Shown piece by piece: positions 1 through 64,000 of a stretch of 64,000 bases of DNA. Both the position numbers and the translations under genes were made by a program. Each line of letters opens with the position of its first letter. The first letter of the stretch is position 1. Under the pieces are notes generated by a model. The model had not been told where the DNA came from, made no database searches, and saw only the letters and a program-made list of their open reading frames with translations. This stretch comes from Halobacteriovorax sp. GB3 (lineage in GTDB: Bacteria; Bdellovibrionota; Bacteriovoracia; Bacteriovoracales; Bacteriovoracaceae). The DNA is taken from positions 1,302,001-1,366,000 of the forward strand of contig NZ_JAQSLN010000003.1 of assembly GCF_028649655.1 (NCBI RefSeq), read 5' to 3'.

Positions 1-640
1 GCTCAATAGTTCCAGAATTTGAAAGAGATGTTCTCTCTAGTTCAATATTCGCATCGCTAAATGCTTTTTTAATTTCATTAAATTTTTCGCGTTGGAAAAT
101 ATTTCTTTTATTCTTTTCCATTGAAAGAGAAGCCGAAGAGAGGTGCGACAAAAGGTGGTAAACACTCTTTCTCCCCTTTCTTTTTAGAAGATCTATAACC
201 TCTTCAGTTCTTTCGTGATGAATCCCTAGACGATTCATTCCCGTATTAAACTTCAAACAAAGTGGGAAATTTTGAAAATCTTGATTATCTAAAACGTATC
301 TTAAATCATCCATATTCGACAGAACTGGTATGATTCGACGATTGAGATAAATTTCAGAGCATTCTTTAAGACCGAGCTGAACGTCGGAAAAAACATAGAC
401 TTCGAATTCGAGATCAAAGAGTTCGTCGCGAAGATTGAGCGCCTCACCTAAAGTGGCACATCCAAACTCTTTTATTCCAAGTTCTACAACTGCGAAGCGA
501 ACGATAGGAAGAACTCCGTGCCCATAAGCATCGGCCTTCACCATGAAGAGGACTTCGTTATTAGGACAAATTTCTTTTAACTTTTTATAATTATCAGCAA
601 GGACACCTAAGTCCACTAGCATTCTGCTTCTAAATCGCAT
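1..640 (-). CDS. alr: Alanine racemase, N-terminal part (cut by window start)
   Basis: This PLP enzyme interconverts L- and D-alanine in the cytoplasm to supply D-Ala for peptidoglycan. About 213 residues are visible. The reading frame is open to base 1, so the C-terminal half, including the second-domain catalytic Tyr, lies outside the window. The PLP-lysine motif MVKADAYGHG is at residues 33-42 (K35), and the family block KFNTGMNRLG follows. The ATG at 640 is preceded by a TAGGA-type ribosome site inside the end of the upstream gene, whose stop is only 6 bases away, so the two are probably co-transcribed. The identification is firm from the two motifs; which alr paralogue this is cannot be told. 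Confidence 0.93.
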   Translation of the reverse strand, partial: MRFRSRMLVDLGVLADNYKKLKEICPNNEVLFMVKADAYGHGVLPIVRFAVVELGIKEFGCATLGEALNLRDELFDLEFEVYVFSDVQLGLKECSEIYLNRRIIPVLSNMDDLRYVLDNQDFQNFPLCLKFNTGMNRLGIHHERTEEVIDLLKRKGRKSVYHLLSHLSSASLSMEKNKRNIFQREKFNEIKKAFSDANIELERTSLSNSGTIE

Positions 641-646
641 GCGATC

Positions 647-2146
647 CTAAATTGTTAAATCCGGAGCATCTCCCCAGATAATTTGTTTTGTCTTTTCTTT
701 CTTTTCTTCAGCAATCATTTGGTTGGCCATTGTAAACTCTAGCCCATCCATCAATTGAAAATATGCTTTAGAAGAAATCGGAGACATTCTAAGCATCGGT
801 TTCAAAGACTGTACTAATACGAGATCAGTTTCTTCGAAAAAACGCCAGAAAGGATAGCGCCCAATAAGTCCTTTCACAAGCTTAAACGCATCTTCACTGT
901 AATTTTCATTCACGAGAAGACCCATGTTTTGAACACCCATTGAAACAATTCTTAGTGAGTCAATTTGTAAGTGATCAAGTCTAGCAACAAAGTCCGCGTG
1001 AAACTCTTTCCAGTAAAAACGCACATTTTTTTGTGAGCGAATATAGTCGATAAGATCAGAGAAATCGATATTCATCAAGGCCACATCGCCTTTCAATAAA
1101 TTACTTGGAAGAACTTTATCTCCAGGAAGTTTACCAAAAGCATGAGAATCGAGAGTGCTCATTAACTCCCATGGATTTAAAAAGATTCCCTTAGATAAAT
1201 TGCGTGGGTTTTCTTTAAGTTTATGGTGCTCACAAACTCCACTTAAGTAGCGCTCAAAGAGATCCCAATTGAAATGATTGAGCATTTGCTCATCTTCACA
1301 TTGGATAAACATGAGCATATCTGGGTTTTTCTTCATTCCCATTATATTGAGACAAATAAGGTTTTCACCCATGAGATCAAAGGCCACTTGTGAAGCGAGA
1401 TTTTGTGCGAAACCTTCAATACCATTTTTACAAAGTTGCCCTAGCCAAAGAGAAGGAATTGAAAAATACTTATCGCTACTTCCCTCTAGACCAACAAGTT
1501 TTTTTCCATTCGCTGATAATTCAAAGCAAGTATACTGTTCAATCTCATCATACTTAGAAAAAACTCTTTCAATTGAACTAATAAAAGATTCATCATTTCT
1601 CGATTTCTCAAAATCCTCACTCATGCGATAAAGAAGATCGTTGTAGTGATTCATTTCTTGGAAACGTTGATTGGCCATAACAACGCGCTCAACTTTCGTA
1701 TCAACATCTTTAGTTAAGGCCTTAAGCGTTTCATTTTCTCTATCGAGTTTATAAAAATGATTCACTCTTTTTAAGAGTGCTTTAATCTGATCAGAGTATC
1801 CGAGCTCATTTTTAATAAAGCCCAAACTTAAGCAATCAAAAGCTTGTTTCATAAGGGCCTGTGTTTCGTCTGTGTAATAGAAAACAAGTGGAAGTTCATC
1901 ATTTTGAACAAAGGGATGGGCCGCAAGAAATAACTCTCCATCACTCATCATTTTAACATCAACAACACTTAGAGATGGAACGTCATGAATAATCCCATTC
2001 CAATATTCTTTGAGAGTTTCGTAAAAATAAGGAGTCACTCCAGCTTGCTTAAAAACGCGAGAGATTTCTCGAACAGCATTCATGTCACTAATGAGTAAAG
2101 CTACAGTAAGTTGTCCATCGTTTTGCACTTGTTTTCCCCTTGTCAC
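647..2146 (-). CDS. Receiver-domain-like protein with unknown C-terminal region
   Basis: Function is not recognised. Residues ~13-125 look like a response-regulator receiver fold: a beta strand ending in D21, a candidate phospho-acceptor D63 (VVDVK), T92 after a hydrophobic strand (VFYYTD) and K112 (GFIKN). These match the usual Asp/Thr/Lys spacing. A charged helix, probably a coiled coil, spans ~130-185. About 300 residues follow, resembling a GAF-like then a mixed alpha/beta segment, without a known output motif such as HTH or GGDEF. The gene sits 6 bases upstream of alr and downstream of aroK on the same strand. It is likely a signalling protein of this lineage; whether it is phosphorylated is an inference. 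Confidence 0.6.
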   Translation of the reverse strand: MTRGKQVQNDGQLTVALLISDMNAVREISRVFKQAGVTPYFYETLKEYWNGIIHDVPSLSVVDVKMMSDGELFLAAHPFVQNDELPLVFYYTDETQALMKQAFDCLSLGFIKNELGYSDQIKALLKRVNHFYKLDRENETLKALTKDVDTKVERVVMANQRFQEMNHYNDLLYRMSEDFEKSRNDESFISSIERVFSKYDEIEQYTCFELSANGKKLVGLEGSSDKYFSIPSLWLGQLCKNGIEGFAQNLASQVAFDLMGENLICLNIMGMKKNPDMLMFIQCEDEQMLNHFNWDLFERYLSGVCEHHKLKENPRNLSKGIFLNPWELMSTLDSHAFGKLPGDKVLPSNLLKGDVALMNIDFSDLIDYIRSQKNVRFYWKEFHADFVARLDHLQIDSLRIVSMGVQNMGLLVNENYSEDAFKLVKGLIGRYPFWRFFEETDLVLVQSLKPMLRMSPISSKAYFQLMDGLEFTMANQMIAEEKKEKTKQIIWGDAPDLTI

Positions 2147-2196
2147 AAGACTGTATTATTATGACTAGTTTTACACGATTAGTCTAATATTTAACT

Positions 2197-2721
2197 CTAC
2201 TTGTCATTGGCATTAAGAAAATGAAATAAATCATCTAAAGATTTTACTTGTTCTATTTGCTCGGGCTTTAAAAGAATTTTGGACTTTTTATATTGATCGC
2301 AGCGCTTAAGGTATATTTCACGCAACTCTTCATCCCTTTTATCAAGCATTGGTCGATTGCGATCACCTTTAATTCTTCTTAGACACAATTCAAAAGGAGT
2401 ATCGAGCCCCACTAAAATATGCTCACTTTTTTGGATCTTTAAAATGTTCTCCTCCCTCTCAAGAGTTCCCCCTCCAAGAGCAACGATATCTCTATGCCCA
2501 AGGCTACTTAGAACATCACAAAGCGCCTTCGATTCTCTCTCTCTAAATGAGTCCCAGCCAGCTTGGCGAATATACTCTCCCAGACCTTTAAACTCAGGAG
2601 CTAATTGGTCCAAAATAAGCGAGTCCAAATCAAAACAAGTCCCCGTTTTTTCATCTCTTTTTAACTCTTCAATAAGAGTTGTTTTTCCCGATCCCATAAA
2701 GCCACAAATAATAAAACCCAT
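2197..2721 (-). CDS. aroK: Shikimate kinase
   Basis: It phosphorylates shikimate to shikimate-3-phosphate with ATP in the chorismate (aromatic amino acid) pathway. At 174 aa it has the normal family length. The P-loop GFMGSGKTT is near the N-terminus (residues 8-16), the shikimate-binding Asp lies in the FDLDSLI segment, and the family ALGGGTL motif is near residue 83. A basic lid segment (KGDRNRPML) follows. It is transcribed away from yceD, with about 98 bp between the two starts. A P-loop kinase of this size with GGGT is nearly diagnostic; gluconate kinase is the only realistic alternative and is less likely. Confidence 0.9.
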   Translation of the reverse strand: MGFIICGFMGSGKTTLIEELKRDEKTGTCFDLDSLILDQLAPEFKGLGEYIRQAGWDSFRERESKALCDVLSSLGHRDIVALGGGTLEREENILKIQKSEHILVGLDTPFELCLRRIKGDRNRPMLDKRDEELREIYLKRCDQYKKSKILLKPEQIEQVKSLDDLFHFLNANDK

Positions 2722-2819
2722 ATTCTCACCGCAAAGTGTAAAAATTCCTTTGTCATGGCCTAAAAGCCTGATACAAGGTAGCTTACACTACAGTTTTTTG
2801 AATTGAAATAGGACGATAA

Positions 2820-3386
2820 ATGCGAAAGAAAACACCTGAGGCAAGCGACTTTAGCCCAATCATCAACATCTCTCTTTTTGATGAAGAGCCTGAATCATAT
2901 GAATTTGATCAAACGAATTCTGAATGGGTAAGAGAAATTCTAAAAGAAATCGAAAATGACTTCTTTGACGAAGAACTCCCAAAGGGTGAAGGCAAAATTG
3001 AAACAAACCTCGAAATTAAAAGACTCGTGAATAATATTTACGGTGAACACCTCATCGTACGCGGGGAAGCTAAGGGTCAGTACTACGCTGCTTGCGTTCG
3101 CTGTCTAGACCCTTCTTTTCAAGAATTTGAGTGTGACTTTAGAGTTGCTTTCATTAATTCAAGATACGAGAAAGAACCGGAGTACGAGGAAATCACGCAT
3201 ATCTTTGCTGACGGAGAAGATGTAGAGCTCTATTTCCACGAAAAAGGAAAGGCCAACGTCAAAGAAATGCTTCATGAACAAGTTTACATGCATTTAGAGC
3301 CTCTTCCTCTACACGCTGAGGATTGTAAAGGACTTTGCGGGCAATGTGGGAGCAATCTCAACAAATATAATTGTGGACATAACTAA
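2820..3386 (+). CDS. yceD: YceD/DUF177 family protein
   Basis: This family is required for 23S rRNA / large-subunit accumulation in bacteria and plants, and its gene usually lies directly before rpmF, as here. The 188-aa protein is very acidic at the N-terminus. It carries the typical CVRCLDP pair mid-protein and ends in a CKGLCGQCG plus Cys-His tail, giving a putative metal-binding C-terminus. The start ATG has an AGGA site 7 bases upstream. It probably shares transcripts with rpmF, although a separate promoter is also visible between them. The biochemical role is known only at the family level. Confidence 0.85.
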   Translation: MRKKTPEASDFSPIINISLFDEEPESYEFDQTNSEWVREILKEIENDFFDEELPKGEGKIETNLEIKRLVNNIYGEHLIVRGEAKGQYYAACVRCLDPSFQEFECDFRVAFINSRYEKEPEYEEITHIFADGEDVELYFHEKGKANVKEMLHEQVYMHLEPLPLHAEDCKGLCGQCGSNLNKYNCGHN

Positions 3387-3424
3387 AAAAAGCCCTGAAA
3401 ATATGGCCTCGTGTTAAAAAGAAC

Positions 3425-3453
3425 TTGAAAATGAGCTAAAAATAACGTAATTA
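3425..3453 (+). promoter_or_regulatory. Candidate sigma-70 promoter for rpmF
   Basis: TTGAAA (3425-3430) and TAATTA (3448-3453) are separated by exactly 17 bases in the 129-bp gap between yceD and rpmF. Expected transcription would begin near 3460, giving a ~55-base leader. The call rests on sequence match only. Confidence 0.4.
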
Positions 3454-3515
3454 TCTCATTCACGTTTATTAAAAATAAGAATAATAAAGTTGATCTGAAA
3501 ATATTGGAGTAGAAA

Positions 3516-3728
3516 ATGGCAGTACCTAAGAAGAAAACGTCCGTTTCTAGAAAGGGAAAAAGAAGAGCTGGACAGCATCACAAACTATATGGAAAATCTA
3601 ACGTTCTAACTGACGGAACTACTGGAGAACTAACTCTTAAAGGTTGTATCTCTCCATCTGGTTACTGGAAAGGACAAAAAGTTTTCGAAACGAAAGCTGA
3701 TAGAGAAGAAGCAGATACAGAAGAATAA
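3516..3728 (+). CDS. rpmF: Ribosomal protein bL32
   Basis: This is a structural protein of the 50S subunit. The N-terminus MAVPKKKTSVSRKGKRR is typical of bL32. The protein is 70 aa, slightly longer than the common 56-60 aa form because of an acidic tail. Only one Cys remains, so this is the zinc-free type. A GGAG ribosome site lies 8 bases before the ATG. It is followed by a strong terminator, so the fab genes downstream need their own promoter. Confidence 0.95.
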   Translation: MAVPKKKTSVSRKGKRRAGQHHKLYGKSNVLTDGTTGELTLKGCISPSGYWKGQKVFETKADREEADTEE

Positions 3729-3760
3729 AATTTGATCTCAAATTCTTTATATAAAAAAAA

Positions 3761-3784
3761 GCCCCATTCATTGGGGCTTTTTTA
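3761..3784 (+). terminator. Rho-independent terminator after rpmF
   Basis: Perfect stem GCCCC-ATTCATT-GGGGC preceded by an A-run and followed by TTTTTT, 32 bases after the rpmF stop. The flanking A and T runs could let it work in both directions, but no minus-strand gene ends here. Confidence 0.9.
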
Positions 3785-3918
3785 GTTTAATCCTCCCCTC
3801 AATTTGGCGAATAATTGCTCGAATTTATTTAGACAAATTGAACTTCAACCCATTAAGATTGCCCAATCAAAGGACTCCTATAAAGTCGTTTGCCTAAAAA
3901 ACACTAAAGGTGGATTTT

Positions 3919-4923
3919 ATGTCTAATTATAAAGTTAAAATTAAAGGGACTGGAATGTATGTCCCAAAAAAAGTTCTAACGAATGTCGATCTCGAAAAGA
4001 TTGTCGACACAAGTGATGAATGGATTTTTGAAAGAACAGGAATGCGCGAAAGACATATCTGTTCTACAGAAGGTGGAGAATGGCCTACAGACATGGCCCT
4101 CTATGCAGCAAAAGACGCCCTTAAAGCTGCAAACCTTGAACCAAACGATATCGATTTCATTCTCTTTGGTTCCGTTACTCCTGACTATAAACTTCCTAAC
4201 TCGGCCACTGTTCTTCAAACAAAACTAGGTATTACAAATAACTGTGCAGCTCTGGACATTTCAGCAGCTTGTTCTGGTTTCGTTTACGGCTTCAATATGG
4301 CCACGGCAATGATTAGAACGGGCATGATTAAAAATGCTCTTATCGTTGGTTCTGAAATGCTTAGTCGTGAAGTGAACTGGGAAGATAGAAACACATGTAT
4401 TCTTTTTGGAGATGGATGTGGTGTCGCTGTCGTTGGTAGAAACGAAGATGAGAATGATCAATCAGATGTACTTGCAACTTATCTTGGTGCTGATGGAACT
4501 GGAAAAGAGTTTTTCGACCAACCGATTGGTGGAGCAGTTGAACCGATCACAGAAGAGCATCTTGAAAAGAAAAACTACTTTATGCAAATGAAAGGTAGAG
4601 AGATGTTTAAAGTTGCCACAAGAACACTTGCAGGAAATGCAAAGCGCGTTCTTGAGCAAACAGAACTAAAGCTTGAAGATGTTGATTGGCTCGTTCCTCA
4701 CCAGGCCAATATTCGAATCATCGAAACAACTGGAAAACTTCTTGGAATTGATCCAGACAAAGTCATTATCAATATTGATAAATATGCTAATACATCAGCG
4801 GCAACTGTACCAATGGCCTTCCATGAAGCCATTCAAGAAGGAAAAATCAAACGTGGTGACATTGTTATGTTTGATGCTTTTGGTGCTGGTCTAACAACGG
4901 GTGCAACCCTTATTAAATACTAA
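3919..4923 (+). CDS. fabH: 3-oxoacyl-ACP synthase III (KAS III)
   Basis: It condenses acetyl-CoA with malonyl-ACP to start fatty-acid synthesis. The catalytic triad is intact when numbered from this ATG: C118 (SAACSG), H261 (VPHQAN) and N291 (YANTSAA). The total of 334 aa is normal. The ATG at 3919 is preferred over the in-frame GTG at 3910 because AGGTGG sits 7 bases before it and overlaps the GTG. It is the first gene of a fabH-fabD-fabG-acpP run. plsX, which normally precedes fabH, is absent. Confidence 0.95.
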   Translation: MSNYKVKIKGTGMYVPKKVLTNVDLEKIVDTSDEWIFERTGMRERHICSTEGGEWPTDMALYAAKDALKAANLEPNDIDFILFGSVTPDYKLPNSATVLQTKLGITNNCAALDISAACSGFVYGFNMATAMIRTGMIKNALIVGSEMLSREVNWEDRNTCILFGDGCGVAVVGRNEDENDQSDVLATYLGADGTGKEFFDQPIGGAVEPITEEHLEKKNYFMQMKGREMFKVATRTLAGNAKRVLEQTELKLEDVDWLVPHQANIRIIETTGKLLGIDPDKVIINIDKYANTSAATVPMAFHEAIQEGKIKRGDIVMFDAFGAGLTTGATLIKY

Positions 4924-4933
4924 AGGTGAAGTT

Positions 4934-5887
4934 ATGACAAAATCAGTAACACTTCTCTTCCCTGGACAAGGGGCTCAATATGTTGGAATGGGAAAGGCCT
5001 TAGAAGGTCACTCTTCTTACGAATTATTTGAAAAAGCAAACCAAGCTCTTGGGTTTAACATCTCTCAAATGATGTTTGAAGGTCCAGAAGAAGAACTTAA
5101 GCTAACAGAAAATACTCAACCAGCAATCTTAAGCCATTCGGTAGCTCTTTTTGAAAAACTAAAAGAACTTCTCGATAACAAAGGTGTAAAAATTGATCGC
5201 GTTCTTGGTCACTCTGTTGGTGAGTACGCTGCTCTCGTTGCAGCAGGAGCTCTTCCTTTTGAAGATGCGGTTAAAGCAGTAAACCTTCGTGGGAAGTTTA
5301 TGCAAGAAGCTGTTCCTGCAGGAAAGGGAAAGATGTTTGCCATCATGAAAGTTCCTGCTGAAAAAATTGAACAAGCATGTACTGAAGCTTCAACTGAAAC
5401 AGAAAAAGTTATGCCAGCAAACTTCAACGAGCCAAACCAAACGGTTATCTCAGGTGAAGCGAATGCATGTGATAGAGCTGTTGCTTGGCTTAATGAAAAT
5501 ATGGAAGATCCATTTAGAGCAGTCGAACTTAACGTTTCAGCTCCTTTCCACTCTTCTCTAATGAAACCAGCTGCAGATAAACTTAACGATGCTTTTAGCG
5601 AGTTTAAGTTTAAAGAAAATGATTTAGCTTACGTTGCAAATATCGATGCTAAAGAATACGCGGCTGGAACTTCTGCTGAAATTATTAAAGAAAATCTCTA
5701 CAAGCAAGTTGATGGAAGTGTACTTTGGACGCAGAGCTTTGCTTCACTTCCAGATGATACAATTTGCATTGAAGTTGGACCGGGCCGTGTTCTAATGGGT
5801 CTCGCTAGAAAAATTAATCGCAATATCAAAGTCATCTCACTCGATAAAGATGGTGCCTTTGAGGAACTCGAGGAGCTTCTCTCATGA
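4934..5887 (+). CDS. fabD: Malonyl-CoA:ACP transacylase
   Basis: It transfers malonyl from CoA to ACP. The N-terminal FPGQGAQYVGMG block, the nucleophile elbow GHSVGE with S94 and the catalytic H206 (SAPFHSS) are all present in 317 aa, the normal length. The start at 4934 is chosen because AAGGTGA lies just upstream, directly after the fabH stop. The end overlaps the fabG start as ATGA, so the two are translationally coupled. Confidence 0.95.
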   Translation: MTKSVTLLFPGQGAQYVGMGKALEGHSSYELFEKANQALGFNISQMMFEGPEEELKLTENTQPAILSHSVALFEKLKELLDNKGVKIDRVLGHSVGEYAALVAAGALPFEDAVKAVNLRGKFMQEAVPAGKGKMFAIMKVPAEKIEQACTEASTETEKVMPANFNEPNQTVISGEANACDRAVAWLNENMEDPFRAVELNVSAPFHSSLMKPAADKLNDAFSEFKFKENDLAYVANIDAKEYAAGTSAEIIKENLYKQVDGSVLWTQSFASLPDDTICIEVGPGRVLMGLARKINRNIKVISLDKDGAFEELEELLS

Positions 5888-6648
5888 AAGTAAATTTTGA
5901 CGATCTAAAAGGTAAAAAAGTACTCGTAACAGGTGCAACACGTGGAATTGGTCGTGAGATCGTAAGAAGTCTTGCAACTCAAGGAGCTCACGTAGTTTTC
6001 AATTACCGTGAAGGTAAAGAATCTGTTGCTAAAGAAATTGAAACAGAACTAAAAGAACTTGGAGCGACAGATGCTACAGGACTTATGTTTGATGTTACAA
6101 ATTATGAGCAAATTAAATCAGCAATCGATACCTTTACTAAAGATGTAGGATCTATTGAGGGACTTGTAAACAATGCAGGTATCTCTAAAGATCAAATTGT
6201 TTTAAGACTTAAAGAAGAAGATATTCAGCAAACTCTTGATACAAACCTTAAGGGGTCAATCATGGTTGCTCAGGCTTGCTCTAGAGGCTTTCTAAGAGCT
6301 GAAAATGTGTCTGTCGTTAACATTAGTTCAGTTGTTGGACTTATGGGGAATGCTTCGCAAATCGCATACTCTGCATCTAAAGCGGGAATGCTCGGTTTCA
6401 CAAAGTCTTTCGCAAAAGAACTTGCAGGTAAAAACGTAAGATGCAACGCAATATGCCCAGGATTTATTACAACAGATATGACAGATGCCCTTGATGATAA
6501 GGTAAAAGAAACATATCTAACTCAAATCCCATTGAAAAGACTTGGTGATGCACAAGAGGTTGCCAATTTGACGTCTTTTCTATTAAGTAATGCTTCAGCC
6601 TATATTACAGGTGAAGTAATTAAAATTGACGGTGGACTTTATATTTAA
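5884..6648 (+). CDS. fabG: 3-oxoacyl-ACP reductase
   Basis: This NADPH-dependent reductase catalyses the first reduction of the elongation cycle. It is a classical SDR: cofactor motif TGATRGIG near residue 17, NNAG at 96-99, and catalytic S149, Y162 and K166 (YSASK). Its 254 aa is normal. It overlaps fabD by 4 bases and is followed 41 bases later by acpP, a context that fixes the assignment to FabG rather than a generic SDR. Confidence 0.94.
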   Translation: MKVNFDDLKGKKVLVTGATRGIGREIVRSLATQGAHVVFNYREGKESVAKEIETELKELGATDATGLMFDVTNYEQIKSAIDTFTKDVGSIEGLVNNAGISKDQIVLRLKEEDIQQTLDTNLKGSIMVAQACSRGFLRAENVSVVNISSVVGLMGNASQIAYSASKAGMLGFTKSFAKELAGKNVRCNAICPGFITTDMTDALDDKVKETYLTQIPLKRLGDAQEVANLTSFLLSNASAYITGEVIKIDGGLYI

Positions 6649-6689
6649 TTAAGATAACAATACTTTCGTAAAAAACTTAGGAGAGAGAA

Positions 6690-6914
6690 ATGGAAGAAAA
6701 AGTAATTAAACTTGTATCAGATGCTACTAAAATCGATATTTCAAAAATCAAAGCAGAAACTAGCTTTGTTGACGATCTAAACCTAGATTCACTTGATATC
6801 GTTGAGCTAATGATGAAAATGGAAGATGAGTTTGGTGTAGAGATCCCTGAAGAAGATGCTGAAGGGCTTAAAACAGTAAACGATGTTGTTACTTACCTAG
6901 AAAAGAAACAATAA
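6690..6914 (+). CDS. acpP: Acyl carrier protein
   Basis: This is the small acidic carrier whose Ser is modified with 4'-phosphopantetheine and carries growing acyl chains. The attachment motif DSL places the modified residue at S34, inside LNLDSLD. The protein is 74 aa, with the usual acidic helix II (ELMMKMEDEFG). A strong GGAGAGAG ribosome site lies 6 bases before the ATG, which fits the need for high expression. It is the last gene before a terminator. Confidence 0.96.
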   Translation: MEEKVIKLVSDATKIDISKIKAETSFVDDLNLDSLDIVELMMKMEDEFGVEIPEEDAEGLKTVNDVVTYLEKKQ

Positions 6915-6920
6915 TAAAAA

Positions 6921-6947
6921 GGCCCTTTCAAAGGGCCTTTTTTTTAT
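6921..6947 (+). terminator. Terminator after acpP
   Basis: Stem GGCCCTTTCAAAGGGCC followed by eight T residues, only 6 bases past the acpP stop. The A-run on its other side may also serve the convergent protease gene, which ends at 6949. Confidence 0.9.
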
Positions 6948-6948
6948 C

Positions 6949-8634
6949 TTACTTTGATGGGCTTAAAAGGTTGGCCTTTTTAATTGCCTCTTCTTTATCT
7001 AGCCCCTCTTTCATTAACTCCAATGCCTTATAGAATCTATTTGGAGCAACAATCCCACCACTCTCACATGGAAGTCTTCCAGAGCTTGGAATATAAACAG
7101 TCTTCATAAGAACTTCTTTTAACTCTAAAGCACTTAAAGCGGAGTTAACATTGTGTCCCTTTAAAACAACATTGAGAACATAGGGAGAGGCCATAGAAGT
7201 ACCATTGAGTGCAATCTCTCCCCCACCAGACTGTGCAGAGAGAACTCCTTGGCCAGGGGCAAACACTTGAACTTTTGTAACACCAAATTTTGAAAAGAAG
7301 GCCGGCTTATATTCATCAAATTTTCCGTCTTCTAATTCAGCAGTATTAATCGCCCCCACTTTGAGCATATTGGCGTAAGTATAACTTGCTGGATAATTAT
7401 TGTTTCCTGGCTCATCTAAGTCGAGAGCTCCACGACCATTCCCAGCTGCAACGACAAAAAGTGTCTCAGGATTGTTCGTAAAAATTGATTCAAGAGCTGT
7501 GAAGGAATCGCGTGGTGCCGACATTGGCGCCCCAGGAAAACCAATGGCAAAACTCATATTCACAAATTTAATCTGCTTATTTTTAATATACTCACCAGCA
7601 CTAAGAAGATGATCATAAATGGCCACATCTCCAGCAAAACCAACTAGACCATAATTATCTAAGTCCTTAAGGGCCAAAGAAGCTACGTGTGTTCCGTGAG
7701 AAACAGGATACGGAGTGTGAATTAATGAATGTGTTTCTAAAATATTATTATCATCTCTAAGAAGACTTAGACCGGCATCATCCTGTCTGTGCCATCCCCA
7801 AGAATCATCAACTCTCCCATTGTTATCGTTATCAATTCCGTCATATGGAACATCAAATGGAGAACGATAAAGCTTGTGCGCCAATGAAGGGTGTGAAATA
7901 TCAAAACCTGTATCAATAATCACAACCGGCTCTCTTGTCGTATCATTAAAAACGGCAAGTCTTCTTTCAAATTCTTTTTTAGAAAGATTGTAGCTCGACA
8001 GAACTTTTTCAACGTTAAATTCAAGAGATTCATTATATGAACCAAGCAACTCACCTGAAGGAGTGTATGCCTTAAATTCATTAACAAGATTTGCGGCCAT
8101 AGGAGCATCTTGGTTATATTTAACGAGATAATACTTAACGACTTTTCCTTCTTTTGAAAGGACATCAATGCGACCTGGCTTTTGTTCATTCTTTTTAAAG
8201 TGACGAATAGCAAGTGGTCTTAAAGATGAATTAGAGAAAACCCATTCTTTTATAACAACTTTCTCTGCTCCTGAAATATCGTATTCACTTCTCGCACGAA
8301 CCATTCCAAATTTTGAATCAGGAAGGGTTGAAAAAAGTTCTTCAATTTGTCTTCCATAATTTACATATGAGTACTTGGCCCAATAAGTGAAACGTCCTTC
8401 TATGCTCCAAGACTTCGACTCAATGACTTGCCCTTTTACATTATTTAATTGTAGCTTTGTCGTTGCTCCAGATTTCAAATGAATCGAAACTTCTTTTCGA
8501 ACAACACCATCAATGCAATAAGCGATGTCTTTCCAACCGTAATCATCGTATTGAACAGAATCTTGTTCGCAGCTTTTCGCTTGGGTTTGGACAGTTAAAA
8601 GCAATGCACTTAATAAAAATATATATAATTTCAA
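6949..8634 (-). CDS. Secreted subtilisin-like serine protease (S8)
   Basis: Exported endopeptidase of 561 aa. A signal peptide of ~19 residues (hydrophobic core then QTQA-KS) is followed by a ~220-residue N-terminal region and the S8 domain. The catalytic residues are D241 (IIDTGFD), H313 (SHGTH) and S480 (GTSMAS), with the oxyanion N399 (AAGNG). A Ca-binding-like DNDNNGRVDD loop is at ~268-277. The start is TTG, supported by GGAG five bases upstream; no ATG fits. The ribosome site lies in a candidate hairpin (see 8635-8683). A role in prey or polymer digestion would suit this lineage, but that is inference. Confidence 0.9.
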   Translation of the reverse strand: MKLYIFLLSALLLTVQTQAKSCEQDSVQYDDYGWKDIAYCIDGVVRKEVSIHLKSGATTKLQLNNVKGQVIESKSWSIEGRFTYWAKYSYVNYGRQIEELFSTLPDSKFGMVRARSEYDISGAEKVVIKEWVFSNSSLRPLAIRHFKKNEQKPGRIDVLSKEGKVVKYYLVKYNQDAPMAANLVNEFKAYTPSGELLGSYNESLEFNVEKVLSSYNLSKKEFERRLAVFNDTTREPVVIIDTGFDISHPSLAHKLYRSPFDVPYDGIDNDNNGRVDDSWGWHRQDDAGLSLLRDDNNILETHSLIHTPYPVSHGTHVASLALKDLDNYGLVGFAGDVAIYDHLLSAGEYIKNKQIKFVNMSFAIGFPGAPMSAPRDSFTALESIFTNNPETLFVVAAGNGRGALDLDEPGNNNYPASYTYANMLKVGAINTAELEDGKFDEYKPAFFSKFGVTKVQVFAPGQGVLSAQSGGGEIALNGTSMASPYVLNVVLKGHNVNSALSALELKEVLMKTVYIPSSGRLPCESGGIVAPNRFYKALELMKEGLDKEEAIKKANLLSPSK

Positions 8635-8683
8635 ATCGACTCCATTGTTGTAATTTCAACAAATTAACAAATAGGGAGTCGAT
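8635..8683 (-). promoter_or_regulatory. Candidate hairpin covering the protease ribosome site
   Basis: ATCGACTCC (8635-8643) and GGAGTCGAT (8675-8683) are perfect 9-base inverted repeats. A nested TTGTTG/CAACAA hairpin lies at 8645-8662. In the mRNA the 3' arm is GGAGUCGAU immediately before the UUG start, so pairing would hide both the Shine-Dalgarno GGAG and the start region. It could be a translational switch or, as DNA, an operator. Confidence 0.45.
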
Positions 8684-8740
8684 ATCCTTTCGAAAGTGTA
8701 AAAACTTCACTTAATGTTAGAAATAGTAAGGATTTGACAT

Positions 8741-9769
8741 CTAATATCGCTTACAAAAGACCGTAGAATTCGATCCAAAAGCATAGAAATAGTCGAAGAC
8801 TTGCTTTAACCAATCGTGCAGATTTGTCCAAGAGACAAATCGATAACTATAGTCGAAGCGAGATAAATAAGATTGATCGCGAGAAATAATTCCTGATGAA
8901 CAAGATTTCATTCTCATCGATAAAAGAAAAATAGCTGAAGAGACTACCTTTAAATCAGAGATTTGATGTCTATTTTCTTTAACTAATCGAATCCCTCTCC
9001 AATAGCTTAATGTATTAACTGAATGCAACGGTAGTTGATGTAAATAGAAATAGTAATATTCTCTCTTATTAGCATCGATGCTAAAATGATTTTGATTATT
9101 TCTAAAGATATCGTCTTGAAAGTTTTCTACAATTTCAAATAGGGCATCACTGAAAAGTGGGTGGAATCGATCAATAAATGAAAAACCATAAGTATTATAA
9201 ACATCAGATGATTCGAGAAAGTTTTTAACAGTATCTAGAAATAAAGACACATCTTTAAGTCGCTCATCTTTTTTTCTAAAAAGTGAAAATGATTTCTTTT
9301 CTTTTTTATTATAAACAAATTGGTCTCTTCTTTTATCAAGAAGTTCTTTATAAGCCTTAATGAGTTCAGATTTATTTTCATAGCGATTCCCTGCATTTTT
9401 CCATACAGTATCTGCCATTTCATTGAGCTCAAGAAGCGTATCCCAATCTACGGCTTTATAGAGATAATCATTGCTCACAAAATGTGTTTCTTTTTCAAGA
9501 TTTTCCCAAGCACCTGAATGATTGAAATGATAAGTCGTCATTTGGGGATTAAGAGCTGCTGAAATTTGATTGCGATAAAGATGACCATCATCAATTAGAG
9601 ATACTAAATCAATATTTCGTTCATTCACTCTTTTAATATGTGATATTTTTTCTTCTTTTACATAATAGATATAGTCTTGAGACTCTGGAGGATCAATAAG
9701 TTCAGCTGCACACGTAAGACCTGGTGCTATCAGAACAATTGAAATAAAAAAGATGCTCAACTTTTTCAT
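8741..9769 (-). CDS. Secreted protein of unknown function
   Basis: I do not recognise the 342-aa product. It has a clear signal peptide (MKKLSIFF..., cleavage likely after TCAA near residue 22). The mature part is rich in Tyr, Asp and Ser, mostly helical in appearance, without a catalytic motif I can name. Three Cys residues in the mature part (one near the C-terminal end) could form a disulphide. A GGAG site lies 6 bases before the ATG. It follows a long leader with two nested hairpins (9785-9857), so its expression may be controlled at RNA level. It lies upstream of, and on the same strand as, the subtilisin-like gene. Confidence 0.6.
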   Translation of the reverse strand: MKKLSIFFISIVLIAPGLTCAAELIDPPESQDYIYYVKEEKISHIKRVNERNIDLVSLIDDGHLYRNQISAALNPQMTTYHFNHSGAWENLEKETHFVSNDYLYKAVDWDTLLELNEMADTVWKNAGNRYENKSELIKAYKELLDKRRDQFVYNKKEKKSFSLFRKKDERLKDVSLFLDTVKNFLESSDVYNTYGFSFIDRFHPLFSDALFEIVENFQDDIFRNNQNHFSIDANKREYYYFYLHQLPLHSVNTLSYWRGIRLVKENRHQISDLKVVSSAIFLLSMRMKSCSSGIISRDQSYLSRFDYSYRFVSWTNLHDWLKQVFDYFYAFGSNSTVFCKRY

Positions 9770-9784
9770 GAATTCTCCAAAAGT

Positions 9785-9857
9785 GAAAATAGGCTCAACA
9801 CCTGTTTAAAACTTACTCAGTTTTAAGAGGGGGGGAGTAGGTATTGAGCCTAATTTC
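9785..9857 (-). promoter_or_regulatory. Structured 5' leader of the 8741-9769 gene
   Basis: Outer arms at 9785-9802 and 9840-9857 pair at 16 of 18 positions, with TAGGCTCAA/TTGAGCCTA perfect. Inside lies a second hairpin, TTAAAACT-gagta-AGTTTTAA, plus a run of seven C in the mRNA sense. The outer stem ends ~8 bases before the GGAG. It matches no riboswitch class I can name. Confidence 0.4.
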
Positions 9858-9924
9858 ATTGTTAAGCTGCAAGACTGATTCCAATCTTTCGATGTTTTGT
9901 TGAGACTAATATAGTGGAGAATTT

Positions 9925-9961
9925 GGTCCATAAACTTAACAAACACTAACATTTATGGACC
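9925..9961. repeat. Perfect 10-bp inverted repeat
   Basis: GGTCCATAAA (9925-9934) and TTTATGGACC (9952-9961) flank a 17-base loop, about 20 bases past the stop of the ATP-grasp gene. It may be a weak terminator (no T-run follows on the minus strand) or a dyad operator upstream of the 8741-9769 gene. Confidence 0.5.
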
Positions 9962-9981
9962 GTTTTAAGAGTATAAAATTA

Positions 9982-11424
9982 CTACGATTCTTTCATTATT
10001 TCACTGATTAATGACTTATCGTTATCCAGTGACTTGAAAAGCTTCATACGAAATTGACCCTTCTTATTCATAAGAGTCTGCGCCATTTTATCAATGGCTA
10101 TAATACTTAGAACTGTTTGAATAAAGCCCTCGATCAGGTCATCAGTACCAATTCCAAGAGAGTTAAAGTCCTTTCTATCCATGAGCATTAATCGAGAAGT
10201 ATCAGAAGACCACTGGTTCTCCCCTAACTTCACAGACAAGTTTGTTCCAAGAACTTCCCAACTCGAAGAGTTTTCATTTAACTCAGGAGCAAGTGCTCCC
10301 TTAGCTCTTCTTGCGTAAATAGCACATGGATAAAATCCCTTAGGAGTTGAGTAAACCATGATTCGCAAGTCAGCGACGTAGATCTTCCCTTTTTTATTTG
10401 GAATTGTACCAATGTGATAGTACTTTCCAGCACTCGATTGAGATGACCAATTATAGTGTCCGATCAATGATTGAATAATGAACTGATCATAAGAGTGCTC
10501 TTCATTCATGAAGGCCTCTAATTCTTTTTCATTCGTAATTGTATAGACACCTTGTCCAGCGTTTGAATACGGGTTTTTAATAACAGCGTATCCACCAAAG
10601 CGCTCAATCCAAAGAGGTACTTCAACCTTACTTACATCGCGAATTGTTTCAGGCATATTGATTTTAAGTCCCGACTCATTAAGTTCAGAGTTGTAAAATT
10701 CGTAGGCCTTATTTGCGACAAGTTTATTTCTTCCACCGGCTAGGCAGACGAGAGTTGAGTTATAGATAAAAGTTTTCGTTACGACAGGAAGTCTATTCCA
10801 TGGCTTTTGTGTTACGTATCGAAAAGCAGCTCTTATAGCGACATCTTCTTCGCCATCAATTTTCACGTAGAGAACACCATCTTTAAAATAAGCGTGTTGC
10901 TCCTCATTGTTAAAGTGAGGAATGAGATAAACTTTCTCTCCAGTTAAGTCTGCAAGAGTTGCAGCATAACCAGAAACTTCCATATAGTTTTTGTCATAAA
11001 TAACAGCGAGAGCACCCTTTGGTAAGCGCTTCTTCTTTTTTAAAGCAGGTAGAAATGAGTTCTCAATAAGAAACTTATAACCTCTATGTTCATCATCATC
11101 TGTTCTTTGTGGCATAGATTTCTGGCCAGATGGACAAGAGTTCGTTTCAAGAACAACCATACTTCTATTACCCTTTTCCGTCGTTACATAGAAAAGGTCA
11201 GCTCCACCCCAATAGAAATGCTTGCTCGTATAATTAAGAATTTCTTGCAAATACTTAGGATCTACTTGAGGATTTAAATGACAATACCTTTCGATAATTC
11301 TTTTGTGATCTAAATTAAAAAAGTGACTTACCATGGCGTGCAATTGAGTATTTAATGCTTTTGGATAGAAGTGATTATCCTGCTCAAAGTCGTTTGGAGT
11401 TACAATTGATACTTCGTTTTTCAT
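9982..11424 (-). CDS. ATP-grasp fold protein, substrate unknown
   Basis: 480 aa, cytoplasmic, no signal peptide. ATP-grasp enzymes ligate a carboxylate to an amine or thiol using ATP. The features seen are a nucleotide-binding strand with Lys (YAVIKNPYSNAGQGVY, ~284-299) and its Gly-rich loop, then IIQSLIGHYNW. A following DLRIMVY strand is of the metal/phosphate-binding type. The N-terminal third has a VLETNSCPSGQKS motif. This arrangement resembles the predicted ligases of uncharacterised peptide or metabolite pathways. It lies 9 bases after the LysR gene, so the two form one operon. The product cannot be named from the sequence. Confidence 0.6.
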   Translation of the reverse strand: MKNEVSIVTPNDFEQDNHFYPKALNTQLHAMVSHFFNLDHKRIIERYCHLNPQVDPKYLQEILNYTSKHFYWGGADLFYVTTEKGNRSMVVLETNSCPSGQKSMPQRTDDDEHRGYKFLIENSFLPALKKKKRLPKGALAVIYDKNYMEVSGYAATLADLTGEKVYLIPHFNNEEQHAYFKDGVLYVKIDGEEDVAIRAAFRYVTQKPWNRLPVVTKTFIYNSTLVCLAGGRNKLVANKAYEFYNSELNESGLKINMPETIRDVSKVEVPLWIERFGGYAVIKNPYSNAGQGVYTITNEKELEAFMNEEHSYDQFIIQSLIGHYNWSSQSSAGKYYHIGTIPNKKGKIYVADLRIMVYSTPKGFYPCAIYARRAKGALAPELNENSSSWEVLGTNLSVKLGENQWSSDTSRLMLMDRKDFNSLGIGTDDLIEGFIQTVLSIIAIDKMAQTLMNKKGQFRMKLFKSLDNDKSLISEIMKES

Positions 11425-11433
11425 AACGGCCTC

Positions 11434-12300
11434 TTATAATTTATTTGTCAGAAGGTCTCTTCCGATTCCTTCATAGCTATTTTTAACAATACCCCAAACA
11501 GAGGTTTGTAATTCTTCAAGTTCACCTAAAACAATTATATTTTTATTATTACAAAATCTTTTCATGGCCACTTCAGGCACAATTGTAAAGGCAAGTTTTT
11601 GCTCTGTGATCATTTGTAGTAAATCAACATCATCAGCTGCGCCAATTGTTTTTGGTGTAATGCCATGCTTAGAAAAGAAAAGTTCTATTTCGTATTTTAA
11701 GTAAGCTTCATTTGTATAGTTAAAGAAAGGGATTTCATTCAAAGATTCGGGAAAACCTTTGATATGCTTTTGGAAACTCTTGTGAGCAACAGCGTAAGTT
11801 TTATTAACTCCTACCCTGTAGCTATTCATCGTTGAAGAGATTGAATCTTTAGAATCGGTAAAAACAATATCAAGTTTCCCCTCTTCTAGATCTGCTAGAA
11901 GGTAGTGCCTCTCACCTTCGTGGATATTTACACTCAACTCGCTCTTTTCAAAAAGAGGAAGAAGCTTACCATAAAGAAAATACTGACTCATATAATAGGT
12001 AACACCGATATCAATCGACTTCTTATGAATTGAAAGATTATTTCTTAGCTCTGCCGTTAAATCACTTCCAAGTGAGAAGATTTTTTGTGCGTACTTGTGT
12101 GCAATCTCACCTCTTTCATTGAGAATGAGGCTTCTATTTTTTCTTTCAAAAAGTTTACAATTTAGAAACTCTTCTAAGAGTTTTATTTGATCACTAATTG
12201 TTGGCTGTGAAACATGAAGACGCTCTGATGCTTCTTTAATTGAACCTAAATTGGCCACAACATAGAAGTAGTAGAGGTGATTAAAATTGAGTCTATCCAT
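11434..12300 (-). CDS. LysR-family regulator, NhaR-like
   Basis: DNA-binding transcription factor of 288 aa. The winged HTH is at residues 1-60 (NHLYYFYVVANLGSIKEA then LHVSQPTISDQI), closest in feel to NhaR, whose N-terminus reads similarly. A linker helix and two co-inducer subdomains follow. It is first in an operon with the ATP-grasp gene, which it probably controls together with itself. The AT-rich divergent gap at 12301-12420 is the likely operator. The ligand is unknown; a Na+ response as in NhaR is not implied. Confidence 0.85.
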   Translation of the reverse strand: MDRLNFNHLYYFYVVANLGSIKEASERLHVSQPTISDQIKLLEEFLNCKLFERKNRSLILNERGEIAHKYAQKIFSLGSDLTAELRNNLSIHKKSIDIGVTYYMSQYFLYGKLLPLFEKSELSVNIHEGERHYLLADLEEGKLDIVFTDSKDSISSTMNSYRVGVNKTYAVAHKSFQKHIKGFPESLNEIPFFNYTNEAYLKYEIELFFSKHGITPKTIGAADDVDLLQMITEQKLAFTIVPEVAMKRFCNNKNIIVLGELEELQTSVWGIVKNSYEGIGRDLLTNKL

Positions 12301-12420
12301 ACCCTACCAATTAACTTAACCCTAATTAATTTAATTATTAAAACGATTTTACCTAATTTATCATCGGCTCAATAATTAGCAAGAGAATTTATCTTTCCCT
12401 TTGGGAAAAAGGAGAAATTA

Positions 12421-12621
12421 ATGAAAATTTTAGCTATTGCCATGATCCTCTCAATTTCAACTCCGGCTCTCTCTAAGACACCGAACTCTTGCAAGAAAGG
12501 ATATACTCCAATCTCTTGTTCGGCAGTCGCGAAAAAACAAAGAGAAGGATTCTGCTGGAAAGGTAAGATTTCCAAGGCAAAAACACAAAAGATTTGCCTT
12601 AAAACTCCTAAGAAAAAGTAA
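12421..12621 (+). CDS. Small secreted cysteine-containing protein
   Basis: 66 aa. A signal peptide (MKILAIAMILSISTPALS) is followed by ~47 basic residues with four Cys, probably two disulphides, and a KKKK-like tail. A textbook AAAGGAG site lies 5 bases before the ATG, and a strong hairpin terminator follows within 11 bases, so this is a self-contained transcription unit despite its size. It is divergent from the LysR gene, with 120 bp between starts. Function is unknown; small basic Cys-rich secreted proteins can be toxins, inhibitors or wall-binding proteins, but nothing here decides. Confidence 0.65.
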   Translation: MKILAIAMILSISTPALSKTPNSCKKGYTPISCSAVAKKQREGFCWKGKISKAKTQKICLKTPKKK

Positions 12622-12631
12622 TTTCTCTCTC

Positions 12632-12655
12632 GGTGCAGGCCCCTTATCCTGCACC
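12632..12655 (+). terminator. Terminator after the small secreted protein
   Basis: Perfect 8-bp stem GGTGCAGG/CCTGCACC with an 8-base loop, followed by ATTTTCTCC. Confidence 0.75.
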
Positions 12656-12807
12656 ATTTTCTCCCCTATTTTTGCGAAGTTTCGCTGTAAATCTCATTAT
12701 TTACTTTTTTTCCAGAAGATAGTGCTCCGAGTGTTGCCAATTGGTGTTTGATCAAGTGAAATGAAGGCAATTTTTATACTATGATGCTCAAAAAAGCAGA
12801 GGTATTT

Positions 12808-14061
12808 ATGACAACAAATAGAGTTGCAATCACTGGTATGGGAACGATTTGTTCTCTTGGACACAACCTTCAAGACGTATGGTCAAATATTAAAGAAGGT
12901 AAACCTGGAATTAGTAAAATTACAGAAGTCGAACTCGACGAAAAACTTGCGATAAAAATTGCAGGAGAAGTTAAGAACTTCTCTCTTTCTGAAGATATTC
13001 TTCCAGCGAAAGAACATGCTCGCTATGACCGCTTTATTCAATTTGCTCTTCACTCTGCTGAAGAAGCTCTAAAGCATGCAGGATTAAAAGAAAACTCTCC
13101 TTACGATAGAGAGAGAATGGGATCAATCCTTGGTGTAGGAATTGGTGGCTTCCCTGAGATTGAAAAAACTGCTAGAAATTTTATTGAAAAGGGACCAAGA
13201 AGAATTGGGCCATTTTTCATTCCGGGTATTATCCCAAATATGACTTCGGGGATGATGAGTATTCAACATAACCTCCAAGGTCTTAACTACTCAATCTCTT
13301 CGGCTTGTGCCTCTGCGGCCCACGCTATTTCAGCATCAGCTTTTGAAATTATGACAGGTCGTCAAGACGTTATGGTTTCAGGTGGTGCTGAAGCCGTTGT
13401 TTGCAATCTTGGTCTTGGTGGGTTTATTTCTATGAGGGCCCTATCGAAGAGACAAGATGAACCAGAGAAAGCTTCTCGCCCATTTGATAAAGACAGAGAT
13501 GGATTTGTTATGGGAGAAGGCGCCGGTATTCTCATTCTTGAAAACCTTGAAAAAGCAAAAGCTCGTGGTGCTACAATTTATGCAGAAATCGTAGGTCACG
13601 GAGCAACAAGTGATGCCTACCACATTTCAGCTCCACACCCAGAAGGTGAAGGTGCTATGAGATGTATGAAAATGGCCTTAAATCACGCGGGAATCAAACC
13701 AGAAGAAGTTGGTTACGTTAATGCACACGGAACATCAACTCCACTTGGAGATGCTGGTGAGACGAATGCAATTAAGAAAACTTTTGGTGAGCACGCTTAC
13801 AATATGGCCGTAAGCTCAACGAAATCAATGACAGGTCACCTTCTTGGTGCTGCTGGTGGAATTGAAACAATCTTCTGTGCCATGGCACTTCACGAAGGTG
13901 TTCTTCCTCCAACAATTAATTTAGATAACCCTGATGAAGCTTGTGATCTCGATTACGTTTCTGAAGGTGCTAGAAAAAAGCAAGTTGAATACGCCCTCAA
14001 TAACTCATTTGGGTTTGGATCAACGAATGCTTCCCTTGTTCTAAAAAGATACGCTGAATAA
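12808..14061 (+). CDS. fabF: 3-oxoacyl-ACP synthase II (KAS II)
   Basis: Elongating condensing enzyme of fatty-acid synthesis, 417 aa. The catalytic C167 (SSACASA), H307 (NAHGTST) and H344 (GHLLGAAG) are all present. The ATG at 12808 has GAGG upstream; an in-frame ATG at 12781 would add nine residues without family support. In many bacteria fabF follows acpP directly; here a 5.9-kb accessory block lies between them. It is followed 14 bases later by glyA, an unusual but clear operon. Confidence 0.95.
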
Positions 14062-14075
14062 GAATCGGAGAAAAT

Positions 14076-15326
14076 ATGTTTCATAAAAATGCCACTTCAT
14101 TAGAGTCTATGGACGCAGAAATTTTTGCTCTTGTAGGAAAAGAACTTTCTCGCCAAGAAGAAGGTCTAGAACTTATCGCTTCAGAAAACTACGCTTCAAA
14201 AGCTGTGATGGAAGCTCAAGGTTCAATCCTTACAAATAAATATGCAGAAGGTCTGCCAAAGAAGCGCTACTATGGTGGATGTGAATTTGTTGACACTGTT
14301 GAACAACTTGCTATTGATCGCGTTTGCGAACTTTTTGGAGCAAAGTTTGCCAACGTTCAACCGCACTCTGGTTCACAAGCAAATATGGGAACATACTTTG
14401 CTCTTATACAGCCAGGAGACAAAGTGATGGGAATGGATCTTGCTCAAGGTGGTCACCTTACGCACGGTTCACCTGTAAACTTCTCAGGGAAACTTTTCAA
14501 TATCGTTTCTTATGGCCTAGATGAAAAGTCTGAAGAACTTGATTACGATAAAGTGAGAGAGGTCGCTCTTAAAGAAAGGCCAAAACTCATTGTAGCTGGA
14601 GCTTCTGCTTATGCTAGAACCATTGATTTTAAAAAGTTTAGAGAAATCGCAGATGAAGTTGGAGCCTATCTCGTAGTCGATATGGCCCACATTGCAGGAC
14701 TCGTTGCCGCAGGACTTCATCCTTCTCCAGTACCATACGCACACGCTGTAACATCGACAACTCACAAGACACTTCGTGGTCCTCGTGGTGGTATCGTTCT
14801 TACAAATGATGAAGAGCTTGCTAAAAAGATCAACTTTAATATCTTCCCAGGTATTCAAGGTGGTCCTCTTGAGCACGTTATTGCAGCAAAAGCAGTGGCC
14901 TTTAAAGAAGCCCTGACTCCAGAATATAAAGAATATCAACAACAAGTTATCGATAATGCCAAAGCTCTTGCAGCGGCACTTCAATCAGAGGGAATCGATA
15001 TTGTTTCAAACGGAACTGACAATCACTTAGTTCTTCTTAAAACCGATTCAGTAGACCTGACAGGTAAAGTTGCTGAGCAGACTCTTGAGAAAGCTGGAAT
15101 CACTTGTAATAAAAACATGATTCCTGGAGACAAGAGATCTCCTTTTGTTACTTCTGGTGTTCGTCTTGGAACTCCTGCTGTAACAACTCGTGGACTCAAA
15201 GAAGAGCACATGAAGACACTCGCCTCATGGATTTCTAAGGCCCTTAAGAACTCTGAAGATGAGAAGGCCTTGGCCGGCATCAAAGAGGAAGTCCTCAAGC
15301 TTTGCAAAGAGTTCCCTGTTTATTAA
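14076..15326 (+). CDS. glyA: Serine hydroxymethyltransferase
   Basis: PLP enzyme interconverting serine and glycine while charging tetrahydrofolate with one carbon. The 416 aa is normal. The PLP lysine is K231 in [13 protein letters not shown], and the family [11 protein letters not shown] and [10 protein letters not shown] blocks are present. A GGAG site lies 7 bases before the ATG. It is co-transcribed with fabF and ended by a terminator. Confidence 0.96.
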
Positions 15327-15340
15327 ATAAAATACTCAAA

Positions 15341-15367
15341 AGGCCTCCACAATAATGGGGGCTTTTT
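15341..15367 (+). terminator. Terminator after glyA
   Basis: AGGCCTCC and GGGGGCTT pair around an 8-base loop (two G-U pairs), followed by TTTTTC. Confidence 0.75.
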
Positions 15368-15473
15368 CTTTTTCACCCTTAGTTTCTAAGTACTTAGCTA
15401 TCTATATTTTTTGCTTTTCCCTTGCCTAAATCGCTGCTTCTAGGTAAAACTCATAAACTTAGAGGAAACATTT

Positions 15474-15971
15474 ATGCACTGCCCAGTTTGTAACGCCCAA
15501 GATACAAAAGTTATTGATTCAAGATTACTTCTTGAAGGTCAGACGATTCGTCGTCGTAGGAAGTGTTGTAATTGTGATAATCGCTTCACGACATATGAAA
15601 AGATACAAATTCAAATGCCAGAGATCGTCAAAAACGATGGCCGTCGTGAAAATTACAACCGTGAAAAAATTCTTAAAGGTCTTAAGAAGGCCTGTCAAAA
15701 GAGACCAATCACAACAAAACAAATCAATTCATTAATCGATACAGTAGAAAGAGAGATTATCAGTAAATATCCTGATGAGGCTCCAGCTAACCAAATTGGA
15801 AAGTTAACAATGAGTAAGCTCTATGAACTGGACCCAGTAAGTTATGTTCGTTTTGCTTCTTTCTACTGGAACTACAAAAATATCGAATCATTTATTTCCA
15901 GTTTACAAAAAGACATCGCCTCAATCGAGACGTGTGATGATAAAGGATGTGACCGTGACCAGCTTCAGTAA
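15474..15971 (+). CDS. nrdR: Transcriptional repressor NrdR
   Basis: Zinc-ribbon/ATP-cone repressor of ribonucleotide reductase genes. Zinc ligands are C3, C6, C31 and C34; the basic TIRRRRKC stretch and the ATP-cone (~49-139) follow. The 165 aa includes a slightly extended acidic/Cys tail. It overlaps nusB, an arrangement common in bacteria (nrdR near rib/nusB genes). A GAGG site lies 8 bases before the ATG. No nrd gene or NrdR box pair was seen in this window. Confidence 0.94.
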   Translation: MHCPVCNAQDTKVIDSRLLLEGQTIRRRRKCCNCDNRFTTYEKIQIQMPEIVKNDGRRENYNREKILKGLKKACQKRPITTKQINSLIDTVEREIISKYPDEAPANQIGKLTMSKLYELDPVSYVRFASFYWNYKNIESFISSLQKDIASIETCDDKGCDRDQLQ

Positions 15972-16428
15972 CAAAACAGTTGCTAGAGATTATGCTTTCA
16001 AATTTCTCTATAAGCACCAATTGAATGAGTTTTCAGATCTTCGTGAAACTCTTTTAAAAAGCAAAGAAGCATTTACTTTAGCTGTCGACGAATTCGATAT
16101 TAGTTACGTTGAAAGAGATAAAGAACATCCTCAAAACGATCTTACGCCAAATGCTAAAAACTATGGTGTACGCCTTATTGCAGGTGTTCTTGAAAATCTT
16201 CCAGAATTACAAGAAATCATAAAACCCAAGTTAAAAAGAAGTTTCAACTCTCTTGAGAAAGTAGATGCGACAATTTTACTTGTAGCAATTTTTGAAATGA
16301 AAGACATCTCAGAGACTCCATATAAAGTTACTATAAACGAGGCCATTGAAATGGCCAAGAAATATGGAACAGCAGAAGCAGCTCGCTTTGTTAATGCAAT
16401 CCTCGATAAAGTTAGTAAGGAACTATGA
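15937..16428 (+). CDS. nusB: Transcription antitermination factor NusB
   Basis: RNA-binding helical protein that, with NusE/S10, supports rRNA antitermination. The RDYAFKFLYKHQ start and the C-terminal TINEAIEMAKKYG...FVNAILDKV block are typical. The start is uncertain: ATG at 15937 gives 163 aa, while GTG at 15955 has a better AAGGA site 8 bases away and would overlap nrdR by only 17 bases. Either way it is coupled to nrdR, and its stop overlaps the next gene as ATGA. Confidence 0.88.
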   Translation: MIKDVTVTSFSNKTVARDYAFKFLYKHQLNEFSDLRETLLKSKEAFTLAVDEFDISYVERDKEHPQNDLTPNAKNYGVRLIAGVLENLPELQEIIKPKLKRSFNSLEKVDATILLVAIFEMKDISETPYKVTINEAIEMAKKYGTAEAARFVNAILDKVSKEL

Positions 16429-16796
16429 ACCAAGTTTTCTCAAAGCTTCAAACAGAACTCATGCCAGGCGTGGCCGGACTTATCTGGGTAACAGAACTCC
16501 CTCTAACGAAAAGACCGGCCGGCCATAAAGAACTCGACTATTTCTTTGATGGCCTTCTTACAAGATTTGAAGAACAAGGAAATGAAGAGCAATCGAGCTC
16601 TTGCACCTTCTTCTCGACTGAATCATTTGGTGAGAATTTTTCTCTTGCTCATGTACATGGCGAGAACAAAGAAATTGAAAATCAAATCAACAATCTTGCC
16701 TCACTCTTTCCTAAAGAGGGGGACATCCTTATCTTCAATCCAGAAGGTCTTAAGTTCAATTTTTCAAAAAAAAGACTTCGACAAATCACCTTGTAA
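16425..16796 (+). CDS. Small protein of unknown function after nusB
   Basis: 123 aa, cytoplasmic, not recognised. It begins in the ATGA overlap with nusB, so it is translated from the same mRNA, which argues that it is real. The sequence reads as an alpha/beta fold with a conserved-looking AHVHGEN segment near residue 75 and a basic C-terminal end (KKRLRQI). No catalytic motif can be assigned. Confidence 0.55.
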   Translation: MNQVFSKLQTELMPGVAGLIWVTELPLTKRPAGHKELDYFFDGLLTRFEEQGNEEQSSSCTFFSTESFGENFSLAHVHGENKEIENQINNLASLFPKEGDILIFNPEGLKFNFSKKRLRQITL

Positions 16797-16855
16797 TTTT
16801 GACTACTTAAAAAGAAAAACTAAAAAAGTCGGTCTTTTTAGCCGATAATATTGTC

Positions 16856-18301
16856 GTGCGCTTAGTAATCGTTATTTTTCTATTTATTCTACAAAGTTGT
16901 GGCCATCATAATGTCATCAATTTTCGTATGCCCTCCTCTTTCAAGGAGAGCAAGATTGCTGTGCTAGGTGATCTAGAGGGAAATCTCAATCGCTTTGAAG
17001 ACTTCATTAATAAAACTGACACCCTCTATCGCTCAGAAGACGGAAAGCTCAATCTTATTGGAGACAAAAAATTTGTCTTTCTTGGTGATGTCATGGATCG
17101 AGGTCCTGGTTCTCTTCGAATTATGAACGATCTCATTCATCTAAAAAAGAAATATCCAAACCAAGTAACGATCATCCTTGGAAACCGCGATATTAATAAA
17201 TTAAAAATTATGTCTCTTATGGACAAGTTTTTAAATAAGCCTGTACCTGAAATTGTTCTTCCTTGGTACAAAGAAGTTTTTGAAAAAGACTATGGATTTA
17301 AAATTCCAAAGCATCTAAATACGAAGGGTGTTCAAAAGTTTGTTCAACGCTATGATACACCTCTTCTTCGCTTTAAGGCCTTTTTGGCAGGAATGAATGC
17401 TCCGAAAGCTTTTGAGTATAGAAAAGAAGAATTAAAGATTCTCGTTCCAACGAGAACAATTGACGATAACTTTGTCTTTGCCTCTTTTTTAAATGACTAT
17501 GAAGAAGGTGGAATTTTAAGGGAGTATTTAAAACTAGGACAACTTGCAAAAATAATCGATGGAAATCTCTTTGTTCACGGAGCAGTCACTGACAATAATA
17601 TTGGCTATGTTCCAGGTAATTTTTTTCACTTTAAAGATCCTCGTGAATGGATATCAAAGCTTAATCAATGGGCCAAAAGTGAGATTAATGACTGGTTTAA
17701 AGATTCTTCCAAAGGTGCAGATCTTCTTGTCTATCATGCCCCTAAAAAAGGAACGATTCAAAACGAACAAAGTGTTATCTATGGACGCTATTCTGATGAA
17801 GAGGGTAACCCTCACTCCCCACGTCGAAAGCTTATTAAAAAGCTTCAAAGCGCTGGAATCCATCGAATTATTGTAGGTCACACACCAACGGGAGACTATC
17901 CCATTCTTCTTAGAAAACCTAATTTTGAAGTCGTACTTGCTGACAGTTCATTCAGTTCTACAGATCATGCTTCAAAAATTATCATCCAAGGTGAAGATGT
18001 CTATATTGAAACCGAAAATAAAGAAGGGTCGAAATTAATTGTTCATTCCAATGTGAATGAGACAATGAATCCAATTGGGATGAAAACAAGAGATGGGCAT
18101 AGAATTATTGGACGCTTTGAGAATAGTGATGATCTTCTTGCTCTAAAAGTAGAAGGAAAAGGTCGAAAATTTACGACACAATATTTAAAAGAGTCGGCAT
18201 TAGATCTAGCAGAAAGGGGCCTTGTTGAAGCATTTGAACAACGCTTAAAAGACCCCTGTACTAAAATTATGAAAATATTTTTAAAGAAAGATTCTATTTA
18301 A
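16856..18301 (+). CDS. Lipoprotein metallophosphoesterase
   Basis: 481-aa calcineurin-like phosphoesterase, membrane-anchored. The N-terminus MRLVIVIFLFILQSC carries a lipobox with the acylated Cys at residue 15. Metal-binding blocks in order: GDLEGN (~38), GDVMDRG (~77), GNRD (~103), VHGA (~240) and GHTPTG (~342). The pattern resembles PPP-type phosphatases. The GTG at 16856 gives exactly the lipoprotein signal; a TTG five bases earlier is out of frame. The substrate is unknown. It converges with the methyltransferase gene, overlapping by 8 bases at the stops. Confidence 0.85.
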   Translation: MRLVIVIFLFILQSCGHHNVINFRMPSSFKESKIAVLGDLEGNLNRFEDFINKTDTLYRSEDGKLNLIGDKKFVFLGDVMDRGPGSLRIMNDLIHLKKKYPNQVTIILGNRDINKLKIMSLMDKFLNKPVPEIVLPWYKEVFEKDYGFKIPKHLNTKGVQKFVQRYDTPLLRFKAFLAGMNAPKAFEYRKEELKILVPTRTIDDNFVFASFLNDYEEGGILREYLKLGQLAKIIDGNLFVHGAVTDNNIGYVPGNFFHFKDPREWISKLNQWAKSEINDWFKDSSKGADLLVYHAPKKGTIQNEQSVIYGRYSDEEGNPHSPRRKLIKKLQSAGIHRIIVGHTPTGDYPILLRKPNFEVVLADSSFSSTDHASKIIIQGEDVYIETENKEGSKLIVHSNVNETMNPIGMKTRDGHRIIGRFENSDDLLALKVEGKGRKFTTQYLKESALDLAERGLVEAFEQRLKDPCTKIMKIFLKKDSI

Positions 18302-19088
18302 CGGCGCAAATATAAGTCACCCAAGACTCACAATTTTCTGCTTTATCAGTGCGATAGAAATTACCATCTCCACCACCATCTCCGTCTTCACCTTCCCAGT
18401 AAGTTTGAACTTTTGAAAAGCCTGCATCTTCCATGACATCGATAATTTCTTTGATCGACCACATTCTCCAATCGTAAGTAAAAACATTTTCGTACTTAAT
18501 TCCGTTATCATGCTTTTTGAAATGAATGTAATAAAGAACTTCATTCGTTAGTGGATTATAATCTTCACAATCCCAAAAATAAGAATGATCATCATGCTCA
18601 GTCTCTTCAACCATTGGTTGACGAGCTTCTGTTCCACCAAAAATATCAACGAAAAAACAACCTTCGTCATTTAATCCTTCTCTTACTTTTTTAAAGTAGT
18701 TAAGAAGGTCATTGCGTTTTTTAAAGATAAAATAAGAAAAGTTAAAGGCAACAATGACATCTGTTTTGAATTCTTGGTTGTCTAGAACATTTCCTTCAAT
18801 ATATTTCATTCGTTCTTTCTGCTCATCAGAAAGTTTTGAATAATGATTTTCAAGTCCGTAAGAGATTGGCTCACTATCGAGGTCGATTCCCCATGCTCTG
18901 TGCTCTGGTGATTGCTTTACCCAATCACAGGCCATGGCCGCAGTTCCACCAAAGTCCTCTCTAAAAGTTAATGGTTTTCTCTTGAATGTCTTCTTGAATT
19001 CTTTGTTAACGAAATCAATATCAACTTCATGATTTTGAACAGAAGATTCGTAAAGTCTATACTTGTCTTCGAGTGATAATTTAGGCAT
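18294..19088 (-). CDS. Class I SAM-dependent methyltransferase
   Basis: 264 aa, Rossmann-type methyltransferase. The glycine motif is FREDFGGTAAMACDW (~43-57), followed by the acidic GIDLDSE ending the second strand (~68) and a VIVAFNFSYF motif-IV-like strand. The start at 19088 has GGGAG 7 bases upstream; the earlier in-frame ATG at 19103 overlaps the preceding gene. It is last in the PTP-greB-DUF6165-methyltransferase operon. The substrate is unknown. Confidence 0.8.
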   Translation of the reverse strand: MPKLSLEDKYRLYESSVQNHEVDIDFVNKEFKKTFKRKPLTFREDFGGTAAMACDWVKQSPEHRAWGIDLDSEPISYGLENHYSKLSDEQKERMKYIEGNVLDNQEFKTDVIVAFNFSYFIFKKRNDLLNYFKKVREGLNDEGCFFVDIFGGTEARQPMVEETEHDDHSYFWDCEDYNPLTNEVLYYIHFKKHDNGIKYENVFTYDWRMWSIKEIIDVMEDAGFSKVQTYWEGEDGDGGGDGNFYRTDKAENCESWVTYICAVK

Positions 19089-19099
19089 GGATCGCTCCC

Positions 19100-19480
19100 T
19101 CAATATTTTTCATATGATTTAACTTCTTTCACATTTGAGCCGAATTTCAAATTTAGCTCATTCTTTATCTCATAGCGTTTATCATTCGTCATATAAACAC
19201 TGCGAGCTAGATCAATAAATTCTTGATCAAACTCTCTAGCACGCTCTTTTTCACGGATATCATCTTCAATTTTCCATAAGAGCGAGTTAATTTCAACTAG
19301 CTTTTCTAGGAAAATATCGACCCCATCTAAATTAAGAGAAAAGAGTTTTCCACTCAATAACTTTTCCTCATGCGAAACAAGCTCCAACTTAGACTCGTCC
19401 GAAATATTCTTTTGCTTGATTCTTAAAATTGAGATTTTATCAACTAACTCACCTAGTGATACGGGACATTCAATAATCAT
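19100..19480 (-). CDS. DUF6165 family protein
   Basis: 126 aa. The N-terminus IIECPVSLGELVDKISIL matches the DUF6165 signature as I know it; the rest is helical, probably coiled coil, with repeated acidic/basic heptads. No function is established. It overlaps greB by four bases (ATGA) and is 11 bases before the methyltransferase start, so all four genes are read together. Confidence 0.65.
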   Translation of the reverse strand: MIIECPVSLGELVDKISILRIKQKNISDESKLELVSHEEKLLSGKLFSLNLDGVDIFLEKLVEINSLLWKIEDDIREKERAREFDQEFIDLARSVYMTNDKRYEIKNELNLKFGSNVKEVKSYEKY

Positions 19481-19980
19481 GATGACTCTCCAAAATCAAT
19501 TGCTTCATAGCGTATTTCTATAATCTCATACTCCACATTACCTTTGGGAGCTCGCACAATGACATCATCCCCTTCTTCCTTAGTTAGAAGAGCGCGGGCG
19601 ACTGGAGATTTCCAACTGATAAGCCCTCTTTGTGCATTACTTTCATCTTCTCCAACAATGCAAAACGTCTTTTCTATTCCATTCTCATCGCAGACCACGA
19701 CAGTTGCGCCGAACTGAACTTTCGAAGATTTCACATCGAGCGGATCAATAATATTGGCCTTATCAATTCTCTTTCCAAGAAAGCGTAATCTTCGATCGAT
19801 CTCTCGAAGTCTTTTTTTCCCATAAATATAGTCTGCATTTTCAGAGCGATCACCAAGAGAAGCGGCCCAAGCAACAACTTCGACAGTCTTAGGTCTTTCA
19901 ACTTTCGTTAAAAGCTCAAATTCATCATAGAGCTTTTTATATCCAGTGGGAGTAATGTAATTATTTTTTTCTATTTTCAT
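19477..19980 (-). CDS. greB: Transcription elongation factor GreB
   Basis: It rescues backtracked RNA polymerase by stimulating transcript cleavage through the secondary channel. 167 aa: the N-terminal coiled coil carries the acidic tip GDRSENADY (~43-51), whose acidic residues coordinate the catalytic Mg. The C-terminal FKBP-like domain includes the ISWKSPVARALL block typical of GreB. The start lies inside the end of the phosphatase gene (20-base overlap). Confidence 0.9.
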   Translation of the reverse strand: MKIEKNNYITPTGYKKLYDEFELLTKVERPKTVEVVAWAASLGDRSENADYIYGKKRLREIDRRLRFLGKRIDKANIIDPLDVKSSKVQFGATVVVCDENGIEKTFCIVGEDESNAQRGLISWKSPVARALLTKEEGDDVIVRAPKGNVEYEIIEIRYEAIDFGESS

Positions 19981-20443
19981 CGATTATATATTTTAAAAGG
20001 CCTTCACTTGCATCTTCAACGATATCTAAGACGTGATTAAAACCATCTTCACTACCATAGTAAGGATCTGGAACTTCATGAACTTTAAAACGGCTACAAA
20101 ATTCAACCATCATGAAAACTTTGTGCCCATAGTGTCCAGATGGATCGAGACGTTTCACATTTTTAAAGTTTTGACCGTCCATACAAATAATAAAATCAAA
20201 ATCTTCAAAATCGGATTCGAGAAATTTCCTAGAAAGAGACTCCAACGAGATTCCTCTTTCCTTGGCCTTATCACGCATACGTCGATCGGCCTTCTCACCA
20301 GCATGGAATCCACTTGTACCAGCAGAATCAACATGAAACTGGTCACTTATTTGCTTTTTCCTAATGAGATCTAAAAAAACCCCTTCAGCTGCCGGAGAAC
20401 GACAGATATTGCCAAGACAAACAAATAACACTTTTGTTTTCAT
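19961..20443 (-). CDS. Low-molecular-weight protein tyrosine phosphatase
   Basis: 160-aa cytoplasmic phosphatase. The P-loop CLGNICRSP gives the nucleophile C9 and R15; the general acid lies in VPDPYYG near residue 124. This matches the Wzb/YfkJ-like family, which acts on tyrosine-kinase substrates or arginine phosphates. No capsule genes or tyrosine kinase are nearby, so the partner is unknown. It is first in the operon with greB and divergent from def with ~66 bp between starts. Confidence 0.9.
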   Translation of the reverse strand: MKTKVLFVCLGNICRSPAAEGVFLDLIRKKQISDQFHVDSAGTSGFHAGEKADRRMRDKAKERGISLESLSRKFLESDFEDFDFIICMDGQNFKNVKRLDPSGHYGHKVFMMVEFCSRFKVHEVPDPYYGSEDGFNHVLDIVEDASEGLLKYIIDENRKK

Positions 20444-20509
20444 TTTATTTTCCTTCTCTCTAACTTGGTTTATTATAGAACTTCATGATGCAATTTTTAA
20501 AGGACTATT

Positions 20510-21076
20510 ATGGGCGCAAAAAGAGTCATTCGCATGGGTCATCCGACATTACGACTAAAAGCTAAATCTCTTAGTAAAGAAGAAATTCTAAGTGATGGGA
20601 CAAGAGATCTTGTACAAGATCTCATTGACACAATGGAAGTCGAAGACGGAATTGGAATTGCGGCCCCACAGATCAATATCAGTAAGCAAGTGGCCATCAT
20701 TTGTGTACCCGATAATAGCCCACGCTATCCAGGCTCTAGTCCTTCTGGACTCAATGTCGTTATCAATCCAAAGATAACGATATTAGATGATGAACTTCAA
20801 GGTTTTTGGGAGGGATGTCTCTCGGTTCCAGGCCTTAGAGGATTTGTTAAGAGACCACGCAAAGTGCAAATCGACTACTTAGACCTTGAAGCAAAAGAGC
20901 AGACAATTATCGCCGAGGACTTTCTTGCAACAGTTTATCAACACGAATTAGACCACCTCTTTGGCCACCTCTATATTGATAAGGTCAGCGATCCAAGTAA
21001 GCTCAGCTACAATGAGGAATTCGTTCAATTTTGGGCCAATGATGCTCAGAATATAGAAAACCAGCAAGAGGAATAA
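20510..21076 (+). CDS. def: Peptide deformylase
   Basis: It removes the N-formyl group from new proteins; metal enzyme. The three motifs are present: GIGIAAPQI (~47), EGCLSVPG (Cys metal ligand, ~103) and QHELDHL (two His ligands and catalytic Glu, ~144). 188 aa with a short acidic tail. AAAGGA lies 7 bases before the ATG. fmt is not adjacent, unlike the common def-fmt pairing. Confidence 0.94.
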   Translation: MGAKRVIRMGHPTLRLKAKSLSKEEILSDGTRDLVQDLIDTMEVEDGIGIAAPQINISKQVAIICVPDNSPRYPGSSPSGLNVVINPKITILDDELQGFWEGCLSVPGLRGFVKRPRKVQIDYLDLEAKEQTIIAEDFLATVYQHELDHLFGHLYIDKVSDPSKLSYNEEFVQFWANDAQNIENQQEE

Positions 21077-21167
21077 ACCCCTAGAAAAAGGCCAAACATG
21101 TCTTTTTTACTTTAGAGCTTTAAATAACCGACCGATAAAGTAGAGTAATCTATTTTGGAGGTTAAGA

Positions 21168-22418
21168 GTGGAAAAACCGGTTAAAAATGTGCTCTTTAGT
21201 GCTGCTAGTGTCGTCGCAATTGCGCTCAGTACTCACTATATGGTTGAGCAAAATCAAGTTCCAAACCCTTATTGGGGTGAAAAAACTATGGAGCGAGCAC
21301 CTGCTAGTTTTGATTTATCTATCGATCCTAGTTATTACCGAGATTTTTTTCTTCCCGATAGGTATGACAATTTCATTGATTACGATGTGAGCATACGCTT
21401 TTCTACAGATAAAGATAAAAGCTACATGAGAAGAAATGCAAAGCTCGCACTTCACGAGGCCTTTTCTCAAACATTTTCTCAAATCAATGCAGGAGAGCGC
21501 CCTAGTGAGCAGATGCTTGCCCTCTTAAAAGAAAATGCTATTTCAAGTTTTATGGATAAATTTGTAAAACGCTTACGCTTTTATAAGATCCTAGATGGAA
21601 ACTTCCAGATCGACTTTATTTTCACTCCAAAAGAAGTCAATTCACTCGAACTTAAAGAAGAAATGAGAACAAACCAACTCGTTCACCACGATATGCGTGG
21701 AGATCTCTATAAAAAGCTTACTGATAAAGACAGAACAATTCCTGAAACGATGGAAAATAACCCTCTACCAAATAATGGTGAAATCTATCAATTCTCAGGT
21801 GGAGCCATTTCAATCAACTTAGAATTAGCTGATACAAACTTAGTCTTTAAAATCCCAAGGCCGACGAAAAATATTCTTAAAGGACATGTCCTCTTTAGAA
21901 AGTACTATCGTGTTAACGAAAGAGGGATGCTAAAAGTAGCTTTTAGAAGGGAGAATTTCCAAGCGGATATGGTCCACTTTAAAAAGGATGGAAAAGCAAA
22001 AGAGCGTTATGTTACTGCTGATCTCTATAAGACGTTTAATTTAAAAAACCCTTTGCCAAAGCTTGATCGCATGGAAGTTTCTTTTGGAAAGATCAAAGAT
22101 CTGCCTATGCAAAAGAGAAATCTCTGGGATCGCTTTTCGGGATTTTTCTCAAGCGAGGATAAGGAAACGGCAGATCTTGATCTCTACGGTAAATATAGAG
22201 GGAGAGAATATAAAGCAACAATTGAAAAGTTAGTTTATGACTTTAATGATTCTGAATTTACTTACTCTTCAAAGGTCAACATTGAGATTCCAGGATCTTT
22301 TGATAACACATCAAAGGAGATGAGTTTCAAAAATAGAGTTCGCACAGAGCTGATTAAACAATCTCGCACTAAGCTTATTGAGCAACTCCACCTTGAAGAA
22401 TTACACACTAAATTTTAA
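21168..22418 (+). CDS. Membrane-anchored protein paired with phospholipase D-like gene
   Basis: 416 aa, not recognised. A hydrophobic segment at ~5-22 (VKNVLFSAASVVAIALST) suggests a signal anchor or signal peptide. The rest is a soluble, mostly beta domain with many charged residues. The start is GTG with TTTGGAGG 7 bases upstream. The next gene begins 12 bases after the stop, so it is in an operon with the secreted PLD-like enzyme and may help its export or act on the same substrate. That link is inference from position only. Confidence 0.6.
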   Translation: MEKPVKNVLFSAASVVAIALSTHYMVEQNQVPNPYWGEKTMERAPASFDLSIDPSYYRDFFLPDRYDNFIDYDVSIRFSTDKDKSYMRRNAKLALHEAFSQTFSQINAGERPSEQMLALLKENAISSFMDKFVKRLRFYKILDGNFQIDFIFTPKEVNSLELKEEMRTNQLVHHDMRGDLYKKLTDKDRTIPETMENNPLPNNGEIYQFSGGAISINLELADTNLVFKIPRPTKNILKGHVLFRKYYRVNERGMLKVAFRRENFQADMVHFKKDGKAKERYVTADLYKTFNLKNPLPKLDRMEVSFGKIKDLPMQKRNLWDRFSGFFSSEDKETADLDLYGKYRGREYKATIEKLVYDFNDSEFTYSSKVNIEIPGSFDNTSKEMSFKNRVRTELIKQSRTKLIEQLHLEELHTKF

Positions 22419-22430
22419 GAAGGAATCAAA

Positions 22431-24575
22431 ATGAATTATAAAAAGCTAATTACTCTTAGTACTCTGATTGCCCAAGCAAATGTTTTTGCAGCTGGTTCAA
22501 TCAATGTTCAAGATAGAATTAAAGCGCAGTCTTTCTACCTTGATGTCTATAAAAGTGTCTTTGGAAATCCTCTCTATGCAAGAAGTGAGGACTTTGTCGA
22601 TTTGATTCGATCTATTGAAAGTCAATCAAAGAAAAAAGAGGTACTCGAATTTATTAAGGCCCTCGATAATAAAGTTCCAGAGAAGATTCTACGACCTCTG
22701 GCCTATTGGTCTCTAGTTAAAAAAGATAAGGAAAAGCTTGAAGAAGTTATTTCCTACTACCTCGTCTATAAGGCGCTCTCTTTAAGGGATTATATTGATG
22801 ATCCAACAACAAAGAAGTCCCACAAGATGTCCGCAATCAATCTTTTAAATAGCTATGGTAGCGAAGGAATTACGACCAACAATATTTCAACTAAACTCAT
22901 TCCTCTTTTTAAAAAGAAGGCAAAGGAGTTAGCAAGTCTTTCCTCTAAAGAATTTGCTAGTGCATTTACAAAAGATCCATTTGTTCAAGACTTTAGAGAG
23001 AAGATTCCTGATATTAGCCCCTACACACTCTCCTACATAGGAATTGTCCCAGGGAATAAAGTTGAAGTTGTCAGTGAAAATCAGCGTGATGAAAAACGAA
23101 TTGACTGGTTTAATGATCGAGTCATCTTTAATGGGGGAAGCCTTGATTTCAACTCCCCTTATATAAAAATGCCAACGAAAGAAGATCCTTCCGGTCATAT
23201 TGTCTTTAAAGAAGACCCCATTTATATGAGAATCCGCGAAATGATTGATGAGGCGAAAGATTCAGTATTTATCGACATCTTTCTCTTTGGTGGAACACTT
23301 GGTGCAACATTAAGTGAATACCTCATCGATGAGGCGATAAAAAAGAAAAAGGCCAACCCAAATTTTAAGGTTCTCCTTCTTCACGACTATGCTACAAATT
23401 ACAATATGCTCGGTGAAATGATGCCTATTTTTGAGTATATCAAAAAGAGAATCGATACAGAGCCTGTCGTTAGAGAAACGGTTATGCTCATGCAGGCCAA
23501 TATTCAAAGACACCCGCCAGGAATCCCTTTTGGAATAACAAATATTATTCCAAAGAATCGCGAGACTTGTAAGTTTATGGAGTCTAAAAGTACGTATTAC
23601 GAATCAAAAATCGATCACTCAAAAGTTATCGTCATTGATGCCAATACAGACAATCCTAAGGCCTACTTTGGCTCTAAAAACTGGACAGACCACTCGGGTG
23701 GTTATTACTACGATGATGCCATCTATGTTCACGGTCCAGCCGCGGCACTCGTTCAAGCATCCTATTATAGAGATATTGAAGCTGCTCTAACAGATGATAA
23801 AAAAGAGCTAGAATGCTTTTGGTTCAAAGAAAAAGGTTTTGATAACACGAGATATCTTTCAAAGAAAAAAGAAATTCTTGATTGGTTCAAAGTTAAAAAA
23901 GAAAATTACCCTGTAATTGGAAATCAGCCAATGAGAATTGCAGAAGCTGATGTTGATGGAACGATTAAAAATGTTAGAAACATTCTTATTGATATGATCT
24001 CTAAGGCCGAGAAATATATCTATATGGAACAGCTCTTTGTTTATGATCCTTATATCAATGATGCTTTGATCAAGAGAAAGATTCAAAATCCAGATCTAAA
24101 GATTAAGATTTTAGCCGATCACAATGGAAACTTCGGAATGAATGGTCTTCCAAACACTCTCTTTATGAAAGAAATGATGGGATATGACATTGAGATTCGT
24201 GCTCGAAAAACATTTGGAAAGAAGTTTATTTTTCCAAATGGACACGAGCAAGAATATCACCAAGAAAATCACAGAAAGATCACTTCTGTTGATGGTAAGT
24301 ACTTGCTCGGAGGCTCTTCTAACTTAAATCCTGATACACTTCAAGGAAGTTTCAGAGAGTTTGGAGCACAGATTTTCGACAAAAAAGTTATTGCAGACTT
24401 TGAAAAGAAATTTGAAAAAGATTGGAATAACAAAGAGATGACAATGAGTCTTGATATTGAAAATTTCCAAGCGACTATAGGTGGAAAAGCTCTACCTGTT
24501 GATCTTTCGGAACTTATCAATGGCCTAGGTTCAACACTCTATAGAAATAAAGATAAAATAGAGAGACGTTATTAA
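22431..24575 (+). CDS. Secreted phospholipase D-like protein
   Basis: 714 aa with a signal peptide (ending near VFAAG, residue ~22). Two HxKxxxxD motifs define the PLD superfamily: H396/K398/D403 (HSKVIVID), followed by GSKNWT, and H614/K616/D621 (HRKITSVD), followed by GGSSNLNPDT. Family members cleave or exchange phosphodiester bonds in phospholipids or nucleic acid; cardiolipin-synthase-like enzymes share the layout. A ~200-residue N-terminal helical domain is unassigned. Export suggests action in the envelope or outside the cell. Confidence 0.85.
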   Translation: MNYKKLITLSTLIAQANVFAAGSINVQDRIKAQSFYLDVYKSVFGNPLYARSEDFVDLIRSIESQSKKKEVLEFIKALDNKVPEKILRPLAYWSLVKKDKEKLEEVISYYLVYKALSLRDYIDDPTTKKSHKMSAINLLNSYGSEGITTNNISTKLIPLFKKKAKELASLSSKEFASAFTKDPFVQDFREKIPDISPYTLSYIGIVPGNKVEVVSENQRDEKRIDWFNDRVIFNGGSLDFNSPYIKMPTKEDPSGHIVFKEDPIYMRIREMIDEAKDSVFIDIFLFGGTLGATLSEYLIDEAIKKKKANPNFKVLLLHDYATNYNMLGEMMPIFEYIKKRIDTEPVVRETVMLMQANIQRHPPGIPFGITNIIPKNRETCKFMESKSTYYESKIDHSKVIVIDANTDNPKAYFGSKNWTDHSGGYYYDDAIYVHGPAAALVQASYYRDIEAALTDDKKELECFWFKEKGFDNTRYLSKKKEILDWFKVKKENYPVIGNQPMRIAEADVDGTIKNVRNILIDMISKAEKYIYMEQLFVYDPYINDALIKRKIQNPDLKIKILADHNGNFGMNGLPNTLFMKEMMGYDIEIRARKTFGKKFIFPNGHEQEYHQENHRKITSVDGKYLLGGSSNLNPDTLQGSFREFGAQIFDKKVIADFEKKFEKDWNNKEMTMSLDIENFQATIGGKALPVDLSELINGLGSTLYRNKDKIERRY

Positions 24576-24584
24576 ACGTCTCTC
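24561..24584. terminator. Bidirectional hairpin between convergent genes
   Basis: Perfect 10-bp stem GAGAGACGTT/AACGTCTCTC with a 4-base loop, spanning the stop of the PLD-like gene and touching that of the SDR gene. There is no long T-run. Confidence 0.6.
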
Positions 24585-25332
24585 ACTTATCTTTTGAATA
24601 ATTAAATAATTTAATTCCCATTAGGCCTCGATATAAACATCGGGGCATTCTATCTAAAAAATACATCACAGTTTTCATTTGCCAAGGAAAGACAAAAAGC
24701 GCTGTCTTCCTATCAAGGGCCCTTCTAATTTTAGCTGCACCTTTACTTGCTGGCATAAGCCATGGCATCGAGTGATTATTCTTCTTTGTTAATGGTGTAT
24801 CAATAAAGCCCGGGCAGATACAAGTGACATCAATATTCCATCTCTTTAAATCGAGACTATAAGACTCACACAACTTTAAAACAGCAGCTTTAGAAGCGGA
24901 GTAGCTAGAAGCTCCAGGAAGTCCAACCATTCCGGCGACACTTGAAACAGCTGCAATATGACCTCTCCCTTGCTCAAACATTGTAGGAAGAGCTGCTTCA
25001 AAGGCATTTAAAACACCAAAGACATTTGTCGCAATGACATCTCTTGAAGCTTCAAAGTTAGGCATCTTCGTCTTATGCCCTACACTTCTTCCGGCATTCG
25101 CTATAATTAAATCAAGACTTCCCTGTGAAAAATCACTGACTGCTGCAATCATTTCATCACGATTGGTCACATCAACTTTGTAGGTCTTCAAGTTAGGATA
25201 TTGATCTAGGAGACCTTCAGGAAGTTTAGATAGATCTCTTCCACAAACACCGACTTCATCACCTGTCTTTAAATAATTAAGAGCAAGCTCTAAACCAATT
25301 CCAGTTGTTCCACCTGTTATAAAAACTTTCAT
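24583..25332 (-). CDS. Short-chain dehydrogenase/reductase
   Basis: 249-aa NAD(P)-dependent oxidoreductase. Cofactor motif TGGTTGIG (~7-14), NAGRS (~84), catalytic Ser in VSSVAG and YSASK (~147-151). The C-terminal part is longer and more hydrophobic (WLMPASKGAAKIRRAL...MKTVMYFLDRMPR), as in SDR members that act on lipids at the membrane. The start immediately follows the permease stop, so the two are co-transcribed. The substrate cannot be named. Confidence 0.82.
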   Translation of the reverse strand: MKVFITGGTTGIGLELALNYLKTGDEVGVCGRDLSKLPEGLLDQYPNLKTYKVDVTNRDEMIAAVSDFSQGSLDLIIANAGRSVGHKTKMPNFEASRDVIATNVFGVLNAFEAALPTMFEQGRGHIAAVSSVAGMVGLPGASSYSASKAAVLKLCESYSLDLKRWNIDVTCICPGFIDTPLTKKNNHSMPWLMPASKGAAKIRRALDRKTALFVFPWQMKTVMYFLDRMPRCLYRGLMGIKLFNYSKDK

Positions 25333-26397
25333 TTAACCACCACAACAGTCTTTCTTAAAAAAACCATTAAAAAATGAACGTACAGAAGAATTAACAATCA
25401 GCCCTTTTAAAAGACTAACTGATAAAACAACAGCAAGAGCAATCTCCCACCAAGCACTACCTTCTCCATGCTCATGCAAAGAAACTTTAAAATCTATTGG
25501 AAAACTATACGCACTATAAAGATAGTCTGTAAAATAACTCATCCCTAGGGCCACAAGTGCAATAACAAGCACATTGATAACAATCCCCTTCTTTCCTATA
25601 TATTTCTGCATCACAAGAATATTTGAAATATTTGTGGCCGGTCCAACGAGTAAAATAAGAAGAGCCGTTCCAGGACTCATTCCTTTTAGTACTAAACTAG
25701 CAGCTATTGGTGTTGTTGCAGAGGCGCAGATATAAAGAGGAATTCCAACTGCAAGAATCGCTAATTTTTGTCCCGTAAGTCCCATCGTTTCAAAAAAGTT
25801 TGCAGGAACGAGAACTTCGATAACAGCACCAGCGATTAAACCGAAGGTAAGCCATAAGGCCATATCATCAAGAAGATCATTAAAGGCATAAGAGAACATT
25901 TTAGCAACTTTAGAGCCAAAGCTTGTTCTTTCAGTCTTCGCTTCATCTTTTGATTTTGAACAACATGATTTTACTTCTTCTATTTTTTCTCCACCATCTT
26001 TATTAAAAAGAAATTGAAGAATCCCTGCGACAAGGGCCGATAAAAAAGCGGCCACAGGTCTTAGGATCGTCATAGGAAGATCCATCATGGCATAGGTCAC
26101 GGCAATAGAATCAACTCCGGACTCTGGCGTAGAAATTAGAAATGAAGATGTCGCGCCGTTTGAGGCTCCATTTTTTTTAAGAGTTGCAGCAGTAGGAATA
26201 ACTGAACAACTACAAAGAGGAAGTGGTATGCCAAAAAGGGCCGCCTTAAAAACAGAACCAATACTCTCCCCGCCCATGGCCTTCTTAATTCTCTCAACAG
26301 AAATAAAGGCGTAAATGAATCCAGACAGGAGAAGACCAAAGATTAAATAAGGAGCAGAAATAAGAAGATACTTCCAAAATGCTTGTATAAAAACCAT
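25333..26397 (-). CDS. SO_0444/ArsP-type permease (PF03773)
   Basis: Integral membrane protein of 354 aa with 8-10 hydrophobic segments. The family signature GIPLPLCSCSVIPTA is at ~56-70, with a second inverted copy around GIPLYICASATTPIA. A cytoplasmic loop has a CC pair (VKSCCSKSK, ~143), and the protein ends in KKDCCGG, suggesting thiophilic metal or metalloid binding. Family members are linked to copper, zinc or arsenic efflux. No metal regulator lies alongside. Confidence 0.82.
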   Translation of the reverse strand: MVFIQAFWKYLLISAPYLIFGLLLSGFIYAFISVERIKKAMGGESIGSVFKAALFGIPLPLCSCSVIPTAATLKKNGASNGATSSFLISTPESGVDSIAVTYAMMDLPMTILRPVAAFLSALVAGILQFLFNKDGGEKIEEVKSCCSKSKDEAKTERTSFGSKVAKMFSYAFNDLLDDMALWLTFGLIAGAVIEVLVPANFFETMGLTGQKLAILAVGIPLYICASATTPIAASLVLKGMSPGTALLILLVGPATNISNILVMQKYIGKKGIVINVLVIALVALGMSYFTDYLYSAYSFPIDFKVSLHEHGEGSAWWEIALAVVLSVSLLKGLIVNSSVRSFFNGFFKKDCCGG

Positions 26398-26492
26398 AGA
26401 ATCCTATATGTGATAAGGTTACATTCGTAATCTTAGTATTTCACAAAAGAGGTCATTAAAAAAGAATTTAGACTATTTTAAACAATATTAGA

Positions 26493-28172
26493 TTAGACAA
26501 TTTCATCTTTTGGTATGGCCTTGTCGCGCATTCTCTTAATCATAGAATCGACATTATTTTGAAAATATTTTTGTTTTTCAATCTCTTCCTCTTTCATTTT
26601 AGGAAGTTGAATTAGATAATTTACAAATCTTCTGACTTTCATTTTAAATGTTTCATCAATTCCATTAACGATTCCTTTTAGCTTTCCCTTCTCCGACATA
26701 TCGTGAAAGAGCGTAATATAAAAAGGATGTTCGCCATCGATAAAGAGAACGCTTCCATCTTTAACTTCCATTGGTGTTTTGATCTCCACAATATGTTCAC
26801 TAAGATGACTAAGAATAACGGGGATCTCAACAAGAAACTCTCTTTTAATACCAATCAAATCAATATCATCACTAGTAATAACATTTGCATTTTCTTTACA
26901 GCGAAGTTGCTCTTTCCATTCTGATTTTGATTTTCTCTTATAAACTTCTAATAAACGTTCAATTATATCTAAGCTGATCTCGCCTTCAAAATTTAATTTG
27001 TATTCGAGTTTAGCTTCAATTGGAAGCTTTCGATTAAAAATCAAAAGAATTGGTGGCGTTTCAAATTCTTCTTCTAAAAAGCTGATGAGTCTTTGAATTT
27101 TATTTTTTGTCGATGATTGAACAACTGATCCATCTTCTTCGATAATCTCAAAGGCATCTTGTTGGACGATGAGAATCTCCGGCATGATTTTTTTAAGGAT
27201 TTTAAAATCGTTTGAGAAATACGGATAGTTAAATAGGTTGAATCCTTTTGTTTCATACGAAGATTCTATCATCTCTAACAAACGGACTCTTTTATCGATA
27301 ATCATTACTCTTGGCAGGTCACGAAGGGGGTTGTTTTTAAGATCACTTATTGTATTTTGAGCAACTTTATCGAAAGAGCCCTTATTCTTGATGTTTAATC
27401 TCTTTTCACATGTAAGGGAATTAAAACGTAAGTCGTGTTCAAATTTAGCTATTTCTTTAACATTAACTTGTTCACATCCAAGACCTTCGGGCAGATGAGA
27501 ACTAATATTCAATGTATTAATATCCTCGAGCCATTTATATTTTCTTTGCAACTCAGGCGTCTCCTGTACAAAAGAGCGTGGAGCACTGAAGTTTGGAAGA
27601 AATTCTTCGAGCCACTTTTTATCGGGATCAATTTTATCAAATTTAGTAATCGACTTAATAAGCTCAGGTGTTATTTCCGTCATGCTACAAAGAAACTTCG
27701 CCCATAGAACTTCACTATGACCTTCGGCCATGGCGTACTTAGGAGCGCCAGAAGTGTCTTTAGAGATGAGAAACTTTAAATTATAGATAAAGTCTTCAAG
27801 GTCTTCTCTTTTATAATCACAAAGCACAACTCCGTGAGAGTAAATTTCTTGTAACTCCGTGAGGTGATGTTCTTCGCCAAAAATTCCAACTTTAGGAATG
27901 TCTTTTACGAAGGCATACTTATTAATAATTTTTAAAATATCTTTTTTGAAGCGCTCATTCCCATCGAAATCAATCATGATCAAAGAAAAGAATTTCTTCT
28001 CAATGAGTGCCGGAAAGAATGAAGTCAATTTTACATCGCGAATATTCTCATCACGACTAAAGACCACGACTTCAAATTGATCTCCAGCAAATATCGCAAT
28101 TTGCTTTCTGATCCTTGCCACGTAGAGCGGATCGTCTGAAAAAAGGGCCAATTGTTTCTTTGTCGTGCTCAT
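26493..28172 (-). CDS. Large regulator-like protein with two receiver-like domains
   Basis: 559 aa from the ATG at 28172, chosen because GGAAGG lies upstream; an earlier ATG at 28211 lacks a site. Residues ~5-140 look like a receiver fold (SLIMIDFDG with D68/D70, then PKVGIFG). A second degenerate receiver-like segment at ~290-410 begins PRVMIIDKR and has LIVQQDAF where the phospho-site would be. The C-terminal ~100 residues resemble a PilZ-type beta barrel, tentatively. It is probably a two-component-derived signalling protein without an HTH. It is on its own transcript, upstream of and opposite to tRNA-Asp. Confidence 0.5.
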   Translation of the reverse strand: MSTTKKQLALFSDDPLYVARIRKQIAIFAGDQFEVVVFSRDENIRDVKLTSFFPALIEKKFFSLIMIDFDGNERFKKDILKIINKYAFVKDIPKVGIFGEEHHLTELQEIYSHGVVLCDYKREDLEDFIYNLKFLISKDTSGAPKYAMAEGHSEVLWAKFLCSMTEITPELIKSITKFDKIDPDKKWLEEFLPNFSAPRSFVQETPELQRKYKWLEDINTLNISSHLPEGLGCEQVNVKEIAKFEHDLRFNSLTCEKRLNIKNKGSFDKVAQNTISDLKNNPLRDLPRVMIIDKRVRLLEMIESSYETKGFNLFNYPYFSNDFKILKKIMPEILIVQQDAFEIIEEDGSVVQSSTKNKIQRLISFLEEEFETPPILLIFNRKLPIEAKLEYKLNFEGEISLDIIERLLEVYKRKSKSEWKEQLRCKENANVITSDDIDLIGIKREFLVEIPVILSHLSEHIVEIKTPMEVKDGSVLFIDGEHPFYITLFHDMSEKGKLKGIVNGIDETFKMKVRRFVNYLIQLPKMKEEEIEKQKYFQNNVDSMIKRMRDKAIPKDEIV

Positions 28173-28343
28173 GGTTTCACCTTCCCACTTCACATTATGA
28201 AAGGTGAACATGCAAGAAGTAAGAAAACACTCTTAGCATAAGCAAATATTCTTTACTTCCAAGGACTTACATATTAGAAAACCACTGTAAGATACTGAAA
28301 ACTCGTACTTTTAAGAATTTCTTATTTTTTTTCAAAAATGCTA

Positions 28344-28372
28344 TTGACGTTACAACTTCAATCACTTATATT
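28344..28372 (+). promoter_or_regulatory. Sigma-70 promoter of tRNA-Asp
   Basis: TTGACG (28344-28349), a 17-base spacer, then TATATT (28367-28372). The expected start near 28379 is 9 bases before the mature tRNA. Confidence 0.75.
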
Positions 28373-28387
28373 CTATTTCACCAAAGC

Positions 28388-28464
28388 GGGGGCGTAGTTA
28401 AGTTGGTTATAACGTCTGCCTGTCACGCAGAAGGCCGAGGGTTCGAGTCCCTTCGTCCCCGCCA
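28388..28464 (+). tRNA. tRNA-Asp (anticodon GUC)
   Basis: 77 bases with CCA encoded. The acceptor stem GGGGGCG pairs with CGTCCCC (one G-U), followed by discriminator G. The anticodon stem TCTGC/GCAGA holds the loop CTGTCAC, giving anticodon GTC. The T arm is GAGGG-TTCGAGT-CCCTT. It has its own promoter and is followed by a terminator. Its 3' end resembles two degraded sequences at 33380 and 34731, so it is a likely integration target. Confidence 0.96.
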
Positions 28465-28512
28465 TTATCGATACCGAGTTTCTACTCCTAAGATAATGAA
28501 CTCATTGAAAAA

Positions 28513-28538
28513 AGCCCGAACATTGTTTCGGGCTTTTT
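28513..28538 (+). terminator. Terminator after tRNA-Asp
   Basis: AGCCCGAA...TTTCGGGCT stem (two inner A-T pairs) with an A-run before and TTTTT after. Confidence 0.85.
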
Positions 28539-28585
28539 CATTTCTGGGGTAGTACAAACCCGATACCACGGAGTTGATACACAAG

Positions 28586-29857
28586 ATGCAAAGGAAAACT
28601 CCAACCTTCAAACTTACAGCTGACATTGATATAAAACGATTTAGTGAAAATCTAAAGAATGCATTAAAAGAAGAAAGTAGTTTTCACGAAGCAATGAACT
28701 CTGCTCTAGTTAAGGACCTATCCTCATCTCTTGAAGAACTTCAAGAAAAAGGACTAATTAAAAATTTCAGAATAAAACCATATTCCTATCCTCAGAAAGG
28801 AATAAGCTCACTAAAACAAGCAACACAGAAAGGTTATGTCTTTTGGTACCTTAAAGTTGTGATTATCACATCGAAAGACATCAAATTAACCGAAAAAAAT
28901 ATTTGTTCTCCCACAAATTTAAAATGGGAATCCTTTACCTACGGTGGTGGAGTTCAAAAATATTTCAAATTCAAATTAACCGAACAAAAAACTCAAAACT
29001 TACACAATATCGAATTTCTCAAACTGACAGTTCCCAAAAGTATTTTAGCCAATTTGCATAATACTATTTCTCAGAATTGTGACTGCCTTACCTCAGAACT
29101 TCATCCTTATATTTCAGGTTCTTGGGACTGGCATCTTCAATTCATATGCTCAAAATGCGGGCAAAAGTATTTATGTCAATGCTTTAAAAAAGCCTTCGAG
29201 AAACAAATAGAAATCGATAATAACTGGAAGCTAAGTCAGCCAAAAGATCACATCAAGTCATACGAGAAGAATGGCTGGCCAACAGCAATGAGCTTAGAGT
29301 GGGCCAAAGATGCACAGTATAGAGAAGCTATTTGCCATCTCTGTACAAATACTCCATCAAACCTTACTTACTGTAGTTCTATGTATGGGAGTAGTATTAA
29401 AGTAAAGTACGGCCCATATATAATGCGTACAAGTATTGAAAAGGATATTAGCGAAAGAGAAGCAGAAAATGAAATAAGGGAAGAAATTGGATTCCCAAAA
29501 ATTGGAGAAGGATGGGTTGGAGAAACAGAGCTTTATAAGACAGTATGCCATATTTTGGGCGATCAATATGAGGTCATCCGAGAAGCTTCTCCAAAATGGC
29601 TAGGCCGCCAACGTTTAGACATATATATTCCATCCCTAAGCCTAGCAATTGAATATCATGGGCAGCAGCACTTCCAGCCTGTTGAATATTTTGGTGGTGA
29701 AAAGGCTTTTCAAAAAAATATCCAACGAGACAAATTAAAAGAAGCTCTTTGTCGTGAAAATGGAATACACCTACTTATTATCAAACACTCTGATAAACAG
29801 AGTGAACAGACAATCAAAAGAAAAATTTTACAAAAATTGAACAGAGATCACTTATAA
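28586..29857 (+). CDS. Zinc-ribbon protein with C-terminal PD-(D/E)XK-like nuclease domain
   Basis: 423 aa. The N-terminal ~130 residues are unassigned. A Cys-rich middle has CDC, CSKCG, CQC and CHLC groups, probably one or two zinc ribbons. The C-terminal ~120 residues fit an endonuclease-like domain common in phages and defence loci: LGRQRLDIYIP (D345), IEYHGQQHF (E356), then FGGEKAFQKN and a final HLLIIKHSD strand. The start is uncertain: ATG at 28586 has GGAG 12 bases away, and TTG at 28574 is also in frame. It lies right after tRNA-Asp and converges on a minus-strand cluster. A DNA-targeting role is inferred. Confidence 0.6.
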   Translation: MQRKTPTFKLTADIDIKRFSENLKNALKEESSFHEAMNSALVKDLSSSLEELQEKGLIKNFRIKPYSYPQKGISSLKQATQKGYVFWYLKVVIITSKDIKLTEKNICSPTNLKWESFTYGGGVQKYFKFKLTEQKTQNLHNIEFLKLTVPKSILANLHNTISQNCDCLTSELHPYISGSWDWHLQFICSKCGQKYLCQCFKKAFEKQIEIDNNWKLSQPKDHIKSYEKNGWPTAMSLEWAKDAQYREAICHLCTNTPSNLTYCSSMYGSSIKVKYGPYIMRTSIEKDISEREAENEIREEIGFPKIGEGWVGETELYKTVCHILGDQYEVIREASPKWLGRQRLDIYIPSLSLAIEYHGQQHFQPVEYFGGEKAFQKNIQRDKLKEALCRENGIHLLIIKHSDKQSEQTIKRKILQKLNRDHL

Positions 29858-29880
29858 CTATCCACACAAACATTAAGTAA

Positions 29881-30338
29881 TTATGATGATTTATAAAACT
29901 CTCTCAATTTAAAAAATACAATAACAAACTTCAAATTCAAGATACCAGAGTTTTTAATTGCTATAGGTCTGAAAGGATCTAAATCACCTTTCCTCCACAA
30001 TAAATTATCTCTTTTTAATTGCTTACTAAATTTTCTTAATATTCTTAATTGACCTTTCTTACCTGACATTAATTCGATAAAAGGGATATAATTTCTTCTC
30101 ACAAAAGTTTTTCTAAATTGTGGCTCTGAAAAAGAAAGCTCTGTTGAAATATCATTAAATGCGGTTATTATTTCTGAGTAAGTTTCTCTTAGCGATCGAA
30201 ACACAGAATGAACTTCATCGATTGGTGCTATCCACTCTCTACCGAGAAGAGCCGCAATTGCTCTCTACTACTATTGAGTTCAATAAGTATTCGATTGAAT
30301 CGCTCTTCATCAATTTCAATAAGTATTTTTTTAGACAT
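29881..30338 (-). pseudogene. Small gene broken by a 2-base (AG) slip
   Basis: A perfect AGGAGG site precedes the ATG at 30338, but this frame stops after 36 codons (30228-30338). The remaining 107+ codons continue to 29881 in another frame, with only a GTG at 30204 to start from. Removing one AG from an AGAGAG tract near 30265 joins them into one ~150-aa product: MSKKILIEIDEERFN... then RAIAALLGREWIAPIDEVHS... and a basic C-terminus. Either a recent inactivation, a sequencing error in a short repeat, or phase-variable/programmed shifting. Function is unknown. It is last in the minus-strand island cluster. Confidence 0.55.
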
Positions 30339-30434
30339 ATTGCCTCCTATTTCGCATCTCAACGGTATCAGATCGAAAAAATGGTGCAATAAAAAGGTGA
30401 TTCGACAGACGACGGGAATATCGAGGCTTTTAAT

Positions 30435-31592
30435 TTAAGGAAAAATATTAGGTACACAATCCATTACATAAATTTCCGAGTATTCAACCTCTAAGTTTAT
30501 TTCAGAACGTATATCAAAAAACTCTTCACGTCCTTTTGCTACAGCATACATATTTTTATTTTTATTATCTTCTAGAAGCTTTTTCCATTGTTTTAATTTC
30601 TGGCTAAAGTCCTTCTCGAATAATATTTTATCATCAAAGTTAAATTCTATTTCAAATTCACACTCAAGGCCGTACGAGTCGCTTGTTTCATACTCATCAC
30701 CATCATGCATTTCAACATACTGGTAATAAGCATTTGCTTTTATGCTTCCTTTGATTGTGAAAGTACCATTCCCGAAATATTTCGATGATCCTTTATCAAT
30801 TTCGACGGTGTCACTCAATAGAGTGACATCATCATATCTATAATCTTCAGTGTCATTATGTCTTTCAAGCTCTGAGTGGAATTCCCAAATCAAATTTTCG
30901 TCAATTAGTAAATTATCAAATAAGAGCAGCTCTATTAATTCATCAAAATGCTCACGACCTTCAATCTTATTTTTAATTCTATCAACTTCAGATTTTACAT
31001 ATTCCAAATTTAAAAAACTTTCTATGGTGTCTACTTGTTGTAAATTTTGTATCTCTGAAGACAATCTATTGTTTAGATGTTTGTCATTGCCAATAAAAAA
31101 ATCAAAAGGCATTGAGTTGCATTTATTTGAAATCTCATGAAATATCAAAGTGTCCAACAGGTGCTCTTTTCCGTTTTCTACACCCTCAAACAACCCTTTA
31201 AAGGTGAAGTATTCGCTAAAACACTTATCATAAAATTGAACGTCGCTCGGCTTATCGAATATTATGAAGTTCTTAAACCTATTATCCAGAAATCTCCTCA
31301 CTTCTTGCAAAATATAGTTTTCATCGAAAAGTGATCCTGACTCGATTTTTTTATCAATTTCCAAATTCTTTAAATGTCTTTCATATCTCTTAATTGAAGA
31401 CTTTGCACTGCCTTGAACATCAAGAGCTTCTTTATATTTAAATTTAACAAATTCTTGATACACAAACTGAGGTAAATAAACTTTGACTAAGTCTTCACTA
31501 ATGAGAAGTAAAAGCTCATGAAACCTTTGAGAACCCAGCCCCATTGAGCGTAATGCATTTGTTTCTATTATGATTTTTATAGGTTTATTCAT
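30435..31592 (-). CDS. PIN-domain protein (DUF4935-like)
   Basis: 385 aa. Residues 1-190 look like a PIN ribonuclease fold: first strand IIIETNAL with E10 and N12 at the usual Asp position, a YQEF acidic site near 64, LLDTLIFHE (~147-155) and a final FFIGNDKHL strand. PIN nucleases cut RNA in toxin and defence systems. E10 instead of Asp is a conservative change. The C-terminal half is acidic, beta-rich and unassigned; it might be a sensor or inhibitor module. It is third in a co-directional cluster, 24 bases after the membrane protein gene. Confidence 0.6.
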   Translation of the reverse strand: MNKPIKIIIETNALRSMGLGSQRFHELLLLISEDLVKVYLPQFVYQEFVKFKYKEALDVQGSAKSSIKRYERHLKNLEIDKKIESGSLFDENYILQEVRRFLDNRFKNFIIFDKPSDVQFYDKCFSEYFTFKGLFEGVENGKEHLLDTLIFHEISNKCNSMPFDFFIGNDKHLNNRLSSEIQNLQQVDTIESFLNLEYVKSEVDRIKNKIEGREHFDELIELLLFDNLLIDENLIWEFHSELERHNDTEDYRYDDVTLLSDTVEIDKGSSKYFGNGTFTIKGSIKANAYYQYVEMHDGDEYETSDSYGLECEFEIEFNFDDKILFEKDFSQKLKQWKKLLEDNKNKNMYAVAKGREEFFDIRSEINLEVEYSEIYVMDCVPNIFP

Positions 31593-31616
31593 AAAGTTCC
31601 TGCGAGAAAGCTTTTG

Positions 31617-32231
31617 CTACTTAAATGGTCGACAAAGAACAGCAAAAAAGAAGTTTTCCTCTAATTTCTTGTCCAAGGAATCTTTTAGCTCATTAATATC
31701 ACCCTTAATTTGGGTCAACTCTTTGAAAAGAACATCATTTTTATATAGATTGAGAACATCTACCAAATTTCTATCAACACCTTGAAAGTAAACCCTAGAA
31801 AGATCATTTTGTTCACTCGTATAAGAGTTTTTAATATTTTCCTGCCACCTCAAAAATAAGGAATTATATTGAGCCCAGGAATCTAAATGCCCTCTCATTT
31901 CTGTATAAACCCTAATTATTTTTGATATCGAGTCTTTGTCTTTAATAATAGGCAGTTCATGAGCTACGCTATCATAAATTGAAAAGTAATCTCTAGAGGC
32001 ATAAAATTCAGACATAAGTTCTGTTTTTTTTGAATTTTTTAATTTTTCAAGATCATTTCCTACAGAATTGTAATATCGATCCCATAGACAGCTTATTTCT
32101 CCTCTAATTGATGACATCAATACTCTTGACCTTTTCTCATTCGAGAACACTGAAAATAAATATGTAGTTAGTATTGAAGTAAAGAATCCTATACCAGCAC
32201 CTATGAGTATATTTACCTGATCATCTGTCAT
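31617..32231 (-). CDS. Membrane-anchored protein of the island cluster
   Basis: 204 aa. One transmembrane helix near the N-terminus (ILIGAGIGFFTSILTTYLF, ~8-26) is followed by a long helical, charged cytoplasmic region, with a likely coiled coil at ~170-195 (INELKDSLDKKLEEN). No catalytic motif was found. It starts 12 bases after the NucS-like gene and precedes the PIN gene by 24 bases, so the three are one transcription unit. In known defence systems such membrane partners act as effectors or anchors; here that is only an analogy. Confidence 0.6.
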   Translation of the reverse strand: MTDDQVNILIGAGIGFFTSILTTYLFSVFSNEKRSRVLMSSIRGEISCLWDRYYNSVGNDLEKLKNSKKTELMSEFYASRDYFSIYDSVAHELPIIKDKDSISKIIRVYTEMRGHLDSWAQYNSLFLRWQENIKNSYTSEQNDLSRVYFQGVDRNLVDVLNLYKNDVLFKELTQIKGDINELKDSLDKKLEENFFFAVLCRPFK

Positions 32232-32243
32232 ATATTACCTTAG

Positions 32244-33206
32244 TTAAAAATTTAACCACTTACAAAGCTCATCATATTCTTTCTTTGTAGTTAACTGAAT
32301 TGAATAACCATTTCTCCATTCATTAAGCTCATAATTTGAGGAAAATACATTTCCAAATAACTCATGGGGTTCATCAAGTTTGCCAAGAATATACACGTTC
32401 AAATATTTCTTTCTAAAGAAGAATGAAATAGCTTTAAGCCCATCTACATTCTTACGTAAGTGGATAAACCTCGCTCTATTTGAGTCTCCATTTGCTTCTT
32501 TCAAACATTTATCAAGAAACTCTGGCCCCCAATCGTAAGTTAAAGATGCTTTAACATCATCCCAACTTCTCTCTACTACTCTAGATGATGACTTAGATCG
32601 TTTTTTTGAGCGTAATTCATATGTTTCATTAAGTTCAGGTAGTGGGTACTTCTGTTCAAAGTTAAAATACAATTCTTCATCTTTCTTGAAGATATCCAAA
32701 GATATCGCTGTTATGTCTAAACTATAATTCTGCATTAACCAGTCAGTAGATATTATTACTTCTGGATCAAATTTTTCTGCAATTAATATGATTCTAATAT
32801 TGCTATCAATTTCCGCTCCAGATAATGCTTCCTCTAGGTCTGAGAAATTATCTGGATTTTGATTTTTTGCTTCTTGCAAAAATTGCTCTGCAGACCAGTT
32901 GGATACCATTGCTGCATATGAGATACCTTGTAAAAGCTGGTATTTATCTCTATCACGCTTTAATTCAATAACAACTGGGACATTATCATTAGGGTCGAAT
33001 GCAAGAATATCAATCCTTCCCATTATTCTTTCATCTGGAACAACTTCGTTACCTACATATATTAATTCTGGAACTTTAATTTCTTTAGTGAAGGCTTCCC
33101 AACTTTGAACTATAGCTTCTTGAAGATTAAATCTTTCTAATAAGCCATTTGTTTTAAGGTCAGATTCGGCAAGCTGCACAAATTTATTATTGTGATACTT
33201 CAACAT
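32244..33206 (-). CDS. NucS/DUF91-like PD-(D/E)XK nuclease
   Basis: 320 aa. The nuclease core is clear: GRIDILAFD (D66) then VPVVIELKRD (E81, K83), the D-ExK signature found in NucS-like and many restriction-type enzymes. A YQLLQGISYAA helix follows, as in DUF91 relatives. The C-terminal ~110 residues form a second alpha/beta domain ending in YDELCKWLNF. NucS itself is a mismatch endonuclease of archaea and actinobacteria, so here a defence or repair use is more likely. It is first in the island cluster, with its promoter presumably in 33207-33380. Confidence 0.68.
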   Translation of the reverse strand: MLKYHNNKFVQLAESDLKTNGLLERFNLQEAIVQSWEAFTKEIKVPELIYVGNEVVPDERIMGRIDILAFDPNDNVPVVIELKRDRDKYQLLQGISYAAMVSNWSAEQFLQEAKNQNPDNFSDLEEALSGAEIDSNIRIILIAEKFDPEVIISTDWLMQNYSLDITAISLDIFKKDEELYFNFEQKYPLPELNETYELRSKKRSKSSSRVVERSWDDVKASLTYDWGPEFLDKCLKEANGDSNRARFIHLRKNVDGLKAISFFFRKKYLNVYILGKLDEPHELFGNVFSSNYELNEWRNGYSIQLTTKKEYDELCKWLNF

Positions 33207-33379
33207 AGTTCATTCTCGCTCTCATGTATGTTCATGAGCTTGTTTTCAATTTTACTTAGTAATTTAGATTACTTATCGGATCAAAACCCAATTAGTTTAA
33301 TCGGATTTTCTGACCAATCTTGTAGGATGGTGGGCGAAGATGGCCCTCCTAATATCAATTATTTAGTATGAAAATTAAG

Positions 33380-33407
33380 GGGTTCAAGTGGAGACGCTCC
33401 CGCCATT
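33380..33407 (+). repeat. Degraded copy of tRNA-Asp 3' end (possible old att site)
   Basis: 28 bases in register with the tRNA end at 28439-28466. By eye 20 of 28 match, including GGGTTC at the start and CCGCCATT at the end. No matching 5' half of a tRNA lies upstream. Like the real tRNA it is followed by a terminator hairpin. Confidence 0.5.
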
Positions 33408-33434
33408 TTAAATTCCAACAAAAGATTCAGTCAT

Positions 33435-33456
33435 CCATCGAGATGGCTTTTTTTTT
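33435..33456 (+). terminator. Terminator-like hairpin after the tRNA-like remnant
   Basis: CCATC-GA-GATGG stem then C and nine T. The stem is short but the T-run is strong. Confidence 0.6.
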
Positions 33457-33602
33457 GCCTTTTTTTCAAAGTAGCTACGGCCTGAAGTTCTCGGCTTTTT
33501 TTGTAAGCAGCAAATGCTAGTGTGGAAATTTGATGCTAAACAACTCATGACCGACTAAGAAGGGAGTTCAGAAGAACCAACTTAGCAACCTCACGAACAT
33601 TT

Positions 33603-34706
33603 TTATAGTTTATTCAAAAGATAGTCTAAAGCATCGACTCCATCAGGGACACGAATGTCTGGATCATAACCTTTTAGCTCAAAGAATCCTTCTTCAAAGC
33701 CTTCAAAGTATTGAGTCGATAGATTAACAGTGATTCCACTGTCAGGAAGTGTCACCGAGGCCATTTGACCAAAGTGAATTAACCCCGCCGTATTATCACC
33801 AACGGTTTTGGCCTTTGGATGAAATGTTAAAAGCTCTACTGCATGCTCACAAGATGAGCCACACCTTCGATCAGTTAAAATATAAATATCTCCCTCGAAG
33901 TTTAGCTTCCCAAGCTCAGGCCTTTTAAATTCCTTCACTAAAAGTCGAGGTGAGTTTTTATTTTTTGCCTTAGTAATCGATTCATTAATAAAGTCATAAT
34001 CTTCTTTAAAGTGAGATACATCATTACCGCTTCTTTTCACACGTTCTTCAATTGTTTTAATATTATTTCGGTACGCAATCCATGATTCAATCGTATTCAT
34101 GCGATAGACTTTCTTCTTACTATGCTTTACTGAATTATTAAGAAGCCACCTAGAGATATTCTTAATCATAGAAGAGTTTCCTCCACTATTACCTCTTAAA
34201 TCAAAAATGATAACCTCTGATTGCATCGATTTGGAGATAGCAGGCTTTATACCGTTCCACCTCGAATCCTGAGGAGAATGAAAATGTGTAATTCCAACTA
34301 TAGAGATATTTTTTGGATGAGAAATATGTTTGATATAATAAGCCCCCTTGGTTTCACTTGGCATAATATTTTTACCAACCTTACCTTCAAGCTTAAGTTT
34401 GCTAGTACAATATCCCTCAATTCCTCTCACATTTAAATGTCCATCACTTACATCATTTAAAATTGTGCCTATTTTAATACAGAAGTGTTTAGCATCACTA
34501 AACTTCACATCTCGAATTCTTTTCAGTTTTTCTATTGCAACCTCAAATTCATTATCTGGTAAGAAGCCTTTTCCAATGTAAGCTAACTCAAGTTGATTAA
34601 TGAGAAAATCAACATCTTTAGGTGAAGAAAATGTCACTGTCTTTTGATGACATGAAACAATAAGAAATAACAAAAGTAGAACTAATATATTTTTCATACA
34701 ACACAT
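33603..34706 (-). CDS. Lipoprotein S41-family peptidase-like protein
   Basis: 367 aa. The N-terminus (MKNILVLLLLFLIVSC after a possible three-residue extension) is a lipoprotein signal with Cys near residue 19. The C-terminal ~200 residues match the tail-specific protease fold: FDLRGNSGGN, then YILTDRRCGSSCEHAVE, where the Ser after the Cys is the likely nucleophile, and VGDNTAGLIHFG. The usual PDZ domain is not obvious. No Shine-Dalgarno was seen before either Met. It lies between two tRNA-like remnants and may belong to an older insertion. Confidence 0.75.
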   Translation of the reverse strand: MCCMKNILVLLLLFLIVSCHQKTVTFSSPKDVDFLINQLELAYIGKGFLPDNEFEVAIEKLKRIRDVKFSDAKHFCIKIGTILNDVSDGHLNVRGIEGYCTSKLKLEGKVGKNIMPSETKGAYYIKHISHPKNISIVGITHFHSPQDSRWNGIKPAISKSMQSEVIIFDLRGNSGGNSSMIKNISRWLLNNSVKHSKKKVYRMNTIESWIAYRNNIKTIEERVKRSGNDVSHFKEDYDFINESITKAKNKNSPRLLVKEFKRPELGKLNFEGDIYILTDRRCGSSCEHAVELLTFHPKAKTVGDNTAGLIHFGQMASVTLPDSGITVNLSTQYFEGFEEGFFELKGYDPDIRVPDGVDALDYLLNKL

Positions 34707-34730
34707 TGTAACATACTAATATTACTTCTC

Positions 34731-34758
34731 GGAATCGAGTCTTTGCGCTCCCGCCATT
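34731..34758 (+). repeat. Second degraded copy of tRNA-Asp 3' end
   Basis: 28 bases, 21 matching the tRNA-Asp end by eye. It shares CGCTCCCGCCATTT exactly with the copy at 33380. It sits just upstream of the S41-like gene start, so the S41-like gene is bracketed by two such copies. Confidence 0.5.
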
Positions 34759-34902
34759 TAGATCATTCCAATTTTGAAACCACTCCACTTCAACCTTCAA
34801 ATTTCATCGTAAACAATTAAAACAACTCCATTGTTTCAGCCCCTGAAACACTGTTTCAAAATATTCTTGATAATGCTTATTCTCAAAGATAATTTATTAT
34901 CT

Positions 34903-35673
34903 ATGATTGAAGATTTTAAAGAATATTTACAAGCGGAACTAGATAATAGGAAAAAGAAAAACTCTCTTTTTAGCCTACGTGCTTTTGCACGAAATCTGGG
35001 AATATCTCCGGCTCAACTAAGTCAAATTATCTCAGGAAAAAGACCGCTCACAATAACTACGGCGAAGAAAATAGTTAGGGCCCTAAAACTTTCTCCAATT
35101 GAAAGTGAGACCTTTCTTCAAGCTGTCGACCCAGACTTTGTCAGTAAAAAGAAAACTCGCCTAAGTGATGAGAAAAGGAAAAAACTCAAAGAAGATGAAT
35201 TTAGACTCATTTGCGATTGGGAACACTTCGCAATTCTATCATTATCAGAAGTTCAGAACAATTCTTCAGATGCAAGATGGATTGCCAAAAGATTGAATAT
35301 ACCGATGAATGTTGCTGCTGATGCCAGAGATCGACTGCTAAGACTTGGGATAATTGAAATCAAGAACTCTCAGTTTAGACAAGTATCAGCACCTCTAACG
35401 ACGACAAATGATATTAAGAGTGAATCTATTCAGAGGAGCCATTATCAAAACCTAGAGCTTGCAATGCAAAAACTAGAATCAGTAGAAGTTTCAAAAAGAG
35501 AATATACAACTGTGACAATGGCCACAAACCCGAAAAAAATAAAAGAAGCAAAGACCTTAATAAGAGAATTTAAAAGAAAACTCATGGAATTTTTGGAAGA
35601 TGGAGAAAAAACGGATGTCTACACTTTGGCCATTCAACTATTTCCACTAACAGAAAAAGGAAAGAAACTATGA
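34903..35673 (+). CDS. TIGR02147-family regulator (first module)
   Basis: 256 aa. The N-terminal ~65 residues form an HTH of Cro/CI type (FARNLGISPAQLSQIISGKR). The rest is the family domain, with a second winged-helix-like part (DARDRLLRLGIIE) and the ending LAIQLFPLTE. These proteins are typical of Bdellovibrio-like bacteria and thought to be transcription factors. No ribosome site is visible before the ATG. The stop overlaps the lipoprotein gene as ATGA, so regulator and targets are coupled. Confidence 0.8.
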   Translation: MIEDFKEYLQAELDNRKKKNSLFSLRAFARNLGISPAQLSQIISGKRPLTITTAKKIVRALKLSPIESETFLQAVDPDFVSKKKTRLSDEKRKKLKEDEFRLICDWEHFAILSLSEVQNNSSDARWIAKRLNIPMNVAADARDRLLRLGIIEIKNSQFRQVSAPLTTTNDIKSESIQRSHYQNLELAMQKLESVEVSKREYTTVTMATNPKKIKEAKTLIREFKRKLMEFLEDGEKTDVYTLAIQLFPLTEKGKKL

Positions 35674-36350
35674 ATCGATTACTATTATTAGTCATGTTAT
35701 TAGTGAACTTTGGTTGTGCCTCTTATCAATCTGGAAGTTATGCTGATATTGTTTCAGGTGATCACCCATCGGATGCTCCAATAACAGGAAAGCTTGATTC
35801 AACTTTAACAACAAAACACTATGCCGTTATTAACTTCAGCTTTGGAAATGATTCTAAGCAATGGCTAAGAATCAAAAAAGTTCGCCTTGATTTCAATAAT
35901 AAAGAACTCAACAATAAGGCAAATATTGTTGTTGGCCAAGACATTGTAACTTGGGCAGAGGCAATTAGACACAAAGTGGAAATCGATCAATGGAATAAAG
36001 AAGTCATTTGGGGCTCTATCGCATTAGTTGGAGCAGTAACCGCCAGTGGAAGTAGTTCAAACTCAAGCCTAATATATGCTGGTGCAAGTACCTATGCACT
36101 TGCTTCAGGAATTTTAGTTGCAAATAGTGTCATCGATAAAGTCAATGACTTAGAAAGGGCCAAACTATTTCCAAGAACACACCTCTATCAATCATTCTCA
36201 GTACCCGCAGGACTTTACACAAACAGATGGGTCTTGCTACAAATAAATCGCGGAGATATTCCTTCAGAAGTCTACTTTGATGTTGAATATCTTGATGGAA
36301 AAAAAGCAAAGTACAAAGTAAAAATCAAGTCAACGAGTACAAAGGCATAA
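35670..36350 (+). CDS. Lipoprotein of the first TIGR02147 module
   Basis: 226 aa with a lipobox (MLLVNFGC, Cys16). A beta-rich domain follows (ITGKLDST...INFSFGN), then a glycine/serine-rich hydrophobic segment at ~112-150 that could insert in a membrane, then another beta part. Function is unknown. It begins inside the regulator's stop and is followed two bases later by the GNGGD protein, so all three are one operon. Confidence 0.6.
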   Translation: MNRLLLLVMLLVNFGCASYQSGSYADIVSGDHPSDAPITGKLDSTLTTKHYAVINFSFGNDSKQWLRIKKVRLDFNNKELNNKANIVVGQDIVTWAEAIRHKVEIDQWNKEVIWGSIALVGAVTASGSSSNSSLIYAGASTYALASGILVANSVIDKVNDLERAKLFPRTHLYQSFSVPAGLYTNRWVLLQINRGDIPSEVYFDVEYLDGKKAKYKVKIKSTSTKA

Positions 36351-36352
36351 TT

Positions 36353-36970
36353 ATGAAAGTTTTCATTTCTATCGTATTTTTCTTAATTCTGACTCCTTCA
36401 TTTGCTGGCAATGAAGTCGGAAATGGTGGCGATGTAATCGTTTGCAATGAGAGCGTGACACTTTTGGACTATTATGAGGCCAAAGACTTTGATTTTTCGA
36501 TACCACCACTAGAGAAAAGTAAAGATTATAGAGAAGTCTTAACGGATATTTTTGATGAGTTTTTAAAGATCGATAAGAAGCTGGCCAATCAATATCAAAA
36601 GCGACTACAAGAAATTGAAAATCAAATAGACTTTAGAGCCTCAATAACCCTGACAGATATTCCAGACTCTAATCATGAGGCTCTTCCCAAAGGTTGCAAA
36701 CTTGAACAAATTGCCATCAGGAGAAACCAAGAGAAGAATGGAAAGCTTTTTCTTGTAAGTAAAGATCTTTGGGATAAATTGGATAGCAATAATAAAGCAG
36801 GATTAATATTACATGAAATAATCTATGAGCATTTTCTTTATTTAGGAGAAAAAGATTCGAAGAAAGCAAGATATATGAACGCTCTAATTTCTCATATTGG
36901 GAGTAAAAAACCTCTTCCCTCTAAGTACAAAACTCTTCTACAATCAAAGCAAATCCCCATTTATAGGTAG
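36353..36970 (+). CDS. Secreted GNGGD-motif protein (first module)
   Basis: 205 aa with a signal peptide (cleavage near SFAGN, residue 18). The mature start VGNGGDVIVC is a motif shared with the 41254-42621 protein. Near the C-terminus LILHEIIYEHFL contains HExxxEH, reminiscent of a metal-binding helix. In the second protein the same place reads LVHEWLWDYL. Two Cys may pair. A protease-like role is conceivable, but HExxH is not exact. Relatives are common in predatory bacteria. Confidence 0.6.
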   Translation: MKVFISIVFFLILTPSFAGNEVGNGGDVIVCNESVTLLDYYEAKDFDFSIPPLEKSKDYREVLTDIFDEFLKIDKKLANQYQKRLQEIENQIDFRASITLTDIPDSNHEALPKGCKLEQIAIRRNQEKNGKLFLVSKDLWDKLDSNNKAGLILHEIIYEHFLYLGEKDSKKARYMNALISHIGSKKPLPSKYKTLLQSKQIPIYR

Positions 36971-36992
36971 TAATGATTCGAAGAAGCTGGAT

Positions 36993-37427
36993 TTATAGTT
37001 CTAAGACTAACTCACTTTTAAAGTACTCCAATTGCCAGTTCTGAGTTTTTAGAGCTTGCTTTGATGAGGGGTTATCCCAAGCGGGATAAACTCGAAATCC
37101 TCTTTTTCCAGCATGTCGCTTTGATTTCAGATAGCCTTTTTCTAGCAAGACTTCTTTTGGGAAAAAGAAGTGGCCTTGCTTATTTTTTGACTCACAAATA
37201 ATAACGAGAAAATCCAGATCATCACTGGCATCTAGTGGACATGTAACACCACTTTCATTTCTCTTCCACAATGTGACAAAGTGACCTATTTTTTTGGGAG
37301 TGAGTTTTCCCTCTCTTTGAATGATTGAAAGACTCTTAAAAACATAGGAGCAACCTTTGTATTCAATAGCTTCAGGATTGAATTGTAGGTTTTTGATGTT
37401 GTTTCGACTTATATTTCTAAGATTCAT
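36993..37427 (-). CDS. mepB: MepB family protein
   Basis: 144 aa. The KKIGHFVTLWKR, DASDDLDFLVI, GHFFFPKEVL and KRGFRVYPAWDNP blocks match the MepB family, named for a gene near the mepA efflux pump of Staphylococcus. Its biochemical role is unknown. It lies four bases after the tag gene on the same strand. No mepA or mepR is present, so the symbol reflects family only. Confidence 0.8.
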   Translation of the reverse strand: MNLRNISRNNIKNLQFNPEAIEYKGCSYVFKSLSIIQREGKLTPKKIGHFVTLWKRNESGVTCPLDASDDLDFLVIICESKNKQGHFFFPKEVLLEKGYLKSKRHAGKRGFRVYPAWDNPSSKQALKTQNWQLEYFKSELVLEL

Positions 37428-37431
37428 ACAA

Positions 37432-38010
37432 CTAAGCTTTTACAAGCTTTCTAACATAGCAGTCTTTACCATGATCATTAACAAGCCCCATGGCCTGCAT
37501 GAAAGCATACATAGTTGTTGGACCGACAAACTTCCAGCCACGCTTTTTGAGATCTTTTGAAAGAGCAATAGACTCATCTGAGGTTGCTATCACTTCAAAG
37601 CCTTTTCGAGCTTTCTTTGGTTTGAAAGTCCAAAAGTAATCAGAAAGAGAGCCAAATTCTTTAACGATGAGCTTTGCCATTTTCGCGTTATTAATGGTTG
37701 CTTCGATCTTCCCTCTATGTCTTATGATCCCTTCGTTTTCTAAGAGCTTTTCAACGTCTTTTTCTGTGTACTTTGAAACTTTATTGAAATCAAATTTCTT
37801 GAACGCTTTTCGAAAATTCTCTCGCTTAGTTAGAATTGTTCTCCAACTTAGTCCTGATTGAAATCCCTCTAGACAAATCTTTTCAAAGAGTCTTTGATCA
37901 TCGTAGACAGGAAAGCCCCACTCGTTGTCGTGATAGTCAATGTAATCTTCTGAAGCAACACACCACTTACAGCGCTTCTTTCCATCTTCACACTTTATTG
38001 TTGTAATCAT
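37432..38010 (-). CDS. tag: DNA-3-methyladenine glycosylase I
   Basis: It excises 3-methyladenine from alkylated DNA. 192 aa. The N-terminal CKWCVASEDYIDYHDNEWG contains the zinc Cys and the base-contact residues; GFQSGLSWRTIL and the C-terminal FVGPTTMYAFMQAMGLVNDH are diagnostic. Zinc His/Cys at the C-terminus is consistent. The start shares one base with the preceding lipoprotein stop (TAATG), so it is translationally coupled. Confidence 0.93.
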   Translation of the reverse strand: MITTIKCEDGKKRCKWCVASEDYIDYHDNEWGFPVYDDQRLFEKICLEGFQSGLSWRTILTKRENFRKAFKKFDFNKVSKYTEKDVEKLLENEGIIRHRGKIEATINNAKMAKLIVKEFGSLSDYFWTFKPKKARKGFEVIATSDESIALSKDLKKRGWKFVGPTTMYAFMQAMGLVNDHGKDCYVRKLVKA

Positions 38011-39005
38011 TAATTTCTAACCTTTCCAGAAATGAATCGCGATGAATTGATATCTACACCTAAAATGTATTTTCCATCGGGAGAAAGAATAAAAAGACCA
38101 TCGCGGTTTTCATCGTTAATTATAATATTATTAACCTTATTTCCTTGCATAAATTTATCAGTATTTGAGTAATGATAGAATTGAATATTCTCATTTAAAT
38201 TTTCAATTACACCATACTCTCTTTCATTACTATCGATTTTACTTTTAAAACTGTAGCGCGTTTTAGAATTAGGGACACTTAAGACCTGAACTTCAGGACC
38301 AGAGTATTTTGTAATGATTCCGTTTTCATCTACATCAAAAAGTGAAGCATCCCACTTACCTTTGAGTTCACCTTTTACAATTTGAGTTTGATCATCTTGT
38401 TTTTGACCAATAAAAAAGAAGCTCGTGTTATCACTTCCTATCATTATCTTCATATCTTCTGATAGAATCATCCCTGCTTTTTCAACATCATTTAATAGTT
38501 CGTGATTTTTGAAATCGAGATTTAGACTAAAGAATCTCGATTTTGAATTTGAGAGAACAAGTGAGTTCTTAGCTTCATCAAACTTTGTAAGAATTGAAAC
38601 TCCTTGCCTTTTAGAAATTACAGCTATATTTTTTTTATCTTCGATCTTGTAATAATTCTCAAGATAGAGATTTGAAAAATAAGCTGTTTTATCATCAATA
38701 AGATTCAATTGAAAACTCATTGTTCCAATATAGAGATTCTCTCGATCCCAATTTAAAAAGCGTACCAAAAATTGAGACTTATTTTGTGGGCGTTCAACTT
38801 CAACTTCAACTAAATCATTATCGGGTTTAGCAGCATTAATTAATTCGTTATCCGGCTTCTGATCAGGAACACTAACAGGATTATCCTCATCCAAGACATC
38901 ACCCATTTCTATTGGAGAATTGGAGTCAAAGGCGCCGAGTTCATCTTTAGAATTCGAACAACTCATTAGACACAAAAGAAAAAGAACAAGAGATAGAATT
39001 TTCAT
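38010..39005 (-). CDS. Lipoprotein of unknown function
   Basis: 331 aa. Signal with lipobox LCLMSC (Cys16) followed by an acidic, flexible linker to ~residue 78 with two similar short units (PDNELINAA and PDNDLVEVE). The rest is a beta-rich domain with repeated short strands, suggesting a propeller-like or beta-sandwich fold. No motif is recognised. It is co-transcribed with tag and mepB, an odd partner for DNA repair genes; the operon may be accidental. Confidence 0.6.
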   Translation of the reverse strand: MKILSLVLFLLCLMSCSNSKDELGAFDSNSPIEMGDVLDEDNPVSVPDQKPDNELINAAKPDNDLVEVEVERPQNKSQFLVRFLNWDRENLYIGTMSFQLNLIDDKTAYFSNLYLENYYKIEDKKNIAVISKRQGVSILTKFDEAKNSLVLSNSKSRFFSLNLDFKNHELLNDVEKAGMILSEDMKIMIGSDNTSFFFIGQKQDDQTQIVKGELKGKWDASLFDVDENGIITKYSGPEVQVLSVPNSKTRYSFKSKIDSNEREYGVIENLNENIQFYHYSNTDKFMQGNKVNNIIINDENRDGLFILSPDGKYILGVDINSSRFISGKVRN

Positions 39006-39071
39006 AGGCCCAGCTTTTTAAAGTTATAAACAAATTTTACACCTGCTTAAACATCCATCTCAAGAACTATT

Positions 39072-40298
39072 TTATCCTCGTACTCTTTTTAGACCATCCA
39101 CTCCCATGGAAATGAGGGTGTACAGAACTGAGGCCTTAACACTCATCTTTGGTTTTGGATCAAGTCCTTTGCCCATGCGATGAATTTGTTGGGTGTACCA
39201 TGTGATCTCAAGGGGAAAAATATTATCCATTATCTTCCAGCCGGTTGTTAAAAAGTGGACTTCACTTTTTACATCCTCACCGGCCATTAATTGATTGGGA
39301 AACTCAGGATTTAAAACGAGAGAACGCCCTAGCCCCACAAGATCACAAGCTTCTTGCTCAAGGGCCTCATTCATCCCCTTAAGACTTCTAAAACCACCAG
39401 TTAACATGATAGGAGTTTTCACAATCTTTCGAACTTGTTCACAATAATCTGCAAAGTAGGCCTCTCTTTTTCTTGTTGATTCTTTCTTGGTTGTTCCCAT
39501 CATCTCTTGGGATTCATAGCTTCCACCAGAGATCTCAATTAAGTCCATTCCAAGCTCAGAAAGAACTTTTACTACTTCCATAGAGTCCTCTTGTGAGAAT
39601 CCTCCCTTTTGGAAGTCAGCAGAATTTATCTTAATAGCTATTGGAAACTCTAAACCAACAGCATCTCGAATCGCCTTATAGATTGAAACAACAAATCGCA
39701 TACGATTTTCTAAGCTCCCACCCCACTTATCACTTCTTCTATTATGATGCGGAGAGAGAAATTGACTGACAAGATATCCGTGAGCGCCATGAATTTGGAC
39801 ACCAGTAAAACCTAGATCTTTTGCCAGCTTTGCAGCAGTGGCAAATCGTTCAATAATCTCCTCGATCTCTTCGTTTGTTAGTTCACGAGGTGTATTAAAC
39901 ATGCGATCGAGAGGTGCTTTTAAAGCAATCGCAGAGGGGGCCACAGGCTCTTTTGAAAGAAACTTTGGAGATTGCTTCCCAGGATGATTGAGCTGGGCCC
40001 ATAGATGTGTACCATTTTCAGTTCCCGCTCTCGTCCACTCACGAATAGCTTCATTTGATCTGCCCTTTTCTAAGACAATGTTATTAGGCTCTCCAAGGTA
40101 GCGTGAATCGATCATGATATTACCACTAATAAGAAGACCGGCCCCTCCATTGGCCCAACGCCTATAGAGAGTTGCAAATCTAGAATTAGCACAGTGATTT
40201 TTAGAGGCCATATTCTCACTCATTGCAGACTTGGCAATTCGATTTTTCAAGATGATCCCATTAGGTAATTTCAAAGTAGAATTTAGTGATAACGTCAT
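39072..40298 (-). CDS. NADH:flavin oxidoreductase, Old Yellow Enzyme family
   Basis: 408-aa FMN-dependent TIM-barrel ene-reductase. N-terminal NGIILKNRIAKSAMSE block, the substrate-binding GVQIHGAHGYLVSQFLSP motif (~178-195), the RSDKWGGSLENR signature and the phosphate-binding GGFRS/GLGRSL strands are present. It lacks the C-terminal Fe-S/FAD domains of the larger 2,4-dienoyl-CoA reductases. A strong TTAGGAG site precedes the ATG. The substrate, an activated alkene, cannot be specified. Confidence 0.88.
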   Translation of the reverse strand: MTLSLNSTLKLPNGIILKNRIAKSAMSENMASKNHCANSRFATLYRRWANGGAGLLISGNIMIDSRYLGEPNNIVLEKGRSNEAIREWTRAGTENGTHLWAQLNHPGKQSPKFLSKEPVAPSAIALKAPLDRMFNTPRELTNEEIEEIIERFATAAKLAKDLGFTGVQIHGAHGYLVSQFLSPHHNRRSDKWGGSLENRMRFVVSIYKAIRDAVGLEFPIAIKINSADFQKGGFSQEDSMEVVKVLSELGMDLIEISGGSYESQEMMGTTKKESTRKREAYFADYCEQVRKIVKTPIMLTGGFRSLKGMNEALEQEACDLVGLGRSLVLNPEFPNQLMAGEDVKSEVHFLTTGWKIMDNIFPLEITWYTQQIHRMGKGLDPKPKMSVKASVLYTLISMGVDGLKRVRG

Positions 40299-40339
40299 AA
40301 TAGTCTCCTAAGGTAACCATATACATGAATATGATTGTT

Positions 40340-40379
40340 GTCTAAAGTCTAGACGATGATAACTGCAAAACATTGTCTA
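40340..40379. promoter_or_regulatory. GTCTA repeats between divergent genes
   Basis: GTCTA-AAGTC-TAGAC (40340-40354) is an inverted repeat, and a third GTCTA, again preceded by TT, lies at 40375-40379. It is a possible operator between the OYE gene and the TIGR02147 regulator. Confidence 0.3.
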
Positions 40380-40432
40380 AGCACCTGATATCTTGGAACT
40401 AAAATGGCATAATTCATGCATAAATAATCTTT

Positions 40433-41257
40433 ATGATCGATCTCTATAACTACATTGATTACAAAGAGTTTCTAAAAGACTTCTTTGTTTCTAAGCAGAA
40501 GTCTCGTGCAGACTTTAGCTTCGGTATGTGGTCAAGACAGCTCGGTTTAAAAACAACAGCAAGTCTTACCATGATCGTTAATGGAGATCGTCATCCTGGA
40601 AAGCAAATATCATCAAGCTTCGATCGCTACTTTTCTTTTAATCAAGATCAATCTGAGTATTTTCAAGACCTCATTCAATTAAAAAAATCTGAAGGCAAAG
40701 ATATCGCCCTTCATTTGGGAATTCTTAGAAAAATCAAATCAAAAAATAATGTTCAATTTAATCTTCTTACTGAAGAAGTCTTCTCTAGAATATGCAAATG
40801 GTACTACTTTGCCATTAGAGAAATGATTCTCTTAAAAGACTTTCAATCTGACCCAAAATGGATCACAAATAAATTCGTCTTCGATGTTCAAATTGAAGAT
40901 GTGGAACAAGCAATTGATGAACTCATTGAGTTGGGACTCATACAAAGAGATATCGATGGAACCCTATCTAATTGTACCCATGGACTTAATACGTATGACG
41001 AGATGCCATCGAGTTCAATAAGAGAATTTCATCATCAAATGCTCGATAATGCTCATCGTGCAATAGATGAAATTGATGTTTCAAAACGCTATGTTTCGGC
41101 CTTAACGATACCAGTAAATTCTAAAAATTTAGATAAGTTGAAAACTTTTGTTCAAAAAGTTGAAAATGAAATTCTAGAAATGTTTGTTGAAGATAACCCA
41201 GATTGTGTTTATCAAATGAATCTTCAATTTTTCCCTTTAACAAAGGTAGAAAAATGA
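40433..41257 (+). CDS. TIGR02147-family regulator (second module)
   Basis: 274 aa. The start IDLYNYIDYKEFLKDFF and FSFGMWSRQLGLKT...MIVNGDRHPG (HTH) are typical of the family, as is the end YQMNLQFFPLT. The layout equals that of the 34903-35673 gene, though sequence identity between them is modest. No ribosome site precedes the ATG. Its stop overlaps the next gene's start (ATGA). The upstream GTCTA repeats are a plausible binding site, perhaps for this protein itself. Confidence 0.82.
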   Translation: MIDLYNYIDYKEFLKDFFVSKQKSRADFSFGMWSRQLGLKTTASLTMIVNGDRHPGKQISSSFDRYFSFNQDQSEYFQDLIQLKKSEGKDIALHLGILRKIKSKNNVQFNLLTEEVFSRICKWYYFAIREMILLKDFQSDPKWITNKFVFDVQIEDVEQAIDELIELGLIQRDIDGTLSNCTHGLNTYDEMPSSSIREFHHQMLDNAHRAIDEIDVSKRYVSALTIPVNSKNLDKLKTFVQKVENEILEMFVEDNPDCVYQMNLQFFPLTKVEK

Positions 41258-42621
41258 TCAAGATGATTTTAATATCAACACTTTTCTTTATGGCATCACA
41301 TGCACTTTCCAACGAGCTAATCGATGATCTGAAGAACCTTGAAAAAAAGTACAATATCGATCTATCAACGATTATCTATAAGAAAAAAGAGAATCCTGAA
41401 AGTGCGATCAAAATTCTAGAAGATAAAGATGGATTTCTAAGAAACACAAAAGAGAAGAACTTCTTTTTAAATAGTGAAAATAAAAGTATTGAATTATTTA
41501 AGCAACAGATGAGTTCGTCCGGTGGATCACGTGTTGGTAACGGTGGTGATGTGCTTCTTTGCGACAATAAAGTAGAAGTTCTCGATAGTTTTAGAGCGAG
41601 ACATTATAATCAAAACGCTTTAAAAATAAGTTCCACCGCCTCATTGGAATCGATTGTATTTAAACTCAAAAGAACAATTCCAAGTCTTGGAAAGTCCCTT
41701 GAGTATTTCATTAACAACTTTAAAAATCGAAAGAGCTTTAGTGATCACACCTTTTGGTCTCCAGAAAAAGAGCTAATAAACATCAATGATGAAGAGCTCA
41801 TGACAACGCTTCCACGTGAATGTTCTCTCATTCAAGCAGTTGTTCGTTTTACAACAAAGAGAAAAATCTTTTTTTATAATCAAGAAGTTTTTGAAATGAT
41901 GGAAGATGAACAATTATCGTGGATTCTTGTTCATGAGTGGCTATGGGATTATTTGCATTCATCAAGTGATATTCGAGATGTGAATCACTTTCTTCACTCA
42001 CTATCATTTGAAGATTCTAGTGAAGAAGAGATTATGTCCTATCTTAACCAATTAGGTTTTAGCATCAACGACTCTGACCTTTTCACAGAAATAGAAGATC
42101 GAAAAAAGACTTCTTTGGAGTCAATTGAGAGTTTCATCACAAAGATACAAGACATTGAAAGTGACCTACAAGCTCATCAGTTAATGTATGACCACACGAT
42201 GTTAAATAACATTGTTTATTCTAGCGACATTGAAGATAGAATTGATTTCATGCTTAAACAGATTCACCTCTACGTGAAAAGAAGATTAGCAATGAATGTT
42301 GGAGAACTTGAAAGATACCTTCTTATGCAATGGGAAAAGCATATATTAAACGAGTCATTTACAACATATGACAAAATAGAATTCATAAAATCGGAATCTT
42401 CAATCTATAGAGTTAAAGCTAGAACTAAAGTAGGCTTAATAAAGATCCATATTCAAAAAAAATACTGGTATATTATTCCAGCAAATAAGAACAAGGCCGT
42501 AGATAAAATGAATGAGCTTGATCGCCAATTTAACCGAAATGAATTAACGATTCAAGAATATACCCTACAGGTTTTCAAGGCCTTTAAACTGAAAGTCCCT
42601 CAACATCTCAAGGACTTGTAA
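41254..42621 (+). CDS. Secreted GNGGD-motif protein (second module)
   Basis: 455 aa from the ATG at 41254, which overlaps the regulator stop. Signal peptide ends near HALSNE (residue ~19). SRVGNGGDVLLC lies near residue 91, and a block parallel to the 36353 protein follows (LPRECSLIQAVVRF, then WILVHEWLWDYL). An extra ~210-residue C-terminal helical region has no counterpart in the smaller paralogue. The shared architecture suggests the same enzymatic or binding core. Function is unknown. Confidence 0.6.
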   Translation: MIKMILISTLFFMASHALSNELIDDLKNLEKKYNIDLSTIIYKKKENPESAIKILEDKDGFLRNTKEKNFFLNSENKSIELFKQQMSSSGGSRVGNGGDVLLCDNKVEVLDSFRARHYNQNALKISSTASLESIVFKLKRTIPSLGKSLEYFINNFKNRKSFSDHTFWSPEKELININDEELMTTLPRECSLIQAVVRFTTKRKIFFYNQEVFEMMEDEQLSWILVHEWLWDYLHSSSDIRDVNHFLHSLSFEDSSEEEIMSYLNQLGFSINDSDLFTEIEDRKKTSLESIESFITKIQDIESDLQAHQLMYDHTMLNNIVYSSDIEDRIDFMLKQIHLYVKRRLAMNVGELERYLLMQWEKHILNESFTTYDKIEFIKSESSIYRVKARTKVGLIKIHIQKKYWYIIPANKNKAVDKMNELDRQFNRNELTIQEYTLQVFKAFKLKVPQHLKDL

Positions 42622-42730
42622 ATAATTCCCCTTCGCAAATCATGTAACGCTTTTAAAGACTTGGCCCTTTCCCACATTTTTTCTTGTGCTAGTTTTCCAC
42701 CAACAAAACAACAAACTCGGGAGAGACAAC

Positions 42731-43240
42731 ATGAAAAAATTGATTCTATTCTTTGCACTTCTATCTTCAATCTTTGCTCAAGCAAGTGAGCTAACTCTTG
42801 ATGAAAAAGCAAGCCTTTGGACGCTTAAGATCATATCAGAGAGTCAAATGGAAATTCTCCAAGACAATGTAAAAAAAGTTCAGAAAATTGAGGAGTACTA
42901 TAACAGTCTTGGTAGATTTAGCTTCAATAAAAAAAGAAAACTGAAAGCTCAGAACTGTGGAATTATTCAATCCTCAGTTGCCGCTAACCTCATTATGTTA
43001 CTTAGTTCTTTTGAAGACTCGAAAGAAGCTTTGAAAAAGATTGATCTTACAGATGAAGATCACAATGAATTTACAGAAAGTTTTAATCAATTTATCAAAT
43101 CATCTTTGTATGCTGACAAAAAGTGTGGTGACATTGAAAAAAGTAGCGATGCCTATGAAAGAGCGTATTTAGAATTTAAAAATGCTTTTGAAATTTTAAA
43201 TAGCTACCTTCCAGTCTTTGAAACTGAAACAACAAAATAA
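42731..43240 (+). CDS. Small secreted helical protein
   Basis: 169 aa with a signal peptide (MKKLILFFALLSSIFAQAS). The mature part is helical and charged, with two Cys (NCGIIQSS and KKCGDIE) likely to pair. The start at 42731 has GGGAGA 6 bases upstream; an earlier in-frame ATG at 42686 would ruin the signal peptide. No family is recognised. It is followed at once by a long hairpin terminator, so it forms its own unit. Confidence 0.6.
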   Translation: MKKLILFFALLSSIFAQASELTLDEKASLWTLKIISESQMEILQDNVKKVQKIEEYYNSLGRFSFNKKRKLKAQNCGIIQSSVAANLIMLLSSFEDSKEALKKIDLTDEDHNEFTESFNQFIKSSLYADKKCGDIEKSSDAYERAYLEFKNAFEILNSYLPVFETETTK

Positions 43241-43246
43241 TCAATC

Positions 43247-43277
43247 TTTGCGAGTATAAATCAGTTATACTCGCAAA
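43247..43277 (+). terminator. Long hairpin terminator
   Basis: 13-bp perfect stem TTTGCGAGTATAA/TTATACTCGCAAA with a 5-base loop, six bases after the stop; followed by CTTAAATTTTC. Confidence 0.7.
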
Positions 43278-43329
43278 CTTAAATTTTCTTAATACAAGCA
43301 AGTATTCTCAAGCCCCTTTTGAATTATCA

Positions 43330-43358
43330 TTGACCTCAATTAAATTCCTAGATAGATT
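43330..43358 (+). promoter_or_regulatory. Candidate promoter of the 43392 gene
   Basis: TTGACC (43330-43335), 17 bases, TAGATT (43353-43358). The ATG follows 33 bases after the -10 with a GAGG site. Confidence 0.5.
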
Positions 43359-43391
43359 CCCTTTAAATGACAAGCGACAGAGAGGTTCACG

Positions 43392-43976
43392 ATGAAATCA
43401 TTATCTTTAATGGTTGCACTATTTTTTACATTTCAATCAAGTGTTTCTGCAAATAGTCCAACAAAGCAAGAAACAATTGATTGGCTCACAAGTAAATTAG
43501 ATTATTTTTCTTCCAGAACTTTTGAGAGAAAGTTTTCGATGGAAAGAAATTATGCACGATTCATTTATCATAAAGTTGAATTCCAGTTTGAAGAATGTGA
43601 GTTAATTGTAAATACAGAACACGATAAATTTTCAAAAGAGTACTATGAAGAATTTAAAACAGAAGCTCGTTTTAATTATGTCGACTTCGATGAACTCGAT
43701 TTATGGGGTAAAGGACATGACAAAGGGATCAAAGTTCTTCTCATAAAGTCCGACTTCAAAAAAGCTAGAATTGTAGAAGAGTCGAGAGCTGAAGGAGAAT
43801 ACTTCTGGGATACAAAGAGAAGTTGGGGAGAACTCATCAAGTTCTCTGTAAAGCTTGATAATTCTCAATCTCATGAGAAAGAGATGTTAGCGAGAATGCA
43901 AAGAGCGTTTAATCATCTTGCCTATCTTGCTAAAGAAAATCCAGCATGCACAACAACTCATGGTGAGCCATTTTAA
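43392..43976 (+). CDS. Secreted protein of unknown function
   Basis: 194 aa with signal peptide (ending near SVSANS, ~21). The mature part begins KQETIDWLTSKLDYFSS, as in some small lipid- or surface-linked bacterial proteins, and ends with HLAYLAKENPACTTTHGEPF. One Cys pair (FEECEL and PACTT) is possible. It converges with the RimK-like gene, 16 bases apart. No function can be assigned. Confidence 0.58.
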   Translation: MKSLSLMVALFFTFQSSVSANSPTKQETIDWLTSKLDYFSSRTFERKFSMERNYARFIYHKVEFQFEECELIVNTEHDKFSKEYYEEFKTEARFNYVDFDELDLWGKGHDKGIKVLLIKSDFKKARIVEESRAEGEYFWDTKRSWGELIKFSVKLDNSQSHEKEMLARMQRAFNHLAYLAKENPACTTTHGEPF

Positions 43977-43992
43977 TCTAAGGTGAGTCAAT

Positions 43993-45519
43993 CTAAACTA
44001 AACGAGTATTTGATCTCTTAAATTTATCATCACATACTCGATTAATAAATGTCTGAATGATCTTCTCATAGAGAAGATCTTTCTCTACCTTATCTTCGAT
44101 TCCTGAATCAATATTTGGGTTGTCATTAATCTCTACGATATAGACATTTCCATCAGCATCTTCTTTTAAATCGACTCCATAAAGTCCATTTCCTATTATG
44201 CTCGTTGAATCGAGGGCGGCTTTAATGACCTCTCTAGGAACTTCATAAAGTGGAAGAGTTTCCGACTTCCCTGAAAAACTTCGATTGTTTATTCCCTTAC
44301 TATGATTGTAAATCTGCCAGTGTCCCTGACTCATATAATACTTACAAGCATATATTGGTTCATTATTTAAAACGCCAATTCTCCAATCGTAAATTGTCTT
44401 CATAAATTTCTGAACCAGAACTAAAGAGGAATGAGAGAACATTTCATTTAAGATATCTTCTAACTGTTCTTTATTATCAGCTTTTTTTACACCTAAAGAA
44501 AAAGAGCCATCAGGAATTTTACAAATGAGAGGAAAACCGTAGTTATCGATAATCTCTTGTAATTCCTCCTCTTTATCTTTGATGATATAAGAACCAGGAA
44601 TCGTTTTAATTTTCTTTTTCTCGAGACTATTATTGATGAAAATTTTATTTGTACATTTAACAATAGAATCCGAATCATCTATTGTGACAAGCCCTTCAAT
44701 TTCTGCATTCTTTACGAAATTATAAGTAAAATTACTAATAGAAGTTGTTGTTCTAACAAAGAGAGCATCGAATTCATTTATTCGAGGGAGATCCTCTTCT
44801 GTGATAAACTCACAAAAAACATCAAGCTTTTTGCAGGCCTTCTCAAATTTCTTTAAGGCCTTTTCATCAGATGGTGGCAATTGTTCATCTTTAGTAATGA
44901 GAATTCCAAGATCGCAAACATATTTCTTTCTACTCTTTGGAGTACGCCAAAGTTTATTACTAAAGTGATCAATTTTTGATGCGAAGAAGTCTTCCATCTT
45001 AGGATCAAGCTTATTTAAAGAAACAATTTTCAAAGATTGAATCGCCCAGCTCATCTCATTAAACTCGAATTCAATTTCTAGCAGAGGAACTGGAAAAATT
45101 TGAAAAATCTCTTTTGTTATTGAATTAAGCTTCTTATTTTCAACCTGACCAAAGACAGACAAAAGATTAAATGACTTTGTTCCATCAGAAACAAGTTCTT
45201 TTAAAGCGTTATCAACTCTATGGGATAAATGATCAACATCTCCAATATAGAGAGATTTCACACTAAGATCATTCATTGTTTTAATTGAAGGTAGTGATTT
45301 GTGTCCTCTGGCCTCTGCGATCATAGAACAATAGTGGCCAAGAGAAAGATAACTGGAATCAATACAAAGATTAATGACCTGGGCCTTTTTCAAGTCTCGG
45401 TATTTCTTAGAAAAGAGATAATCCTGTGCAGAAATAACCTGGTCAGTAGGATAATATGGATTCCATTTGCTTAAATCATCTAATATAATAAAAAGCTGAG
45501 TTGATTCGTTTTCTTTCAT
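43993..45519 (-). CDS. RimK-like ATP-grasp ligase with RLAN-type N-terminus
   Basis: 508 aa from the ATG at 45519 (AAGGGG site). The C-terminal ~230 residues are a RimK-type ATP-grasp: GFPLICKIPDGSFSLGV (nucleotide Lys and glycine loop), VQKFMKTIYDWRIGV and VDLKEDADGNVYIVEINDNPNID (metal-binding E/N). The N-terminal half matches the RLAN region seen in RimK relatives. RimK enzymes add glutamate or other amino acids to peptide C-termini. The gene is divergent, 28 bp apart, from a GNAT/C39-peptidase gene, a pairing seen elsewhere and proposed to modify peptides. Confidence 0.8.
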   Translation of the reverse strand: MKENESTQLFIILDDLSKWNPYYPTDQVISAQDYLFSKKYRDLKKAQVINLCIDSSYLSLGHYCSMIAEARGHKSLPSIKTMNDLSVKSLYIGDVDHLSHRVDNALKELVSDGTKSFNLLSVFGQVENKKLNSITKEIFQIFPVPLLEIEFEFNEMSWAIQSLKIVSLNKLDPKMEDFFASKIDHFSNKLWRTPKSRKKYVCDLGILITKDEQLPPSDEKALKKFEKACKKLDVFCEFITEEDLPRINEFDALFVRTTTSISNFTYNFVKNAEIEGLVTIDDSDSIVKCTNKIFINNSLEKKKIKTIPGSYIIKDKEEELQEIIDNYGFPLICKIPDGSFSLGVKKADNKEQLEDILNEMFSHSSLVLVQKFMKTIYDWRIGVLNNEPIYACKYYMSQGHWQIYNHSKGINNRSFSGKSETLPLYEVPREVIKAALDSTSIIGNGLYGVDLKEDADGNVYIVEINDNPNIDSGIEDKVEKDLLYEKIIQTFINRVCDDKFKRSNTRLV

Positions 45520-45547
45520 AGGCCCCTTATCCGGCGGAGAACAAGAT

Positions 45548-46657
45548 ATGATAGATCCAAAGCTAATTTTCCGCAAGGCTAAACAGCATGATCTTGATGA
45601 ACTCATACGTTTAGAAGAAATGTGCTTTACTGGAGACCGTCTCTCTAGAAAAAGCTTTTTATCCTTCATAAAGAATTCCAAAGACGATCTTATTGTTGTT
45701 GAGTCAGACAATTCGATTCTTGGCTATGCACTAACTTTATATAAGAAAGGCTCCTCTTTAGCTCGTCTCTACTCTATTGCCATTTCTCCCAATCATTCGG
45801 GCCTAGGAATAGGTAAACAACTTCTCGATTTTATTGAAACTTGTGCAAGAAAAAGAAAGGCTGCCTATATGAGACTGGAGGTAGCCTCGAAAAACCTCGC
45901 GGCACAAGGACTATATCAAAAGATGGGTTATTATCTTTTTAATATTAAAAAAGGATATTATGAATCCAATGACGACGCTCTATGCTTTGAGAAAAAGTTA
46001 ACTTCTTCTCCAAATAGGGAACTTCGAGATGTTCAATACTACCCTCAAACTACAGAGTTCACTTGCGGACCATCCTCTTTAATGATGGCCATGAGTACTT
46101 TTGATAGTACTCTTAAATTAAGCCAGCGCCTAGAGCTTCAGCTATGGAGAGAGGCAACGACAATTTTTATGCTTAGTGGCCACGGTGGCTGCGGACCAAG
46201 AGGTCTTGCTCTAGCGGCAGCAAAGCGAGGCTTTGAAGTCGATATTTTTATCAGCACGAAAGACTATCTCTTTATCAATAGCGTTCGAAGTGAAAAGAAA
46301 AGAGAGGTCATGAAACTCGTTCAAAATGACTTTGATGAGCAACTCAAACAATATGACGTTTCAGTGAAAACAAAGAAGGTAAGCTTTGATCTCGTCTCAA
46401 AGATCATCAAAGATGGTGGAATCCCTCTCGTTTTAATTTCATCTTATCTGCTAACCGGAACAAAGACTCCACATTGGATTGTCATCTCTGGTGCCGATGA
46501 TCATTTCATCTATTTTCATGATCCAGATTTAGATGAAGGTCATTCTAGTTTAGAGAATGAGCATATTCCGATTCGTAAAGATGAGTTCAACAAGGTATGT
46601 AAGTATGGCTCTTCGGCGCTACAATCTATCGTTGTTCTAAGAAAAAAGGGAAATTAA
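45548..46657 (+). CDS. GNAT acetyltransferase fused to C39-like peptidase
   Basis: 369 aa, two domains. Residues ~5-150 are a GNAT N-acetyltransferase with the acetyl-CoA loop NHSGLGIGKQLL (~82-93) and the GLYQKMGY motif. Residues ~160-365 are a papain-like C39-type peptidase: Cys173 in TEFTCGPSS and His309 in TPHWIVISG, followed by HDPD. GGAGA precedes the ATG. With the divergent RimK-like ligase it would combine ligation, acetylation and proteolysis of a peptide. No precursor peptide gene is seen nearby. Confidence 0.82.
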   Translation: MIDPKLIFRKAKQHDLDELIRLEEMCFTGDRLSRKSFLSFIKNSKDDLIVVESDNSILGYALTLYKKGSSLARLYSIAISPNHSGLGIGKQLLDFIETCARKRKAAYMRLEVASKNLAAQGLYQKMGYYLFNIKKGYYESNDDALCFEKKLTSSPNRELRDVQYYPQTTEFTCGPSSLMMAMSTFDSTLKLSQRLELQLWREATTIFMLSGHGGCGPRGLALAAAKRGFEVDIFISTKDYLFINSVRSEKKREVMKLVQNDFDEQLKQYDVSVKTKKVSFDLVSKIIKDGGIPLVLISSYLLTGTKTPHWIVISGADDHFIYFHDPDLDEGHSSLENEHIPIRKDEFNKVCKYGSSALQSIVVLRKKGN

Positions 46658-46659
46658 TT

Positions 46660-47907
46660 TTAATCTAACCCCTCAGCATACTTTCCAAGTCCAAGAGCAA
46701 CAGATTGAAAGGCCTCACTCATAACAATTTTATCTCGACCAAATATCTTGATAAGATAATCTTGAATAAGGGGCATTTGTCCTGTTCCACCTGTAATGCG
46801 AACTTGATCAACATTGCTATATTCAAGTCCTGATTGAGAAAAGACTTTTTCCATTGCTTTAAAGATATCTGAGAGTTCTCCCTCTACTGACTCTTCAAAT
46901 TGAACTTTTGAAATTGGCATTTCAATCTTAATACCTGGATGAGAAAATTGATAAACACTTTGCTCATTCTTTCCAAGTTCTATTTTAGACTTTTCAATTT
47001 TTGCATAAACAGGATATCCCAAATCTTCTTCCACAAGACAAAAGAGCTGAGAGATATAGCGTTGATCTTCTCCTTGCATTGTCCATTGTTCAATTTCTTT
47101 TAGAAATTCCCAAGTGTCTCTTTCCTTTAAAAAAGAAATATGCGCGGGATTTGAAAGTTTTCCTAAAAGTCTTCTTGGAAAACCTAGAGTATTGTTTCCT
47201 ATGGGTGTCTTATATTGGATGTCTTTTCCAAAATGAGTTGAGACAAAATTTCTCATTACGCGACCATCAATTGCATCTCCTGCGACAAAAACTCCGGAGA
47301 GCCCTTGAACATCATCTTTAGAAAACTGATCTTTTCCTACTTTTAAAAGTGTAAAATCGGATGTTCCCCCTCCAAAGTCGCACACGAGAATCAACTTCTC
47401 TTGAATATCTTTCCCTCCGCTTAGTCCAGCAGCAATTGGTTCTGCACAAAATTCAATACGCTTAAACCCTGCTAACTCAGCGGCGCTTCTCATGCGATCC
47501 TCAGCTAATTGATCTTTTTCAAGATCGAGAGAATAAAGAGCTGGCCTTCCAAGAACAACATTAGTTACTTGATGTCCCGTTTCTTTATCGGCCCTCGTTT
47601 TCAGTTCACGCAAAAAGACAGCAATGAGTTCTTCAATCTTCATTCGCTTACCAAAGACTTCGGTTCCTTTGAAGCTTGGCTCAGGTAAAAACTTTTTTAA
47701 GGAGCGAAAGAAACGTCCCTCTCCACCAAGGTCTTGGTACTCATCAATGGCCTCAGCTCCAAAGAAATACTCTCCCTTACTGGGGGTAAAGATAATTGAA
47801 CGCAACACGGGAGCATTATTTTCTAAATTAATAAGCTTAGATGACTCTCCTTTTTCGACGAAAGAGAGAAGTGAATTGGAAGTTCCAAAGTCGATTGCAT
47901 ACCACAT
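46660..47907 (-). CDS. yegD: YegD-type Hsp70-family protein
   Basis: 415-aa actin-fold ATPase. Phosphate-1 motif AIDFGTSNS (residues 4-12), phosphate-2 LVCDFGGGTSDF (~172-183) and adenosine GGTGQMPLI (~374-382) are present. Only the nucleotide-binding domain is there; the peptide-binding domain and lid of DnaK are missing, as usual for YegD. The role is not established. It converges with the GNAT/C39 gene (2 bases apart) and is divergent from the envelope operon at 48143. Confidence 0.85.
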   Translation of the reverse strand: MWYAIDFGTSNSLLSFVEKGESSKLINLENNAPVLRSIIFTPSKGEYFFGAEAIDEYQDLGGEGRFFRSLKKFLPEPSFKGTEVFGKRMKIEELIAVFLRELKTRADKETGHQVTNVVLGRPALYSLDLEKDQLAEDRMRSAAELAGFKRIEFCAEPIAAGLSGGKDIQEKLILVCDFGGGTSDFTLLKVGKDQFSKDDVQGLSGVFVAGDAIDGRVMRNFVSTHFGKDIQYKTPIGNNTLGFPRRLLGKLSNPAHISFLKERDTWEFLKEIEQWTMQGEDQRYISQLFCLVEEDLGYPVYAKIEKSKIELGKNEQSVYQFSHPGIKIEMPISKVQFEESVEGELSDIFKAMEKVFSQSGLEYSNVDQVRITGGTGQMPLIQDYLIKIFGRDKIVMSEAFQSVALGLGKYAEGLD

Positions 47908-48112
47908 ATAAATTCCTAAACTAGACTTTTATTAAATGATCCATAAGTTTCTTCTGGTCTCATTTATAAAATACTTTAAATAAATAAGGAGACCAAAGCC
48001 GACTTTCAGCATTGGAATAATTACAAGAACATTTTAACTAAAAACCTCAAGACCTTTCGCGTTAAAACAATTTTTCTTCAACTTTAGTCCTGAGCGTAAT
48101 TTCTCCATAATT

Positions 48113-48131
48113 TAACTTTAACTTAAAGTTA
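48113..48131. promoter_or_regulatory. Perfect 19-bp palindrome before the envelope operon
   Basis: TAACTTTAA-C-TTAAAGTTA, next to the AGGTGG ribosome site of the 48143 gene. A CATAAT -10-like box lies just upstream, so a bound repressor would cover the transcription start. Confidence 0.5.
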
Positions 48132-48142
48132 GGTGGTATTAA

Positions 48143-48715
48143 ATGAAAAAACTTATTCTTTGCCTGATCCTCAGCTTCCAAGTCATAGAAGCAAGGGCCA
48201 TTCTCTTTGAACCTTATATCTTTACTAGTTACGGTGAAGCAACTCATCCTAACGAAAGTGAAAGTCCAAAGATGTTCGCTCACGGAGTTGGTGCATCTGT
48301 ACTTTTCTCTCTTATACCAATGCTTTCTGCAGGCTTAAGTGCAGACTACCGTCTTTACTCTCAGATGTCTGATGTGAAATCTCCATATGGAAATAGAACA
48401 GGAAAACGACTAGCAATTCATCCGACTTTAGGACTCAAGCTTGGCCCTGCTTTTTTCAAGTACTACTACCAGGCCTTTGGAGATTATGAACTTGATAATG
48501 AAACTTCAAGTGGAGAGAAGCTTACTTACACTGACGTTTCTGGTCACTCTTTTTGGCTCAGCTTTCCAGTCTTTCCTTTAACAAGAGTTGGTGTTTTTTA
48601 TGAACTTGAAAAATATAGTAAATACGAAAATGGATCGACAGAAGTAGACCTCTCTACATCTAACAACGAACTTGAATTCAATAAATTTGGAATTTATCTT
48701 TCTATTCTTCTTTAG
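48143..48715 (+). CDS. Predicted outer-membrane beta-barrel protein
   Basis: 190 aa with a signal peptide (cleavage near EARA, ~18). The mature chain has 6-8 alternating amphipathic stretches rich in Tyr, Gly and Phe (YIFTSYGEA, GLSADYRLYS, FKYYYQAFGDYEL, VGVFYELEKYSKY), as in small barrels of the OmpA/OmpW size. It does not end in the usual Phe, and the final strand is FGIYLSILL. First of three co-directional envelope genes. Confidence 0.6.
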   Translation: MKKLILCLILSFQVIEARAILFEPYIFTSYGEATHPNESESPKMFAHGVGASVLFSLIPMLSAGLSADYRLYSQMSDVKSPYGNRTGKRLAIHPTLGLKLGPAFFKYYYQAFGDYELDNETSSGEKLTYTDVSGHSFWLSFPVFPLTRVGVFYELEKYSKYENGSTEVDLSTSNNELEFNKFGIYLSILL

Positions 48716-48724
48716 GAGTCTGAT

Positions 48725-48874
48725 ATGAAAAAAATAATTATTCTAGGTGCCTTTATAACAATCATTTTATCTATCACATCTTGTGGACAAGACGGTGCGG
48801 CCATTTCACCTGGTGGTTCAGGCTCTACGATCCAACAAGTAAATGCAAATTGCAATGATGAACCGTGTATTTAA
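48725..48874 (+). CDS. Small lipoprotein
   Basis: 49 aa. Signal MKKIIILGAFITIILSITSC with lipobox ITSC; the mature peptide is only ~30 residues, GSGS-rich, ending CNDEPCI. It lies nine bases after the barrel gene stop and overlaps no other convincing frame. The context and signal make it real. A role as a partner of the barrel or of the next surface protein is inferred. Confidence 0.6.
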   Translation: MKKIIILGAFITIILSITSCGQDGAAISPGGSGSTIQQVNANCNDEPCI

Positions 48875-48885
48875 AAAGAGGTCCC

Positions 48886-49905
48886 ATGTACAAAACACTA
48901 TTTAAAATCCCCCTCGCCTTACTGTTGATTCAATCGCAAACTTTTGCCATGAACTTTGAAAGTTTTCAAAAGTATGCTCAAACAAAGAAAGAGCACGCCT
49001 ATAATAAATTTTCCAATAAATCAGGAACGACGACTGCCGATAGAGCTCAATACATTAAAAGTCTCTATTACTCAGTTAATGGCTATCCCGACAATTACGA
49101 TACGACAAACTTGGCCGATCCCCATCTCAATCTTTTTAACAATATCTTAGGAGAGAATGGTGTTGGCGGAATTCTCTACTCTGCTGGCTACACAAGTTGC
49201 GATACAATTCCTTCATCGGGAACGGCCTCAGGAACATCACCTCAAGTAGGTACACTTAATTTAACTTTTGGAAGTGCAACAAAATCGGTTCCTTCATATT
49301 ATACAACCAATGGTGGCGACGCTATGGATAAGAATATGACAGTTTCAGGAAATGCCTCAGTCACAGTCACTGTAGAATTGAAATGTCACGATGACAGTGC
49401 CCTCCAAACAGGTTACGTGAAACTCAACTTCACAGAATACAGCGTTGTTTACGAAGGTTATTTTCAACAAAATACGACGACCGGTGCCGTCAATTTAGAT
49501 ATGTATATTAAGACACAAACGGGAGGAGGAACAGATATTCTCATTCCAACTCAATTTGTAACGACAGATGGACAAAATTACAAAATTTATTCGGCCTACC
49601 TCGGCCTTTCAGGTGGCGGCGGTGTCGTAGATTATCTTGTTGCGGTCAATGGAGTAACTAACGGAAAGGCGCAAATCGCCTATCTCAACACAACAGATAC
49701 ATCTGGGTCTGCTTTGACAACTGCTCCAAATAATTTTGGTAGTCTCACTTCAGCAGGCGGAACAACAGTTGCTGTTGAATGTATCGATATGAGCAATGAA
49801 ACGACAACAACTGGTTGTAGTGCTATTGATGCCCCAGGTTCATTAACAATTGGTGGAACGACAAGCACTTGGACTCTCTCATCATTAAAAAGCGTTTCTC
49901 TATAA
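48886..49905 (+). CDS. Secreted beta-rich Thr/Ser/Gly protein
   Basis: 339 aa from the ATG at 48886, which has GAGG upstream; a GTG at 48865 would overlap the lipoprotein. Signal peptide ends near TFAMN (~21). After a helical start (FESFQKYAQTKKEHAYNKF) the protein is long, beta-rich and low in charge, with many T, S and G residues and three Cys. This looks like an extracellular fibre or surface protein. No known domain could be assigned. It is ended by a strong hairpin. Confidence 0.58.
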   Translation: MYKTLFKIPLALLLIQSQTFAMNFESFQKYAQTKKEHAYNKFSNKSGTTTADRAQYIKSLYYSVNGYPDNYDTTNLADPHLNLFNNILGENGVGGILYSAGYTSCDTIPSSGTASGTSPQVGTLNLTFGSATKSVPSYYTTNGGDAMDKNMTVSGNASVTVTVELKCHDDSALQTGYVKLNFTEYSVVYEGYFQQNTTTGAVNLDMYIKTQTGGGTDILIPTQFVTTDGQNYKIYSAYLGLSGGGGVVDYLVAVNGVTNGKAQIAYLNTTDTSGSALTTAPNNFGSLTSAGGTTVAVECIDMSNETTTTGCSAIDAPGSLTIGGTTSTWTLSSLKSVSL

Positions 49906-49910
49906 TACGA

Positions 49911-49942
49911 ATAGGTCTTGCCTCTTAAGGGGTAAGACCTAT
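49911..49942 (+). terminator. Terminator of the envelope operon
   Basis: ATAGGTCTT/AAGACCTAT with inner CC/GG pairing and loop TCTTAAG, then TTCTC. Confidence 0.75.
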
Positions 49943-50029
49943 TTCTCACCGCACAATTCCCTTCTTAAAATAGAGCATAAATTTACCTCGTTATAGACTA
50001 ATTTTGCTGTCACTGATAAATTGAACTCT

Positions 50030-51970
50030 ATGAGTGAAAATAAAAAAGATAATAAAAAAATGAGTCCTAAACAGGACATTCCAACAATCCTTTCTCGCGT
50101 AAAGAGACCAAAAAAAGCTGTTGTTACAGCGGGGATGCCCTACGCCAATGGACCAGTTCACATTGGTCACCTAGCAGGAGCACACGTGCCAGCAGATATC
50201 TATTCTCGCTGGATGAGACTTCTCATAGGTAATGACAATGTTCTCTTTGTATGTGGAACAGATGACCATGGCTCAAACAGTGAAGTTGCTGCAAAGAAAC
50301 AGGGAAAGACAACGGATCAATTTATTGATGAAGTTCATACTAAGCAGCACAATACAATGAAGCGCTACAATATTGGACTTGATGTCTATACAGGAACTTC
50401 ACGAAAAGAAAATTACGAAGCTCATAAAGACCTTTGCCAAGACTTTCTAAGAAAGATGCATGCCAATGGAATGCTCGATAGAAAATCAAGTAAACAATGG
50501 TACGACCCAGAAATGGAAATGTTTCTACCAGACAGGTTTGTGAACGGAAAATGCCCAAATGAAAACTGTACTAACACAAAGGCCTATAGCGACGAATGTG
50601 ATGCTTGTGGTTCTCAATACGATCCAAGTGAGCTCATCGATCCAGTAAGCACAGTTAGTAGTGCGACTCCAGAATTAAGAGACACTGAGCACTGGTACCT
50701 CAATATGTGGAAAGTCACTGACCAACTTATTGAATGGCTTAATACAAAACAGAGGACTTGGAGAAAGTCGATTATTCAAGAAGTTCTTGGAACGGTTTTC
50801 CCAAGTGTAACTTTCACAAATAAATCAGAGCCTGATTACAAAGAAATTAAAGAAACTCTTCCTAAGCATAAAAGTCGTTATGCTCCAGGAAAAAAAGTAC
50901 TTGTTCAATTTGAGAACCTTAAAGATCTTGAAGAAGGAAGAAAGCTTCTTGAGCAGAAAGGAATTGAATGTGAGCTCGACGATGGCTGGGCACACAGATC
51001 AATTACAAGAGATGTAAAATGGGGAATTCCAGTTCCAACAGATATTCAAGAAGGTATGGAAGGAAAATCACTTTACGTGTGGCCAGAGTCTCTTATCGCC
51101 CCTATTTCATTTACTAAAGTAGCCCTAAAACAAAAGGGTCTCGATACTGAAACTTATAAAGACTACTGGTGTGATCCTGAGGCAAATGTTTATCAATTCC
51201 TTGGAACTGATAACGTTTTCTTCTACGTCCTTATGCAGGGATCAATGTGGTTTGGAGTTCAAAAAGATCCTATGAGACAGGCTCTACCTGGCGAGTTTCA
51301 ACAAACGGATGTCTTCAGTAACTTTCACCTACAAATCAATGGTGAGAAAATGAGTAAGTCAGTTGGGAACTTTTACACTGGTGATCAGCTAATTGATGAA
51401 ATGGGATTCTCTTCTGATCAAGTTCGCTACTTTCTCGCCTCACTCAGTCTTTCTGAAAAGGCCTCAAACTTTGATTTTGAAGTATTTAAGAGTAAGAACC
51501 ACTTTCTTGCCGGACCTTTAAACGCGGCCTTTGAAAAACCAATTTCAGCCTGTCATTCAAAGTTTGATGGCGTTGTCCCTAAAGGGAAATTGATTGGTAA
51601 GACAGAAAAGGAAACGTTAAAAATTGTTCAGCAATACACGAAGTTCATGGAAAGAGCAGAATATCCAAAAGCTCTTGGTGCACTTGAAAATTACGCTCGT
51701 ATCATTAACGGACTTTTTAATCAGCATAAGCCTCACGATGATCGCTTTGATTTAGAAGAGAGAACTGATGCGCTCTATTCAAGTTTCTATATTTTGAGAA
51801 ATATTCTCATCATGCTCTCTCCTTTTGCCCCAGAGACAATGGAGAAACTGAGAAAGTCATTAAATCTTCCAGAGAGTGTCTATTCACTTGATGAACTACA
51901 AAATGAATTTCCGGCCGACCATAAAATTGGAGAGCAAACGGAATACTTTCCACCACAACAAGAAGAATAA
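50030..51970 (+). CDS. metG: Methionyl-tRNA synthetase
   Basis: It charges tRNA-Met. 646 aa. Class-I HIGH at 44-47 (PVHIGHLAG), KMSKS at ~440-444, zinc-type Cys quartet around CPNENC...CDACG (~176-195), and the GTDDHG block. The ATG at 50030 is favoured; a TTG nine bases earlier is possible. Odd point: about 65 residues (~263-327) are inserted before RDVKWGIPVP, with no equivalent in the E. coli type as I know it. The optional C-terminal tRNA-binding (EMAP) domain is absent. Confidence 0.94.
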   Translation: MSENKKDNKKMSPKQDIPTILSRVKRPKKAVVTAGMPYANGPVHIGHLAGAHVPADIYSRWMRLLIGNDNVLFVCGTDDHGSNSEVAAKKQGKTTDQFIDEVHTKQHNTMKRYNIGLDVYTGTSRKENYEAHKDLCQDFLRKMHANGMLDRKSSKQWYDPEMEMFLPDRFVNGKCPNENCTNTKAYSDECDACGSQYDPSELIDPVSTVSSATPELRDTEHWYLNMWKVTDQLIEWLNTKQRTWRKSIIQEVLGTVFPSVTFTNKSEPDYKEIKETLPKHKSRYAPGKKVLVQFENLKDLEEGRKLLEQKGIECELDDGWAHRSITRDVKWGIPVPTDIQEGMEGKSLYVWPESLIAPISFTKVALKQKGLDTETYKDYWCDPEANVYQFLGTDNVFFYVLMQGSMWFGVQKDPMRQALPGEFQQTDVFSNFHLQINGEKMSKSVGNFYTGDQLIDEMGFSSDQVRYFLASLSLSEKASNFDFEVFKSKNHFLAGPLNAAFEKPISACHSKFDGVVPKGKLIGKTEKETLKIVQQYTKFMERAEYPKALGALENYARIINGLFNQHKPHDDRFDLEERTDALYSSFYILRNILIMLSPFAPETMEKLRKSLNLPESVYSLDELQNEFPADHKIGEQTEYFPPQQEE

Positions 51971-51974
51971 AACA

Positions 51975-51994
51975 ATGCTCCCTTCGGGGAGCAT
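51975..51994 (+). terminator. Hairpin after metG
   Basis: ATGCTCCC-TTCG-GGGAGCAT, a UUCG tetraloop hairpin four bases after the stop; only a weak T-run follows. Confidence 0.7.
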
Positions 51995-52147
51995 CTTCAC
52001 TAACCTCTTAACTTTTCAAGTTCCTTCCCCAAATTTGCCGCACTTCTTTTCCAAATAGCTATGAACTTTCTTCAATTCAATATTATTTACTAAAGCTCTT
52101 TTATAAGAAAAATCCAACAGACTAATTTCTTTTTAAAGGAGAAGAAA

Positions 52148-52693
52148 ATGAAGAAGGTATTACTTAGTTTAGCGGCACTCATCACAACAACTCCAGTTAT
52201 GGCAGATTCAATTTCAGAGAATCAATTCAACTGCGATTACCAACTAGCAGACTCAAAAGTATATAAAGCGAAAGTAATTTGTGATCTTCCAGTTGAAGCT
52301 AAAATCAAGGCCTTTTATAGTGAAGGATGGGTATCACAATCAGACCTTAGTGATGCAAAACTTTGTATCTACGACAAGCAACTCTTTGGCAATATCTCAA
52401 AGCCAGGACTAAAAGATGGAGATAAAGCCGTCACGGTTAGGCTTTTAACAAAGTACAACAACTATTACGACGAATCGACAATTGTTGAAGCCGACTCAGA
52501 TTATCTTGAAAGAAGTTCGAAATTAAAATTAATTGGAAAACTCTATCAGGGGCTTAAGACAACAGATTACCTTACAGTTTCATATAATCCCTATGAAGAG
52601 ACAGCTTCCTATAATTTTCTTTATGGAAAAGGACTTCTAACTAAAGCAAAGGCCTATGTAAAAGTTGATTTTGTAAATTGTAAGAAGCAATAG
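52148..52693 (+). CDS. Secreted protein of unknown function
   Basis: 181 aa with a signal peptide (ending near PVMADS, ~20). Four Cys (NCDY, ICDL, LCIY, VNCK) suggest two disulphides. The middle is beta-rich with a hydrophilic surface. A strong AAAGGAG lies six bases before the ATG. It ends in a shared terminator with yaiI. Nothing points to a family. Confidence 0.58.
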   Translation: MKKVLLSLAALITTTPVMADSISENQFNCDYQLADSKVYKAKVICDLPVEAKIKAFYSEGWVSQSDLSDAKLCIYDKQLFGNISKPGLKDGDKAVTVRLLTKYNNYYDESTIVEADSDYLERSSKLKLIGKLYQGLKTTDYLTVSYNPYEETASYNFLYGKGLLTKAKAYVKVDFVNCKKQ

Positions 52694-52704
52694 AAAGAAT
52701 AAAA

Positions 52705-52733
52705 AAAGGGTTTCTTTAGCGAAACCCTTTTTT
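52705..52733. terminator. Bidirectional terminator
   Basis: AAAGGGTTTC-TTTAGC-GAAACCCTTT stem with A- and T-runs, serving the 52148 gene and convergent yaiI. It overlaps the last codons of yaiI. Confidence 0.85.
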
Positions 52734-53168
52734 CGTTAGAATGCGATTGAGAGAATTAGTAAATTTCTCTTTGTCTTTAGGACCAAAGGCATCCGGTCCA
52801 CCAGTAACGAGGCCGTTATCTCGTAGTTCTTGCATGAAATCTCTCATTGAAAGGCGCTCACAGATTGTTTCTTCATCATAGAGTTCACCTCTTGGATTGA
52901 TCGCAAGGGCCCTTTTTTTGACGACTTCACCGGCAAGAGGAATGTCGGCCGTGATAACGAGATCAACTTCATCTAAATGATCTGCAATATACATATCAGC
53001 GACATCTGCTCCACTATCCACTTTTACAAAAGAGATAAGTTCATGATGAGGAATTTGCATATAAGAGTTGGCCACTAAGCAAAGAGGAATTTTTAAACGT
53101 ATTGCCGTTTTAAAAAGAACTTCCTTAACTACTTTAGGGCAAGCATCAGCATCAATCCATATTTTCAC
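52716..53168 (-). CDS. yaiI: YaiI/YqxD (UPF0178) family protein
   Basis: 150 aa. Signature MKIWIDADACPKVVK and VDSGADVADMYI, LVITADIPLA and INPRGELY blocks match the family, a PIN-like/NYN-like fold with conserved Asp residues. Its activity is undetermined in general. The start overlaps the dbpA stop by one base, so it is co-translated with this helicase. The stop lies inside the bidirectional terminator. Confidence 0.88.
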   Translation of the reverse strand: MKIWIDADACPKVVKEVLFKTAIRLKIPLCLVANSYMQIPHHELISFVKVDSGADVADMYIADHLDEVDLVITADIPLAGEVVKKRALAINPRGELYDEETICERLSMRDFMQELRDNGLVTGGPDAFGPKDKEKFTNSLNRILTKKGFR

Positions 53169-54544
53169 TATAGTTTTCCTATCTTAAATTTGCGATTTTT
53201 TATTTTACCTTTATTAAGACAACTCACAACATGATCAATTTGATTAGCACTAACAGCTACGTAGCTCATAATATTTGTAATTGAGATATCACCAATTTCT
53301 TTGAAATCGATTCCTGCTTCACCAACAATGGCCCCCACAATATCTCCAGGTCTAAGTTTATCTTTCTTTCCGCCACGAATATAGAATGTCGCCATTTCGG
53401 GCTCGATTTTATATTCACCGTCTTCAAAAAACTCACTCGTTTCCAATTGATGTGCGCTCTTTTGATAATCGAGTATCTTTTGAAAATTTTCTTTTTCTTG
53501 CTCAACGAGAAAACTTACTGCATTCCCCTCACTACCAGCTCTCCCTGTACGACCAATTCGATGGACATAAACTTCTGGATCATTTGGCAGATCAAAGTTA
53601 ACGACTAAATCAAGATCCTTAATATCAATTCCTCTCGCAGCGACGTCTGTTGCAACAATACCGAGAAGGCTTTTATTCGAAAACATCGTTAGGACAGAGG
53701 TTCTTTCATTTTGCTCAAGATCGCCATGAATAGAAGAAACAATAATTCCCTTCTTATAGAGATCATCAGCGACACTATCTGAAATCCTCTTTGTTTTACA
53801 AAAGACTATAAATCGCTTGGCTTGATAATGGGCCAAGACATTTAAGAGTGTTTGCATTTTATCTTTGTGTGATGAAAGCTCAACAAACACCTCTTTAATA
53901 ATTGAGCCCTCGTGATTGACATCAACACTCACTCTTAGAGCATCTCTTTGCAGTCTCTCACAAAGTTTTTCAATATCTTCAGGAAACGTTGCCGAAAAAA
54001 GAAGTGTTTGTCTCTCTTTAGGAACATATGTTGAAATACGAGAGATATCATCGATAAATCCCATATCAAGCATTCTATCGGCTTCATCTAATACATAACT
54101 TTTAACATGCTCAAGATTGAGGATCTTTCTTTTTAAAAGTTTAATCATTCTTCCAGGAGTTCCAACAACAATATGAGCGCCGTGAGAAAGCGAGCGTTCT
54201 TGTTGATATTCTGATTTTCCACCTGTAATAGTCAAAATTTTGATATTTGGTATTTTTCTAGCGAGCATTCTAAGTTCTTTCGCTACCTGCTCTGCGAGCT
54301 CTCTTGTAGGACAAAGAATAAGAGACTGTGCTCGGGTTTGCTTAACATCGATGATATTAAGAATCCCAAGTCCAAATGCAACGGTTTTACCAGATCCCGT
54401 TTTAGCTTGAGCAATAACATCTCTTCCTTCAACAACAATAGGAAGTGCTTCTTTTTGAATAGGTGTCATTCTCTTAAACCCTAAGTCTTCTAAATTCGTT
54501 AAGAGACGATCATCAATATTCAAACGACTAAAACTGTCACTCAT
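53168..54544 (-). CDS. dbpA: ATP-dependent RNA helicase DbpA
   Basis: 458 aa. DEAD-box helicase with Q-motif (FKRMTPIQKEA), GSGKT, DEAD (VLDEADRML), SAT and HRIGRTGRAG. The C-terminal ~75 residues match the DbpA RNA-binding domain that targets 23S rRNA hairpin 92. The start at 54544 is chosen because GGGAGA lies eight bases before; an earlier ATG at 54601 lacks support. It acts in 50S assembly and is paired with yaiI. Confidence 0.9.
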   Translation of the reverse strand: MSDSFSRLNIDDRLLTNLEDLGFKRMTPIQKEALPIVVEGRDVIAQAKTGSGKTVAFGLGILNIIDVKQTRAQSLILCPTRELAEQVAKELRMLARKIPNIKILTITGGKSEYQQERSLSHGAHIVVGTPGRMIKLLKRKILNLEHVKSYVLDEADRMLDMGFIDDISRISTYVPKERQTLLFSATFPEDIEKLCERLQRDALRVSVDVNHEGSIIKEVFVELSSHKDKMQTLLNVLAHYQAKRFIVFCKTKRISDSVADDLYKKGIIVSSIHGDLEQNERTSVLTMFSNKSLLGIVATDVAARGIDIKDLDLVVNFDLPNDPEVYVHRIGRTGRAGSEGNAVSFLVEQEKENFQKILDYQKSAHQLETSEFFEDGEYKIEPEMATFYIRGGKKDKLRPGDIVGAIVGEAGIDFKEIGDISITNIMSYVAVSANQIDHVVSCLNKGKIKNRKFKIGKL

Positions 54545-54639
54545 CCAGTACTCTCCCAATTGTCCAATCTTGCTATATTCACCTATCTTATCGGAATACA
54601 ACTACTTTTAGCTTTAAAAATAACTTATACTCTAATGTT

Positions 54640-55554
54640 ATGAGCAAATATATCGAAAAAATTAAAATGGCACAGAAACTTATCATTGAAAATCTAGATA
54701 AAGGCCTTACTTGGCCTGATATCGCTAAACAATGTGCTATTAGTGGCTACCATTTCCACCGCATTTTTTCCTCTCAAACAGGTGAGACCCCAAGGGACTT
54801 TCTAGTGAGAAAGCGCTTAGAAAAGGCCATATCGAGGCTTGCCTACTCAAGAGAAGAGATCATCTTGGCTGATCTCGCTCTAGAATGTGGCTATTCATCA
54901 CAAGCAAATTTCTCAAAGGCCTTCAAAAAATACTTTGGAATCACTCCAGGTGAAGTACTCAATGAAAAAACGCCAAAAAACAGCAAAATTGGAAATATCA
55001 AAAGCAAGTATGGAAAAGAATTTCATTTAGAATCCCTCTATCCTAATGAAGAATTAAAAGATGATCTTCATATAAAGGAGGTAAAGATGAAGGCTACAAT
55101 TAAAGATTTCCCAACAAGAAAGGTCGCTTATATGTCGAGTAAGAATGGCTATGTAAGTGAGTCGATTATGCAGACATGGCAAAGCCTTATGCAAACAGCA
55201 AGTACAATGGGAAAAGATCTAGAGACAATGGAGAAATACGGAATTGGACATGATAATCCCCAAGTTACTCCTCTAGAAAAATGTCGTTACGATGCCTGTA
55301 TTGAAGTGAATGAGAACGAAGTCATTCCAAATCACCTTGAAAGTACAGTTTTTCCAAATGGAAAATATGCTTGTTTTCATTACAAGGGTTCGAAAGAAAA
55401 ACTACTCCAATTCTATCTCGAAATTTATAAGAGCTGGTTTAGTGAAAGTGGAAATGAGCCAGGCGATTTCCCTTTAATAGAAAGATACCTCGTTGTTGAT
55501 AAAGACAACCCTGAAGCTGACATTGAATTAGAAACTCAGTTTCTCTTGAAATAA
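54640..55554 (+). CDS. AraC-family regulator with GyrI-like domain
   Basis: 304 aa. Residues ~5-110 hold the double HTH (WPDIAKQCAISGYHFHRIF and LADLALECGYSSQANFSKAFKKYFGITP). Residues ~150-304 form a GyrI-like effector-binding domain. Typical members (Rob- or BmrR-like) respond to small hydrophobic compounds. There is no Shine-Dalgarno; a TATACT box lies 8 bases before the ATG, so the mRNA may be nearly leaderless. Divergent from dbpA. Confidence 0.86.
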   Translation: MSKYIEKIKMAQKLIIENLDKGLTWPDIAKQCAISGYHFHRIFSSQTGETPRDFLVRKRLEKAISRLAYSREEIILADLALECGYSSQANFSKAFKKYFGITPGEVLNEKTPKNSKIGNIKSKYGKEFHLESLYPNEELKDDLHIKEVKMKATIKDFPTRKVAYMSSKNGYVSESIMQTWQSLMQTASTMGKDLETMEKYGIGHDNPQVTPLEKCRYDACIEVNENEVIPNHLESTVFPNGKYACFHYKGSKEKLLQFYLEIYKSWFSESGNEPGDFPLIERYLVVDKDNPEADIELETQFLLK

Positions 55555-55559
55555 AAAAT

Positions 55560-55585
55560 AAGAGGTGGACCCAGTTCCACCTCTT
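55560..55585 (+). terminator. Hairpin after the AraC-type gene
   Basis: AAGAGGTGGA/TCCACCTCTT perfect 10-bp stem with a 6-base loop; a T-run appears later (near 55600). Confidence 0.65.
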
Positions 55586-55640
55586 GCCTCTTAGAGTTCT
55601 TTTTGCGTAAAATTTAATCAAACATTAATAAGGATAAATA

Positions 55641-55844
55641 ATGAGCTCAAATCTTGCGCCCCATGAAGTTACTGTTGAAGAGTACAAGGGAAATAAAATC
55701 TTTAAAATCTATAAAGTTGATGATCAAGGAAATGAACTAGAGAAATATGGCACGATTATAAGTTTTGGTATTACAAAGGCCAAATATCTTCTTGAGCACA
55801 TGGATGATATTAAAAAATTTGTTGACACATATTCCAATGAATAG
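55641..55844 (+). CDS. Small cytoplasmic protein of unknown function
   Basis: 67 aa, acidic/basic mixed, without Cys. The sequence (VEEYKGNKIFKIYKVDDQGNELEKYGT...) looks like a small beta-sheet plus a helix (KYLLEHMDDIKKFVDTY). AAGGATAA precedes the ATG. Short but well spaced from its neighbours. No family recognised. Confidence 0.5.
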   Translation: MSSNLAPHEVTVEEYKGNKIFKIYKVDDQGNELEKYGTIISFGITKAKYLLEHMDDIKKFVDTYSNE

Positions 55845-55946
55845 CTTCTGTCCCAATTTTGTCTAACCTCTTTAGAAAATCTTATTCTCAATACTTATCA
55901 ATTCACCCCGATAATAATCAAACAGCACTAACGTATAGAGGATAAG

Positions 55947-56996
55947 ATGGATAAATTCAAAAACGAGAATATTTATGCATTTAATATTTTAAGATCAACG
56001 AAAGCTCTTCTTGATGAGAACTACAGTTTTCTCATATCAACACTAATGCACATTGAAAGTGAGATGGAATGTAATAATCTTAAACTCAAAGACTTTGCCA
56101 ATACTCTACTAGAAGTCATAAATAATAGTAATGCCTTCAAAAATATAGATAGAGTTTGTCTTTCATTAACCCATCCAGGTGCATCTAAGATTTCCGTTTT
56201 ATCATCTGCAAATACATCGAATCTCAAAGATAATAGAATGAGCCCTGGCTATAGTTGCTTTGTAAGTAATAGTAGCTCTGTTTTTAAGACTAAAAACTCT
56301 AATATAAGAATTTACTCAAATATTGATGACATTGTAGATCGCTATTACGGTGCCCCAATACAACGCTCACTTTCCAAATTAAAAGCAATGGGAGTAAAAA
56401 GCGGAATTACAATCCCACTAAATTTATCAAATCTAGCCTCTGGTTTTCTTTTTATTAATAGTGCAAATGAAGGAACTTTTGATGATTTAAAGCCCGAGGA
56501 TTATACAATTTTATGTTTCATCAAGCTCATTGCTATGAGCTGTATGAATAAAACGCTCTTTGGAATTGATGGTATTGATAATAGAGTTGGAAGATTATTA
56601 ACAGAGGTTCATCAGGAAAAAAACTCATTTTGTGAACATGAATTCACTAAAAACCTTACGGCACTAATTGGAGCGAGATTCGATAAAATTATTAAGATTA
56701 ATGTAGAAAATAATATTAAAGAGAGTTTTCTCTTTCCCATGACTCCAACAATCTACCTCATTATCAAGGCCATGGAATACTGTAATGTAATCTCCTCTAA
56801 ACTCGACTTCCATTTTGATCTCAAAGATGGTGAAACCGTTAGAATAGAAGTTAAAGGCATAGAAATAGCCCACAACCTAAGTACTGTTTTTCAAGATCTC
56901 GGCTTCTACACATCTCAAAAGATTAGTTATAATGATGAAGATTTATTCATAGAATTTGATTACGATGAAGCAAAGCTCGCTGATTACAGTATTTAA
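55947..56996 (+). CDS. GAF-domain-like protein of unknown function
   Basis: 349 aa, cytoplasmic. Residues ~40-200 resemble a GAF sensory domain (VCLSLTHPGASKISVLSS..., then GVKSGITIPLNLSNLASGFLFINS). The C-terminal ~130 residues end in an acidic tail and resemble a degenerate ATPase-like fold (FLFPMTPTIYLIIKAMEY), perhaps of histidine-kinase type but without its motifs. GAGGATAAG precedes the ATG. Possibly a signalling protein; ligand and output unknown. Confidence 0.55.
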   Translation: MDKFKNENIYAFNILRSTKALLDENYSFLISTLMHIESEMECNNLKLKDFANTLLEVINNSNAFKNIDRVCLSLTHPGASKISVLSSANTSNLKDNRMSPGYSCFVSNSSSVFKTKNSNIRIYSNIDDIVDRYYGAPIQRSLSKLKAMGVKSGITIPLNLSNLASGFLFINSANEGTFDDLKPEDYTILCFIKLIAMSCMNKTLFGIDGIDNRVGRLLTEVHQEKNSFCEHEFTKNLTALIGARFDKIIKINVENNIKESFLFPMTPTIYLIIKAMEYCNVISSKLDFHFDLKDGETVRIEVKGIEIAHNLSTVFQDLGFYTSQKISYNDEDLFIEFDYDEAKLADYSI

Positions 56997-57060
56997 GTTT
57001 TGATTCTCAAGAAATCTTCTGTCTAATACTCATCTAGCACTAGCTTGATCAAAACAATCG

Positions 57061-57066
57061 TATAAT
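57061..57066 (+). promoter_or_regulatory. -10 box TATAAT of a leaderless gene
   Basis: A perfect TATAAT ends 6 bases before the ATG at 57073. Transcription would start at or next to the A of the start codon, and no Shine-Dalgarno is present. Confidence 0.5.
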
Positions 57067-57072
57067 CATCTT

Positions 57073-57501
57073 ATGAGAAATAAGATTGCTCTTATCAATT
57101 TTCCAAGTGAATTAGACATCGACTACGAAGTTTACAACTATTATAAACTCTTCTATTTCGATGAATTCCCATCGGACTTTATATTAACGCAATTTCAAGC
57201 TATTTTATTATTTGATCCCAAAGATCAATATAGAACAGAAAATATTAACTACTATAGGACAATAACGAAACTAAACTTAAACGATTATATAAAATTAAAG
57301 AAAGATACCCTTCTCTATTTAGACGAGAGGGTTGGACGAGTGTGTTTGGTGAATCCAAGACAATTTGAAATACTGCCAGGAAGTGTCGTTCGAAGTAAAG
57401 TGCACCGTCGTTTAGGAGTTGGACTTGTTAAAAAAATTATTAACAAAACAAATGTTGAAGTTAATTTTATCAATGCAAAAAATGGAATTTACCAGACATG
57501 A
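57073..57501 (+). CDS. Protein of unknown function
   Basis: 142 aa. The N-terminal half is rich in Tyr and Asp; the C-terminal part (RVGRVCLVNPRQFEIL then GSVVRSKVHRRLGVGLVKKIINKTNVEVNF) reads like an SH3- or KOW-like small beta barrel. No family assigned. It seems to be transcribed from a leaderless start. The next gene follows 57 bases later on the same strand. Confidence 0.5.
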   Translation: MRNKIALINFPSELDIDYEVYNYYKLFYFDEFPSDFILTQFQAILLFDPKDQYRTENINYYRTITKLNLNDYIKLKKDTLLYLDERVGRVCLVNPRQFEILPGSVVRSKVHRRLGVGLVKKIINKTNVEVNFINAKNGIYQT

Positions 57502-57558
57502 TGAAATGTCATATTTCGACTTTAAGAATTGAAACTCATATTAAGGAGATCATGTATC

Positions 57559-57873
57559 ATGAAAAATATAAAGTTCTATGATGAAAAAGGAATTCTAAGT
57601 CTTGATGCTATCAACATGTTAGAAAAAGCGAGCTCTGTAACAAGTTGCGAATGTCCCAGACATCTTATTGAGCTCTTGAAAACAGCAAAAGAATTTACGA
57701 AGTATCAGGATGATTGCCTCATTGAAAAACCACACGATCAACATACTCATGAATGGTTGAAAGCAACATCAATTAATCTTGAGCACTTCATTTCAAGCGC
57801 AATCGTTAACCTGGCCAGGATGGAGGGAATTATTGATGAGAACAATCAGATTCAGCTAGATGAATCTAGTTAG
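57559..57873 (+). CDS. Small helical protein with CxC motif
   Basis: 104 aa. The ATG at 57559 has AAGGAG ten bases upstream; a nearer ATG (57552) is out of frame. It starts MKNIKFYDEKGILSLDAINM, contains SCECPRHL and a likely helix with DQHTHEWLKATSINLEHF. The CEC and nearby His residues could bind a metal. The stop overlaps that of the convergent histidine kinase by four bases. Confidence 0.5.
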   Translation: MKNIKFYDEKGILSLDAINMLEKASSVTSCECPRHLIELLKTAKEFTKYQDDCLIEKPHDQHTHEWLKATSINLEHFISSAIVNLARMEGIIDENNQIQLDESS

Positions 57874-59735
57874 TGACTTTCAAACAATTTCACAACCTGA
57901 TCATAAGAGAGAGGCTTTTCAAAAAAGCCATCCATTCCCACTTTTTCGCAATTCTCTCTATCTGACTGCAATATATTGGCCGTCAAAGCAAAAATCTTAG
58001 GTCTTTTTCGTAGCCATATTTCTTTTTCGATGATTTCCCTCGTTGCACTCAATCCGTCCATGACAGGCATTTGAAGGTCCATAAAAACATAATCAAATGA
58101 CTTCTTTTTGAGAAACTTGATCGCCTCTTGACCATTATTAGCAACTTCAATATCAACAGCGAATTTATCAAACAAATGCTTCGCAACTTTTTGATTAATT
58201 AAATTGTCTTCGACAAGAAGAATTGAAAGATGTTCATACACTAATTTCTTTTCATGACGATCAGACTTATGAAGTGGAATCTCCAATTTGAATACACTTC
58301 CCTTACCAAATTCACTTTCAACATTCATTGTTCCGTTCATAAGTTTTAAAAACTCTCGAGAAAGAGTTAGACCAATTCCCGTTCCAGAGCCCTCTCTACT
58401 CATGCCAGAATCAACTTGAAAAAAGGTGCGATCAAGATTTTTAAGACTATCCTCACTCATTCCAATGCCTGTGTCAGAAATAGAAACAATAAGGTTTTGT
58501 TGCTGATCATTAAGTTTCTTAACATAAACATCGACAGCGACAAAACCTTCATGAGTAAACTTCCTGGCATTATCGAGTAAACTTTCTATGATCTGCTGTA
58601 TTCTTTGCCAGTCTCCAGTAAAAGAAGATTTTTTATCTACTTTTATTGATAATGTATATTCTATATTTTTTTCTTTAAAAAAACCTTCATACGATCGTAG
58701 TAAACTATTCATGGAGCTATATAATTCAAATCGAGAATCTTTTAGTTCAAATTCACCTTTTAAAAGTTTCGAGTAATCTAGAACTCTATTGACGAGATTT
58801 TTAATAGAAGAACATGATGTTTCAAGATCTCTTAAAATCAGTTGATTTTCTTGCCCCTTAGCTGAATCTTTTAAGTTCTCAATAAGTCCATTTATCGCAT
58901 TAATAGGAGTTCTAAGTTCATGAGACATATTAGAAAGAAAATCATCCTTTGCTCGATTCGATTTCTCGACATCTCGAATTAAGCGCGAAACTTTGTCTGA
59001 CATAAAATTGAAAAGACTAGAAATATCCTCAAATTCATCACCGCTTTGGATCTGAAATTTATGATCGAATCTTCCTTTGCTTAAATACTTTACTCCTTCT
59101 TTTAAGATTGTAAGATTTTTAATGATAGAACTAGAAATCTTCATTGAAAAAAAGAAAAATAGAATAGTTAGAACAATTGTAATTGTAATAATAGAAGAAA
59201 AGACTTCATCACTTTGTTTTTGACTATCTTTATTAATTGCATTGAGAGATTCAGTTGAATAATTTAAAAAAGAGAGAATTGTTTGATTATATATTTCCTT
59301 CCACTTTAAATACTCTAATGAGTTTAGAAGTTTTAAAGCTTCTTCTGATCTTCCTTTTAACACAAGATCGTGCGCCTTTAATTCCAAATCAACTAATTTT
59401 AAATTAGCTTCATCTTGCTTCTTAAATGTTTCCTTAATAAAGAGATCATCCGACTTTTTAATGTCTTTAATAAGTTCATCAAGAAGCTCACCGTAGTGGT
59501 CGTAGCGTTTTTTCCATGAGAGGTCTTTTGTAAAAATGTAATTTCTTGTTGATTGAGTGAGAACTTCATCTAACCAAATGACCTCTTTGGCCTTTAATGT
59601 TCGATTCTGATTTACAATGATGGAATCAATATTTTTTGAATGCTGCAGTGAGAACTTGGAAAATTGATAAAATGAAAAAAGAAGATAGAAAACAGCAAGG
59701 AAAGTAATTGTATAAATCTTAGTACGGATTTTCAT
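57870..59735 (-). CDS. Hybrid sensor histidine kinase
   Basis: 621-aa membrane protein. TM1 at ~7-27, a ~150-residue extracytoplasmic helical domain, TM2 at ~180-200, HAMP (~200-252), HisKA with H272 (NMSHELRTP), ATPase domain with LLDNARKF (N box), DTGIGMS (G1) and GTGIGL (G2), and a C-terminal receiver (phospho-Asp in FMDLQMPVMDG). As a hybrid it should pass phosphate to an unlinked Hpt and regulator. No cognate regulator gene lies next to it. Confidence 0.92.
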   Translation of the reverse strand: MKIRTKIYTITFLAVFYLLFSFYQFSKFSLQHSKNIDSIIVNQNRTLKAKEVIWLDEVLTQSTRNYIFTKDLSWKKRYDHYGELLDELIKDIKKSDDLFIKETFKKQDEANLKLVDLELKAHDLVLKGRSEEALKLLNSLEYLKWKEIYNQTILSFLNYSTESLNAINKDSQKQSDEVFSSIITITIVLTILFFFFSMKISSSIIKNLTILKEGVKYLSKGRFDHKFQIQSGDEFEDISSLFNFMSDKVSRLIRDVEKSNRAKDDFLSNMSHELRTPINAINGLIENLKDSAKGQENQLILRDLETSCSSIKNLVNRVLDYSKLLKGEFELKDSRFELYSSMNSLLRSYEGFFKEKNIEYTLSIKVDKKSSFTGDWQRIQQIIESLLDNARKFTHEGFVAVDVYVKKLNDQQQNLIVSISDTGIGMSEDSLKNLDRTFFQVDSGMSREGSGTGIGLTLSREFLKLMNGTMNVESEFGKGSVFKLEIPLHKSDRHEKKLVYEHLSILLVEDNLINQKVAKHLFDKFAVDIEVANNGQEAIKFLKKKSFDYVFMDLQMPVMDGLSATREIIEKEIWLRKRPKIFALTANILQSDRENCEKVGMDGFFEKPLSYDQVVKLFESH

Positions 59736-59958
59736 TAGGTCACCACGAATATTTATTAGAGCTCTCTACCTATTTTATCACTAACTAGTTTTTCAAGAAA
59801 AAGTAAAATCTTAGTGGTAGCAGCAAGACATACAACGCATTAATTTCACTAAGCTTTTCTCCATGCAATATGAAGAGACTCCTCATTCATGGCCGTTTTT
59901 TCCTATCGTTTATAGCGAAATCCTTTGCATCTCCCAAGTTTTAGTCACTCCCAATAAG

Positions 59959-59986
59959 TCCCAGCTAGATTTAAATCTAGCCGGGA
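59959..59986 (-). terminator. Hairpin after katG
   Basis: TCCC-A-GCTAGATTT/AAATCTAGC-C-GGGA long stem (one mismatch), about 33 bases past the katG stop. Confidence 0.6.
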
Positions 59987-60019
59987 TATTATAATTTACT
60001 TCAAATCGTGACCTTCCTA

Positions 60020-62185
<2,166 letters not shown>

Positions 62186-62193
62186 TCAATAAA

Positions 62194-62209
62194 ATATTGT
62201 TTCCAATAT
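62194..62209. promoter_or_regulatory. Dyad upstream of katG
   Basis: ATATTG-TTTC-CAATAT, a perfect 6+6 inverted repeat 20 bases before the katG start. It does not match the PerR or Fur box consensus closely. Confidence 0.35.
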
Positions 62210-62270
62210 GATATCAGGAGCAGAGTTGAGTTTATCTCAATTTAAACTAAAGAATGGGCATAAGAGAAGT

Positions 62271-62299
62271 CTTCGCATAGAAATGAATTCTATGCGAAG
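62271..62299 (-). terminator. Hairpin terminator of the hydrolase gene
   Basis: CTTCGCATAGAA/TTCTATGCGAAG 12-bp perfect stem with a 5-base loop, 14 bases after the stop. Confidence 0.75.
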
Positions 62300-62312
62300 C
62301 TATTGATGTTAT

Positions 62313-63287
62313 TTAAAGATCTTTGAAAAATACACGACTAAAACGTTCATAATCTTCAAATTGAGGCATGTGACCTAGCCCTTTCAATTCATAGAGCTTT
62401 GAATTTTCAAATGACTTATGGGCCTTTTTACCAAGTTTATGATACTCTCCAAGCTTTCTAGTGACTCCATCTTTTTTCCAGTTGCGACCTGGTCCCGTCT
62501 TATCTCTAGTTCCAATGACAAGGATCACTTCATTTTTAATATCTTTAAACTTTGTCGTTATATCTTCTGAAAAAATAGGACCGTAAGTTAGAGCATTACT
62601 CCATGCCACTTTTGGCCAATCCTCACTTTGCATCTGTTTGTTATAAGGATAGAGAAGCTTATCGTATTCACTCTTCCATTTTCCATCGTAGTAGTTCTTT
62701 CTTTGATAGGCCTTTGCCTTCTCTGGAGTTTTCTTCAACTCATTTCTATAAAAGAAGCTAGGGTCTTTAAACTCAACATACTTTAAATAAGGTTCCAGTC
62801 CAATTGGGTTGATCATCACAAGTTTCTTTACTGCTTGAGGATAGAGATAAGTGAAATGAGTTGCTAACATCCCCCCCATTGAGTGACCAACAATAATTGA
62901 TTTTTCAATCTTTAATTTCTCTAAAAGTTTTTTTGTATTAAGTGCTAAATTATAAAAACTAAATTGATAGGAATTTGGTTTTGAACTTTTTCCAAATCCA
63001 ATTTGATCGGGAATGATTACACGATAACCTTTCTCAACAAGATCACTTGCAATTCTCTCCCAATAAAAACCTGCAAAGTTTTTTCCATGAAGAAGAACAA
63101 TCGCTTTATCAGATGTAGAATTTAAATCCATATAGGCCATCTTCAAGTCTTGATTTTGAGATTGAAAGTTAAAAAAATCTACCTTGAAAGGATATTGATA
63201 ACCCGTTAACTCTTTGTCGTAAGTCTCTGTGTTTTGATGTTGAATTGCACTACATGAAACAAGTAGCAATAGAATTAGTATTCTCAT
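62313..63287 (-). CDS. Lipoprotein alpha/beta hydrolase
   Basis: 324 aa. Lipoprotein signal with LLLVSC (Cys12). The alpha/beta-hydrolase core is clear: VLLHGKNFAG (oxyanion), GHSMGG nucleophile Ser, LVIGTRDKTGPGR (acid Asp) and LKGLGHMPQFEDY (catalytic His). Closest in style to epoxide hydrolase or esterase members. A substrate cannot be named. The anchor places it in the periplasm or envelope. Confidence 0.85.
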   Translation of the reverse strand: MRILILLLLVSCSAIQHQNTETYDKELTGYQYPFKVDFFNFQSQNQDLKMAYMDLNSTSDKAIVLLHGKNFAGFYWERIASDLVEKGYRVIIPDQIGFGKSSKPNSYQFSFYNLALNTKKLLEKLKIEKSIIVGHSMGGMLATHFTYLYPQAVKKLVMINPIGLEPYLKYVEFKDPSFFYRNELKKTPEKAKAYQRKNYYDGKWKSEYDKLLYPYNKQMQSEDWPKVAWSNALTYGPIFSEDITTKFKDIKNEVILVIGTRDKTGPGRNWKKDGVTRKLGEYHKLGKKAHKSFENSKLYELKGLGHMPQFEDYERFSRVFFKDL

Positions 63288-63346
63288 AGTTTTTCCTTTT
63301 TCTTTTCATTTTATGAATTTTGAAAGGCATTTCAAGAATTCTAATG

Positions 63347-64000
63347 TCAGTTCTTTGTCATCTTTTTTGAAGAGCTCTCTAATTTATGTTTAGGTATTTT
63401 CTTAAGTCCCTGTGCAATTTGGTCCCGAATTTCTCGTTTTCGAGTTGCAATAGAGACTGGCACCCCCTCTTTATCAGAGAGCAAAATAGAGACTTTCAAA
63501 TTGAGCTCTTTTGCTAAATACTTCCCCACTCTTAAAGGTGCTATCGCTGCTTTAACATGACCTTGTTTGAGTGAGAGAAAGGACTCTCTTTTTGAATTAA
63601 ATCGCACGAGTCGACTCTTCTTTCTTAGAAGATGATCAACATATGAGCCCTCATCTGCAGCGACCCGTTTCGAGACTAATTCACTCAACTCGGTCTCACT
63701 GTCACTTAAAACAAAGAGCGTAGAAAAGCGATAATAAATAGCATTAGTAAAATGAAACTTCTCAAGTCTTTCCTTTGTCTTCTCTATCCCAATAACACAG
63801 TCATAGAGGTTACCAAAATAGACCTCTCCGATGGCATCACTCCATTCCATTGGGTAAATTTCTATCTTTTTATCAGGATTATATTGATTAAAGAGTTTTA
63901 CAATATCGGGATCGATACCACTTGGAACACCTTCTTTTAGATATTGAAAAGGAGGATATCCCATGGCCATGGTGCACTTAAAGGCGTGCGAACTGACATT
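63347..64000 (-). CDS. Solute-binding (SBP_bac_3-like) protein, start cut off
   Basis: 217 residues are visible; the frame is open through base 64000, so the N-terminus and any signal peptide lie outside. PPFQYLKEGVPSGIDPDIVKLFN is the typical ligand-binding start; DCVIGIEKTKERLEKFHFTNAIYY and VAADEGSYVDHLL follow, as in amino-acid-binding or sensor-type proteins. The pieces upstream could make it a transporter component or a transmembrane sensor. The Lys-rich end (KHKLESSSKKMTKN) is unusual for a clean binding protein. Confidence 0.7.
   Translation of the reverse strand, partial: NVSSHAFKCTMAMGYPPFQYLKEGVPSGIDPDIVKLFNQYNPDKKIEIYPMEWSDAIGEVYFGNLYDCVIGIEKTKERLEKFHFTNAIYYRFSTLFVLSDSETELSELVSKRVAADEGSYVDHLLRKKSRLVRFNSKRESFLSLKQGHVKAAIAPLRVGKYLAKELNLKVSILLSDKEGVPVSIATRKREIRDQIAQGLKKIPKHKLESSSKKMTKN

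Follow-up and report, generated by a model that had tools for sequence, protein, structure and literature searches.

The 64-kb stretch of DNA analysed here (the window), from a bacterium of the genus Bacteriovorax, contains a long hairpin between two minus-strand genes, P0002 and P0001, directly upstream of P0001, which encodes a secreted-type protein. This position raises the question of whether the hairpin is a control element of P0001 and, if so, by what means it would act. The element is read on the minus strand of its source genome (G000), the same strand as P0001, and comprises, with its surroundings, the following features.

8741..9769, minus strand: P0001, secreted-type protein, 342 aa
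9775..9778, minus strand: GGAG, likely ribosome-binding site, read from sequence
9779..9789, minus strand: U-rich 3′ flank UUUUCACUUUU, possible terminator tail, the first part of which pairs with the stem foot
9785..9857, minus strand: long-arm hairpin, whole element (fold −28.3 kcal/mol, z −7.6)
9785..9803, minus strand: 3′ outer arm
9806..9826, minus strand: inner hairpin of 8 bp with a 5-nt loop, no equivalent in the BSW11_IV counterpart
9829..9835, minus strand: C7 tract, unpaired in the minus-strand fold, 1 of 26 distinct C7+ runs in the source genome
9839..9857, minus strand: 5′ outer arm
9908..9913, minus strand: TATATT, weak candidate −10 box, read from sequence
9915..9923, minus strand: segment perfectly complementary over 9 nt to the ribosome site (9771-9779), which may act as an anti-Shine-Dalgarno if it is transcribed
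9925..9961, minus strand: 10-bp hairpin directly after P0002, without a U tail on the minus strand
9982-11424, minus strand: P0002, upstream gene, 480 aa

The outer arms form 18 pairs (17 Watson-Crick and one G-U) over 19 columns with one mismatch and enclose a loop of 35 nt. Folded as minus-strand RNA, positions 9785-9857 reach −28.3 kcal/mol compared to −9.7 ± 2.4 kcal/mol for shuffled sequences, with 0 of 200 shuffles folding as well, and the plus strand gives −25.9 kcal/mol (z −4.7). The C7 tract is predicted to be unpaired in both the minimum-free-energy (MFE) and the centroid structure of the minus strand, so that the predicted fold displays a C-rich motif in a loop, one of the criteria used for UCCC-type sRNAs. 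The 3′ arm is followed after 6 nt by GGAG and after 15 nt by the start codon (A at 9769). The paired arms, the inner 8-bp hairpin and the C-run that a preliminary description had reported are all present, as is their placement just before the ribosome site of the secreted-protein gene. This confirms the hairpin as an observation; a function is plausible.

A promoter scan by consensus upstream of P0001 reported no promoter, including at TATATT, which counts against reading the hairpin as part of a leader. If transcription starts above 9915-9923, pairing of this segment with the ribosome site could close a larger structure, and the segment is paired in the MFE structure predicted for the longest assumed leader. 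Over eight assumed 5′ ends, the ribosome site in the window has a predicted unpaired probability of 0.40 to 0.49, compared to 0.16 to 0.20 over six assumed 5′ ends upstream of the ortholog in Bacteriovorax sp. BSW11_IV.

P0001 was called secreted-type from its N-terminus, judged by eye and by a crude rule; it has no Pfam family above cut-off, and its AlphaFold model has a mean pLDDT of 50. The upstream gene, P0002, is present in 15 of 59 genomes, the source genome counted. Within 260 nt downstream of the P0002 stop codon, no C5 or G5 run was found at any of 15 loci outside the source genome (one with ~125 nt only), and the idea that the hairpin belongs to P0002 was rejected.

A general class of hairpins burying the ribosome site before secreted-type genes was rejected, as the trend was weak: the ribosome site was more than 0.9 paired in 13 of 228 secreted-type genes, called by a crude rule of our own, and in 16 of 569 other genes (Mann-Whitney p = 0.06 for pairing values). 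Individual cases were seen. The subtilase gene neighbouring P0001 (6949-8634, TTG start) has a hairpin with GGAG in its 3′ arm that abuts the start (window 8635-8683, minus strand). At L096 1930-1999 and L171 about 1400-1456, a secreted-type gene has its ribosome site buried in a hairpin that abuts the start codon; in BSW11_IV, the ortholog (38% identical) has an AAGGA site in a hairpin of other sequence, and in eight more distant relatives the hairpin is not clearly kept, L178 perhaps excepted. Hairpins of 12-13 bp that contain the ribosome site directly before a secreted-type start occur at L105 8274-8322 and near L092 13057, L118 3290 and L117 1492, the L105 protein having no relative in 38 other genomes at E 1e-8.

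Rarity of the hairpin in the source genome

The frequency of such structures was assessed in 860,040 bases of the source genome, made up of the window and 40 further stretches and covering about a quarter of the genome. C-runs are commoner in this sample than in the genome, since the stretches were chosen around C6 runs. A stem scan of the sample found 141 hairpins scoring at least 14, with 95 in coding sequence, 2 at edges and 44 elsewhere, and of the 44 non-coding hairpins listed, only two have a higher stem score than the window hairpin. Within the 141, a C or G run of at least five in the loop was found in the window hairpin only, apart from one G5 in a 45-nt loop. Upstream regions of 797 sampled genes gave the same picture: a hairpin scoring at least 12 was present in 76 of them, a C5+ run lay in the loop in one (the window's own), and a G5+ run lay in a hairpin loop in none. 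A C6 run anywhere within 150 nt upstream occurred in 7 of the 797.

Two of the 26 distinct C7+ runs in the source genome lie in stems scoring 19.9 (the window) and 20.5 (G000:C5:38882, L078), and a third lies in a stem scoring 12.3. As a control, 4000 random 7-nt windows of the sample were scored, of which 33 reached 12, 9 reached 14 and 1 reached 16. C-tracts in the loops of long stems exceed chance in this genome when these 2 of 26 C7+ runs are compared to the random windows. Shorter runs showed no clear excess, with stems scoring at least 14 holding 2 of 244 C5+ runs and 1 of 73 C6+ runs in the sample, the window's own included. That single C6+ run is the one in the window, which counts against the tract being a contact site.

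No second copy of the hairpin region was found in the source genome, the next best match having 31 bits (E 0.2). DNA matches at E up to 0.1 were found in 18 of 59 genomes, the source genome included, the foreign ones being 17-41 nt long and none spanning the hairpin; one of them, at L029, has a G6 run between short arms inside a coding frame. A repeat family or mobile element was rejected on these grounds.

The BSW11_IV ortholog and other C-tract loci

A two-sequence profile of P0001 matched 2 of 129 family genomes at E up to 1e-10, the source genome included, and the sole ortholog found outside it is that of BSW11_IV (G001), which is ~36% identical. Protein searches of genome contigs gave no match with the single sequence and one locus with the profile, and plasmids gave no match. 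Weaker relatives of P0001 comprise five paralogs in the source genome, three in BSW11_IV and one in G090, with a marginal match in G023.

The region upstream of the BSW11_IV ortholog contains a hairpin of ~20 bp with C6 in its loop (stem score 15.1; −23.6 kcal/mol for a 72-nt piece), and among 25 distinct C6 runs fetched from BSW11_IV a stem scoring at least 12 was found only at this leader. The upstream neighbour there is a different gene from P0002, the inner hairpin is missing, and the distance from hairpin to start is ~63 nt compared to 15 nt in the window. The two leaders show no sequence similarity beyond chance (87 of 400 shuffles align equally well), and stems were not lined up in the alignments A1, A4, A5 and A6 for a covariance model. 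The search for homologous leaders in relatives, proposed in the preliminary description, yielded one architectural counterpart and no alignable sequence. Shape, not sequence, seems to be kept between the two leaders, and its recurrence upstream of the sole ortholog found lends support to a function, this support being one of architecture from a single comparison, that of the window with BSW11_IV. Were the ortholog region unrelated, an equal architecture would by our estimate be expected with a chance below ~0.4% (3 of 796).

The hairpin is not a common trait of the paralog family, an idea rejected since C6 or G6 runs were absent from all nine paralog loci (five in the source genome, three in BSW11_IV, one in G090). 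Upstream folds of the five source-genome paralogs and of three L050 frames also contained no C-tract hairpin. Five secreted-protein paralogs stand in a row at L048 765-7102 (G000:C3 about 1281-1288 kb), and two of these have nearly identical stretches, ~145 nt in length, upstream of the start.

Further C-rich loci were seen in the two genomes. L078 1471-1545 (G000:C5 near 38882, minus strand) lies between two small secreted-type protein genes and contains runs of C6 and A8 together with a long hairpin that has C7 in its loop and TTTTG after it. An intergenic locus of BSW11_IV, L161 1480-1705 (G001:C4:122349-122574), has C-runs of 6, 6, 7, 5 and 6, a fold z of −5.9 and an intrinsic terminator, and from its sequence looks like a multi-C-loop small RNA. 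The terminator may belong to the neighbouring ORF, which converges on it and which we take to encode an acyl carrier protein. This ORF and the P0002 ortholog flank the locus; in the source genome, the window hairpin likewise lies between P0002 and such an ORF (6690-6914). A DNA search of 125 family genomes with the L161 locus gave no match in the source genome and a best foreign E of 4.7e-4, and a lax Rfam scan of it gave only sub-threshold matches, e.g., RsaE at 26.6 bits (E 0.018). Counted by contig strand, C6 runs in BSW11_IV number 48 forward and 157 reverse; in the source genome the counts are 7 and 23 for C7 and 72 and 89 for C6.

These loci hint at a C-rich RNA group in the genus. None of 400 shuffles aligned as well as the L161 locus and the G000:C5 locus, and 22 of 400 did so for the BSW11_IV leader and G000:C5. 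Shuffles were as good in 72 of 400 cases for the window hairpin and the L161 locus (21 of 400 on the reverse strand), in 136 of 400 for the window and G000:C5 and in 119 of 400 for the BSW11_IV leader and the L161 locus. It is doubtful that the window leader, its BSW11_IV counterpart, G000:C5:38882 and the multi-loop BSW11_IV locus belong to an undescribed Bacteriovorax class of C-tract hairpin RNAs, kept in shape rather than sequence and acting on G-rich ribosome sites through an exposed C6-C7 loop. Such a class would mean that a Gram-negative predator uses riboregulation of the UCCC type, and some of its members would be leaders of genes for secreted proteins.

Readings of the hairpin

Computation shows the fold, how rare it is and a like architecture upstream of the single ortholog found; transcription of the region, exposure of the tract in vivo, a partner and an effect on expression are inferred. 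The reading we favour, to which we assign a probability of about 0.4, is that the hairpin is transcribed as part of a leader or short RNA, in which the exposed C-tract provides a contact site and thereby controls P0001 output. A minus-strand RNA between P0002 and P0001 would most likely be the 5′ leader of P0001, perhaps also released as a short RNA, and the long hairpin would hold the C7 tract single-stranded. As the working part, the tract would pair with a G-rich RNA, e.g., a Shine-Dalgarno region, or bind a protein, and this contact would set the output of the P0001 gene after transcription has begun. We favour such a contact site because the C-tract and long stem are common to both leaders and C-rich-loop RNAs contact G-rich sites.

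Loop matches near the genes' own ribosome sites are not remarkable. The BSW11_IV loop AAUCCC matches GGGAUU just before the ortholog start with six pairs, the window loop has four matches only to GGAG, and the longest loop-gene matches, 7 nt in BSW11_IV and 6 nt in the window, both lie away from the ribosome site. Loop complementarity to sampled ribosome sites reached at least 8 contiguous matches in 9 of 797 genes, where 20 shuffled loops gave 6.7 such genes on average and up to 24, and four such C-rich loops against the 797 ribosome sites all fell within the shuffled-loop range. The C-tract would be a contact site that is easy to test. Little seems to have been described of post-transcriptional control in Bacteriovorax, a full-text search with 'small RNA' having found the terms in no title or abstract of the papers listed, and a leader kept by architecture rather than sequence would escape ordinary homology searches.

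The main rival to a contact site, and a serious one although we consider it rather unlikely, is an intrinsic terminator or attenuator that ends part of the transcripts short of P0001, whether they come from P0002 or start at a leader promoter. P0002 lies upstream on the same strand as a source of transcripts for attenuation, and the 3′ flank has a T score of 3.53 in the window and 2.99 in BSW11_IV, whereas short-loop hairpins (better strand) have a median of 1.95 and reach 3.15 at the 90th percentile; the two flank scores are reached by 1.0% and 3.5%, respectively, of the 797 upstream regions at the same distance from the start. The flank scores depend on where the stem is taken to end, being 0.26 (window) and 1.77 (BSW11_IV) with the longest stem, and the U tract is both interrupted and partly paired. 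The 35-nt loop is also large for a terminator, a clear U run is absent from the BSW11_IV leader, and with a full terminator hardly any space would be left for a P0001 promoter. A terminator scan found none, its loops being limited to 3-8 nt, a range in which the window hairpin is not reportable.

It is unlikely that the hairpin is without function, a long palindrome arisen by chance with a coincidental hairpin in BSW11_IV. The z of −7.6 speaks against chance, as does the finding of a hairpin with a C-tract before both orthologs and in 0 of 796 other sampled upstream regions, even though there are only two sequences, without alignable similarity and with neither inner hairpin nor spacing kept, and long hairpins as such are not rare, the 860-kb sample containing 141, of which 95 fall in coding sequence. 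An inverted repeat acting in DNA, as an operator bound by a regulator rather than as an RNA element, would account for long arms that mismatch at few positions and lie 35 nt from each other within an intergenic region of promoter size. It is improbable given that the arm sequences differ in the ortholog while the C-tract is kept and that the arms have no second copy in the source genome. An upstream ORF whose proline codons give rise to the C-tract, with ribosome stalling controlling the gene, is highly improbable. The candidate has 17 codons from 9859, or 41 from the ATG at 9931, and ends 36 nt before the gene (window 9806-9859, minus strand), and in each of the two genomes an in-frame ORF crosses the C-tract, the two having S-I-P in common and SKF at their ends. 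These residues were picked after the fact, however, 114 of 500 shuffles align as well as the leader DNA does, and by eye neither ORF has a clear ribosome site; the upstream ORF was rejected as the shared residues were not significant.

Comparison with known RNA classes

The hairpin had been described as a structured leader without a known class, and the membership test supports this. Using Rfam 15 with its curated gathering scores, the 64-kb window gave one match, a tRNA, and none at the hairpin, and a lax scan of 9700-10050 up to E 10 gave 9 matches, all with E above 2 and below the gathering score. A thermosensor, one of the functions suggested earlier, is unlikely because the ribosome site, GGAG, lies outside the stem; the hairpin also still folds at −23.3 kcal/mol at 45 °C. 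The suggestion of a riboswitch-like element fared no better, as the two ortholog leaders align no better than shuffles (87 of 400, for two sequences) and nothing at the window hairpin supports a ligand pocket. A protein- or RNA-binding site is possible. The like shape before both orthologous genes hints at a control element that would act through a partner, and not at a known riboswitch. A regulatory RNA of another bacterial predator, the merRNA of Bdellovibrio, is described as a c-di-GMP riboswitch RNA (PMC3627812); merRNA holds a riboswitch, whereas the window matches no riboswitch family.

The BSW11_IV leader matched the whole rli31 model (RF01465) with 35.8 bits (E 1.2e-4), falling far short of the gathering score of 80, in an alignment covering the long stem and C-rich loop, and no rli31 match was listed at the window's own hairpin in the lax scan of 9700-10050. 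In Listeria, the 5′ part of Rli31 is described as a long hairpin whose C-rich apical loop is complementary to the spoVG 5′-UTR, and SpoVG is reported to bind Rli31 in vitro (PMC4959528). The BSW11_IV leader resembles Rli31 in its long, imperfect hairpin and in the C-rich loop at the apex, although Rli31 is a free sRNA with its own terminator, unlike the leader proposed here. SpoVG (PF04026) was found in neither the source genome nor BSW11_IV and, among 14 control genomes, only in Bacillus subtilis. The likeness may indicate a possible way of working, not membership.

In LhrC and other UCCC-motif sRNAs, C-rich loop motifs, one of them in the terminator loop, are described as contacting the G-rich ribosome site (PMC4132741). 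LhrC is a multicopy sRNA, whereas here the tract is C6-C7, single-copy and without target complementarity above shuffles. RepG of Helicobacter pylori, for which the C/U-rich loop of the terminator hairpin is described as the pairing site and a length-variable G-repeat in a leader as the target (PMC8295292), is like the proposed C-tract in pairing through a hairpin loop, while its G-repeat target has no known counterpart here. By analogy, Rli31, LhrC and RepG may serve as models for how an exposed C-tract before P0001 would work.
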